Below are positions 1 to 40,189 of a stretch of DNA of 40,189 bases, piece by piece. The stretch is from NCBI RefSeq assembly GCF_003003775.1, contig NZ_PVWJ01000040.1, positions 1 to 40,189 on the forward strand, read 5' to 3'. This DNA is from Merismopedia glauca CCAP 1448/3 (GTDB lineage: Bacteria; Cyanobacteriota; Cyanobacteriia; Cyanobacteriales; CCAP-1448). Positions within the stretch are counted from its first letter, which is position 1. Each line of letters opens with the position of its first letter. Below the pieces are notes generated by a model. It saw only the letters and a program-made list of their open reading frames with translations, was not told the origin of the DNA and searched no databases. Made by a program: the position numbers and the translations under genes.

Positions 1-252
1 TATAGTCACCGTCCAGAAACTAGCAGGTCATAGTTCCCCCGTGACGACAGCGCGTTACGACCGCAGGGGGGAGGAGACGAAGCGTAATGCGGTGCAGAAG
101 TTGGAGTTTTAGAGCCGTAGCGGGAGGAAAGGGGGAATTGAGAGATTTTTGTAACTTACTAAAAGACTGACTATATTCCCTTAGTCCAAAACTAGTTACG
201 ACACTTCGAGCCATTTCGCAATCCAGTTTCTACATTCCAGATTCGTAGCTGT

Positions 253-903
253 ATGTCGAAGGTCTACGACTTGCATAACGAATTAATCCGTCAAGCCAAG
301 CGAGAACCCCAGAAATTAACGGACAGCGACCTACCTAACTTGTGGATTTTAACTCCCACCCTAGCCGCACAGACATTAACGGGCTTTGGTGCTATAACCG
401 AAATAGAAGTATGGGGCAGTGGCGTTTACCTGCTACCAGCACTTCAGAAAACAGCCATCATTGTCATCCATCAACTGCCAGTCACTCCAGCTACACTGTG
501 GTTGAGGTTGCTGGGGAAAGGAAACGTCCAAGCGCGAGCTATAGAGGAAGTAGCCGCATTGCCAACAGATAGTCCCTACAGGGGGAATGCGCTGGATTTA
601 TTTAGCGATCTGCGGGCTATCTTATCCTCAAAGCCAGATATCGAAACAGAAGAGCGGGAGTTAATTATGCAGTTATCGCCATTGTACTTGGAGCAGATAC
701 GCTCCGCCGAACAAAGAGGGATGGAGCAGGGCGAACGGGAGTTGATTATACGTCTATTAACGAAGCGGATGGGCAATCTCTCGTCCTCAGTCTTAGACCA
801 AATCCAATTGCTACCTGTAGCTAAGTTGGAGGAGTTGGGATCTGCTTTGTTAGATTTCCAAGGAATGGAAGACTTGACGATGTGGTTGGCAAGCAATAGT
901 TAA
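253..903 (+). CDS. DUF4351-type cyanobacterial protein, N-terminally truncated
   Basis: The protein (216 aa) matches what I recall of a large cyanobacterial family with a central core and a C-terminal DUF4351 domain. The core is visible around residues 28-100 (LWILTPT, then VIHQLPVTPATLWLRLLGKG). The DUF4351-like tail is at about residues 158-216 (a GERELIIRLL helix, then LEELGSALLDF). Family members usually start well upstream. In-frame codons from 196 to 252 still read like family sequence (FEPFRNP, then IRSC), but a TAG at 193-195 closes the frame and nothing further upstream resembles the usual N-terminus. The gene therefore looks like a 5'-truncated copy that may still be translated from ATG 253. 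No Shine-Dalgarno is evident. Function is unknown; related DUF4351 proteins often sit on Rpn/PD-(D/E)XK-type proteins, but no nuclease motif is present here. Confidence 0.6.
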   Translation: MSKVYDLHNELIRQAKREPQKLTDSDLPNLWILTPTLAAQTLTGFGAITEIEVWGSGVYLLPALQKTAIIVIHQLPVTPATLWLRLLGKGNVQARAIEEVAALPTDSPYRGNALDLFSDLRAILSSKPDIETEERELIMQLSPLYLEQIRSAEQRGMEQGERELIIRLLTKRMGNLSSSVLDQIQLLPVAKLEELGSALLDFQGMEDLTMWLASNS

Positions 904-1034
904 AGCGTCGCCTCTCGCCAAGGTATGAACCTTAATTCGGTCTCAAGTCACCGGATAGTTGCAAATAATATGGTCTCAAAAACGCGATGATTGTGGTCCT
1001 GAGCGTTTAGTATTGTGGGTCGCTACAGATAGCC

Positions 1035-1874
1035 TTACTTCTTCTTTGGCTGTGGCGGTACGATCCAAATAGTACATTTAGGATTGTCATCCTCTTGACA
1101 CTTAAGCACCCGATCTAAATTCCATTGCACCAAATTACGCCCCAAAACATTAGCATCATCATTATACTTAAGCCACATCGCCCACCAGCCACAGCCAGCA
1201 CCTACCAAAAAAGCGATTAACAAAGCCGTCAGAGGCGAAAACCAATTGGCAAATTCGAGCCAGACGATATTTTTTTGCAGATTCTTAATTCCCACATAAG
1301 CCCGATGCATTTGGGCAGACCCCCTCTCCATTCCCTGCTTTGACACCTCGATCTTCTCCGAGAGATCCGCAAATTCTTCTTGTTGTTTTTTGAGATCCTC
1401 ATCTACAGCGCGGCGGGCGCTCAGCACCTCATCTTTCAATCTCCGAGCCTCAACCACTGCATCTTGAGCCTGCTTCAGAGTTTCCCGATTCGCCTCAGAG
1501 ATAGCACTAACCGCAGCCATCCCTACCTCTTTAATATCCCTAACGCAATCAGAACTAACCACATCCAGCGTCTGCTTCATAGTATCGGCTTGTTGTTGTT
1601 GCGTTCTTTTCACCTTTTCTATCGCCCGTTCGATCTCCTCAAGACTATTACTCGACTGAGACTTCCACTCACTTAAAAGCCGCTCCAGATCCGCCGGAGC
1701 CGCCTCTAGCAGCACTCGCATCTGTCCCGTCAAAGCCAACACCAAAAACATCGGATCTGACGGGTCGAGGTCGCTCAGGGCAATAATCTCATAAACCTTA
1801 GCCTTAACTGACGGCGACTCAGCCGACAAACAAGTATCCAACAGATCCTTAGTCTTTTGACTCAATCTTTTCAC
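1035..1874 (-). CDS. Coiled-coil single-pass membrane protein of the mobilisation operon
   Basis: A 279-aa protein with a helical N-terminal region (1-70), a long predicted coiled coil rich in Glu, Lys and Gln (about 75-190), one hydrophobic membrane segment (about 211-233, ALLIAFLVGAGCGWWAMW) and a short C-terminal tail with two Cys. It starts with GTG and its first four bases overlap the stop of the upstream ATPase gene (GTGA at 1871-1874), so the two are probably translationally coupled. Cyanobacterial plasmids carry similar proteins next to MobD-like ATPases (I recall the label DUF6753, not verified). The position suggests a mobilisation or partition accessory anchored in the membrane, perhaps the partner of the ATPase. 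The coiled coil and membrane segment are seen in the sequence; the role is inferred from neighbours. Confidence 0.75.
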   Translation of the reverse strand: MKRLSQKTKDLLDTCLSAESPSVKAKVYEIIALSDLDPSDPMFLVLALTGQMRVLLEAAPADLERLLSEWKSQSSNSLEEIERAIEKVKRTQQQQADTMKQTLDVVSSDCVRDIKEVGMAAVSAISEANRETLKQAQDAVVEARRLKDEVLSARRAVDEDLKKQQEEFADLSEKIEVSKQGMERGSAQMHRAYVGIKNLQKNIVWLEFANWFSPLTALLIAFLVGAGCGWWAMWLKYNDDANVLGRNLVQWNLDRVLKCQEDDNPKCTIWIVPPQPKKK

Positions 1875-2644
1875 AGAGCCACCCCCGTTTTATCGAAAGC
1901 AGCATAAGCAGCCTTGAGGAAATTAGCCACCCTTTGCCTGCCTACAATAGTAATTTCTTTATCCTGCAACGCCTCATCAAATCTCAGCCGCTTTTGGTCG
2001 ATAAGATTTCTTTCCCTATAAGCCAACTTCGGAAAATCTATTACCAAAACCTTATACTTTTTAATTAACTTATTTAACGCCTTATCCCCTTCAACGTGTT
2101 CCCAGTCGTCGCACATACCCCAATTGCGAACCAGGATATGTTGCATTTTAGATTCGTAGCTCGTTAGCGACTGAGTAAATAACTTGAGACTATCGTAACC
2201 TCCATTAGTCACGAACCACTTACAAAACCCCACCTTATACTCTCGTCCCAACTCAAACAATTGATTTTTCTCAATCCAACCTTTCACCGCCCGATGGGAT
2301 TGAGCCGCCAAATTAATAATCACTGGCTTTTCAATTGCCATCTCAAAGATTCTATCTGCCTTATCCGCCTGTTTTTCATCTTCCGTAAACACCGCATATT
2401 GACATAGATCCTTATATATCCCCGCCACATCGGGATTAGATCTATCTGTCTCCACAGCCACAAAAGGTAAACCTCTCTCCAGTCGGTACTGAATGAAAGT
2501 TCTGACGAATAAAGACTTACCCACCCCACCTTTTTCGCCATCTCCCAAATGAATAGTTGCCATATAAGTTCCCCAATCTGTCTTGAACTCGCTCCAACCA
2601 ACTGGCTGAAACTCTCCCGACTCAGTTATCAGATCTGGCTCCAT
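1871..2644 (-). CDS. MinD/ParA-like P-loop ATPase (MobD-like)
   Basis: A 257-aa SIMIBI-class ATPase. A deviant Walker A (GEKGGVGKS, about residues 36-44) follows the first strand, and a switch-like segment with EtDRSNPDV follows at about 64-72. Cyanobacterial plasmids carry such MobD-like ATPases beside MobC-type proteins and relaxases. The frame opens at ATG 2644 without a good Shine-Dalgarno. An internal ATG at 2563 (MATIHLGDGEKGG) is preceded by GGGGAA and would give the short strand-then-P-loop start usual for the family, so it is a serious alternative. The gene lies downstream of the MobC-like gene, past a hairpin, and overlaps the next gene by four bases. Its likely role is energising or positioning DNA or a membrane partner during mobilisation; this is inference. 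Confidence 0.8.
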   Translation of the reverse strand: MEPDLITESGEFQPVGWSEFKTDWGTYMATIHLGDGEKGGVGKSLFVRTFIQYRLERGLPFVAVETDRSNPDVAGIYKDLCQYAVFTEDEKQADKADRIFEMAIEKPVIINLAAQSHRAVKGWIEKNQLFELGREYKVGFCKWFVTNGGYDSLKLFTQSLTSYESKMQHILVRNWGMCDDWEHVEGDKALNKLIKKYKVLVIDFPKLAYRERNLIDQKRLRFDEALQDKEITIVGRQRVANFLKAAYAAFDKTGVAL

Positions 2645-2808
2645 TCTAATCTGTATTTAACAAAATAATAATCCCAACAACTGAGTGCAAGGTACTCCGC
2701 CTTGCTTGCTCCTTGCTCCGCACCAAGGTTAATTTATTGCTCCTCAGTTACCTCATTAAAAGTCTAATCAATAGCTGAATGAATAACTGAATGAATAGCT
2801 AAAATAAC

Positions 2809-2834
2809 AGTGATTCAATTAAGATTGAATCACT
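2809..2834 (-). terminator. Hairpin terminator candidate after the MobC-like gene
   Basis: Perfect 11-bp inverted repeat, AGTGATTCAAT at 2809-2819 and ATTGAATCACT at 2824-2834, with a 4-base loop. On the minus strand it begins 15 nt after the MobC-like stop and is followed by the T-rich stretch GTTATTTTAG. It could also act as an attenuator, since the ATPase gene continues in the same direction about 165 nt further on. Confidence 0.5.
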
Positions 2835-2849
2835 TATTATTCGCTGAAA

Positions 2850-3491
2850 CTAATACTGATTGAACTCGCTAGCTAAATCTCGATTAGCTCGCCCCGCCTT
2901 TTTTAACTTATTACCCCGAACCGACTGGCTATTTTTGGTATCTGTATCTCTTTGAGCGGATTCTTCTGGCTCTGAATCTTCTGACAAACTGACCGAAGAT
3001 TCAGATTGAGTTGTTAGATTTTTTTCTACATCTGCTGGTGCATGAGACACAGCCGATTGTGCGATAACTTCTTGCTCTGCTTCAATATCTTCTGGTTGTT
3101 GTTGTTGTTCTGGTTTGAATTCATTAATATCTGGAGCTAAAGTTTTTCCAGTTAACTGCTCTCCTCGCTCCGCCGCTACCTTAGATCCTCCCGATTTAGA
3201 TCTTCCTGATTTACCTCCTCGCTTTCCTTTAGCAACTTCCTTACTACTCTCCGTTAAATACTGCTTTAAAGTCGCCGCCGAAATAACTATTTGTTGTTGT
3301 TCGAGCAATTCAGATAAATCTTGATAACTGTATCCCTTATTCAAAGCACTCTTGAGTTGCTCCCTAAGAAAATAGATACTCTCGCGCATAGTCAGCGATG
3401 ATTTCGGCTTCGGTTCTAACTTTTCTAGTTCGCCTAACGTAACTTGAAGTTTATCGATATTTATCTTTTGATTGGGTTTAGCGCTTGCCAT
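2850..3491 (-). CDS. MobC/TraK-like mobilisation DNA-binding protein
   Basis: A 213-aa two-part protein. Residues about 36-85 form a compact helical DNA-binding unit (REQLKSALNKGYSYQDL, then ISAATLKQYL), the layout of TraK/MobC-type accessory proteins that bind oriT with a relaxase. Residues about 86-213 are low complexity, first basic (GKRGGKSGRSKSGG), then acidic and Ser/Gln-rich, and presumably disordered. A strong Shine-Dalgarno (GAGAGAGGA) precedes ATG 3491. It is transcribed away from the relaxase gene, from the opposite side of the 3492-4130 gap, which is the usual arrangement around an origin of transfer. Family assignment rests on this motif and on context; only the N-terminal third carries recognisable fold signal. 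Confidence 0.65.
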   Translation of the reverse strand: MASAKPNQKINIDKLQVTLGELEKLEPKPKSSLTMRESIYFLREQLKSALNKGYSYQDLSELLEQQQIVISAATLKQYLTESSKEVAKGKRGGKSGRSKSGGSKVAAERGEQLTGKTLAPDINEFKPEQQQQPEDIEAEQEVIAQSAVSHAPADVEKNLTTQSESSVSLSEDSEPEESAQRDTDTKNSQSVRGNKLKKAGRANRDLASEFNQY

Positions 3492-4130
3492 TAATATATC
3501 CTCTCTCTACTACTGTAAAAATAACTAAGACAATGATGCCACTTGAAAGACTAACTAGAGCAGAAGTCAGGAGTATAATGCCCTCAAGTTAATGGTTTCA
3601 TTGATATACTACGTCCTCACCTTCGTTCATCTCTGCTATACAGAGCAGCATTCCCATCCGCAGCCAGTTACCGAAACCGATAGCCTCCCTAATTTCTCGC
3701 CTACAGCTACTCGCTAAAGCGACACCTGGAAAGCAGTAGTTTTTGTCAGAGCGAAACCCCTGGCACTACTGCTTGACCCGTCGGCGATAATTGTTAGGCC
3801 TAGACTCACTCCACAATTTTGCCCCTGCGGGGTCGCTGCGCTCAAAATTGTTCCCCTCGCCCTGCGGGGCATACACCCAGTATACTGGTAAAGGGGATGC
3901 GGGGGACAAGGGGGATAGGGAGACTGTTTAAGAGTGCCTCAGTTTCTAGAGTAGGCTTTTCAAGGCAATAGGTGTGGGAGAGACTTATTCAAATCAGCTA
4001 TATGTGGCGCGGCTCGTGGCAGCCAGAGCGATGCGATCCAATCGCTTGAGGAATCGGGGCTGCACAACTTAATAAAAATGGGTAGTTAAATCTCAATCTT
4101 CACAGATTTGATGACAACTGGAAACCAAGT
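3492..4130. other. Intergenic region, probable oriT and divergent promoters
   Basis: A gene-free stretch of 639 bp between the divergent MobC-like and relaxase genes. It holds an inverted repeat with 9-bp arms (ACAATTTTG at 3813-3821, CAAAATTGT at 3843-3851) that encloses GC-rich sequence, and a perfect 12-bp palindrome CCAGTATACTGG at 3877-3888 followed by TAAAGGGG. MobV relaxases nick near inverted repeats located just upstream of their own gene, so this palindrome is the best oriT candidate here. The stretch 3890-3935 is purine- and G-rich. I see no ORF that looks coding. Confidence 0.4.
3877..3888. repeat. 12-bp perfect palindrome, candidate relaxase site
   Basis: CCAGTATACTGG is self-complementary over 12 bp and lies about 240 bp upstream of the MobV-type relaxase start. 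It resembles in position, not proven in sequence, the inverted repeats at oriT of MobV plasmids. Regulator binding is an alternative. Confidence 0.35.
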
Positions 4131-5879
4131 ATGGCATACGGAATTTGTCGCATTCAGAAACTCAAAGCAGGTTCCCTCAACGGGTCTGGCAGGCACACCA
4201 ACCGAGAAAGTCCCACCCCCAACGCCGACCCCCAAAGGCAGCACATCCGCATCATCGGCGCACCCGATACCAAAGATATCCCCAACCTAGAAACATTAGT
4301 CAGGCAGCATATAGGTGAGCAGACCATTCGCAAAAACGCCGTCCTCGCCGTTGAATTTTTGCTCACAGCCAGCCCCGAATACTTCAGACCGGACGACCCA
4401 GCCAGATCTGGATACTACGACCCCCAGCGACTCGAATCATTCCAGCAGCAAGCTTGCCAATGGCTGGTTGATAGATATGGCAGCAGAATCGTCAGAGCCG
4501 AACTGCATCTCGACGAATCCACCCCCCACATCCACGCCTATTTAGTCCCCCTAGACGACAAAGGTAAATTGAACTGTAGGGGCTTGCTGGGCGGAAGTCG
4601 CCATCGGCTCTCGGAACTGCAAGATGACTTTGCTTCATCTATGGCTCCCTTGGGACTGCAACGAGGCATCAAAGGCAGTAAAGCCAAGCATACAGAAATT
4701 AGTAAATATTACGCGGCTATCAACTCAGCCCCCCAAGCAAATCTCGATCTGGCAACCATGCAACAACTAGTAGCAGATCGAGAACGAGCCATTCAAAAAA
4801 GCGCCAGAATGGAACGAACGGCTCAGGCATTAGCTGAAAAAATAGCCCGCTCTGAAGCTCTAATTGAGTCCCTAGAAAACCAAAAAGATGCCGCAGCCCA
4901 AACAGCCAAACAATGGCAAACCAAATACCTCGACCTAGCCAATCGAGTGCGGGATCTTCCTTTAGAAAAAGTTGCCAACGAACTCGGTCTAGAACCAGAT
5001 CCCAAATCCCCCCATAAATGGCAGCACTCAAACCATACCATCAACATCACTGGCAGCAAATTTTACGACTGGCAGCACCTCAAAGGAGGAGGGGGAGCCA
5101 TCGACCTAGTAATGCACGTCAAAGAGTGTAAATTTCCCCAAGCCGTAGCCTGGTTAAACCACCGCTTCGGGGAATCAGCCACCCTCGAAGCAGTTACCTA
5201 TCGAGCCAGGGAAATTATTCAAACCGAACCAGTCCCTCAATTCACTCCACCCCCTGCTCAAGAGAACCATTGGCAACAGCTAAAAACCTACCTCACCCGC
5301 CAATGCAGATTACCCAGCAGCTTGATAGATAACCTGCACCACCAGGGATTATTGTATGCAGATAACCGAGCCAACGCCGTCTGGCTGCGCCGTACCATCG
5401 ATAGTTCTACTATCAACGGTGCCACCCTCCAAAATACCGCAGGAGGCGACAGCACCTCAATGGAATTAGCCATTGGCTCCGAGCGCCATGCCGGATGGTT
5501 TCACTTCCAAATGGGGGGACAATCCGGTGAGCCAATTAACAGAGCCATCTTAGTAAAATCTCCCCTCGATGCCATATCATTTGCCGTATTAGACCGCACC
5601 GAATCTCGCCCGACGATTTATTTATCTACAGATGGAACTGCTGTAGTTCCCGTAGAGTTTTTGCAGACTCTACCCCAGGCATCAGTCATCGTCGCCTACC
5701 CCAACGACACCGAAGGCAATATCATGGCGCAAAAAGTCATGGAGCAGTTGCCCGATTGCAGGCGCAAGACACCCAAAGCCCAAGACTGGAATTCGGATCT
5801 CCAAAAGATGTTGAATTTAGAGCTACCAAGGAGCCAGCGACAGGTGGAGCCGAAGTCGAATCAAGGGTTAAGCTTGTAG
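4131..5879 (+). CDS. MobV (Mob/Pre) family relaxase fused to a Toprim-like domain
   Basis: A 582-aa conjugative relaxase that would nick oriT and covalently hold the transferred strand. Residues 1-200 are the Mob_Pre domain: the N-terminal motif MAYGICRIQK, then GRHTNRE with His22, and the HUH motif HLDESTPHIH with His126, Asp128, Glu129, His133 and His135. These positions coincide with those known for MobM of pMV158, where His22 is the catalytic nucleophile. Residues about 210-265 form a coiled coil. Residues about 275-345 (LPLEKVANELGL, then a GGGGAIDLVMHV loop) and 440-560 resemble the DUF3991/Toprim primase-like tail. In the Toprim part the usual first Glu is replaced (VKSPLDAIS where VEGPxDA is typical), so catalytic activity is doubtful. 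The ATG at 4131 begins the conserved motif directly. Confidence 0.9.
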   Translation: MAYGICRIQKLKAGSLNGSGRHTNRESPTPNADPQRQHIRIIGAPDTKDIPNLETLVRQHIGEQTIRKNAVLAVEFLLTASPEYFRPDDPARSGYYDPQRLESFQQQACQWLVDRYGSRIVRAELHLDESTPHIHAYLVPLDDKGKLNCRGLLGGSRHRLSELQDDFASSMAPLGLQRGIKGSKAKHTEISKYYAAINSAPQANLDLATMQQLVADRERAIQKSARMERTAQALAEKIARSEALIESLENQKDAAAQTAKQWQTKYLDLANRVRDLPLEKVANELGLEPDPKSPHKWQHSNHTINITGSKFYDWQHLKGGGGAIDLVMHVKECKFPQAVAWLNHRFGESATLEAVTYRAREIIQTEPVPQFTPPPAQENHWQQLKTYLTRQCRLPSSLIDNLHHQGLLYADNRANAVWLRRTIDSSTINGATLQNTAGGDSTSMELAIGSERHAGWFHFQMGGQSGEPINRAILVKSPLDAISFAVLDRTESRPTIYLSTDGTAVVPVEFLQTLPQASVIVAYPNDTEGNIMAQKVMEQLPDCRRKTPKAQDWNSDLQKMLNLELPRSQRQVEPKSNQGLSL

Positions 5880-6002
5880 GGATGTCAGCTAATGCTTCTC
5901 GATTCACCCCTTCAGCACCGTCCCATCTGGCAGGTTTTGACGGAGCAAGGGGTCTAGTGGTGTTCTTGCCGGATTTCAAGTTGACACTCATCTCGTGCCA
6001 AT

Positions 6003-6041
6003 TTGACCGACTGTACCAAATTTGGTGCATAATATTGATAC
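6003..6041 (+). promoter_or_regulatory. Promoter and palindromic operator of the toxin-antitoxin pair
   Basis: A -35-like TTGACC (6003-6008) and a -10-like CATAAT (6028-6033) with a 19-bp spacer. The spacer contains a perfect 12-bp palindrome ACCAAATTTGGT (6015-6026), placed where a HigA-type antitoxin would block RNA polymerase. The -10 box ends 8 bp before ATG 6042, so the transcript would have almost no leader. Confidence 0.5.
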
Positions 6042-6404
6042 ATGGATGACAAACGCATACCCGCTAGCTTCTACCAAACTGAAGCAGGTAACGAGCCAGT
6101 CCGCGATTGGCTCTTGGGACTCACTCAAGAAGAACGCAAGATCGTCGGTACTGATATCAAGACAGTTGAGTACGGCTGGCCCATAGGGATGCCTACCTGC
6201 CGTCCTCTGGGCAAAGGACTCTATGAAGTTAGGTCTAACCTGCCTAATCGCCGCATCGCTCGCGTATTTTTTTGCATCTATGAAGAGCGAATGGTTTTGC
6301 TACATGGATTCATTAAAAAGACGCAAAAAACCCCCAAACCTGAATGGGACTTGGCATTAGAACGTAAAAGCAAACTGGAGGCACAACAAGATGGCGAACC
6401 ATAA
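6042..6404 (+). CDS. higB: HigB/RelE-type toxin (Gp49-like, DUF891)
   Basis: A 120-aa protein of the RelE/HigB superfamily, ribosome-dependent mRNA interferases in the characterised members. Family features are the opening FYQTEAGNEPVRDWL, a central GWPIGMPTCRPLGKGLYEVRS and the C-terminal ARVFFCIYEERMVLLHGFIKKTQKTP, which supplies the conserved basic and aromatic positions of this fold. The toxin gene precedes the antitoxin gene, the order typical of higBA. Its 3' end overlaps the antitoxin start by 14 bases. The promoter places the 5' end of the mRNA within a few bases of ATG 6042, so translation may be leaderless and weak. It lies between the relaxase and the partition genes, where it would act as an addiction module. 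Confidence 0.85.
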   Translation: MDDKRIPASFYQTEAGNEPVRDWLLGLTQEERKIVGTDIKTVEYGWPIGMPTCRPLGKGLYEVRSNLPNRRIARVFFCIYEERMVLLHGFIKKTQKTPKPEWDLALERKSKLEAQQDGEP

Positions 6405-6705
6405 CCCTCATATTGGCTCAACTCTCGACGATCTTTTAGAAGAAGAGGGATTGTTAAGCGAAGCCAATGCTCTAGCTTTGAAGCGAGTTCTAGCTTGGCA
6501 GATTACCCAAGAAATGGCAGCCAAGAAAATGACTAAAAAAGCAATGGCATCGGCAATGAATACCAGTCGCTCTGCTCTATCTCGACTTCTAGATCCAGAA
6601 AATACCTCTGTTACTTTGCATACGATGGAACGAGCAGCAACCGTCATGGGCAAGCGATTGCACCTGGAATTAATTGATGGCAAGAAAAAAACCGCAGCAC
6701 CTTAG
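6391..6705 (+). CDS. higA: HigA-type Xre-family antitoxin
   Basis: A 104-aa helix-turn-helix protein. After a short acidic N-terminus, residues about 30-90 carry the Xre-type HTH: QEMAAKKMTKKAMASAMNTS, then SALSRLLDPENTSVTLHTM, a layout typical of HigA and of Gp49-associated antitoxins. The start ATG lies inside the toxin gene and has its own Shine-Dalgarno (GGAGG, about 10 nt upstream), so it can be made in excess over the toxin. It should neutralise the toxin and repress the promoter at the 6015-6026 palindrome. Its last four bases overlap tail-to-tail with the convergent parA gene, leaving no room for a terminator between them. Confidence 0.88.
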   Translation: MANHNPHIGSTLDDLLEEEGLLSEANALALKRVLAWQITQEMAAKKMTKKAMASAMNTSRSALSRLLDPENTSVTLHTMERAATVMGKRLHLELIDGKKKTAAP

Positions 6706-7379
6706 CCATCGATAATCGCGGTTCGTTCGAGAACCTTAACTAACTCATCGGTCAGGCTTTCAATTTCATCAATAGCTTCCTTCCCCTTAGCTCCAAAACC
6801 CTGAACCGCGCGTCCGAACACCGCAGACTGTCTGTAGACCTGACGGCTGGCAATACGAGTCTGACATAGCTCGATGCCAAATTCAGACAGGATGTTGAGA
6901 GCTTCCTTAGCCAAAGATGTATTTCCCTGATATTGGTTGAGGACTAAACGAGCTTTCAGAGTTTCGTTAATACCCGACACGTTATGGATGACTTCTCTGA
7001 TTCCCACTGCCGCCCACATATCGAGAGGGGATGGAATCAGGGGAACTAGGGCTAAATCGGCAATCAGCAGGGCACTTTGAGGAACGGGGGAATCCGCCGC
7101 AGGGGGGCAATCGATAATAATCCAATCGTAGTCATCAATGAACTTCTTGACCTCTCGATGCACCTTGGTATTGGCAGCACTCAGTCCGATAACTGAAGCT
7201 GGGAAAAGTTGGTCGTCTGAGGCGGAAGCTGCCCACCTAGTAGCAGTCCCTTGGGGGTCAGCATCAACCACCAATACCTTATGAGAGCGATTGGCAAAAG
7301 AACCAGCCAGGTTCATGCTGACGGTGGTTTTCCCCGCCCCGCCCTTCTGATTGACTACCGCGATAACTTGAGCCGCCAT
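6702..7379 (-). CDS. parA: ParA-family partition ATPase (short, type Ib-like)
   Basis: A 225-aa ParA ATPase without an N-terminal DNA-binding domain, so of the short ParF/Delta-like type. Visible motifs are the deviant Walker A NQKGGAGKTT, the switch I segment DADPQGTATRW, Walker B WIIIDCPP and the later LIPSPLDMWA loop. I place the start at ATG 7379 (MAAQVIAVV); a GTG at 7388 would add three residues. The gene would move plasmid copies over the nucleoid together with a small centromere-binding partner. It diverges from a ribbon-helix-helix gene across four arrays of 9-bp repeats, and the first array covers its promoter region, so it is probably repressed by that partner. Confidence 0.92.
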   Translation of the reverse strand: MAAQVIAVVNQKGGAGKTTVSMNLAGSFANRSHKVLVVDADPQGTATRWAASASDDQLFPASVIGLSAANTKVHREVKKFIDDYDWIIIDCPPAADSPVPQSALLIADLALVPLIPSPLDMWAAVGIREVIHNVSGINETLKARLVLNQYQGNTSLAKEALNILSEFGIELCQTRIASRQVYRQSAVFGRAVQGFGAKGKEAIDEIESLTDELVKVLERTAIIDG

Positions 7380-7398
7380 AAAAATCACGTGGGATACA

Positions 7399-7515
7399 GT
7401 AAAAATGGTTAATAAAATATAAACAATTTATACAGTAAAAACTGTTGACATGGTATAAATATGATAAACAGTGTAAACCGTTAAAAGCATATATATCGTA
7501 TAAACAGTTAATTAA
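7399..7515. repeat. 9-bp repeat array 1 (13 units), candidate centromere/operator
   Basis: Thirteen contiguous, degenerate 9-bp units in unbroken register (starts at 7399, 7408, 7417 and so on to 7507). The better units read GTATAAACA, GTATAAATA, TGATAAACA or GTGTAAACC; the last reads GTTAATTAA. The array begins 20 bp upstream of the parA ATG and must include its promoter. It also creates a spurious minus-strand ORF with a three-residue period. Confidence 0.75.
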
Positions 7516-7567
7516 GAGGAGAGTGCTGCATGACAACGCCCCCTGAAGGCATAGAGGGAAACTATCT

Positions 7568-7639
7568 ATTTATAACGTATAAAACGTATAAACTTGGTAA
7601 ACCGTATAAATGATATAAACTTTACTAAGAGTTAATCTG
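7568..7639. repeat. 9-bp repeat array 2 (8 units)
   Basis: Eight units in register from 7568. The clearest start at 7577 (GTATAAAAC), 7586 (GTATAAACT), 7604 (GTATAAATG) and 7613 (ATATAAACT). As in array 1 it ends with a GTTAA unit (7631). Confidence 0.7.
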
Positions 7640-7772
7640 AAGAGGACTGTCAGATGATATAACAAAAGGCAGAAGACAGGAGGGAAAGACTTAATTAGTA
7701 AAGGTTTCAGCTTTTAATCATGTCCTCACTTGAATACGTACTGCTATAGCACCTGAGCTAGACCCAGAAAGA

Positions 7773-7834
7773 AAGTAAACTTTTTATAAAGTATAAACTA
7801 TATAAAAATGTAAACTATATAAATAGTTAACCCC
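7773..7834. repeat. 9-bp repeat array 3 (7 units)
   Basis: Units start at 7773, 7782, 7791, 7800 (one base short), 7808, 7817 and 7826. The core is again TATAAAC/T or GTAAACT, and the last unit is GTTAACCCC. Confidence 0.65.
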
Positions 7835-7875
7835 CCAAGGACAACACCTGCTCTAGACAATAAAGGAGGTGAATT

Positions 7876-7911
7876 ATTTATAATGTATAAATCATATAAA
7901 TAGTTAATTGG
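7876..7911. repeat. 9-bp repeat array 4 (4 units), upstream of the RHH gene
   Basis: Units ATTTATAAT (7876), GTATAAATC (7885), ATATAAATA (7894) and GTTAATTGG (7903). The array ends 32 bp before the start codon of the ribbon-helix-helix gene, where it could control that promoter. Confidence 0.65.
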
Positions 7912-7943
7912 AATTAGACCTGACGGTGGCGTGGGAAAAATAG

Positions 7944-8330
7944 ATGGATACTAAAAAGATGAAAGGGGCACTCTCTAGCTCGATGTTGGCAGAAACGGAG
8001 GCAGTTCAAAACAAGAAAGTTACTGATACAACAGCCGACCGATTCGAGCAAGCTGAGGCATTCTTTGAGGACAATTTGCCAACGTTACCTAGTAGTAAGG
8101 CAGACTCAAAGACTCAAGTGAGAGATAGTTTCACCTTTCCCCTAGAAGACCACGAATTGATTGAGAAGATTATTAACCGATGCTTAAAGCAGGCTGTGAG
8201 CGTGAATAAAAGCGAGACGCTACGAGCCGCCCTGCGGTTACTCCACAGTCTTTCTGATGAGGAGCTAATCAAAGCCTTTTCGGGTATTGAGCGGATTAAG
8301 ACTGGAAGACCGCCGAAAGGTGGGGCATAA
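7944..8330 (+). CDS. Ribbon-helix-helix protein, probable ParA partner (centromere binder)
   Basis: A 128-aa protein with a flexible polar N-terminus (1-65) and a ribbon-helix-helix domain at about 66-115: a strand with alternating side chains (RDSFTFPL), a helix (LIEKIINRCLKQA), a short turn, and the second helix SVNKSETLRAALRLL. The C-terminus ends in KTGRPPKGG, an AT-hook-like motif. This matches small centromere-binding partners of short ParA proteins (ParG, Omega), which use their N-terminus to contact ParA and the RHH domain to bind arrays of short repeats. It diverges from parA across four such arrays. The AT-hook-like tail would suit AT-rich nonamers. Domain assignment is from sequence pattern; the partnership is inferred from context. 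Confidence 0.75.
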   Translation: MDTKKMKGALSSSMLAETEAVQNKKVTDTTADRFEQAEAFFEDNLPTLPSSKADSKTQVRDSFTFPLEDHELIEKIINRCLKQAVSVNKSETLRAALRLLHSLSDEELIKAFSGIERIKTGRPPKGGA

Positions 8331-8378
8331 AATCCCGCCTACTCAGTGCTAGCTGAGGGATTGGTCGTCGGAGCCGCG

Positions 8379-8687
8379 TTAGGAAGTGATATGGGAAGTA
8401 ATATGTTCGAGTAGCGTCTCGTTAATAACTGATTGATAGCCGACTCCACGCCTTTTAGCTTCAGCTTTTGCCCATTCAACTATCTTCGGGTGGAAGCAAA
8501 TATGAGTCGATTTGTATTTTTCCTCTTCCCTTTTGGGCGGTCTTCCTGCCTTTCTAGCTGGGTTATCCAATTGCGACTTATTCTTAGAGGGTCTTCCCCT
8601 TTTTTTGGCTACGCTTTCTGAATCGTTATTACCGTTAGAAGTCTTACTATCTTGTAATTCAAAGTAAATATCTTCTTGAACAGGCAT
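8379..8687 (-). CDS. Ribbon-helix-helix protein with two AT-hook-like motifs
   Basis: I start this 102-aa protein at ATG 8687 (MPVQEDIYFEL); the open frame extends further upstream, but that part does not look coding. Residues about 24-52 hold two AT-hook-like motifs, KKRGRPSKNK and RKAGRPPK, separated by a polar linker. Residues about 57-97 form a CopG/RHH-like unit: KSTHICFHPKIVEWAKAEAK, then GVGYQSVINETLLEHI, as in BrnA- or CopG-type repressors. It converges on the other RHH gene and diverges from the replication gene at 8912, so it may regulate replication. It could also be an orphan antitoxin, but no toxin gene adjoins it. The GRPxK motif shared with the neighbouring RHH protein suggests related DNA targets. 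Confidence 0.65.
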   Translation of the reverse strand: MPVQEDIYFELQDSKTSNGNNDSESVAKKRGRPSKNKSQLDNPARKAGRPPKREEEKYKSTHICFHPKIVEWAKAEAKRRGVGYQSVINETLLEHITSHITS

Positions 8688-8911
8688 TCTAAATTTATTA
8701 AATTTTGTGAAAATGTAGCTATTCGTCAGTTTAAGATGTACATTAAAATTGTGCCACAAAGAGCAAAGTCTTTTGAGTTGTGGCAGAGCCACTGACAGAC
8801 CAACGCAATTATGCGTCACCGCCAGTAGCCCCAAAAGCCTTACATCTTTAGGGTAGCATATTGGCTCATCGGCTGGCTCTCCTCTAGCTAAAAAAGGAGA
8901 GAAAATTTATA

Positions 8912-11113
8912 GTGACCCCAGCAGCCCATTTCCCCAAAGATGAACGGGGGAAGCGGTTCTGCCAGTTCTTCACCCATCGCCATAACTTCATCGAAGCCCA
9001 AGCGAACAAAAACAACCGACCGGACTGGAAGACCGTCACCGACTACCCCATCGAACATCGAAACCTGTGGCACAGATTCCAAGACCCACAGACCCTCATC
9101 GGAGTCAGCTTCGGCAGCAGCACCAACTATGCCCTGCTCGACATTGACATCAATAGTCCATACCATCCCCATACCAACGAAGCCGCCTTTAGAGAACTCC
9201 TCGGAGCCTACGAAGACGTAGGACTAAACGAATACATAGCCATTCAATCCTCCTGGAGCCGAGGCATCCACATCTACTTTCCCCTGCCCAAATTCGTCCC
9301 CACATATCACCTTGCCTGCCTGTTGCGCCTCACCGCCATCAATAGCGGTTTTCGAGTCAAAGATGGCGAACTAGAGATCTTCCCCAACACCAAAACCTAC
9401 AACCCTAAAAAACCCACCAACTACAAAGCCCACCGCCTCCCCTTACAACCAGAGAGCGGTTCCTTCCTGCTCGACGACGACCTACAGCCAGAAAGCGACA
9501 GCATCGAGAAATTCCTCGATCTAGCAGATATGGCATCCCTGGGACAGGACATAGAACTAATCGAAGGAGCAGCGATCTCCGCCTATCAAACCCGCAAGAG
9601 TAGATCCTTCGCCCCCTTGAGCATCAAAGCCGAAGAATTCGAGCGAGACTTGCTCGAACAACTAACAGACGGTTGGAGCGACTACGGACAAACCAACGAT
9701 CTCTTGAGAGTCATCGGCACCTACGGACGCATCTTCAAAAAAGTAGGGGACAGACCGCTATCCTTGCCCGAACTAACCGAATATATCGCCACCACAGCCC
9801 AAAAACTTCCCAATTACCGCAAATACTGCCGCCACCAGCACAACATCAACCAGCGAGCCGCAGACTGGGCTAGATGCGTCGCCAAATTCTACTACCCCTA
9901 CGGCAGCGAACCCAACCGAGAGGGTAGATTCCCCACCGTGCGCCCCAAAGTCGAGGTCGCGGGTCTGCCACCTGCGGGCAGACCTCCAGCGACCGTCCAA
10001 AAAGAGAACGTCGTCAACGGCTCACGCGCCCATCAAGCTGTAGAGCGGCTTCAAAGTGCCTACGACCATCTCATCGCCACCCTCGGCACGCTCCCCCAAA
10101 GAATCGAACAACTCAAAACCCTAATAATAGAAACCAGCCAGAAACTATTTGGCATCAGACCGAGCGATAGGACATTAAACAAGCATCGCTCCATCTGGCA
10201 CCCCCAGCATCAACCAACCCCTCCACAAGCGACTGATAACAGCCAACCAACAGCATCCGCATCCCATCACCTCACCAACCCAGAAAATCCAGAAGCCACC
10301 AGAGACGAAGAACAAAAAGAAAATCTACACAGAGAAGATCGCTCCCCCACACCCGTACCAGCGCCAAGCCTTGCGCCCCAATCCAACACACCACAAATTG
10401 AAACACACCAAAAAACCAGATCCACAAGCACTCCTGGCATCTGCCACACCCCCCTTGATGTAGTACGTAAATTAGCGTCCAATATTCCCACCTCCCAACC
10501 CATACCAGATAACAATTTCAGCCAATCTGCCACACCCCCCCTCTATATGAAGGTGGCGGAGGCTTTCTCACCCTCTGAATCCGCTTCTTCTCCTGGTGTA
10601 GTTGTTGTTAGCCCTAAAGCCATGCATCAACCAAACCAAATTGAAAGTCACAAAAACCAAAATCAAAATAACAACAACAATTCCAGACAGTTAGATAAGC
10701 CAAGTTTATCTGTGGAAACCGGACGCAAACCGCTAAAAACGGATAAGAGAAACTTATCTTATCTCCTGCATCCTCAGTTGTATCGCTCAGTTATAGAAGC
10801 AAGCAGCCGGATACTGTGCCAAACCATTGAGGTGATACAGCCACCTAGTCAACCACTCATAGAAGCAGAACCAAGCGCTCAAAGCACCAATCTCCAGAGC
10901 GACTTCCTGACATGGTACGGCAACGTCAGGAAGACAGACGATGGGGTACTCGACGTGCCTCATCGATACTTGCCGACAGATCGGAACAACCAGCCTTTGG
11001 TGAGAATTGGCAGACCAGATCCCTGGCTGAAAATACCATATACACTTTTGCCCTGGCGAGAGGCGATGGCAGAGTTCCCCCTTTTAGATCTAGCCCCAGA
11101 TCCCCCAGGCTAA
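8912..11113 (+). CDS. Primase-polymerase (AEP)-like plasmid replication protein
   Basis: A 733-aa protein beginning with GTG 8912, preceded by a good Shine-Dalgarno (AAAGGAGA). Residues about 65-165 carry the three hallmarks of archaeo-eukaryotic primase-type domains: LLDIDIN with Asp77 and Asp79, SSWSRGIHIYF with His120, and GELEIFP with Glu155. Such proteins initiate or prime replication on many plasmids. Residues 230-330 form a helical extension, and about 375-435 contain a further helical, possibly DNA-binding, unit. Residues about 440-640 are Pro/Ser/Gln/Asn-rich and presumably disordered. The last 40 residues are again ordered-looking. Replication function is inferred from this domain and from the neighbouring partition and mobilisation genes. 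No helicase motif is present. Confidence 0.7.
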   Translation: MTPAAHFPKDERGKRFCQFFTHRHNFIEAQANKNNRPDWKTVTDYPIEHRNLWHRFQDPQTLIGVSFGSSTNYALLDIDINSPYHPHTNEAAFRELLGAYEDVGLNEYIAIQSSWSRGIHIYFPLPKFVPTYHLACLLRLTAINSGFRVKDGELEIFPNTKTYNPKKPTNYKAHRLPLQPESGSFLLDDDLQPESDSIEKFLDLADMASLGQDIELIEGAAISAYQTRKSRSFAPLSIKAEEFERDLLEQLTDGWSDYGQTNDLLRVIGTYGRIFKKVGDRPLSLPELTEYIATTAQKLPNYRKYCRHQHNINQRAADWARCVAKFYYPYGSEPNREGRFPTVRPKVEVAGLPPAGRPPATVQKENVVNGSRAHQAVERLQSAYDHLIATLGTLPQRIEQLKTLIIETSQKLFGIRPSDRTLNKHRSIWHPQHQPTPPQATDNSQPTASASHHLTNPENPEATRDEEQKENLHREDRSPTPVPAPSLAPQSNTPQIETHQKTRSTSTPGICHTPLDVVRKLASNIPTSQPIPDNNFSQSATPPLYMKVAEAFSPSESASSPGVVVVSPKAMHQPNQIESHKNQNQNNNNNSRQLDKPSLSVETGRKPLKTDKRNLSYLLHPQLYRSVIEASSRILCQTIEVIQPPSQPLIEAEPSAQSTNLQSDFLTWYGNVRKTDDGVLDVPHRYLPTDRNNQPLVRIGRPDPWLKIPYTLLPWREAMAEFPLLDLAPDPPG

Positions 11114-11396
11114 TCGAATTTCAGTTGGATAGAACAAGTTATCTAGTCGGAGAGTAACTCAGCTAATCAATAACTTGTTATACTCATTTGCAAATCGCTC
11201 TAATTTTCTCAAAAGGAAAAAGAAGAAATAGCGAAAAAAAGCCCCCAAAAATGGAGAATAATTCCCCTATTAGATAAATATTGCGCTAGTGTTCCGCAAT
11301 TTTCTTCCCTTTTAATCTTGATGCTATTTGGTTGAACTCGAAATTAAAACGAATTGACGGTGGATGTATTCACTATAGAGGCGATCTTAAATTCAA

Positions 11397-14300
11397 GTGA
11401 ACACAAAGAAGCAAAAACGTCAGCGTGGTGTCCTTCTCACCCATGAAGGTTTGCAAAAAATTCAAAATGCCAGACTTGAATTGGAATTACAGGAAAATTA
11501 TGGAAAAAGGTTTACTTTTGAACAATTGAGTGCGCGGACTGAAGCAGATATTAATACACTTAAAAAAGTGTTAGATGGCAAACAAAAGGTTGATAAGCGA
11601 ACACTTGAACGTATATTCATAGCTTTTAATTTAGAACTGACTGAAAGTTGCTATTCAAACTCAATTCTGAATCATCGCCTAGACTTAGGAGAAGCCATTT
11701 GTACCTCAGCTTTTTATGGGCGTACCCAACAATTGACTTTGCTAGAACAATTGCTCTGTCAAGAACGCTGTCGATTAGTTGCAGTATTGGGTATGGGGGG
11801 AATTGGTAAAACTTCTCTGTCTGTAAAGCTGGCAGAGCAAGTTAAAGATCGATTTGAATATGTTATATGGCGAAGTCTTCGAGAAGCTCCACCTTTTAAA
11901 GTTATAGTAGCTAACCTGATCCAATTTCTATCTGACGACGAAAACCAAGAAATCAATTTGCCAGAAAGTGTCAGCGAAACAGTCTCGCTACTGATTGATT
12001 TTCTCAGAAATCATCGTTGTTTAGTGATACTTGATAATCTGGAGTCAATTTTATTGAGTGGTTCTCGGTCTGGAAAATATCGAGAGGGATATGAAGATTA
12101 TGGTGATCTGATCGGACGGGTAGGAGAGGTAACTCACCAAAGCTGTTTATTGCTAACAAGTCGGGAAAAGCCTAAAGAAGTAGCATCATTGGAAGGAGAA
12201 GCCTTATCCATTCGCTCAATTAGACTAGATGGTCTTTTGGATTTTGACTGTCACGAAATTTTAAAAGTCAAGGGATTATCTGGAACCAAAGATGAATGCA
12301 AAGCAATTATTGAGCGATATGCAGGTAATCCACTAGCTTTGAAGATAGTCGCTACAACAATCAAAGATGTTTTTGATGGCAATGTTACTGAATTTTTGCG
12401 ACAAGACACCGTTGTTTTTGGTGACATGCGCGATATTTTATCACAACAGTTTGAGCGCTTGTCAGATTTAGAAAAAGACATAATATACTGGCTGGCAATT
12501 AATCGCGAGCCAATTGGGATATCAGAATTACAAGACGATATTGTTTCATCAATACCAATAGCTAATTTACTAGAAGCTGTCGAATCTCTCGTTAGGCGAT
12601 CGCTGATTGAGAAAACAGCATCTCTTTTTACACTACAACCTGTAGTTATGGAGTATGTGACGAATCGATTGATAGAGCAAGTTTGTGAAGAGATTGTTAC
12701 TGAAAATATAGATTTGTTCAGATGCCATGCTTTGCTGAAGGCAACAGGGAAGGACTATGTGAGGGATATTCAAGTTCGCTTGATTATTCAACCAGTTATA
12801 GATGGGCTGCTTGCTGTTTTGAGAAGTAAAAGAAACCTGGAAAACCAGCTAAATCAAATTTTAGCCAGCTTACGAGACACATTACTGCTAGGACAAAGTT
12901 ACACAGCAGGGAATATTCTTAATTTGTTTTGTCATCTGGAAACAGATTTAACCGGCTACGATTTTTCTTCTCTGAGTGTTTGGCAAGCAGACTTGCGGAA
13001 TGTGAAATTACACGATGTTAATTTCCAAAATGCAGATTTAGCTAAATCTAGTTTTGCGGAAACTTTCGGTGGTGTTGTATCAGTAGCCTTTAGTCCTGAT
13101 GGTAAACTTTTGGCTACAGGTGATACTAACAGTGAGATTCGGTTACGGCAAGTTACTGATGGGAAACAAATTCTCACTTGTAAGGGTCATAATAGCTGGG
13201 TTCTATCGCTGGCTTTTCATCCTAATGGCGTGATTTTCAGCAGTAGTAGTGCAGATGCCACCATCAAACTATGGGATGTGCAAACAGGTCAATGTCTGCA
13301 AACTTTACAAGGACATGATAATGAGGTTTGGTCAGTCGCCTTTAGCCCGAATGGGAAGCTACTGGCTAGTGGCAGTGACGATCGCACTATTAAGTTATGG
13401 AATATTAGCACTGGTGAATGCCTTAGAACGTTCCAGGGACACGTAAGTTGGGTACACTCGGTTGCTTTTACTCTAGATGGACAGAGCTTGATTAGTGGTA
13501 GTGACGACGAGACTATTAGGCTATGGAATATTAGTACTGGTGAATGTGTCAAAACTTTTCAAGGACATAGCGATGGGATAAGGTCAATTGCTATCAGCCC
13601 AGATGGTCGGATGTTGGCAAGCAGTAGTGAAGACCAAAGTGTTAAGTTATGGAATATTAGTACTGGTAAATGCCTCAAAACTTTACAGGGACATTCCAAT
13701 GAAATATATTCGGTTGCGTTTCACCCACAGGGCGATCTTTTAGCAAGTGTTAGTCACGACCAAAGTGTTAAGTTATGGAATATTAGTACTGGCGAATGCC
13801 TCAGAACTTTTCAGGGACATTCAAGTTGGGTGTATTCAGTTGCTTTTAGCCCACAAGGGGATCTCCTAGCTAGTGGCAGTTACGATCAGACGGTAAGGCT
13901 ATGGAATATCACTACGGGGCAATGCCTGAGAAAATTCCAAGGCTATACTAGTCAATTACTTTCAGTTGCTTTTAGTCCGGATCGTCAAATATTGGTTAGC
14001 GGCAGTCATGACTCTTTAGTAAGGTTGTGGAATCTTGAAACCGATCGAGTTTTGAGAACTATCCAAGGACATCTAGCAGCAGTTTGGTCAGTCACCTTTA
14101 GTCCTGACGGTCAAACTCTGGCAAGCGGTAGTGAAGATCGAACAGTGAGGTTGTGGGATGCAAACACGGGTCAGTGCCTGCAAATTTTTCGGGGACATCA
14201 TGCTTTAGTTTGGTCAGTCGCCTTTAGTCCCGATGGTCAAGTTCTGGCAAGCAGCAGCGAAGATAGAACAGTAAGGTTGTGGGATATTAAAACTGGTCAA

Positions 14301-14915
14301 GTCGTAAGAATTCTTCAAGAACATCTAGGGGCAGTTTGGTCAATCGCCTTTAGTCCCGACGGTCAAACTCTGGCTAGTGGGAGTCACGACCAAACTGTAA
14401 AGTTATGGGATTTGGGTACCGGTCAATGCAAAAACACATTGGTGGGTCATAAGTCTTGGGTTTGGTCGGTTGCCTTCAGTCCAGATGGGAAACTACTAGC
14501 AACTACCAGCCCTGATAGAACAATAAGATTATGGAGTATTGATAGAAATGAATGCCTGAAAGTTTTAGAGATAAATGGTTGGTTACAGTTAGTAGTTTTT
14601 AGTCCAGACGGTAATATTCTAGGAGGTTGCAGTCGAGATTTAACTATTCAGTTATGGGATGTTAATAAAAATCGATGCTTCAAAGCTTTGCAGGGTCATA
14701 CAGGTAGGATTTGGTCGCTTACTTTTAACCGTGATAGTCGAACTTTGGTTACCTGTGGTGAAGATGAGACAATTAAGCAGTGGGATATTGAAACAGGCAA
14801 GTGCTTAAAAACTCTTAGAGCAGAGAAGCCTTATGAACGTATGAATATTAGGGAAGTTACAGGTTTAAATACAAGTACTATTGCTACGTTAAAAGCATTA
14901 GGAGCCTTTGAATGA
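11397..14915 (+). CDS. STAND ATPase: HTH-like N-terminus, NB-ARC, 14 WD40 repeats
   Basis: A 1172-aa signal-transduction ATPase. Residues 1-85 form a helical N-terminal domain resembling an HTH (RGVLLTHEGLQKIQNARLE, then ADINTLKKVLDGKQKV). The NB-ARC/NACHT-type ATPase follows, with the P-loop GMGGIGKTSLS near residue 140, a Walker B-like LVILDN, and the GNPLALK (GxP) motif near 310. A short pentapeptide-like stretch (LSVWQADLRNVKLHDVNFQN) precedes 14 WD40 repeats of about 42 residues, enough for two seven-bladed propellers, typically ending in KLWNISTGECL or RLWDxxTGQCL. The C-terminal tail PYERMNIREVTGLN is typical of cyanobacterial members. No effector nuclease, protease or TIR domain is visible. 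The start is GTG with no clear Shine-Dalgarno. Family members act as sensors or scaffolds; the ligand is unknown. Confidence 0.9.
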   Translation: MNTKKQKRQRGVLLTHEGLQKIQNARLELELQENYGKRFTFEQLSARTEADINTLKKVLDGKQKVDKRTLERIFIAFNLELTESCYSNSILNHRLDLGEAICTSAFYGRTQQLTLLEQLLCQERCRLVAVLGMGGIGKTSLSVKLAEQVKDRFEYVIWRSLREAPPFKVIVANLIQFLSDDENQEINLPESVSETVSLLIDFLRNHRCLVILDNLESILLSGSRSGKYREGYEDYGDLIGRVGEVTHQSCLLLTSREKPKEVASLEGEALSIRSIRLDGLLDFDCHEILKVKGLSGTKDECKAIIERYAGNPLALKIVATTIKDVFDGNVTEFLRQDTVVFGDMRDILSQQFERLSDLEKDIIYWLAINREPIGISELQDDIVSSIPIANLLEAVESLVRRSLIEKTASLFTLQPVVMEYVTNRLIEQVCEEIVTENIDLFRCHALLKATGKDYVRDIQVRLIIQPVIDGLLAVLRSKRNLENQLNQILASLRDTLLLGQSYTAGNILNLFCHLETDLTGYDFSSLSVWQADLRNVKLHDVNFQNADLAKSSFAETFGGVVSVAFSPDGKLLATGDTNSEIRLRQVTDGKQILTCKGHNSWVLSLAFHPNGVIFSSSSADATIKLWDVQTGQCLQTLQGHDNEVWSVAFSPNGKLLASGSDDRTIKLWNISTGECLRTFQGHVSWVHSVAFTLDGQSLISGSDDETIRLWNISTGECVKTFQGHSDGIRSIAISPDGRMLASSSEDQSVKLWNISTGKCLKTLQGHSNEIYSVAFHPQGDLLASVSHDQSVKLWNISTGECLRTFQGHSSWVYSVAFSPQGDLLASGSYDQTVRLWNITTGQCLRKFQGYTSQLLSVAFSPDRQILVSGSHDSLVRLWNLETDRVLRTIQGHLAAVWSVTFSPDGQTLASGSEDRTVRLWDANTGQCLQIFRGHHALVWSVAFSPDGQVLASSSEDRTVRLWDIKTGQVVRILQEHLGAVWSIAFSPDGQTLASGSHDQTVKLWDLGTGQCKNTLVGHKSWVWSVAFSPDGKLLATTSPDRTIRLWSIDRNECLKVLEINGWLQLVVFSPDGNILGGCSRDLTIQLWDVNKNRCFKALQGHTGRIWSLTFNRDSRTLVTCGEDETIKQWDIETGKCLKTLRAEKPYERMNIREVTGLNTSTIATLKALGAFE

Positions 14916-14933
14916 AATATATCGATAAAAAAC

Positions 14934-14963
14934 GGTTTGTTAACGCAGTTTCGTTAACAAACC
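14934..14963 (-). terminator. Intrinsic terminator for the leftward secreted-protein gene
   Basis: A perfect 12-bp stem, GGTTTGTTAACG at 14934-14945 and CGTTAACAAACC at 14952-14963, with a 6-base loop. Read on the minus strand it is followed by GTTTTTTATC, a classical U-tract. It lies between convergent genes, 172 nt past the stop of the gene at 15136 and just after the WD40 gene. Confidence 0.7.
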
Positions 14964-15135
14964 ATATAATGTCAGATTTACATAGATCGTTTTGAGTCTC
15001 AACTGACCTTTTCTGGCTTATATTCTGAGATGAATTTAACATTCGATCTCTGAAACAACGAAAATTCGTTAGAGCGATCGCCTCGCGGTGGCGCGCCAGC
15101 TTCGCTAAGGTGTCGAAGGTGGGATATAAAGCACT

Positions 15136-15582
15136 CTAAAAGCAGCACCTCGATATTAAAAACTCTCTCCGGTTAAACTCACGATCTAAAATGCTGTCTA
15201 AGTCAAGTCCATCGGTACTTAGAACCTCAATATCTTTCTCAATCAATGTGCTATCAAAATGTTGAATCAAAGGCTCCTGAAAAATATCCGTAGTTGTGGT
15301 TGTACTTAAACCTTGGTTCTTAGAAGTAAAATGATATTCAGAACCAAAAGGAGATGAAGTAACTTCACCTTGATGTAACTGGGTGATGTTAATCTTAGCC
15401 GCATTACTTTCAAGTAAAAAAGCATCTGCATCAGTTTGAGATGACGTATTGAGTGCTAGCTTATCTACAGAATTTCTCGTCTCGTCTGATTTTGCATGGG
15501 CTGGTGGTAATAATTCAGCACCAATCAAGACATTTACCAACAAAGTAGAAGCAATGTAAATATGTAATTTGTTCTGTGACAT
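15136..15582 (-). CDS. Small secreted protein of unknown function
   Basis: A 148-aa protein with a clear Sec signal peptide: positive start (MSQNKLHIY), hydrophobic core about residues 8-22, and a probable cleavage site after PAHA (about residue 30). The mature part of about 118 aa is polar and acidic, rich in Ser, Thr, Asp and Glu. It ends in an unusual tail, FNRREFLISRCCF, with two adjacent Cys near the C-terminus. A Shine-Dalgarno (GAGGG) precedes ATG 15582. It follows the heme-oxygenase-like gene on the same strand after 131 nt and ends before a strong terminator. I recognise no family. Its position suggests co-regulation with the enzyme and the AraC regulator, and a precursor-peptide role is possible but speculative. 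Confidence 0.6.
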   Translation of the reverse strand: MSQNKLHIYIASTLLVNVLIGAELLPPAHAKSDETRNSVDKLALNTSSQTDADAFLLESNAAKINITQLHQGEVTSSPFGSEYHFTSKNQGLSTTTTTDIFQEPLIQHFDSTLIEKDIEVLSTDGLDLDSILDREFNRREFLISRCCF

Positions 15583-15713
15583 GAGTAATACCCTCAGTTA
15601 AAATGTTAAGAAACGTTTGTGCAAGATACCTACAGTATCCTTATCCTTCCGATTATTTTGGACTTGGACACTAAGGTTAGAGAGCTTTAAAAAGACTCTC
15701 CTCAATTCTTGGA

Positions 15714-16733
15714 CTATGGTGTGAGAGAATAAATCTCTTCTCTGGCTTTACGTGATTCTAGTGGTATTAGTAGATGTTGCAGTTCTTCTTCTGAAATAAA
15801 CTCTTCTTCAGATGATTGGAAGTATAGCAATGCTGTTTCGTAACAGGTCTTAGCTACACAAGCGCGCTCTTGAGGAGTCAGCCTTACAATCATTTGAAAT
15901 GTTCCCTCTAGATGTCCCACATCAGCCCCAAGACTACTATGTGTACGCAGACATCGGGTAGCACGGATACCTGGTGGCAGGAGAGCTTCAATTGACTGGA
16001 TATGCTTTTCTTTGATACCTGTTGCTATACGCTCCATTGCATAGGAATAGCCGACGCAACCGATAGGGTCAGTAGCTCGGACGCTCTGAGTCAAGTAATT
16101 CACTAAAGCTACTGCATTAGCAGGAATAACAAGTGCTTCCACAACAGCTTCGGCTTTGTATCCCATTGATTGGATGTCGCGCAAAGCAAGTCTATCGTGT
16201 CCTAGTTCCTCTATGGCTTTTTGTACTGCCCACTGCGATAAAGTTTGACAACCCATCTGTTGAAAACGCTGAGCCGCTTCTTTGATCAGTGGCGGGTAAG
16301 AGTGAGTTAAATGGTAAGCTCCTACCAGTTGCCATACCCATTGTGCAGGAGTAAAGGTAGGTGATTTAAGGCTGGCTGATGCAGCATTTTTAGCCGCTGC
16401 GATCGCCCCATCGAGCAGTTTCCGAGTAGTTGCTATGCTGCCTTGACCACCTATGGTTTCAAGAAAGCAATCGTTACTTTCCCCAAGAATAGATTGATGT
16501 AGCCAAGTACGGTCAGCAGTCGCCACCAAGATTTTTTCAGGCGTAATACGCGCCCACTCGATCTCCGTTACTGGTGCAACTTGCTGAGTTGTACTTAATG
16601 GTGTACTGTCGCATTTATCCGATTCTGGCTTGTGGTAGATATTTGCAACAGGCAAGGCAGGAAAGAACCACAAAGACGGGAAAGTAACAAAAGATTCTAT
16701 TTGCTGCTCAATATAATTTGACGGTTTAAGCAT
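15714..16733 (-). CDS. Heme-oxygenase-like metalloenzyme (HDO/TenA-type fold)
   Basis: A 339-aa protein whose central and C-terminal helices resemble heme-oxygenase-fold iron enzymes. Candidate metal ligands or signature positions are GAYHLTHSYP (His141, His144), IEELGHDRLALRD (Glu175, Glu176, His179), YAMER (Glu234) and HSSLGADVGHLE (His265, Asp271, His274, Glu276). The N-terminal 100 residues are divergent. Characterised diiron members oxidise fatty acids, amino acids or guanidines; TenA-like ones do not need metal. The substrate here is unknown. The gene lies 119 nt downstream of the AraC regulator, with AAGGATA before its ATG, and upstream of a secreted small protein, so the three may form one regulated unit. 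The fold is inferred from these motifs, and the assignment to an oxidase rather than a TenA-like hydrolase is uncertain. Confidence 0.6.
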   Translation of the reverse strand: MLKPSNYIEQQIESFVTFPSLWFFPALPVANIYHKPESDKCDSTPLSTTQQVAPVTEIEWARITPEKILVATADRTWLHQSILGESNDCFLETIGGQGSIATTRKLLDGAIAAAKNAASASLKSPTFTPAQWVWQLVGAYHLTHSYPPLIKEAAQRFQQMGCQTLSQWAVQKAIEELGHDRLALRDIQSMGYKAEAVVEALVIPANAVALVNYLTQSVRATDPIGCVGYSYAMERIATGIKEKHIQSIEALLPPGIRATRCLRTHSSLGADVGHLEGTFQMIVRLTPQERACVAKTCYETALLYFQSSEEEFISEEELQHLLIPLESRKAREEIYSLTP

Positions 16734-16852
16734 TTTACTGTTTGTATCCTTACAAGACTGGTTGTTGATTGGTTATGGCAAATCCAGACTTAAGCTCTCG
16801 TTTTGCCATAACTTTAATGACAGAGCTTGATGGCAATGATTTAGGATAATTT

Positions 16853-17782
16853 TTATGCTGCTTGGTAGGATAAAGAAGTTGTTTCTGCAAGTTTAGATTC
16901 TTCTACACCTACTTTCTTCTTAAGCATTTTTGGATGTAATCTGTGGTTAAGATGTGCTTGCCGCCATGCATCTGGAGTTATTTCGTGGAGATGAAGGAAC
17001 TGGCGGCTAAAATGGCGTCTATCTAGATAACCAACCGCTTCAGCAATCTGGTCTATTGATTGATTGGTATTAAGGAGCAAGCGACATGCATTAGCCATAC
17101 GGCACTCAACAATCCAGTTCAGAACTGTTTTGCCAGTTTCTCTCCGTACGAGGTCGGTAAGATAGGCAGAGGAACGACCGACTTCCTTGGCTACGTCACA
17201 GAGACTGATAGAATTCTGATAATTTGCCTCAATAAACCGAAAAACTTCAATTAGTAGGGGGCGATACTGAAGTGAGTAATTTTTCAACTGAGGTTTTGCC
17301 AGTCTCATAAATTCAATAATTACTACCATCAACAGTGACTGTGCCATATCGACAAATCCTAGTGCTTGGTCACACAGTTCGTGTTCTAGCTGCTGCAACC
17401 ATGTAAGCCATCTGGGTAGATCTTTGGCAGTGATATGGAAGTGCCGCATTTCACTTTGTTTAGATGTCAGAAATAACAGTAGTGGCAGTTCATCATTTAG
17501 CCTTAATAACATGGGATTAGCAGCCATACCTACACCGAGATTACTGATATCAAAGCAGACAAGCCACCTATCTGTAGTTTGTAAGCCACTCAGTTCATAT
17601 GCTTCATTGGGTGCGATCAGAAGCAGATCGCCAGCTACGACCGAGATCGTGCGAGAGTTGATTTGGTAAAAACCCTCTCCTTTTTCAATCAAGATCAGCT
17701 TAAATAGAGAATGCTCTTGTATACCTTGGATATCTGATAGCTGAGGAGCTTGTTTGCCTGTAAGGTGAAATACTAAATTCAT
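16853..17782 (-). CDS. AraC-family transcriptional regulator
   Basis: A 309-aa regulator. Residues about 10-150 form a cupin-like sensor domain (KGEGFYQINSRTISV, then AGDLLLIAPNEAYEL). Residues about 190-285 hold two HTH motifs of the AraC/XylS type: ISLCDVAKEVGRSSAYLTDL and QSIDQIAEAVGYLDRRHFSR, followed by the usual FxxxxxxTPDAWR segment. A Shine-Dalgarno (AGGA, 8 nt before ATG 17782) supports the start. It is the first gene of a leftward set that continues with the heme-oxygenase-like enzyme and the secreted protein, the most likely targets. The sensor ligand is unknown. Confidence 0.9.
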   Translation of the reverse strand: MNLVFHLTGKQAPQLSDIQGIQEHSLFKLILIEKGEGFYQINSRTISVVAGDLLLIAPNEAYELSGLQTTDRWLVCFDISNLGVGMAANPMLLRLNDELPLLLFLTSKQSEMRHFHITAKDLPRWLTWLQQLEHELCDQALGFVDMAQSLLMVVIIEFMRLAKPQLKNYSLQYRPLLIEVFRFIEANYQNSISLCDVAKEVGRSSAYLTDLVRRETGKTVLNWIVECRMANACRLLLNTNQSIDQIAEAVGYLDRRHFSRQFLHLHEITPDAWRQAHLNHRLHPKMLKKKVGVEESKLAETTSLSYQAA

Positions 17783-17962
17783 TAACTATCCTGGCTAATT
17801 GAAATTTACTAAAGCCTTAGAAGGCGCATGCATCCTTTTTACTTATTTATTTAAGCTTTGACCAGTGAAGATTAGGAAGTTAAGCAAGAACTTAAAAATA
17901 ATAAATCTAACCCTCATATTTCTTGAGAAGAAATTGCTACTCACACCCCGTATGCTACAGTT

Positions 17963-18316
17963 TTATTTTTGGTTATATCTAAGCATTAAACGTTTTAATA
18001 GGCGAGAAATTGTGGAAATACTAACTTTTGTACCTTTTTTTTGATTAAGCCGATCTCTTAATTGTTTTAGAGTTGCATCACAGTCGTTTTTTACCAATTG
18101 AATTACAATTTCTATTTCTTCTGGGGTGAGTTTTCGTGATGCTCCACCACGATGCGGAAGGGGTTCAAGGCTACCTGTTTGTTTATATTTCCTGACAAGT
18201 TTATTGACGAAACTACGACTTACCCGAAAGCGCATTGCAATTTCCTCATCGGATTCTTGAGTTTCCAATTTAGTTTCGAGGATTTTTTGACGTATATCGA
18301 TTGAATATGGCTTCAT
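17963..18316 (-). pseudogene. IS630-family transposase N-terminal half, remnant
   Basis: About 117 aa from ATG 18316 (MKPYSIDIRQKI). The region matches the N-terminal HTH part of IS630-type transposases: SDEEIAMRFRVSRSFVNKLV, then GSLEPLPHRGGASRKLTPEE, and a second HTH-like segment near VSISTISRLLKRL. The DDE catalytic half is missing: after the stop there are only 180 bp of non-transposase sequence before the AraC gene. It is therefore an isolated orfA or a deletion derivative. I see no obvious terminal inverted repeats. Two 12-bp tandem copies of CTTAACCGTTTT (18355-18378) lie just upstream of its start. Confidence 0.75.
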
Positions 18317-18938
18317 GAGGAGAAAACTTTTAATAATTATCAATTTATTCTTTTCTTAACCGTTTTCTTAACCGTTTTCATCTAAAATTAAGCCTAAAAT
18401 AGCTTTCATACTCCAAAATATATTCCTGCATTTGTGCAACCTATCTGCAAAACCACAAGATTAGCTCTAAGAAATGTTTCTAACCCACATTCCGCTATTT
18501 GGAGTACCTCCTATAGAATTAAAATCAAGCTGTACCTAATGCATCGAAAGTGGGATTTAGCGATCGATGCTGCAATTTAAGTCCCCCAAATAGACCATTT
18601 TTGGATAATAGCCGGAATAATCAACCTTTATGAAACAGGAATAATCCCAATTCACTAAATACCTGCGACTGACAAAGATATCTCAGCAGCCACCCCGTCA
18701 GGAGTTCAACAAAACAATCGAGCCAAACCGCTTGGGTTGTGGCTCGATTAAAATTGACTTGTTGCATAATTTCGGAAAAGCCGTGCTAGAAGCACCCAAA
18801 TGTTTGATAAATCCCATCCAAGATGAGAACTGAAGTTTTGAGTGCTGAACAGATAACCCGATTCTAGTTGTTTCTGGGTCAATACGGTTTATTAAAGGCT
18901 GAGAGGATCAATGGTCAGGCGAAATATGGGATCTAAAA
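18317..18938. other. Gene-free stretch downstream of dps
   Basis: It holds the 12-bp tandem repeat at 18355-18378 (CTTAACCGTTTT twice), scattered IS-like debris and the hairpin at 18716-18749. I see no credible ORF, tRNA or other gene here. Confidence 0.5.
18716..18749 (-). terminator. Hairpin terminator candidate downstream of dps
   Basis: Arms AATCGAGCCA (18716-18725) and TGGCTCGATT (18740-18749) pair perfectly; the loop adds an AACC/GGTT extension with one bulge. On the minus strand it is followed by GTTTTGTT. It lies about 190 nt past the dps stop. Confidence 0.45.
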
Positions 18939-19430
18939 TTAACCTTCGAGCAAACTTCTGAGCATCCAAGCCGTCTTTTCATGTACCTGCATTCTTTGAG
19001 TCAGTAAATCGGCTGTTGGCTCATCATTGACTTTTTCGGTAATGGGAAAGACCGATCTAGCCGTTCTAACTACTGCTTCTTGACCTTCAACTAACAGGCG
19101 AATCATATCTTCAGCTTTAGGAACGCCTAGAGTTTCGGTAATTGAGCTTAACTTAGCATAATCGCTATAGGTTCCAGGGGCGGGAAATCCTAGAGTTCTA
19201 ATCCGTTCTGCGATCAAATCGACGGCTAAGGCTAACTCGTTATACTGCTGCTCAAACATTAGATGTAATGTTCGGAACATTGGTCCTGTGACATTCCAGT
19301 GGAAATTGTGGGTTTTCAAGTACAGAGTATAAGTATCAGCTAGGAGACGAGAAAGCCCTTGTGCAATTTTTTGGCGCTCTTGCTCTTCGATCCCAATGTC
19401 AACTTTAATTTTAGTGTTAGTGGTATGCAT
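18939..19430 (-). CDS. dps: Dps-family ferritin, DNA protection and iron storage
   Basis: A 163-aa four-helix Dps protein, started at ATG 19430 ([10 protein letters not shown]) because the open frame upstream does not look like Dps. The inter-subunit ferroxidase ligands are complete: HNFHW with His44, TLH with His56, Glu60 (Asp in E. coli), AVDLIAER with Asp71 and Glu75, all at a constant offset from the E. coli residues. Dps forms a dodecamer that oxidises Fe(II) with hydrogen peroxide and stores it, limiting Fenton damage. There is no long basic tail, so DNA binding is uncertain. The region just upstream (19472-19577) is repeated upstream of the tandem NTF2 gene and may be shared regulatory DNA. 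It heads the leftmost part of the stress block. Confidence 0.93.
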
Positions 19431-19471
19431 TTTTACTCGTGATCGGGATTGATTAGGTTCTCGCTGAAGAT

Positions 19472-19577
19472 CTACAGCAGTTCCTTCAGTTATGAGGTAC
19501 GAGAGTAGCAATGAGTCAGGCAGTTTCCTGAATATCAATGATTCGCTATGTACTTCACTACAGCCGGAACGGCTGTA
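19472..19577. repeat. 106-bp repeat, copy A, upstream of dps
   Basis: The sequence is closely similar in order and length to 21357-21495 once a 33-bp duplication there is removed. The shared blocks are the left part (CAGTTCCTTCAGTTATGAGG) and the right end with a hairpin, TACAGCCG, GAA, CGGCTGTA (19559-19577). The element starts 42 bp upstream of the dps start codon. Confidence 0.7.
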
Positions 19578-19667
19578 TCACCAGTGTTGGTCTGGGTTCT
19601 GAATTTTTGAATGGGGAATTTCGCTAACTAATTAGCTGTCAGATAGCAGACATGCAAAATGCCTAAT

Positions 19668-20096
19668 TTATGTTTCGATTAAGGGAGGTGGATTCTCTTG
19701 ATCGACATAACCCTGGCTGATCTCAACAATATTGCCATTAGGATCTGCTATCCAAACTGTACGCCATCCTGGAATAAAATTATCAAAATTGAGTGGACCG
19801 AGAGTAATTTGGGCATCTTTACCCATTTCTGCTAGTTTAGCGTCAACATCATTAACTTGAAAACCCAGATGACGCCAAGCTGGGTAAACGGGTCCATCGT
19901 TAGTAGCTGGAAGATTTGAAGAATCTCCATTGGCTTGGAAAAGCTCAAGATACATATCACCCAACCTCAGAAAGACGATTTGCTGATCGCCAAGTGGCGC
20001 AACTCGCGCTCGTTGGAAGCCAAAATATTTGGTGTAGAACTTTTCAGTAGCAATCGGGTCTTTACAGCTTATTGCCATCTGAGAAAATTTAAGCAA
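19668..20096 (-). CDS. VOC-family protein, glyoxalase I-like
   Basis: A 142-aa vicinal-oxygen-chelate protein built of two beta-alpha-beta-beta-beta repeats. The four putative metal ligands are Gln6 (KFSQMAI), Glu51 (MYLELF), His76 (WRHLGFQV) and Glu125 (GNIVEIS), the Q-E-H-E set of human glyoxalase I. Glyoxalase or another lyase/isomerase role is possible, but family members vary widely. The open frame starts with TTG at 20096; the first ATG (20078) would remove Gln6, so the TTG start is preferred, with AGGA upstream. Its neighbours include two DJ-1/PfpI proteins, some of which act on methylglyoxal, so a role in carbonyl detoxification fits. The exact substrate cannot be read from sequence. 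Confidence 0.8.
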   Translation of the reverse strand: MLKFSQMAISCKDPIATEKFYTKYFGFQRARVAPLGDQQIVFLRLGDMYLELFQANGDSSNLPATNDGPVYPAWRHLGFQVNDVDAKLAEMGKDAQITLGPLNFDNFIPGWRTVWIADPNGNIVEISQGYVDQENPPPLIET

Positions 20097-20141
20097 GGTT
20101 ATTACTAATCCTCTTGATTGTAGACATGAAATTAAACTATA

Positions 20142-20252
20142 CCTAGTGGTCTGTCAAGCAATAACTGACTGATAGCTTGACTGTGAAAAGCTTGCTAAAT
20201 GATACTTTCAGAGAATCTTTAGCCATCAAAATAAAGTTGACAGACCACTAGG
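20142..20252. mobile_element. 111-bp MITE-like element with 16-bp inverted repeats
   Basis: Perfect 16-bp terminal inverted repeats, CCTAGTGGTCTGTCAA (20142-20157) and TTGACAGACCACTAGG (20237-20252), enclose 79 bp without coding potential. If the true ends are TGGTCTGTCAA, the flanking CTAG on both sides would be a 4-bp target duplication of the type made by some IS5-group elements; otherwise no duplication is visible. It lies between the VOC and tandem NTF2 genes. Confidence 0.65.
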
Positions 20253-20280
20253 GTGCCAGGTGCGATCGCCTTGAACTTTT

Positions 20281-21102
20281 TTACTGGTACGATCCATCTG
20301 GGTAGCGAACTACACCAGCGAAATGAGTGGCAATTTTTCCATTTTGCAAAACCCAGTTATCGTAGAAGCTGAGTTCCCCAAGATCGCCGTTGACACTTTT
20401 AGTTTTGACCTTTTCTACGATCATCAATGTGTTCTCTGTCTCAGCCCATTGAGCAATTTCGACGTGTAAATCCTCTAGGCTAAAAATGCGACTTTCAAAG
20501 AATTCTTTGAGTGCTTTTCTACCTTTGATGTAGACGGGTTTTCGATTTTCAGTTAAAGTACTAATTAGCAACAAATCTTCAGTATATTGATTGAGTAAAC
20601 CATCAATATTCTTAGCTTTGATAAAGCCGATATGTTCTTGATAAAGTTTGCCTAAAGGTGAACTTGGCACTTCTATTTTAGCTGTTGAAGCATCTGCATA
20701 AGTGCCATCTGGATAGCGAATTACTCCAGCAAAATGGATCGCAATTTTTCCATTTGGTAGAAACCAATTATCGTAGAATTCAACTTTGCCAACCTCGCCG
20801 TTAACCCCTGTAGTTTCGATCTCTTCTACTATCATCAGGGTGTTTTCTGTTTCAGCCCACTGCTTCAGAGTAATGTTGATATCTTCGAGACTGAAAATGC
20901 GACTTTCAAAAAATTCTTGGAGTGCTTTTCTACCTTGAATGTAGAGGGGCTGACGATTCTCGGTTAAAGTGCTAATTAGGAGCAGATCTTCAGTGTATTG
21001 ATTGAGTAAGCCATCGACATTTTTGGCTTTGATGAAACCGATATGCTCTTGATAAAGTTTGCTCATCGGAGAGAGCGCCAATTGTTCTAAAGGAGTTTCC
21101 AT
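20281..21102 (-). CDS. Tandem NTF2/SnoaL-like domain protein
   Basis: A 273-aa protein from ATG 21102 (METPLEQLAL); the open frame reaches further upstream without family similarity. It consists of two copies of a SnoaL/NTF2-like cone domain, each about 120 residues, joined by a short linker. The copies are very similar: both contain LYQEHIGFIKAKN, DGLLNQYTEDLLLISTLTEN, RKAL or similar, FFESRIFSLED, QWAETENTLMIVE and HFAGV(I/V)RYPDG. This points to a recent in-frame duplication. NTF2-like domains bind small hydrophobic ligands or act as isomerases and polyketide cyclases; no catalytic set is obvious. Two more single-domain NTF2 genes follow upstream on the same strand, making a cluster of four domains. 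Confidence 0.85.
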   Translation of the reverse strand: METPLEQLALSPMSKLYQEHIGFIKAKNVDGLLNQYTEDLLLISTLTENRQPLYIQGRKALQEFFESRIFSLEDINITLKQWAETENTLMIVEEIETTGVNGEVGKVEFYDNWFLPNGKIAIHFAGVIRYPDGTYADASTAKIEVPSSPLGKLYQEHIGFIKAKNIDGLLNQYTEDLLLISTLTENRKPVYIKGRKALKEFFESRIFSLEDLHVEIAQWAETENTLMIVEKVKTKSVNGDLGELSFYDNWVLQNGKIATHFAGVVRYPDGSYQ

Positions 21103-21951
21103 ATAAATCTTTTTCCTGAGATGTTTTTGACGAAAAAATAGACACAATCTCCGTCCATTAGACCTCCTGCATAAATCCGAAATTAAACGCTATAACCAAT
21201 AGACATCTTGCAGAAGTAAAGCCGGATTCAATCTGGGCAAGGCGTTCAGCGAATTTTCAATTAATAACTGAAAGTGAATTACCTGATACTCAAATCGAGT
21301 TGTGACAGCTATTCAGCCCCATCAAGATAATAAACATTTTGAGTTATGCAAGAGGTCTACAACAGTTCCTTCAGTTATGAGGTACGAGAGCAGCAATTAG
21401 CAAACCAGTATGAGGTACGAGAGCAGCAATTAGCAAACCAGTTTCTCAAACGTTGAGGATTCACTGTGTACTTCACTACAGCCGGAACGGCTGTAATAAC
21501 TAAAAAGACTTTCAGCTAATTATTTATTATTAGTCGATCGTCTCTAAAAACGTGATGACACAAAGATCTGTTTGATACTTTTGCTGGAGGTCTATTTATG
21601 ACGGGAAGATTCCCAAAAATTAACCGTTTTGTGTCAGTCGTTGAACGATATCTGTGGGCTGAAATGCAGTAAGTTTATTATTATTAAAGCGAACTGACAA
21701 CTCAGCGCCACCTCTATAGCAGTTCTCAATTGAGTGAGATACAGATTGCTTTTTTGAAACTCTTGTTTGCTGTGCATCTTACCCGCCCATGAGTAGTGCA
21801 TCAAAACCAGAACCGCTATATTGCTAACGTGCGGAATTTGGACTGGGGAATGATAACGAAATAGTTTGGGCATTGTTTAATTGGAAAAGAAGCTACTTAA
21901 TTTAATCGAAAAAAGAGCTACTTACCTGCTTAACTTATTTGGTAATTATCC
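21103..21951. other. Long intergenic region with dispersed and tandem repeats
   Basis: It contains copy B of the 106-bp repeat (21357-21495) and several copies of a short dispersed motif with the core GCAAGAGGTCTA (near 21346-21360, and reversed near 21166-21177). A weak ORF at 21634-21873 has no recognisable product. Otherwise I see nothing coding. Confidence 0.5.
21357..21495. repeat. 106-bp repeat, copy B, with an internal 33-bp tandem duplication
   Basis: Same structure as 19472-19577. The block beginning TATGAGGTACGAGAG occurs twice in tandem (21376-21408 and 21409-21441), which accounts exactly for the 33-bp length difference. The right end carries the same hairpin (21477-21484 with 21488-21495). 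It is about 255 bp upstream of the tandem NTF2 gene. Confidence 0.75.
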
Positions 21952-22323
21952 CTAAACCCAAAAACCAAAGTGATGTGCAATTTTGCCATTTTGCATATAC
22001 CAAGCATCTCCAACTGTTGCTAGACCAAGATTGCTAGTGAATGTTGCTTGAAAGAAAATGGAGGTTTCAGTTTCCGTAAAATCGAGTGTCTTGACATCAA
22101 TATTGCCAATGACACTCATGTACTTATGGAAAAACTTTTTGATCTCTTGGCGACCTTTAATCGTAAAAGGTGCAGGTCGATCTGGAAAACCGTTAAAAAA
22201 GGTAGTTATAACTGCATCTTCCGCATAATCTCGATCTACCATCTCATCTATTTTACCTGCGGCGATCGCCTCTAAATGAGCATCAAAAAATTTCCGACTA
22301 GGTGAAGCTATTGCTGTTGTCAT
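21952..22323 (-). CDS. NTF2/SnoaL-like protein
   Basis: A 123-aa single-domain protein of the NTF2-like superfamily: SRKFFDAHLEAIAAGKIDEM, then DRDYAEDAVITTFFNG, IKGRQEIKKFFHKYM and a C-terminal DAWYMQNGKIAHHFGFWV, the usual helix-strand order. ATG 22323 directly precedes the first helix. No catalytic residues can be assigned with confidence. It is distantly similar to the tandem NTF2 gene next door (both end in an NGKIA-HF motif) and to the one upstream, suggesting local gene duplication and divergence. The cluster may be co-expressed with the ThDP enzyme and DJ-1 genes on the same strand. Confidence 0.85.
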   Translation of the reverse strand: MTTAIASPSRKFFDAHLEAIAAGKIDEMVDRDYAEDAVITTFFNGFPDRPAPFTIKGRQEIKKFFHKYMSVIGNIDVKTLDFTETETSIFFQATFTSNLGLATVGDAWYMQNGKIAHHFGFWV

Positions 22324-22410
22324 TTTTTCGATCTCCTAAATAGTTCCAAGCTCGATCTAAGACCTGGTATTGTCATGCCTTAATCGATGAAATTGAAGCA
22401 AAAAAAGCTC

Positions 22411-22860
22411 TTACAACCGTGCTGAACCTTCGTTGTAATCAAGTGAATCGACAATATAAGTTTGAACCACAGGCTTACCCGTGCGAGGCGATCGCTTGAC
22501 TACCCAAGTTTGGTAAGCGTCCAGAATAATCCTTTGGCTCTTGGATGCAGGAGGATTCCACACGCTAGCTTCCCATTTAACCACCACCTTAACCTCCGAC
22601 TGATTTGCGGCTGGGGTTAGCTTGACTTCCTTGACGGTATGTACTTCATCAAAGAAGATCCCGATAACGCGCTCGTACCAACCTTTAAAGCCCTCAAACC
22701 CGTATACTGTAGCTTCAGGAAACTGCATTTCTAGTCCTTCTTCGGCAAGGTAAGGCACGAATTCGGCTAGGGGAGCATGAACATCTAGCTTAGAGTACCA
22801 AGCCATTGCCATTTCTTTGAGTTCTGATTCGGTTAGAGGTGCAAGTGTTGTAACTGTCAT
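22411..22860 (-). CDS. NTF2-like protein, diverged
   Basis: A 149-aa protein started at ATG 22860 (MTVTTLAPLT); the eight codons upstream in the open frame are probably not translated. Its order of elements fits an NTF2-like fold: a helical N-terminus (ESELKEMAMAWYSKLDVHAP), then LAEEGLEMQFPE, FEGFKGWYERVIGIFFDE and long beta strands VKVVVKWEASVW and TYIVDSLDYN. It is less similar to the other two NTF2 genes than they are to each other. Ligand and reaction are unknown. Confidence 0.75.
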   Translation of the reverse strand: MTVTTLAPLTESELKEMAMAWYSKLDVHAPLAEFVPYLAEEGLEMQFPEATVYGFEGFKGWYERVIGIFFDEVHTVKEVKLTPAANQSEVKVVVKWEASVWNPPASKSQRIILDAYQTWVVKRSPRTGKPVVQTYIVDSLDYNEGSARL

Positions 22861-23377
22861 GGTTTTACTCCATCTATAGAACAATTCTCGATCTGAAAAC
22901 TATGATTCTAAGTCGCCCCAAAATTGATTAGACTTCTGGCGAAACTCAAGCAAGATTGTCTCTGGGTCAGGATTTGAGCTAATACCAATTTCCAAAAGTA
23001 ACTGAAGACTTAGTGGATCGAAATGTTTGATATATCGCTATTTCAAGATTCAGATCTATTTAGCTACTTTTGACAAACGGTATAATCACGATCTGGATTC
23101 AATCAAGGCTTATTGAGAATAAGGCTAATTACTCAGAAAATTCTCGATAACCAAGCTTATTGACAGAGGATTTATTGTGACTGCGATCGCGAACAGAGAA
23201 ATCGAACTTTTCGGTGCTGAATCCCAAATCCCGATTCCCGTAGCCGCAGGCTGCGCGCAGCGCATATCCCGATTCCCGTAGCCGCAGGCTGCGCGCAGCG
23301 CATATCCCGATTCCCGATTCCCGACTCCCGACTCCCGACACACCAGAAATATCGGACTTATGCAAGAGGTCTATTGG
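22861..23377. other. Intergenic region with tandem and dispersed repeats
   Basis: No real gene. Two minus-strand ORFs here are products of the tandem repeat at 23229-23340. The region also carries one copy of the dispersed GCAAGAGGTCTA motif (about 23359-23374) and a HIP1 octamer near 23183. Confidence 0.55.
23229..23340. repeat. 38-bp direct repeat twice, followed by CCCGATT/CCCGACT heptamers
   Basis: Two identical 38-bp copies abut at 23229-23266 and 23267-23304, each starting TCCCGATTCCCGTAGCCG and ending in CGCATA. Degenerate 7-bp repeats (CCCGATT, CCCGACT) follow to 23340. This is the short-tandem-repeat class common in filamentous and unicellular cyanobacteria. Confidence 0.85.
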
Positions 23378-25087
23378 TTATTGACCGCATTTGATACTGG
23401 TATTGTGACCTGGCACCTCATTGGTGAGAACTAAGTCAATCAAGAAAGGACCTTTGTGCTGCAATGCTTGGGTAATAGCTGCACTGATTTGCTCTGGCTG
23501 TTCTACCCGAACCGATGGGACTCCGAGCGATCGCGCTAACTCGTCAAACCGAATCTCTGGATCGCAGATATCGAAGGATGCGGGAAAATTATGGTCTGCT
23601 ATCTGCTGTTCTTGCCAATAGTGCTGGATATTGAATTTTAAGATCCGATAGCTGTGATTGTTGCAGATGACAAATTTAGCATCGACTTCGTGATGAGCAG
23701 CAGTCCAAAGCGCCTGAATCGTGTACATACTACCGCCATCCCCTGTAAATCCAATTACAGTTTTTTCAGGATTAGCCAGCTTGGCACCAATGGCTCCTGG
23801 AATCCCCACACCCAAAGAACCACCCCGCGTCTGGAAATAATTTCCCACCGTTGTTGGTGGCAAATATCGACACAGTTCGGGAGAATTAGTCAGTGCTTCA
23901 TCAAAAACAAGCGCATCTTTAGGCAATTGTGCCGCTAACTCTTCAGCAAACCTTGACATATGGATCGGCGCTAAGTTCCGAACGGCCAGATCGGCACTTA
24001 GTTGAACCGCTAATCCTTGTTTATGAGCTTCCGTAATCTCGACAACTCTCTGATTAGCTGCCGCTACTTGTTCGCTACTCATGGTTGCTTCCAAAGTAGT
24101 CGCTAGCTTAGCCAAGCTGACTTTAGGATCTCCTAGCAGTCCCAGATCTACTGGGAAATTCTTCGCGATTTCGTAGGTATTCAAATCGATGTGAATCACC
24201 TTAGCTCCAGGAGCAAAATTGCCACCCAAAGCTGGGAATACCTCTGGAAATACGTAAGTTCCAGTAATTAAGACTGCATCTGCTTGAGAGGTGATCCGAA
24301 CGCTATCTTCCCCAAACATATGACCTAACAACCCTCCATAGAGAGGATGGGTTGCACTCATATTAGGTTCAGATGAATCTGCACCCCAAACCTGTGCGCC
24401 GATAATTTCTGCCACACGGGTTAACTCAGCTTGAGCATCCGAAAAAGCGACACCATCACCCATAATAATTAATGGTTTGGAGGCATGAGCTAATATCGAT
24501 GCCGCTTGAGCTAGTTCTTCAGGTTCAGGAGTAACTCGCGTTGAGGGAATAGAAGTGGGAACCACTGGCTCATCATTAGGAGCATCCAGAATATCCATCG
24601 GTAACGAGATGAATACAGGTCCCATCGGAGGTGTAGCCGCAATTTTGATCCCTCGTCGCAATACCCGTAGTAAAGAGTTAGGATCTACCACCCTGGTTGC
24701 CCATTTGGTCACAGGTTTTGTCATACTCACTAGGTCAGCAGCCATTTGGGCATCCATAGCATCGTATTTGATGCCAGCTTCACCAGCAATCACGACTAAA
24801 GGAGCATGACCGCGCATAGCTTGGTAGATCATACCAATACCATTGCCTAAACCTACACCACTATGTAGTTGCACGATAGTTGGTTGTTTAGTAGCACGAG
24901 CGTAACCATCGGCTGTTCCGACAGCAATTGTTTCTTGCAGAGCAAAGATGTATTTAAATTCTGGGTAATAGTCACTCAGGGAATCTAGGAACCCTTGCTC
25001 AACAGTGCCAGGGTTGCCAAACATATAGTGTATGCCATCAGCCAGAAGTTGTTCGACGATCGCAAAACGACCGGTTCTATTAGCCAT
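23378..25087 (-). CDS. ThDP-dependent enzyme, benzoylformate decarboxylase-like
   Basis: A 569-aa protein of the acetolactate synthase/pyruvate decarboxylase superfamily, with three domains in the order Pyr, central and PP. The catalytic Glu52 sits in FALQETIAVGTADGYARAT and would activate the cofactor. QLHSGVGLGNGIGMIYQAM matches the LHS-type segment that holds a catalytic His in benzoylformate decarboxylase, and GNPGTVEQ matches its active-site loop. The ThDP/Mg motif is GDGGSMYTIQALWTAA followed by CNNHSYRILK. A 2-oxoacid decarboxylase is thus more likely than acetolactate synthase, though the substrate is unknown. The start is placed at ATG 25087 (MANRTGRF), with GCGGAAG upstream. Nine more upstream codons are open but unlikely. 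It follows two DJ-1 genes on the same strand. Confidence 0.85.
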   Translation of the reverse strand: MANRTGRFAIVEQLLADGIHYMFGNPGTVEQGFLDSLSDYYPEFKYIFALQETIAVGTADGYARATKQPTIVQLHSGVGLGNGIGMIYQAMRGHAPLVVIAGEAGIKYDAMDAQMAADLVSMTKPVTKWATRVVDPNSLLRVLRRGIKIAATPPMGPVFISLPMDILDAPNDEPVVPTSIPSTRVTPEPEELAQAASILAHASKPLIIMGDGVAFSDAQAELTRVAEIIGAQVWGADSSEPNMSATHPLYGGLLGHMFGEDSVRITSQADAVLITGTYVFPEVFPALGGNFAPGAKVIHIDLNTYEIAKNFPVDLGLLGDPKVSLAKLATTLEATMSSEQVAAANQRVVEITEAHKQGLAVQLSADLAVRNLAPIHMSRFAEELAAQLPKDALVFDEALTNSPELCRYLPPTTVGNYFQTRGGSLGVGIPGAIGAKLANPEKTVIGFTGDGGSMYTIQALWTAAHHEVDAKFVICNNHSYRILKFNIQHYWQEQQIADHNFPASFDICDPEIRFDELARSLGVPSVRVEQPEQISAAITQALQHKGPFLIDLVLTNEVPGHNTSIKCGQ

Positions 25088-25219
25088 AACTTCCGCTCTT
25101 ATCTTCAATTTCAAAGGAATTGGTGGGATCTAATGCCATTTATCAAAAGTGGCTAAATAGATCGGAAGCTTTAAATATCGATTGGATTACTTTCGTAAGA
25201 GGTTTAATCGGCAGAAAAC

Positions 25220-25327
25220 TCTGTCAAACTCACCATTGGTAACGCTTCAGACCGTTCTGTCAAACTCACCATCCGTAACGCTTCAGACCGTTCTCTAAAA
25301 CTCACCATCCGTAACGCTTCAGACCTT
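25220..25327. repeat. 36-bp repeat, three tandem copies, covering the 3' end of a DJ-1 gene
   Basis: Units at 25220-25255, 25256-25291 and 25292-25327 are near-identical. The third contains the last codons and the stop of the DJ-1 gene (K-G-L-K-R-Y-G-W-stop). The other two repeat that coding end in the downstream non-coding DNA. Confidence 0.85.
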
Positions 25328-26129
25328 TATCCAAAACTTCCACCAGTTTCTGTCCTGTTGTATAAGAATCTGGGGTAGAGCGACCTGTAATAAACGGATA
25401 GTCCACAATAACAGAGATTTCTTTGCCAAAATTGCCGTGGTATCGTCCATGAGGTCCTGTAGCATCTCGGAGGATGTATTCTAGGGGATAAGGAGGCGGA
25501 CCCATATTAATGTCAGAACCGACAAATCCAGTGCCGTCTAGGTAGTCATATTCCTTACAATGACCGGTGACGTGTTTTCCCCAGATCAGGCTTTGGCGAT
25601 CGCTAAAATCGCGAGCAAAAGCCAGACAAGCTACACCGTAACATTCGGCAGCAATTGGCTTACCTAGTTGGTAAAAACCTAAAATCAGGTCGTGAACCCG
25701 ATGATTATTCGCCAAATCGACAATAGGACCGCTACCGCCAACAATCAACAAGGCATCGTATTGTTCTAAATCCTTTTGGATTAGATCGAGCGCTCGGTTG
25801 TAAGCTTCCCAGGCTCTAATGACTTTATCTACACTCCAATAGGGTCTATCTGGCAACCAAGCTGATAAAGTAATGGGGTTGTCCAGCCTAGGATTTCTAG
25901 GATCTTCCAACTGCTTAACTTTTTCAGCCATCTCAGAAGAGACAACTGGACGCCCTAGGGGTGGATCGACGAAAGTAGCATCCATGCTAGGAGGTAGTGC
26001 TACTGGTCTTTTTCCCGTGGGAGTGGCAAAATCAACTTGATAACCAGCCCGATCGAAGGTTTCTAAAGGACCTACTAGTTCCTCGCCCCAATAACCCCAC
26101 TCAGATAACACTGTTAAAATCTTTTTCAT
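25302..26129 (-). CDS. DJ-1/PfpI family protein, Hsp31-like
   Basis: A 275-aa protein of the class I glutamine amidotransferase-like superfamily. The nucleophile elbow is AAECYGVACLA with Cys163, and the conserved acidic residue that tunes it lies in EWGYWGEELVGPLE (Glu16/Glu17). GGSGPIVDL and the long insertion around residues 75-110 are like those of larger Hsp31-type members. Characterised relatives act as glutathione-independent glyoxalases, chaperones or proposed deglycases. A strong Shine-Dalgarno (AGGAGG) precedes ATG 26129. Its 3' end is part of a triplicated 36-bp repeat. With the VOC and ThDP genes it suggests reactive-carbonyl handling. Confidence 0.85.
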   Translation of the reverse strand: MKKILTVLSEWGYWGEELVGPLETFDRAGYQVDFATPTGKRPVALPPSMDATFVDPPLGRPVVSSEMAEKVKQLEDPRNPRLDNPITLSAWLPDRPYWSVDKVIRAWEAYNRALDLIQKDLEQYDALLIVGGSGPIVDLANNHRVHDLILGFYQLGKPIAAECYGVACLAFARDFSDRQSLIWGKHVTGHCKEYDYLDGTGFVGSDINMGPPPYPLEYILRDATGPHGRYHGNFGKEISVIVDYPFITGRSTPDSYTTGQKLVEVLDKGLKRYGW

Positions 26130-26373
26130 ATGATTGCCTCCTGCTGGTCAATGTGTTTATTTGAAGTAATTAGACCGATCCAGACATGGGATTTCACGAT
26201 TTTTAGAGGCTGAAACTCGATTCAATTCATTTTTACTGGGCTGAAAATCTGGGTTTCAACATCAGGTACAAGATTCTGAGTAAGTAGTCCGACAGAATTA
26301 ATTACACAAAATGAGAGTTAAAAGCCTTGCCAACTAACAAAGTAGTGTGTGAATATTTTTCTCTTATTACTTA

Positions 26374-27057
26374 TTAGCTGGCAATTCTGACAACAGGCTG
26401 AAAAGTGCTAGTCTTTCGGTTAGAGAAAAGATTTGTGGCTGAGGTGACTTGTTGGATTTGTTCGGTGATAGCATCGATGAATGGATAAACCTCATGACGC
26501 GATCGCCCAGTTACCAGATCGCCGTCTACAACCACACCCGTAGGTGCAGGTTCGTATATAGCGCCTGCGTTGACTATATCTGCTAGTACAACTTCATGGC
26601 AGATAACTCGTCTGTCTTTAAGCAGTTCTGGCATTGGTGTTATCAGCCATAGTCCATGACACAATGCACCCTTGATAATTTTGGGATTTTTCATCGCCTC
26701 AGCATAAAATTTCACGGCTGGAGAGTTACGCACTTGTTCGCCACTAATTGGCATACCTGGTGGTGGTTCAAAATAACGCAGACGGACGCTAGTATAGTTC
26801 GCACCCATAATTACAGCCGCGTAGTCGTTAACATCTACATCTTGAAAATCAATCTCTACATCCAGGGTTTTAGGTATTTCACCTTCTACCGTATCGCTGA
26901 AGAACCGCACGCTTGATTGACCCCACAGCCTCGACATAAAATGTACTGTGGCTTTTAGTTCTGAAAATCGCTGTTGGTAGGCTTCCATTTCTTCGGGAAT
27001 AAACTCGCTTTCCACGAGAACCGCAATTTTCTTCCCTCCAAGAGATCTGGGTATCAT
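26374..27057 (-). CDS. DJ-1/PfpI family protein
   Basis: A 227-aa paralogue-level relative of the gene at 25302. Motifs are VLVESEFIPEEMEAY with the conserved acidic residue (Glu16 or Glu18), the central YAAVIMGANYTS, and the nucleophile elbow GALCHGLWLI with Cys133 followed by His134, as in PfpI-type proteins. Residues after 190 (TSATNLFSNRKTS) extend beyond the usual fold. AAGGATA lies upstream of ATG 27057. It is separated from the other DJ-1 gene by 244 bp, so the two may have separate promoters. Its activity, whether protease, glyoxalase or hydratase, cannot be read from sequence. Confidence 0.85.
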   Translation of the reverse strand: MIPRSLGGKKIAVLVESEFIPEEMEAYQQRFSELKATVHFMSRLWGQSSVRFFSDTVEGEIPKTLDVEIDFQDVDVNDYAAVIMGANYTSVRLRYFEPPPGMPISGEQVRNSPAVKFYAEAMKNPKIIKGALCHGLWLITPMPELLKDRRVICHEVVLADIVNAGAIYEPAPTGVVVDGDLVTGRSRHEVYPFIDAITEQIQQVTSATNLFSNRKTSTFQPVVRIAS

Positions 27058-27354
27058 AGTAGTTTAATATCCTTAGTACCGCTAGATTTTTGCTGGGAAC
27101 GCTAGTCAATTTTTTAATTAATCTATGCTGTTAGTTTAGGTTCAAAAAAACCAGGCAGCAATGGTTTTTTTTTCGGAACCAGTTTGGATTATTTAGGCGA
27201 TCGTAAATATGGGGAATAATTAATTGGCGATCGCATATTTGGGCTGACCAATAGTTGGACAGTCCCTCAACAATTTGAGATGGAAATTACAGAATAAAAT
27301 TATGTTAATCGATCGGATGTTTTCCCTGGATGTTTTCCCAGTGGATATCACCCA

Positions 27355-27780
27355 TTAATCATGAATACTGCCATCGGGCATGACTGTTCTCTTGAGGATT
27401 ATATTAGTTGTGTTTGCGCCAGTTAAGTTAGCCCCGATTAGATTAGCCCCACTTAGGTTGGCACCACTTAGGTTGGCATAGCTTAAGTCAGCCCCAATTA
27501 AATTGGCACCAGTAAGATTAACATCTTTTAAGTTGCATTTTGAACAGTTCTTAGTTTTTAGCAATCTTTTAATTGGAGAATCTGGACTGTTTTTTTGGGC
27601 ATCAGTTCCACATAAATCAGTTAAGTCAACTACCGTACCATCTTCAGTTTTAATGTGGCAAACTGGCAAACCAGATTTGATATTTTTATTTGAAAAATAT
27701 TGACTGCCCAAACTAGATCGATCTGTTAAGTAAATCAAAGCAGTAGATAAAGCAGCAATTGAAAAAAAAAGTTTTAGCAT
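27355..27780 (-). CDS. Secreted pentapeptide-repeat protein
   Basis: A 141-aa protein with a hydrophobic N-terminal signal or anchor segment (residues 2-19, LKLFFSIAALSTALIYL). A middle part has paired cysteines (CHIKTEDGTVVDLTDLCG, then CSKC). It ends with about eight pentapeptide repeats of the A(N/D)LxG type (about residues 88-127: NLTGANLIGADLSYANL and so on), which would form a short right-handed quadrilateral helix. The open frame also includes a TTG at 27783, but ATG 27780 is the natural start. No Shine-Dalgarno is evident. The Cys-x-DG-VDL-LCG signature is, as I recall, frequent in cyanobacterial exported proteins. Function is unknown. Confidence 0.8.
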   Translation of the reverse strand: MLKLFFSIAALSTALIYLTDRSSLGSQYFSNKNIKSGLPVCHIKTEDGTVVDLTDLCGTDAQKNSPDSPIKRLLKTKNCSKCNLKDVNLTGANLIGADLSYANLSGANLSGANLIGANLTGANTTNIILKRTVMPDGSIHD

Positions 27781-27816
27781 CAAAATATACCAACAAAATA
27801 TACCAACGCAATTTAG

Positions 27817-28992
27817 TTAAGAAGCTACCCTAACTTGACGCAAATCAAGAATAATTTGTGTAGCACAAACCGCAGCAATCAATCCAATCAACTCAACCGG
27901 TAACAAATCTGCACCAGCTATGGCAAAGACTAAAACCAGAGCCGCACTCCCAAAGCGATACATAGCTCGGATTTTGCAGTGCAGTCTAGCCTTATTAGAT
28001 AAACCAGCAATATAAATAATGCCGAGGCTAAGAAAGCACAGCACCACACCAGTGCAAATTAAACAGCGTTCAGCCAATGGCACTACTAGATCTGGAGTGA
28101 TAGACAAGAGATGCTCCAAGCCAACTCCAGTAGCAGTTAGACCAATGACTAAGGGCAAATGTACATAGAGCCAGGTTTGATAGGCAGCGATACTACGGCA
28201 CGTCCGAGCAGCTTGGATAGCAGAACCGCCTAGGTTTTCAAAATAGATCCACCACAGGCTAAAGATAATACTGATACTAAACACGATCGCAATCCCACTG
28301 GAGATACTCCACGGCTGCTGCTCGACGCCACGAATTACCGCCCAAAATGACTCCCCTAGGACAATCAGGGTAAATAGCCCAAATCGTTCTGGTAAGTGAG
28401 AATCGTGAGGAGCTAACTTCACGTGTACTGCTGATCCTGCTGTTAGAGCCATGCTTAAATCCACTGTCAAGCCTAAGATCCAAAATCCGAATCGCACTGG
28501 TATTGGCATAAACGCCGATATTAACCACAACAGTGCCGCAACTCCAAAACTTTTAGCTGCTCTGGTTGTCAATGGACGTGCTGCAACTATATGCCATCCA
28601 GCACGGAGAAACTCAACGATCAGCAAAATCCGAATCGCAGTATACGAAAGCGCAAAACCAACTGAAGTTTCATTGAAGCCATCGTGTAGGTTGACTGCAA
28701 GAGCTACAACTGCAACCATGTTTGCTGCTGTCAGCAATCGGTGTAACAAATCATCAGTATCAAACAGGTTGGAGTAGTATGTACTGTTAAGCCAAGACCA
28801 CCAAATTGGTATGAATAGTCCTACAAAGGTTAAAAAGCCCACTAGAGAAATATTTTGGCTCAGATTTTCAGCTAGCTGTCCTATTGCCACCACAAAGCTG
28901 AGATCAAAAAATAGCTCCAGCCAGGTTGCATGTCTTGGTTCTAAGTTACTTTCCTGAATTCTTAGTTCTGGAGGACGCCACCAGCTTTTCAT
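27817..28992 (-). CDS. ltrA: LtrA-family multi-pass membrane protein
   Basis: A 391-aa integral membrane protein with about 10-12 hydrophobic segments, started at ATG 28992 (MKSWWRPPEL) with GGTGG upstream. The family signature near the N-terminus, ATWLELFFDLSFVVAIGQLA (about residues 22-41), is clear, as is HLPERFGLFTLIVLGESFWAV later in the protein. LtrA was named from a Listeria low-temperature-growth mutant; its transport or sensory function remains unknown. It follows the UBP zinc-finger gene by 209 bp on the same strand and may belong to the same stress operon. Cold or desiccation response is inferred from context only. Confidence 0.9.
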   Translation of the reverse strand: MKSWWRPPELRIQESNLEPRHATWLELFFDLSFVVAIGQLAENLSQNISLVGFLTFVGLFIPIWWSWLNSTYYSNLFDTDDLLHRLLTAANMVAVVALAVNLHDGFNETSVGFALSYTAIRILLIVEFLRAGWHIVAARPLTTRAAKSFGVAALLWLISAFMPIPVRFGFWILGLTVDLSMALTAGSAVHVKLAPHDSHLPERFGLFTLIVLGESFWAVIRGVEQQPWSISSGIAIVFSISIIFSLWWIYFENLGGSAIQAARTCRSIAAYQTWLYVHLPLVIGLTATGVGLEHLLSITPDLVVPLAERCLICTGVVLCFLSLGIIYIAGLSNKARLHCKIRAMYRFGSAALVLVFAIAGADLLPVELIGLIAAVCATQIILDLRQVRVAS

Positions 28993-29201
28993 CCTACACA
29001 CCACCTACTATTAGTTTGCACCGTTCTAGATGTAGATTTTTCAGTTGATGCAGGGATTAGATCTCAAATGGGTTCTATACTTTTATGCTTGACAGGCAGA
29101 TAAGAGAACTCTTGCGTAAGTATTGGAATTGATATTTAAAATGTGAAAATTCGACTTTTGCAAGAGGTATAAGGATTGGTACTTGTTCTGAGCAAAGCTG
29201 G

Positions 29202-29468
29202 TCAAGGTACTTCAATAAAGGTATGGTCAACATAGCACCAACCCCAATTTTCTCCTGATTCAAAAGATTTAACGATAGGATGACCTGTCATCTGGAAATG
29301 GTGAGTAGCGTGCTTATTTTTGGAAGAGTCGCAGCAACCAACGTGTCCGCAGATCTGACAGATACGTAAGTGAACCCAACGATCCCCCATTGCCAGACAC
29401 TCCTGGCAACCAACCGCACTGGGTGTAACCTGATGAATCTGATTTAAATGGGTACAAGTTGAGCGCAT
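29202..29468 (-). CDS. UBP-type zinc-finger protein
   Basis: An 88-aa protein that is entirely a ZnF-UBP domain. The zinc ligands are supplied by CTHL near residue 5, CQEC at about 21-24, CQICGHVGCCDSS at about 37-49, HATHHFQMTGHP, and a final CYVDH. In eukaryotes this domain binds ubiquitin C-termini. In bacteria it stands alone and often accompanies a thioredoxin-reductase-like protein and a cNMP-domain kinase, as here, with unknown function. It has a strong Shine-Dalgarno (AAAGGAGA) and its start overlaps the end of the kinase gene by 25 bases, so co-translation is likely. Zinc-thiolate redox sensing is a possible role. Confidence 0.9.
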   Translation of the reverse strand: MRSTCTHLNQIHQVTPSAVGCQECLAMGDRWVHLRICQICGHVGCCDSSKNKHATHHFQMTGHPIVKSFESGENWGWCYVDHTFIEVP

Positions 29469-30883
29469 ACGTTTTCTCCTTTAGAGGTAATTTGAGACGG
29501 AGTAAAAGGTAGATAAACTTGAAAGCAGGTATTTCCTGGTTTAGAGAAGATCCGGATATCTCCTTGATGCTTTTCTACAACAATGCGGTAGCTAATAACG
29601 AGACCTAAGCCTGTTCCTTCCCCTACTCCTTTAGTGGTAAAAAACGGCTCGAAGATCCGCTCTTTAATTTCCGGTGAAATCCCGGGACCACTGTCAGCAA
29701 TCTCCACCAGTACACAATTATTCTCCTGTGCTGTGCGTATCCTGATTTCTCCCTTACCTGCCATAGCATCAATAGCATTATCAATTAGGTTAGTCCAGAC
29801 TTGATTAAGCTCGCTCCCATACGCCCAGATACGTGGTAGATGGCGATCGTATTGACGGCTTACGGTTACACCACTGTTGAGCTTGTGTCCTAGAATTGTT
29901 AGTGTACTTTCAATTCCTTGGTGTATATCCACCTCTTGCATCGGTGCTTGGTCCATATAAGAGTACTCTTTGATAGACTTCACCAAAGCAGAAATACGCT
30001 GCGTACTATGCTCTATCTCATCCAACAGCCCAACTCCGGTTAAGGTGGCATCAATCCAACTGAAGACTCGATCTAGAGATTCGATAGGTACGTTTTGGGC
30101 AACGGTTTCCAGCCATTGAGTGTCAATCCCTGCCGACACTAAGGTATGGGCTAGTTTCCACCCATCGATTACACCGTACATATCTAGCCAACTCAGAATC
30201 TCATCTTCTTTGTCACTTTGGATGAGAGGATCTAGGTATGAGGAGGTTTTAGTACGCTCAATAGCTTCGTGCAGCATTTGATCGAGAAGTTCTAATTGAG
30301 CTTTGGTCAACTGTAACTGATTGAGTTTCAGTGCTAGAGAGAGCAACTGTGGAAAGACTTGCTGCAATTGCTTCATCCCTCGACTGACTGCGGCAGCAGG
30401 GTTATTTAATTCGTGAGCCAGACCAGCCGCCAAGGTTCCTAGTGCAGCCAGTTTTTGATGGTGTCGCGACGTTGACTCCAAAATCTCGACTCTTTGGGCA
30501 GTAATCATCAGCAAATCTCGAGTAATACTCGGAATAGTCGCTAGAATTTCCCAAAAAGTCGTATTATCCCAAATAAGAACGTGACTTTGACTGAAGGCTC
30601 GTCCGCTACCTAAGTAAGGTGAGTCCAATAAAATTAACTCATGACCTGTAAAAGTGCCAGGTCCAAAGGTCATGATATGCTTTTCGGCATTACTCACCTT
30701 TTTGATCAGCCGAATCTCACCTTCTAGGAGGACGTAGAACTTATCTGGGGGGTCTCCCTCAAGATTGAGAAATTCTCCGGGTTCTAGCCAAGTTTCAATC
30801 GCTCGTTCAGTTAACCAGTGCAATTGCTCGTCTGTCAATTTTGAGAACAGAGATACTTGGCGCAAAGCTCTAATTTCAATCAT
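29444..30883 (-). CDS. Sensor histidine kinase with N-terminal cNMP-binding domain
   Basis: A 479-aa soluble kinase. Residues about 10-125 are a Crp-like cyclic-nucleotide-binding domain ([20 protein letters not shown], then [14 protein letters not shown]). The phosphorylated residue is His157 in [15 protein letters not shown]. The ATPase domain shows the N box [10 protein letters not shown], the G1 box IADSGPGIS, the F box [13 protein letters not shown] and the G2 box TGLGLVIS. No transmembrane segment is present, so it senses an intracellular signal. It is 2 bp downstream of the response-regulator/flavoprotein gene and overlaps the UBP zinc-finger gene, which strongly suggests that the flavoprotein's receiver domain is its phosphorylation partner. 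Confidence 0.93.
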
Positions 30884-30885
30884 AA

Positions 30886-32553
30886 TTAGATATGGCTGAG
30901 GTATTGATGAACAAACTGAATGGCTATAGCCCCCTCTCCCACTGCGGAAGCAACTCGCTTGACTGAGCCGTGACGCACATCTCCAGCCACAAATATGCCT
31001 GGTACGCTACTCTCTAGTAGAAAGGGGGGACGATTCAGTTTCCATCCATGAGGATATTTACCATCACGCATCAAATCCGATCCAGAGAGAATAAATCCTT
31101 GTTTGTCTCTCTCCACTACGTCACAGAGCCAGTCAACTTGAGGTTTTGCCCCGATTAAAATAAAGAGAAAATGGGTGGAAACTGTTTGCTGTTCCCCAGT
31201 TATCTGATTACTAATGGTAATCGTCTCTAAGAATTTCTCACCTTGAACCTCAATGACCTGACTATGTAATTGAACTGTAATGTTCTCAGTTAACTCAATT
31301 TGGTCAATCAGATACTGCGACATACTTTGAGCTAGGGAATCACCCCTTACTAAAATAGTCACATGGCGAGCATACTTAGAAATATAAATTGCTGCCTGTC
31401 CGGCTGAGTTAGCGCCACCAACTATATAAACCTCTTCATTCAAACAGGATATAGCTTCAGTCATGGCTGCGCCATAGTAGACGCCAGCCCCTGTAAGGCG
31501 ATCGATTCCAGGTATCTCAAGTTGACGATAGGATACGCCGGTGGAAACGACCACTGCATGACAGCTAATTTCCACACCATCGTTAAGCACTATCTGCCGA
31601 TAGGGATCTTGAACTCGAATTTCCCTCACTTCTTGGGGTGTCAAGATCTCTACCCCAAATCGTTTGGCCTGAGCCACAGCCCGCCGAGCTAAATCTGAGC
31701 CACTCAGACCAACTGGAAAGCCCAGATAGTTTTCAATGCGAGAACTAGTTCCCGCTTGTCCTCCTGGTGCTTCTTTTTCAATTAGTACTGTTCGCAGACC
31801 TTCAGAAGCTCCGTAAACTGCTGCTGCTAAACCAGCCGGACCAGAGCCAACAATGGCTAGATCGTAAAATGGCATCTCAGCCCGGGTTTTTAGACCAATC
31901 TTTTCTGCTAGTTGCATATTGGTTGGCTGTACCAAATAAGAACCATCAGGAAAGATCGCCACAGGCAACTCATTGACATTAGATCCCAGATTCGCCACTA
32001 ATTGCCTAGCTTCTGGTTTAGCCTCAATATCCAAACACTGATATGGGACTTGATTGCGTGCCAAAAAATCCTTGATTTGGTGTAAGTGAGGCGACCAACG
32101 AGAACCAACAACCCGTATCCCTTGAAACGGCGGGCGAAATGACGAGAGCCAATCATCTAGCAGATCGTTAAGGACGGGAAATAGATTCTCTTCTGGAGGT
32201 TCCCACGGTTTGAACAGATAATAGTCAATTTTGGCGTTATTGATCGCTCGAATTGCCGCATCTGTATCTGCGTAGGCAGTTAATAAAACCCTTTTAGCAG
32301 TGGGAAAGAGTTTCATGGCGTGTTCTAAGAACTCTGTCCCTGTCATCTGAGGCATCCGTTGATCCACCAGAAACAATCCCACAGATTCATTCCGCAATTT
32401 GATCTGTTCCAGAGTTTTTAAAGCTTTTATGCCTGAATCTGCTCGAATCACTCGAAAACGACTGCCGTACTCGCGGCGCAGATCTAACTCTATGACTCGC
32501 AAAACTCCAGGATCGTCATCTACCGCAAATAATACTGGGTTAGACAAAATCAT
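30886..32553 (-). CDS. Response regulator fused to thioredoxin-reductase-like flavoprotein
   Basis: A 555-aa fusion from ATG 32553 (MILSNPVLF); a start at 32613 would add 20 residues with no family match. Residues 1-125 are a receiver domain: acidic pocket VDDDP (Asp12-14), phospho-acceptor Asp64 in FLVDQRMPQMTG, and Lys115 in YLFKPW. Residues about 145-215 resemble a thioredoxin or glutaredoxin fold, but without a CxxC. Residues 230-555 are a TrxR-like domain with FAD-binding GSGPAG (236-241), an NADPH-site GGANSAGQAA and the C-terminal FAD motif GIFVAGDVR. The redox-active CxxC of true TrxR is absent: GAGVYYGAA stands at the corresponding place. It therefore probably does not reduce thioredoxin directly. 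The fused layout is a known type, but its function is unresolved. Confidence 0.9.
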   Translation of the reverse strand: MILSNPVLFAVDDDPGVLRVIELDLRREYGSRFRVIRADSGIKALKTLEQIKLRNESVGLFLVDQRMPQMTGTEFLEHAMKLFPTAKRVLLTAYADTDAAIRAINNAKIDYYLFKPWEPPEENLFPVLNDLLDDWLSSFRPPFQGIRVVGSRWSPHLHQIKDFLARNQVPYQCLDIEAKPEARQLVANLGSNVNELPVAIFPDGSYLVQPTNMQLAEKIGLKTRAEMPFYDLAIVGSGPAGLAAAVYGASEGLRTVLIEKEAPGGQAGTSSRIENYLGFPVGLSGSDLARRAVAQAKRFGVEILTPQEVREIRVQDPYRQIVLNDGVEISCHAVVVSTGVSYRQLEIPGIDRLTGAGVYYGAAMTEAISCLNEEVYIVGGANSAGQAAIYISKYARHVTILVRGDSLAQSMSQYLIDQIELTENITVQLHSQVIEVQGEKFLETITISNQITGEQQTVSTHFLFILIGAKPQVDWLCDVVERDKQGFILSGSDLMRDGKYPHGWKLNRPPFLLESSVPGIFVAGDVRHGSVKRVASAVGEGAIAIQFVHQYLSHI

Positions 32554-32672
32554 ACCTCTAAAACTGCTAGAAAAAGACGTAATGATGATATTGAGAACCC
32601 CTGCTTTGCTCATGCTCTTAAATAAGCATCAACAAACACAGGGAAAGTTCTCAAAGTTTAAGATCGATCGTT

Positions 32673-34856
32673 CTACACAGTTGCCATTGCTAATGGAGGG
32701 GGTGCGATCGCCTCTTCATCTAACAAAGTGACTTCTTGGTAGAATGAACTCATCATCAGGAAGTTTTTCACGTTTTCCTGAGCGCCTACTATTTGCATCT
32801 CCACATCGCTACCCAACTTTTGCTTAATAAAGACCAAAGAACGCAACCCAGCACTGGTGATACATTCCAAATCTTCTAAAAGTAAAACTACACGTTTGAT
32901 AGGTTCAGTTGTGGCTTTTTGCAACTCTTCCTCTAAAATTTCGATCCCACTAGCATCAAGTAAACCTTTCAAGGAAATCTTGGCGGTGTCTGAAGTTACT
33001 TCTAGGCAAGTAGCATCAAAAAAGAGCTTAATTGGGACAATTCGGACTCTAACTTTTAAATTTTCTTGACTCAGTGGTAGCTTGACAGTTAGCTGGTTAG
33101 GGTCAAAGTCATAATAGGGTTGTCCATTAATCCATACTTGACCTATGTGCACGCTATCGGGTGGCAGAATATCTGGCTGTACGCGCAAGATGTTATTTTC
33201 AAAACCACCTGGCTTAGGCTTAAAGTATAGATCCATCGGCTGCTGAGTCAGCAGTAGGTTAGTATAAACTGTTGACAAGTAAGCTAACTCGAAAGAGTGA
33301 TAACCACTCATAGAGTGAGAGCCTTTGCCTCGTTCAGTTCCCAACAGGTAAGGAAGACCATTAGCTAAAACATTGAAGTAGATCCCACCAGCTTCATAAT
33401 CGAGGAACCAAGCGTTATAGAAAGCTGATGATTCGCGGGCTAATTTGAGAAAATCAGGTTTATCTGATGAACCAGCCAGGATCAGGTAAGCTAGAATAGC
33501 TTGTTCTTGCTGCCACCAAGCTTTGCGATCGTGCCAGACACAACGATGGAATTTTTCATCTGAACCTAGGGTGCGTTCTACCACATCGTACCATCCGCCA
33601 CGCTGGAGGTCACTGCCTACTTGAGGCATAATTCCGGCAATCTTCTCAGCCAAAGCCACATACTTATCTTTGGGCTTCAAATTGTTCATCCGCATGAGAT
33701 TCCAGGCAATTTTCAGGTTGTGACCCACAACTGCTCGGTTCTGCTGCCATCCCCAGGTTGTGTCATGGCTCCAGTCCTCATAAAAGCGCTCTTGAACGAA
33801 TGGACTATTTTCGTAGTCTGGGAAACGCTGCTCGATAGTGTCGAAAGTAGACTCTAGAAAATTGGCGTATTCTTCTTTACCCGTTGCCAACCAGAGATTA
33901 ATCAAATAAGCTGGAGCATGGTCACCCACTGAGTTCCAGTTCTTTTTAGCTCGGTTATGTCCCAATGTTTCAGAGTAAGGGCTGAAACTAATTGGATCGA
34001 TATGAGAGAAAAACCCGCCCTTATCAGATTTATCTAGGAAATAGCGATTGAACAGATTGACAGTCAACTCAACATCTTTCATGATGCGAGGGTCCCCTGT
34101 CACTCTGTAAGTCTGAGTAGGACCTGCCAAGGCATATATTTGCTCGTAAGCTGGAATGGCATTATAATCATCCCCAAACTCTGAGGAAAAGATCTTTTGT
34201 TCGCTGCCGTCTGGTTTAACGTCTATTGCGTGATACCAATAGGCGATTCCTTCACTATTATCCAGAAAACGCATATGTTCTCGCAGATATTCAGTGCCTT
34301 TCTCGGCTGCTTCTAAATACCGATCTTCTCCAGTGAGCATGTAAGCTGTTGCAAAACCGTAAACTAGACGAGAGATAGTGTCTGTTTCTTGACGATTGCT
34401 ACCTTCCTTGGCTCCAACCAAACCTATACCTGTCCGATATTTCCGGAAATCAATTTCACCATCTTCAAACTGGGCGTTCAGGTAAAAATTGGCTAAACTT
34501 CGGATCTGCTTGGTCCACCAGTCTGGCTTTTCAAACAGATATTCATTTTCTGTCCGACCAGCAAAAACTATATGTTTGGCTTCAAATTTGTTCTGCTGTG
34601 TCTCAGGATAGAAAATGCCATATACAAATACATACCGATTCGGAACCAAGAATGAGACCATCTGACTGGTACAGTCGTGGTAAGGCTCGCCTAAGTTACG
34701 CATTAATTCAGCATAGGTATTTGCGGTTAAGGTTACTTCAAACAGCCTGCCATCTGATGTTTTAAGACTGAAACTCCCAACAGATCCTTTTTGTGGATTG
34801 AATTCAGTTACATATCCAGCCAGCATGTCTGAAAACGTGAATTCTATTTGATTCAT
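32673..34856 (-). CDS. AGE-epimerase-like (alpha/alpha)6 protein with C-terminal STAS domain
   Basis: A 727-aa protein with three parts. Residues about 5-105 form a beta-rich N-terminal domain (GYVTEFNPQKGSVGSF, then RYVFVYGIFYP). Residues about 115-540 resemble N-acylglucosamine 2-epimerase and related (alpha/alpha)6-barrel enzymes, with HN at 379-380 (VVGHNLKIAWNL), WHDRKAWWQQEQAI around His442 and SGYHSFELAY around His520. These are the kind of His residues used in epimerases and isomerases of this fold. Residues about 610-715 are a STAS domain (DATCLEVTSDTAKISL, then LEDLECITSAGLRSLVFI), with Thr667 and Ser668 in the place of the phosphorylated Ser of SpoIIAA-like proteins. AAGAGGTAG precedes the ATG. 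The gene is 119 bp upstream of the response-regulator fusion on the same strand. The substrate is unknown. Confidence 0.8.
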   Translation of the reverse strand: MNQIEFTFSDMLAGYVTEFNPQKGSVGSFSLKTSDGRLFEVTLTANTYAELMRNLGEPYHDCTSQMVSFLVPNRYVFVYGIFYPETQQNKFEAKHIVFAGRTENEYLFEKPDWWTKQIRSLANFYLNAQFEDGEIDFRKYRTGIGLVGAKEGSNRQETDTISRLVYGFATAYMLTGEDRYLEAAEKGTEYLREHMRFLDNSEGIAYWYHAIDVKPDGSEQKIFSSEFGDDYNAIPAYEQIYALAGPTQTYRVTGDPRIMKDVELTVNLFNRYFLDKSDKGGFFSHIDPISFSPYSETLGHNRAKKNWNSVGDHAPAYLINLWLATGKEEYANFLESTFDTIEQRFPDYENSPFVQERFYEDWSHDTTWGWQQNRAVVGHNLKIAWNLMRMNNLKPKDKYVALAEKIAGIMPQVGSDLQRGGWYDVVERTLGSDEKFHRCVWHDRKAWWQQEQAILAYLILAGSSDKPDFLKLARESSAFYNAWFLDYEAGGIYFNVLANGLPYLLGTERGKGSHSMSGYHSFELAYLSTVYTNLLLTQQPMDLYFKPKPGGFENNILRVQPDILPPDSVHIGQVWINGQPYYDFDPNQLTVKLPLSQENLKVRVRIVPIKLFFDATCLEVTSDTAKISLKGLLDASGIEILEEELQKATTEPIKRVVLLLEDLECITSAGLRSLVFIKQKLGSDVEMQIVGAQENVKNFLMMSSFYQEVTLLDEEAIAPPPLAMATV

Positions 34857-35272
34857 GGAACTACCTCTTGTGTTAGTAATTAATTAGACATCTCCAAAAA
34901 TGAGGGGGTAAGATTTAATTTCTGGAGAGGTCTATGATTTGAAAGCTAATTAACCAGGACTTACGCACTCAGCCCGATTATTGACGGTATAATGAGGCTT
35001 CTAGCTTCTATATCGACGCTTAGAACCACGAGATTTCGTTTCAGTGCGTAAGTCCTATTAACCTGAGTTCGGGTGAAGCTGAAACTCTTGTCTCTCTGTT
35101 TTATAGTTGGAGATGCATAGAACGTATTTGCAACGTTTCAGACCTTTGAAAGATATTTGAGCCTCTATATTCCGAAATAGGGTTATACCAATTTCATTTA
35201 ATCCCGCTACATATCAATCTCCGCGTCTCCGTGTTAACCATCTGTAGCAGACATTTAGGAATTTGGTATTAC
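34857..35272. other. Intergenic region between glgX and the AGE-STAS gene, containing a MITE
   Basis: No gene. It contains the 101-bp MITE at 34956-35056 and a partial copy of the dispersed motif with GGAGAGGTCTA (about 34923). The rest is AT-rich and could hold a promoter for the AGE-STAS operon. Confidence 0.6.
34956..35056. mobile_element. 101-bp MITE with 14-bp inverted repeats and 7-bp target duplication
   Basis: Perfect terminal inverted repeats AGGACTTACGCACT (34956-34969) and AGTGCGTAAGTCCT (35043-35056). The identical heptamer ATTAACC flanks both sides (34949-34955 and 35057-35063), a clear target-site duplication. There is no internal ORF. It is inserted upstream of the AGE-STAS/two-component operon, so it could influence that operon's expression. 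The parent transposon is not in the window. Confidence 0.88.
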
Positions 35273-37393
35273 TTATTTGGAAATAAGAACAACTATGGTG
35301 CGGTCTTGAACAGAATAGGTGTTGCCTGAAACCAACGTTTCTTGCCCTGATTCCACAATGTCTAGGGGAGAAGGTTTAGCAGTATTCACGACTTCGTACC
35401 ATTCCCTACCTGGAACAGAGGGCATTTCAAAGTCTAGTTGCTCCCAGTGCATATTCAGCATTACGTGAATATCTGGTTCTCCATCAAATCCCCCTAAAGT
35501 GAATGCCAAAGATCTGGCATCAGGGTCATCCCAACCAGGCTTAAACACCTTCACGCCATGCCAGGAGATATCTGCTAAACCGCGCTCGTTCACTTGACCG
35601 TTGAAGAAGTTACGGCGACGCAAAGCTGAATGACAGTAACCCTTGCGGAAATTAATCATCAGCTTGAAGAATCTGAAAATATCAGCGTTCTGGTTCACAA
35701 GGTTCCAGTCAAACCAACTAATTTCGTTGTTTTGGCAGTAGGCGTTGTTGTTACCTTGCTGAGTGCGTCTGACTTCATCGCCAGCGACAATCATGGGTAC
35801 GCCTTGAGAAAACAACAAGATGGTGGTCAGATTTTTGATTTGTCGTTGGCGTAGAGCGTCAATTTCTGGAGATTCAGTCTCTCCTTCGGCGCCACAATTC
35901 CAACTTAAATTGTCATTAATGCCATCCCGATTGTCTTCACCGTTAGCTTCATTGTGCTTGTAGTTGTAAGAAACCAAATCGTTGAGTGTGAAACCATCGT
36001 GACAAGTGATAAAGTTAACGCTATTAATTGGTAAATGTCTGTTTGCTTGATATAGGTCGGCACTACCCCCAATCCGCCAAGCTACTGCCCCAACTAAACC
36101 TGGATCTCCCTTCACAAATCGTCGAATATCATCTCTAAAGCGCCCGTTCCATTCTGCCCAACGGTATCCTGGAAAGTAACCAATCTGATACAGTCCGGCA
36201 GCATCCCAAGCTTCAGCGATAATTTTGGTGTCAGCTAGAGTTTCAGATGTTTCAATATGCCAGATTAGAGGGGGATGAGCTAGTGGCGTTCCATCTTCAC
36301 CGCGAGATAAAATAGAGCCTTCGTCAAACCGGAAGCCATCAACGTGCATCTCTTTGACCCAAAACTCTAAGGAATCTAGAATTAACTTCTCGGTGATGGG
36401 ATGGTTGCAGTTGAAGGTATTGCCGCAGCCAGAGTAGTCCATGTAATACTGTTTGTCAAAGGAAACAACGTGATAGTAACTGTTGTTGCCAAGACCCTTG
36501 AAATTGATAGTTGGTCCTAAATGGTTTCCTTCGCTAGTGTGATTAAATACCACATCTAAAATGACTTCAATTCCAGCTTTGTGTAAGGCTTTAACCATGT
36601 CTCGAAATTCGTCAATCTGGCATCCTGCTTCAGATTGAGTACAGTACGAGCCTTCAGGAGCAAAAAAACTATGGGGATTGTATCCCCAATAGTCTTTTAG
36701 TTGTTTTCCGTTGACTTCCCGGAGGACTTCAGTTTCATCGAAGTCAAATATGGGTAACAGTTCAACTGCTGTGATGCCCAATTCTTTGAGGTACGGAATC
36801 TTTTCGATGACTCCAGCAAAAGTACCGGGATATTGAGCCTTTGAGGTAGAAGATTTCGTAAATCCACCAACGTGTAGCTCATAAATGACGGTTTCATTCA
36901 TCGGTCGATTGAGAGGGCGATCGCCTTCCCAGTCATAATCAGATATATCAATGACTACACTACGCATTGAAGTAGCTAGATTATCTTTAGATCCCACAGC
37001 GTCAACTCGCTGCCACAAACTATTAGTATTGGCTTTAGCGTAAGGATCTATCAATACCTTGTTTTGATTGAACCGATATCCCGCCCCGTGCAAATCTTGA
37101 GAACCATCAACCCGATAGGCATAGAAAGTTCCAGGTCGCAATCCCCTGACGTAGACATGCCAAAAGTAGAAACTTTTATTGTGCTTGGGATTGAGTTGAA
37201 TAACCTGCATTGGTTCGGCATCATCATGTTGCTCAAATAACAACAACTCAACAGATGTGGCAAATTCTGACAAGATGGAAAAATTTACTCCATCTTTATC
37301 TGGTACAGCACCACAAGGATGAGGACATCCTGATTCTATTTGGTACTTAGTTGTTAATTGTTCGACTTGAGGTTGAACTACTATCGAAGTCAT
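35273..37393 (-). CDS. glgX: Glycogen debranching enzyme (GlgX-type, GH13)
   Basis: A 706-aa isoamylase-type debranching enzyme that hydrolyses alpha-1,6 links in limit dextrins. Residues about 20-130 are the N-terminal CBM48-like domain (PHPCGAVPDKDGVNFSILSE). The GH13 barrel shows VVFNHT near 281-286, the nucleophile Asp357 in VDGFRFDEGS, the acid Glu394 in IIAEAWD, and Asp466 in FITCHDGF. FDEGSILSRGEDG replaces the more usual FDLASVL, a variant I believe occurs in cyanobacteria. The catalytic triad is intact. AGGAAAT precedes ATG 37393. In Anabaena a homologous alpha-amylase-like gene (lti2) is induced by low temperature, which fits the stress setting. A pair of 26-bp repeats lies upstream (37516-37571). 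Confidence 0.93.
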   Translation of the reverse strand: MTSIVVQPQVEQLTTKYQIESGCPHPCGAVPDKDGVNFSILSEFATSVELLLFEQHDDAEPMQVIQLNPKHNKSFYFWHVYVRGLRPGTFYAYRVDGSQDLHGAGYRFNQNKVLIDPYAKANTNSLWQRVDAVGSKDNLATSMRSVVIDISDYDWEGDRPLNRPMNETVIYELHVGGFTKSSTSKAQYPGTFAGVIEKIPYLKELGITAVELLPIFDFDETEVLREVNGKQLKDYWGYNPHSFFAPEGSYCTQSEAGCQIDEFRDMVKALHKAGIEVILDVVFNHTSEGNHLGPTINFKGLGNNSYYHVVSFDKQYYMDYSGCGNTFNCNHPITEKLILDSLEFWVKEMHVDGFRFDEGSILSRGEDGTPLAHPPLIWHIETSETLADTKIIAEAWDAAGLYQIGYFPGYRWAEWNGRFRDDIRRFVKGDPGLVGAVAWRIGGSADLYQANRHLPINSVNFITCHDGFTLNDLVSYNYKHNEANGEDNRDGINDNLSWNCGAEGETESPEIDALRQRQIKNLTTILLFSQGVPMIVAGDEVRRTQQGNNNAYCQNNEISWFDWNLVNQNADIFRFFKLMINFRKGYCHSALRRRNFFNGQVNERGLADISWHGVKVFKPGWDDPDARSLAFTLGGFDGEPDIHVMLNMHWEQLDFEMPSVPGREWYEVVNTAKPSPLDIVESGQETLVSGNTYSVQDRTIVVLISK

Positions 37394-38135
37394 TATTTTT
37401 TATTTCCTGAAGTTGTTCAATTATTTACTTGTTGCGATGATTTAATATTTGGCGAAGCATCTACTATTGATGTCAGGACTTACCTTTAATCCTCTTCTTT
37501 TTGGGAAATAAATCGTACTTTTTTGATGTGACTTACCAAAACTATTACTTTTTTGATGTGTCTTACCAAAAAAACATTTGAAATAGTTAATGACAATTGC
37601 CAAAGCCAACTATGGAGTTAGTCGATCTGAATAGTTGCTATATCCCTATTTGAAAGTTTATATCTATTGAGAAATTTTTGATAAACAGGAAATTCTTGAA
37701 GCTACTGTTTGAATTAAGATTGAATAATGCAGAAATAGTTTTAACCATTTGATTCTAACCATTCTGACTGTTGCTAATTATCATAATCAAATTTATTGAA
37801 GGTAGCAATGGTTGATTTTTTGATGTAAGTTTGGATTATTTATATATCTTTTATAGAGAACTTTTCTAATGCATAAATCATAATCTTTGATAATTTTTTT
37901 TGAAATAGACATTTTCAGAAATTTATAGATAATATCACTTGAGTTGAACTTTGTAACAAATATTTCTATTCTCAAAATAGCAGAGATTATTCTAATGTGT
38001 AGCGCAAATAAGCCCAAATGGTATGATATACGTTACTAGTTACAAACTGCTCACGTTTGACTTATTTAACATAAGCAAGATAGAGATTGACCAGATATTG
38101 GTAGCAAGTTAAACTTGTTACCAATGATTAGAAAC
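37394..38135. other. Long AT-rich intergenic region upstream of glgX
   Basis: A 742-bp stretch with no convincing gene; the small minus-strand ORF at 37793-38017 has no family resemblance and biased AT-rich codons. It holds the 26-bp direct repeat at 37516-37571 and a segment near 37806-37845 that resembles 27160-27200 (ending GTTTGGATTATTTA). Confidence 0.5.
37516..37571. repeat. Two 26-bp direct repeats upstream of glgX
   Basis: Copies at 37516-37541 and 37546-37571 differ at one base (TACTTTTTTGATGTG, then A or T, then CTTACCAAAA). Their starts are 30 bp apart, close to three helical turns, and lie 120-180 bp upstream of the glgX start codon, where they could bind a regulator. Confidence 0.6.
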
Positions 38136-38903
38136 TTATTGCTCGCGATAGTTCCACAGCAACCCACCATCTGTAACCACAGTTGTCCCAGTGATGTAGT
38201 CTGCGTCGGGTGAAGCTAGAAAAGCTACCACAGATGCTACATCATTCGGCTTACCCAATCGTCCTAATGGGATGTTGTCTAGAAGAGATGTCAACTTTTG
38301 CGGATCGTTCAATAGTTTAGTGTTAATAGGTGTCTCGATCGCACCTGGTGCTACATTATTGATGGTAATTCCTAAAGAACCAAGCTCAATTGCTAAATTA
38401 CGCATCATCATTTTCAGTCCTCCTTTGCTCGCACAGTAAGCACTGAAGTGAGGAAAGGGTAATTCTTCATGTACCGAGCTAATATTAATAATTTTCCCAG
38501 GACGTTTAGTCTCCATTAAGTGTTGGACAATTGCCTGTGTAGCAAAAAAGACACCTTTAAGATTGACATTGACTACACTGTCATAGTCAGCTTCTGTTAC
38601 CTCCCAAAAAGATGCATTTTTTTCTATACCAGCGTTGTTGACTAGAATGTCCAATTTGCCAAATTGTTGAATACCCTCAGCAATTAATTGGCGTACTTCA
38701 CTGACAACTCCCAAATCTGCTCGGACAATGTAGCCTTTACGTCCCGCAGCTTCCACTTTGCTCAGGGTTTCTTGAGCACCTTCAATATGAGAGCGATAGT
38801 CAATAATAATATCTGCTCCTTCTTGAGCGAGACGTACAGCAATAGCTTGACCAATCCCTTGACTGCTACCAGTGACTAGAGCCACTTTACCTTCTAGTTT
38901 CAT
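38136..38903 (-). CDS. SDR-family oxidoreductase, glucose 1-dehydrogenase-like
   Basis: A 255-aa classical short-chain dehydrogenase. Motifs are the cofactor loop TGSSQGIG, ILVNNAG, ISS followed by VHEELPFPHFSAYCASKGG with the YxxxK catalytic pair, and the C-terminal GTTVVTDGG. The SSVHE-P-F-Y segment closely resembles Bacillus-type glucose 1-dehydrogenases, which oxidise glucose to gluconolactone using NAD(P). An Asp (D) in the loop after the second strand (IDYRS) suggests NAD preference, or dual use with the nearby Arg. GGAG precedes ATG 38903. The neighbouring debranching enzyme would supply glucose-containing products. The substrate assignment is by similarity only. Confidence 0.85.
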   Translation of the reverse strand: MKLEGKVALVTGSSQGIGQAIAVRLAQEGADIIIDYRSHIEGAQETLSKVEAAGRKGYIVRADLGVVSEVRQLIAEGIQQFGKLDILVNNAGIEKNASFWEVTEADYDSVVNVNLKGVFFATQAIVQHLMETKRPGKIINISSVHEELPFPHFSAYCASKGGLKMMMRNLAIELGSLGITINNVAPGAIETPINTKLLNDPQKLTSLLDNIPLGRLGKPNDVASVVAFLASPDADYITGTTVVTDGGLLWNYREQ

Positions 38904-39152
38904 AACTTTCTCCGATTTGCTCTAAGTGTTTATGACGTAACAGCCGTAATGTTGAGAACAATAGACCAATCCGAAAATGAGATCGAAAGCCTTAACCAGC
39001 TTGGGGTGAAATCTAATTTCTGGAGAAGTCTAATCAAACTTGATTTTTCTGTTCCTCGTAGTCCGAAAGAAATCAAGATTTTTCCCTATCCCCTACCCCA
39101 CATCGCCCAGTCGTCATTTCCAGCGGATTGTCACCCCTTCTATCTTTGAGAG

Positions 39153-39980
39153 TTAAATTTTGGAATAAATGCGACCATCTTGTAGATGAGGAGCTTTGAT
39201 GTTTTGAAAAATACAGCGGTAGTGGGGAACATGAAAAAGTTTTCCTGTTAAAACGCTGCGCTTGCCCATACTCAAGAGTCGAAAAGCCATTACAGCCATG
39301 AGCGAGCCTAGAATCGGACCAATATAGTAGATCCATTGATCTTGCCAAAACCATGTAACTAAAGCCGGGCCAAAGCTTCGGGCTGGATTGACGCTGGTTC
39401 CAGAAATTGGCGACCCGAGCCAAACCATAGTTGCCATAAGCAGCCACGTCATCAAGGGAGTCCATTGCATGAGACGACTACTACTCAGGAAAATAGAGAT
39501 CGATAGCACTAGTAGAAAAGTCATATAAATCTCTGCTGAAAACACGAACAACAGAGAGTAATCTGTCCCAGGTAAAGTCATACCATTATTAACACTGGCA
39601 GCATATTTGCCCCAGACAGTTACCAGCAAAAATGCACCGACTATTCCACCACAAAACTGGGCAATTATGTAACCTAGAAAGTCAATTTCACTCATTTTGC
39701 CTTGAATCCAGAATGCCAGCGATACAGCAGGATTAATGTGGGCACCGCTGAGTTTTCCCAATGGTGAAATAGCTACTAATGAACCACTACCAGCAAACAC
39801 TACTCCTGTCATCAGCAAGCGGAGTCCTCGATCGGGGATTAGCTGTTCCATTGGTAAGCCTTCAGCAAAGTTGAAGACGGCCGTACTCAAACCAACAAAA
39901 ACAACTAATGTGGTGCCAATCACTTCTGCAATATATTCAGCCCAGTGTAGTCGTTTCCAAATAGTGAGGTTAGTTAACAT
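39153..39980 (-). CDS. Aquaporin/MIP-family channel
   Basis: A 275-aa channel with six transmembrane helices and both half-helix NPA motifs: SGAHINPAVS (first half) and GTSVNPARSFGP (second half, with the selectivity-filter Arg directly after NPA). The N-terminus carries the family signature AEYIAEVIGTTLVVFVGLS. The tail after about residue 240 is hydrophilic and longer than in AqpZ. Water transport is likely; glycerol transport is less so because the segment GTSVNPARSF is like that of water channels. AGGGGTAAAT precedes ATG 39980. It could assist rapid rehydration or osmotic adjustment, which fits the surrounding stress genes. Confidence 0.9.
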   Translation of the reverse strand: MLTNLTIWKRLHWAEYIAEVIGTTLVVFVGLSTAVFNFAEGLPMEQLIPDRGLRLLMTGVVFAGSGSLVAISPLGKLSGAHINPAVSLAFWIQGKMSEIDFLGYIIAQFCGGIVGAFLLVTVWGKYAASVNNGMTLPGTDYSLLFVFSAEIYMTFLLVLSISIFLSSSRLMQWTPLMTWLLMATMVWLGSPISGTSVNPARSFGPALVTWFWQDQWIYYIGPILGSLMAVMAFRLLSMGKRSVLTGKLFHVPHYRCIFQNIKAPHLQDGRIYSKI

Positions 39981-40127
39981 ATTTACCCCTAAAGAAACTC
40001 AGCTAATAGTGCTTGATAGCAGCGATCTCTTGACTTCTCTCATACCAATTCTCAAAAGTAACTCGATACCTTAGTCGATCTGAATGATTGATAAGTAGTT
40101 CAACAAAATTATTTGTATATTTTCTAC

Positions 40128-40189
40128 TCCCGATTCCCGTGTTGCTGAAAAAAGCCCTTCGCATTCCCAATCCCCAATCCCCAATCCCC
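40128..40189. repeat. Heptameric CCCGATT/CCCCAAT repeat at the window end
   Basis: CCCGATTCCCG, then after a 30-bp gap CCCAATC and three CCCCAAT-type heptamers, running off the window end. It is the same short tandem repeat class as 23267-23340. Confidence 0.7.

Follow-up and report, generated by a model that had tools for sequence, protein, structure and literature searches.

Huang and co-workers are said to have found in 2011 that the ribbon-helix-helix (RHH) protein ParB of pCXC100 (Leifsonia) binds nine 9-nt direct repeats. In excerpts of PMC5016525, the pCXC100 centromere is described as containing only direct repeats. The delta/omega system of pSM19035, as presented in excerpts of PMC5016525 and PMC9499535, combines a ParA-class ATPase with a small RHH binder and several separate arrays; the binder doubles as a repressor, the genes are transcribed separately, and ParA is fully activated only by four or more heptads in an unbroken run (PMC9499535). 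A tail-plus-RHH layout is found in the TP228-type ParF/ParG, parH system, where the N-terminal helix of ParB docks at the ParA dimer interface (excerpts of PMC5393062).

The window, by which we mean the whole stretch of 40,189 nucleotides of Merismopedia glauca DNA that was analysed, holds four arrays of 9-bp repeats between divergent genes for a ParA and for a 128-aa protein. The locus resembles pSM19035 in its ParA-class ATPase, its separate arrays and its separately transcribed genes, and its small protein would likewise be an RHH binder that acts as a repressor. The unit is 9 bp in the window and its relatives and not the 7-bp heptad of pSM19035 by which the omega family is recognised, omega is only 71 aa compared with 128 aa for the window protein, and hhalign of the window family against omega gave no significant match. 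With the TP228-type system the locus has in common the layout of a tail plus a (here likely) RHH domain and the PDB matches of its ParA (see below). However, parA and parG are arranged in tandem in the ParG system and divergently in the window, the repeat period is 8 bp in the one ParG plasmid compared, and hhalign against three ParGs only was not significant (probability 1.2%, E 0.042). The pCXC100 ParA/ParB system reportedly shares the unit length of 9. Burkholderiales HTH-type ParB systems have near ParAs, and some of their ParB N-termini resemble the tail of the window protein, but the three of these ParBs tested carry ParB_N and HTH_ParB domains, for which the window protein has no Pfam match, and the nine such loci scanned have no nonamer arrays. 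TrcR, a cyanobacterial RHH repressor, was considered as a match and rejected, as it reads a different 8-bp site in an excerpt of PMC10272220. Among the matches listed for open PMC papers, none was on this ParA/RHH pair or its nonamer.

The first-pass annotation had proposed that a 9-bp unit may by itself define a new centromere type. This is doubtful given the nine 9-nt direct repeats reported for pCXC100 ParB, and the 9-bp unit in itself is probably not new. What looks new is the binder family, the ACNGTWWWW code, and the tail that the family has in common with some HTH-type ParBs. Judged from its sequence, the locus appears to work like a type I RHH partition locus without being an omega member.

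Nonamer arrays in the window

The first-pass annotation had also counted about 32 degenerate nonamers in four arrays of 13, 8, 7, and 4 units, each ending in GTTAA, with an unbroken register over 117 bp in array 1 and with the outer arrays abutting the starts of the flanking genes. Our analysis (Table 1) agreed with this total and partition and found the 13 units of array 1 to be contiguous. The GTTAA ending was present in all four arrays (ACAGTTAAT, AGAGTTAAT, ATAGTTAAC, and ATAGTTAAT for arrays 1-4, respectively), and it is no general feature of the arrays of relatives. Array 1 lies 16 bp from the likely parA ATG (7377-7379) and array 4 lies 35 bp from the ATG at 7944. Array 3 contains a single 8-bp unit at 7806, and the scan counted one unit fewer there than were counted by eye because the first unit (7770) scores below zero.

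Table 1. Coordinates of the arrays and flanking genes in the window, and loci of relatives
Feature	Position or loci	Strand	Description
Array 1	7396-7512	none	13 nonamers ACNGTWWWW, array score 78.1
Array 2	7565-7636	none	8 nonamers, array score 37.5
Array 3	7770-7831	none	7 nonamers by eye, 6 by scan, array score 27.7
Array 4	7873-7908	none	4 nonamers, array score 23.3
parA	6702..7379	-	short ParA of Walker type, lacking an N-terminal HTH domain; start probably the ATG at 7379
Proposed centromere-binding protein, 128 aa	7944..8330	+	from alignments A2-A4, AF2 model, VIA, NCBIfam ParD
Relatives keeping the N-terminus	L010 (= L021, L080), L011, L012 (= L027), L020, L022-L026, L028, L029, L030
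Domain-only loci	L031-L069 and L013-L016

The core had previously been given as TATAAAC, which is the identical repeat read in another phase. We find that the unit is best written as ACNGTWWWW, a palindromic ACNGT core followed by four A/T bases, with the direction of the unit being set by these four bases between the palindromic cores. Among the 31 full window units, A occupied position 1 in 30, C or T position 2 in 23, G or A position 4 in 27, T position 5 in 28, and A position 8 in 30.

The period-finding check that had been suggested for 7389-7943 gave a z of 4.0 for period 9, and 0 of 1000 dinucleotide shuffles were as high. By autocorrelation within single arrays, period 9 was found in array 1 (z = 4.7) and array 2 (z = 3.9). 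The same script returned period 7 on pSM19035 (z 4.5 and 4.4) and period 8 upstream of parA on one ParG plasmid (z8 3.0, z9 -1.7). Arrays were called at a cut-off score of 14 with a symmetric position matrix built from the window units, the same units to which the window array scores refer. No further array with a score of 14 or more was found elsewhere in the window, and 338,310 bp of shuffled sequence contained two arrays above 14, the best at 15.1. Ten column-permuted matrices found 0-11 arrays in 14 loci, compared with 51 for the true matrix. A search of the own genome for two adjacent units with one mismatch gave 21 matches versus 66 for the reversed control, and since 5 of these 21 are the present arrays, only the window cluster stands out.

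The minus-strand ORF at 7279-7536, which had been called false and attributed to the repeats, has array 1 inside it and no NCBIfam match; this origin is plausible because a 9-bp period repeats three identical codons. A sigma-70 scan of 7300-8000 returned 2 sites versus 2.3 expected, and promoter evidence is therefore absent from this region.

A short ParA and a likely RHH protein flank the arrays

The window ParA matches NF041546 with an E of 2.2e-61 (206.9 bits versus a cut-off of 180), and its best PDB matches are the ParA 5u1g (6.8e-26), which we take to be TP228 ParA, and the ParF 4dzz (3.5e-25). By these matches it is a short ParA without N-terminal HTH domain, as is typical of type I RHH-class partition. 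Its ATG was chosen by comparison with relatives, which begin M[TAVP]AKI; the ORF is also open from a GTG at 7388. PADLOC gave weak matches for parA and for the ORFs at 6042-6705, and no match for the RHH protein.

The 128-aa protein consists of a helical N-terminal tail (~1-45), a linker, an RHH-like domain (~58-105), and the conserved motif KTGRP near its end. It met no Pfam family and reached no NCBIfam cut-off. With E values up to 1 allowed, the NCBIfam ParD antitoxin model TIGR02606 matched 14 of 32 family members, the best of them at 3.9e-5 and the window protein at 0.079, far under the cut-off. A first AF2 model (13 alignment rows) had a pLDDT of 63.6 and no Foldseek match. The second (32 rows) had a mean pLDDT of 74.0, exceeding 90 by block for residues 71-110, with long N-terminal helices and with helices at 67-82 and 89-102 downstream of a conserved RDSFT segment; Foldseek returned nothing under E 0.001 for this model. 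The single-chain model contains no strand, and the RHH strand forms only between two chains. In a VIA comparison with 26 chains, the top two were RHH proteins (ParD2, Z 3.9; NikR, Z 3.7). A PDB sequence search with alignments A1 and A3 gave no convincing relative, and the search with A3 placed ParD antitoxins at E 0.62-1.5 (alignment A4 excludes L013-L016 and L069). An RHH fold is likely, though by a weak assignment.

Reading the KTGRP end as an AT-hook would be a guess: this candidate was rejected, with AT_hook matches at E up to 1 in 0 of 37 members, in a search whose HMMER filters may drop so short a motif. Among viral contigs there were 87 pattern matches, none of them a relative.

Arrays in relatives with ParA

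Twelve relatives keep the N-terminus of the small protein (Table 1). One of them is proteobacterial, Candidatus Contendobacter odensis (L030, Pseudomonadota); L012/L027 is the circular record of Calothrix sp. NIES-4101 plasmid5, and in L029 the contig stops at residue 13 of the small protein. Eight plasmid records with the small protein were found, of which five (H1, H2, H3, H5, and H8) were analysed. The search of related loci for nonamer arrays that the first-pass annotation had called for was positive in 12 of 12 relatives, with arrays by parA and/or the small gene. A full-length parA match adjoins the small gene in 10 of the 12, and the two genes are divergent in 10 of the 11 relatives in which both are visible, L030 being tandem. 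The 13 ParA-linked loci, which include the window, L017 (without RHH gene), and L025 (broken parA), have 9-36 units each, with a median of 27.

Period 9 ranked first or second in all eight intergenic stretches of relatives tested (z 2.6-6.2; 500 shuffles each, with the long stretches of L026 and L028 left out). In seven outer stretches it ranked first to third, beside 18, 26, or 27, and over intergenic and outer stretches together z9 ranged from 2.4 to 6.2. Among 251 units in relatives, which were picked by the window matrix that favours such a composition (the period itself having been tested matrix-free), position 1 was A in 242, position 2 C or T in 217, position 4 G or A in 229, position 5 T in 240, and positions 6-9 A or T in 233-247. 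This count excludes four arrays, namely L023:3807, L024:3816, and L025:4376 because of register breaks, and L029:674 because it is weak. In several relatives the unit direction flips inside an array with the register kept (e.g. L020:3788 and L070:35219).

The system is rare, since it occurred in 2 of 386 genomes of a phylum sample and 3 of 148 of a relatives sample, with the own genome counted in both. In Phormidesmis priestleyi ULC007 (L025:3575-3796), parA is broken after ~76 residues, and the RHH gene and arrays remain. On a plasmid of Calothrix sp. 336/3 (L017, NZ_CP011383.1 44990-53640), parA is flanked by arrays on both sides; the RHH gene was not found on this plasmid record, and the stretch just upstream resembles, by eye, a transposase gene. 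Calothrix NIES-4101 plasmid5 has a seven-unit, nearly dyad-symmetric array ~7 kb from its par genes (L070:35219-35281, AP018278.1), upstream of a type I methyltransferase gene.

The nonamer beside RHH-domain genes without ParA

The RHH domain was also found behind other N-termini, often Lys/Ala-rich, in 43 loci (39 genome contigs and 4 plasmid records; L041, whose RHH frame contains a stop, is counted among them). The KTGRP end is mostly kept in these proteins, and the stretches around the 43 genes contained no ParA match at E 1e-4. Going by titles, all are proteobacterial except for an Akkermansia MAG, in which both the operator and the protein match those of Limnohabitans. In 38 of the 43 loci (325,406 bp scanned) there was one short array each, where the shuffle rate predicts about two arrays anywhere by chance. 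With the exception of L058, the first in-frame ATG follows the end of the array at a distance of 2-36 bp (37 of 38), and 35 of 38 arrays have 3 units. The 38 array-bearing proteins form 15 clusters at 80% identity, and their arrays 18 distinct 27-mers. The scores of L013 (16.1) and L037 (15.9) are modest and within the range of AT-rich shuffles, and are supported by position. Five of the 43 loci scanned had no array; of these, L043, L049, and L051 carry KPGR for KTGRP, and L014 and L036 have the usual KTGRP. By pattern search, three Limnohabitans genomes had one such site apiece, and a Paraburkholderia genome was matched in two places.

Because arrays occur at domain-only loci, the nonamer unit seems to go with the RHH domain, whether or not a ParA is present. 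The domain-only family members could be nucleoid proteins or repressors.

Proposed function of the arrays and alternative explanations

We consider it highly probable that the arrays serve both as centromere and as operators in plasmid partition of type I, RHH class, being tandem short repeats beside the par genes that are conserved in relatives. The first-pass annotation had assigned them to the ParA/RHH pair in this way, which comparison supports well (12 of 12 full-length and 38 of 43 domain-only loci), unlike the novelty it saw in a 9-bp unit. In the proposed mechanism, the 128-aa protein would dimerise, its RHH domain would read one ACNGT core, and successive dimers would sit 9 bp apart in an array. 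With the arrays near their starts occupied, parA and the RHH gene would both be repressed, and the arrays jointly would form a partition complex. Each dimer may then dock its N-terminal helix in the ParA-ATP dimer and lead to ATP hydrolysis, with the partition complex following ParA over the nucleoid. We infer binding, repression, ATPase activation, and partition, as we do the RHH fold, which has support. As a matter of geometry, seven 9-bp units span 63 bp, equal to six turns of 10.5 bp, and would thus bring the dimers back into phase. If the heptad rule of pSM19035 applies here too, arrays 1, 2, and 4 would have long enough runs and array 3 would be excluded because of the 8-bp unit that interrupts it.

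The arrays might alternatively be operators only, through which the small protein represses itself and parA, with partition taking place elsewhere or not at all. The short, autorepressor-like array at the gene start in domain-only loci, the single sites in the Limnohabitans genomes, and the position of the outer window arrays near both gene starts would fit this. Yet the number of units is about ninefold higher with ParA (median 27 versus 3), and in 11 of 12 relatives (L011 and the window lack it) an array lies where the RHH gene needs no operator, at its 3' end, which makes this explanation unlikely. Iterons bound by a replication initiator would also fit short repeats that stand in tandem in the AT-rich DNA of a likely plasmid. 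We regard them as very improbable here: when the 14 window ORFs were compared, as the only queries, with 16 loci of relatives (including two overlapping pairs), only parA and the small RHH-like gene recurred (14 loci each), and similar arrays precede the gene in loci without ParA match, some of them on contigs of several hundred kb.

We give just as little credence to binding of the arrays by another DNA-binding protein, for which the neighbouring ORF 8379-8834 would be an example with its weak CopG/BrnA likeness and weak AT-hook match; at E 1e-5, this ORF matched nothing in the 16 loci of relatives, where the arrays are present. A chance or low-complexity pattern of AT-rich DNA might be suspected since arrays 3 and 4 alone were not significant by autocorrelation (171 and 138 of 1000 shuffles as high, respectively) and since 6 of 500 shuffles of the window stretch scored 14 or more. 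However, all window arrays scored above the best of these shuffles of their own AT-rich stretch (17.0), array 4 included, no arrays were found in 29 unrelated loci (166,628 bp, among them loci of other ParAs from the same genome and of HTH-ParBs), and the arrays are conserved across phyla, so that chance has a negligible share among the explanations.

Read as centromere and operators of a partition system, the repetition of ACNGTWWWW every 9 bp would be a readable code for a binder family without curated model, and sites could therefore be recognised from the sequence of replicons in cyanobacteria and proteobacteria. Stable shuttle vectors for cyanobacteria may also become easier to build.

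The N-terminal tail and the ParA tree

A tail profile made from the N-terminal part of the 12 proteins was run over 4,407 stop-to-stop segments of the compiled loci. The family came first, followed by the four best non-family matches, all of which were HTH-type ParBs (L019, E 1.3e-5; L095, 0.051; L018, 0.11; L096, 0.19). Against 1,800 shuffled decoys, of which the best reached 9.6 bits, L019 scored 23.4 bits and L018 11.0, and L092 (7.8 bits) and L091 (5.8 bits) fell below the best decoy. The likeness is individually significant for L019 only, and L018, L095, and L096 are mutually close relatives; the ParBs of L091, L092, L093, L094, and L097 gave no significant match. All three Burkholderiales ParBs tested had ParB_N and HTH_ParB domains. 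The profile matched none of the 43 domain-only proteins (best E 9.6), and the tail therefore goes with ParA.

In the plasmid collection, the ParAs of HTH-type partners are the nearest outside group to the window ParA (up to 48%). A ParA tree of 29 rows, with many forks unsettled, did not place the HTH-partner ParAs all together, L093 (on a long branch) standing apart from the other eight. After removal of six long rows, including L093, the eight HTH-partner ParAs formed one clade (99/98) beside Contendobacter (93/91), and RHH- and HTH-partner ParAs were grouped apart from two ParG-partner ParAs and L102 (98/97). In these trees the L017 ParA is labelled RHH-type by its arrays, the RHH gene not having been found there. 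A single clade of RHH-partner ParAs was not rejected (p-AU 0.123), with a program warning of long branches meeting.

The likeness between the tail and the N-termini of HTH-type ParBs is a hint at exchanged DNA-binding halves. Tentatively, and at chances that we put somewhat short of even, one ParA lineage may have exchanged the DNA-binding half of its adaptor, in either direction, behind a kept ParA-docking tail. The tail would then be joined to a nonamer-reading RHH domain in cyanobacteria and Contendobacter or to ParB_N/HTH in Burkholderiales. The RHH domain would also occur without the tail, following N-termini that are Lys/Ala-rich or of other kinds, and its gene would then be autoregulated through a short nonamer operator. 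The alternative to an exchange is that the docking motifs are convergent. If an exchange did occur, the RHH-ParB and HTH-ParB subtypes of type I partition would be interchangeable modules on one motor. Should the tail and the DNA-binding half indeed be modules, a static RHH array and a CTP-clamp ParB could be compared on one ParA, their equivalence being a question left by the HTH/RHH subtype split.

The contig and neighbouring genes

The window also contains a MobV relaxase gene (4131-5879), then a Gp49-like and HTH pair resembling a toxin-antitoxin system (6042-6705). Together with ParA, these suggest a mobilisable plasmid, and from the relaxase and from homologues on Calothrix plasmids we infer the contig to be a plasmid; there is no overlap between its two ends. 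The minus-strand gene at 8379-8834, for the weakly BrnA/CopG-like protein with the weak AT-hook match, converges with the RHH gene. It is followed on the plus strand (8912-11113) by a gene for a 733-aa protein without Pfam match, of which residues 2-429 have 39% identity to a product of Calothrix NIES-4101 plasmid5. Further repeats in the window are a 411-bp tandem duplication at 20294-21062, with copies 79% alike, inside the ORF at 20281-21147, and a perfect 38-bp repeat at 23228-23316.
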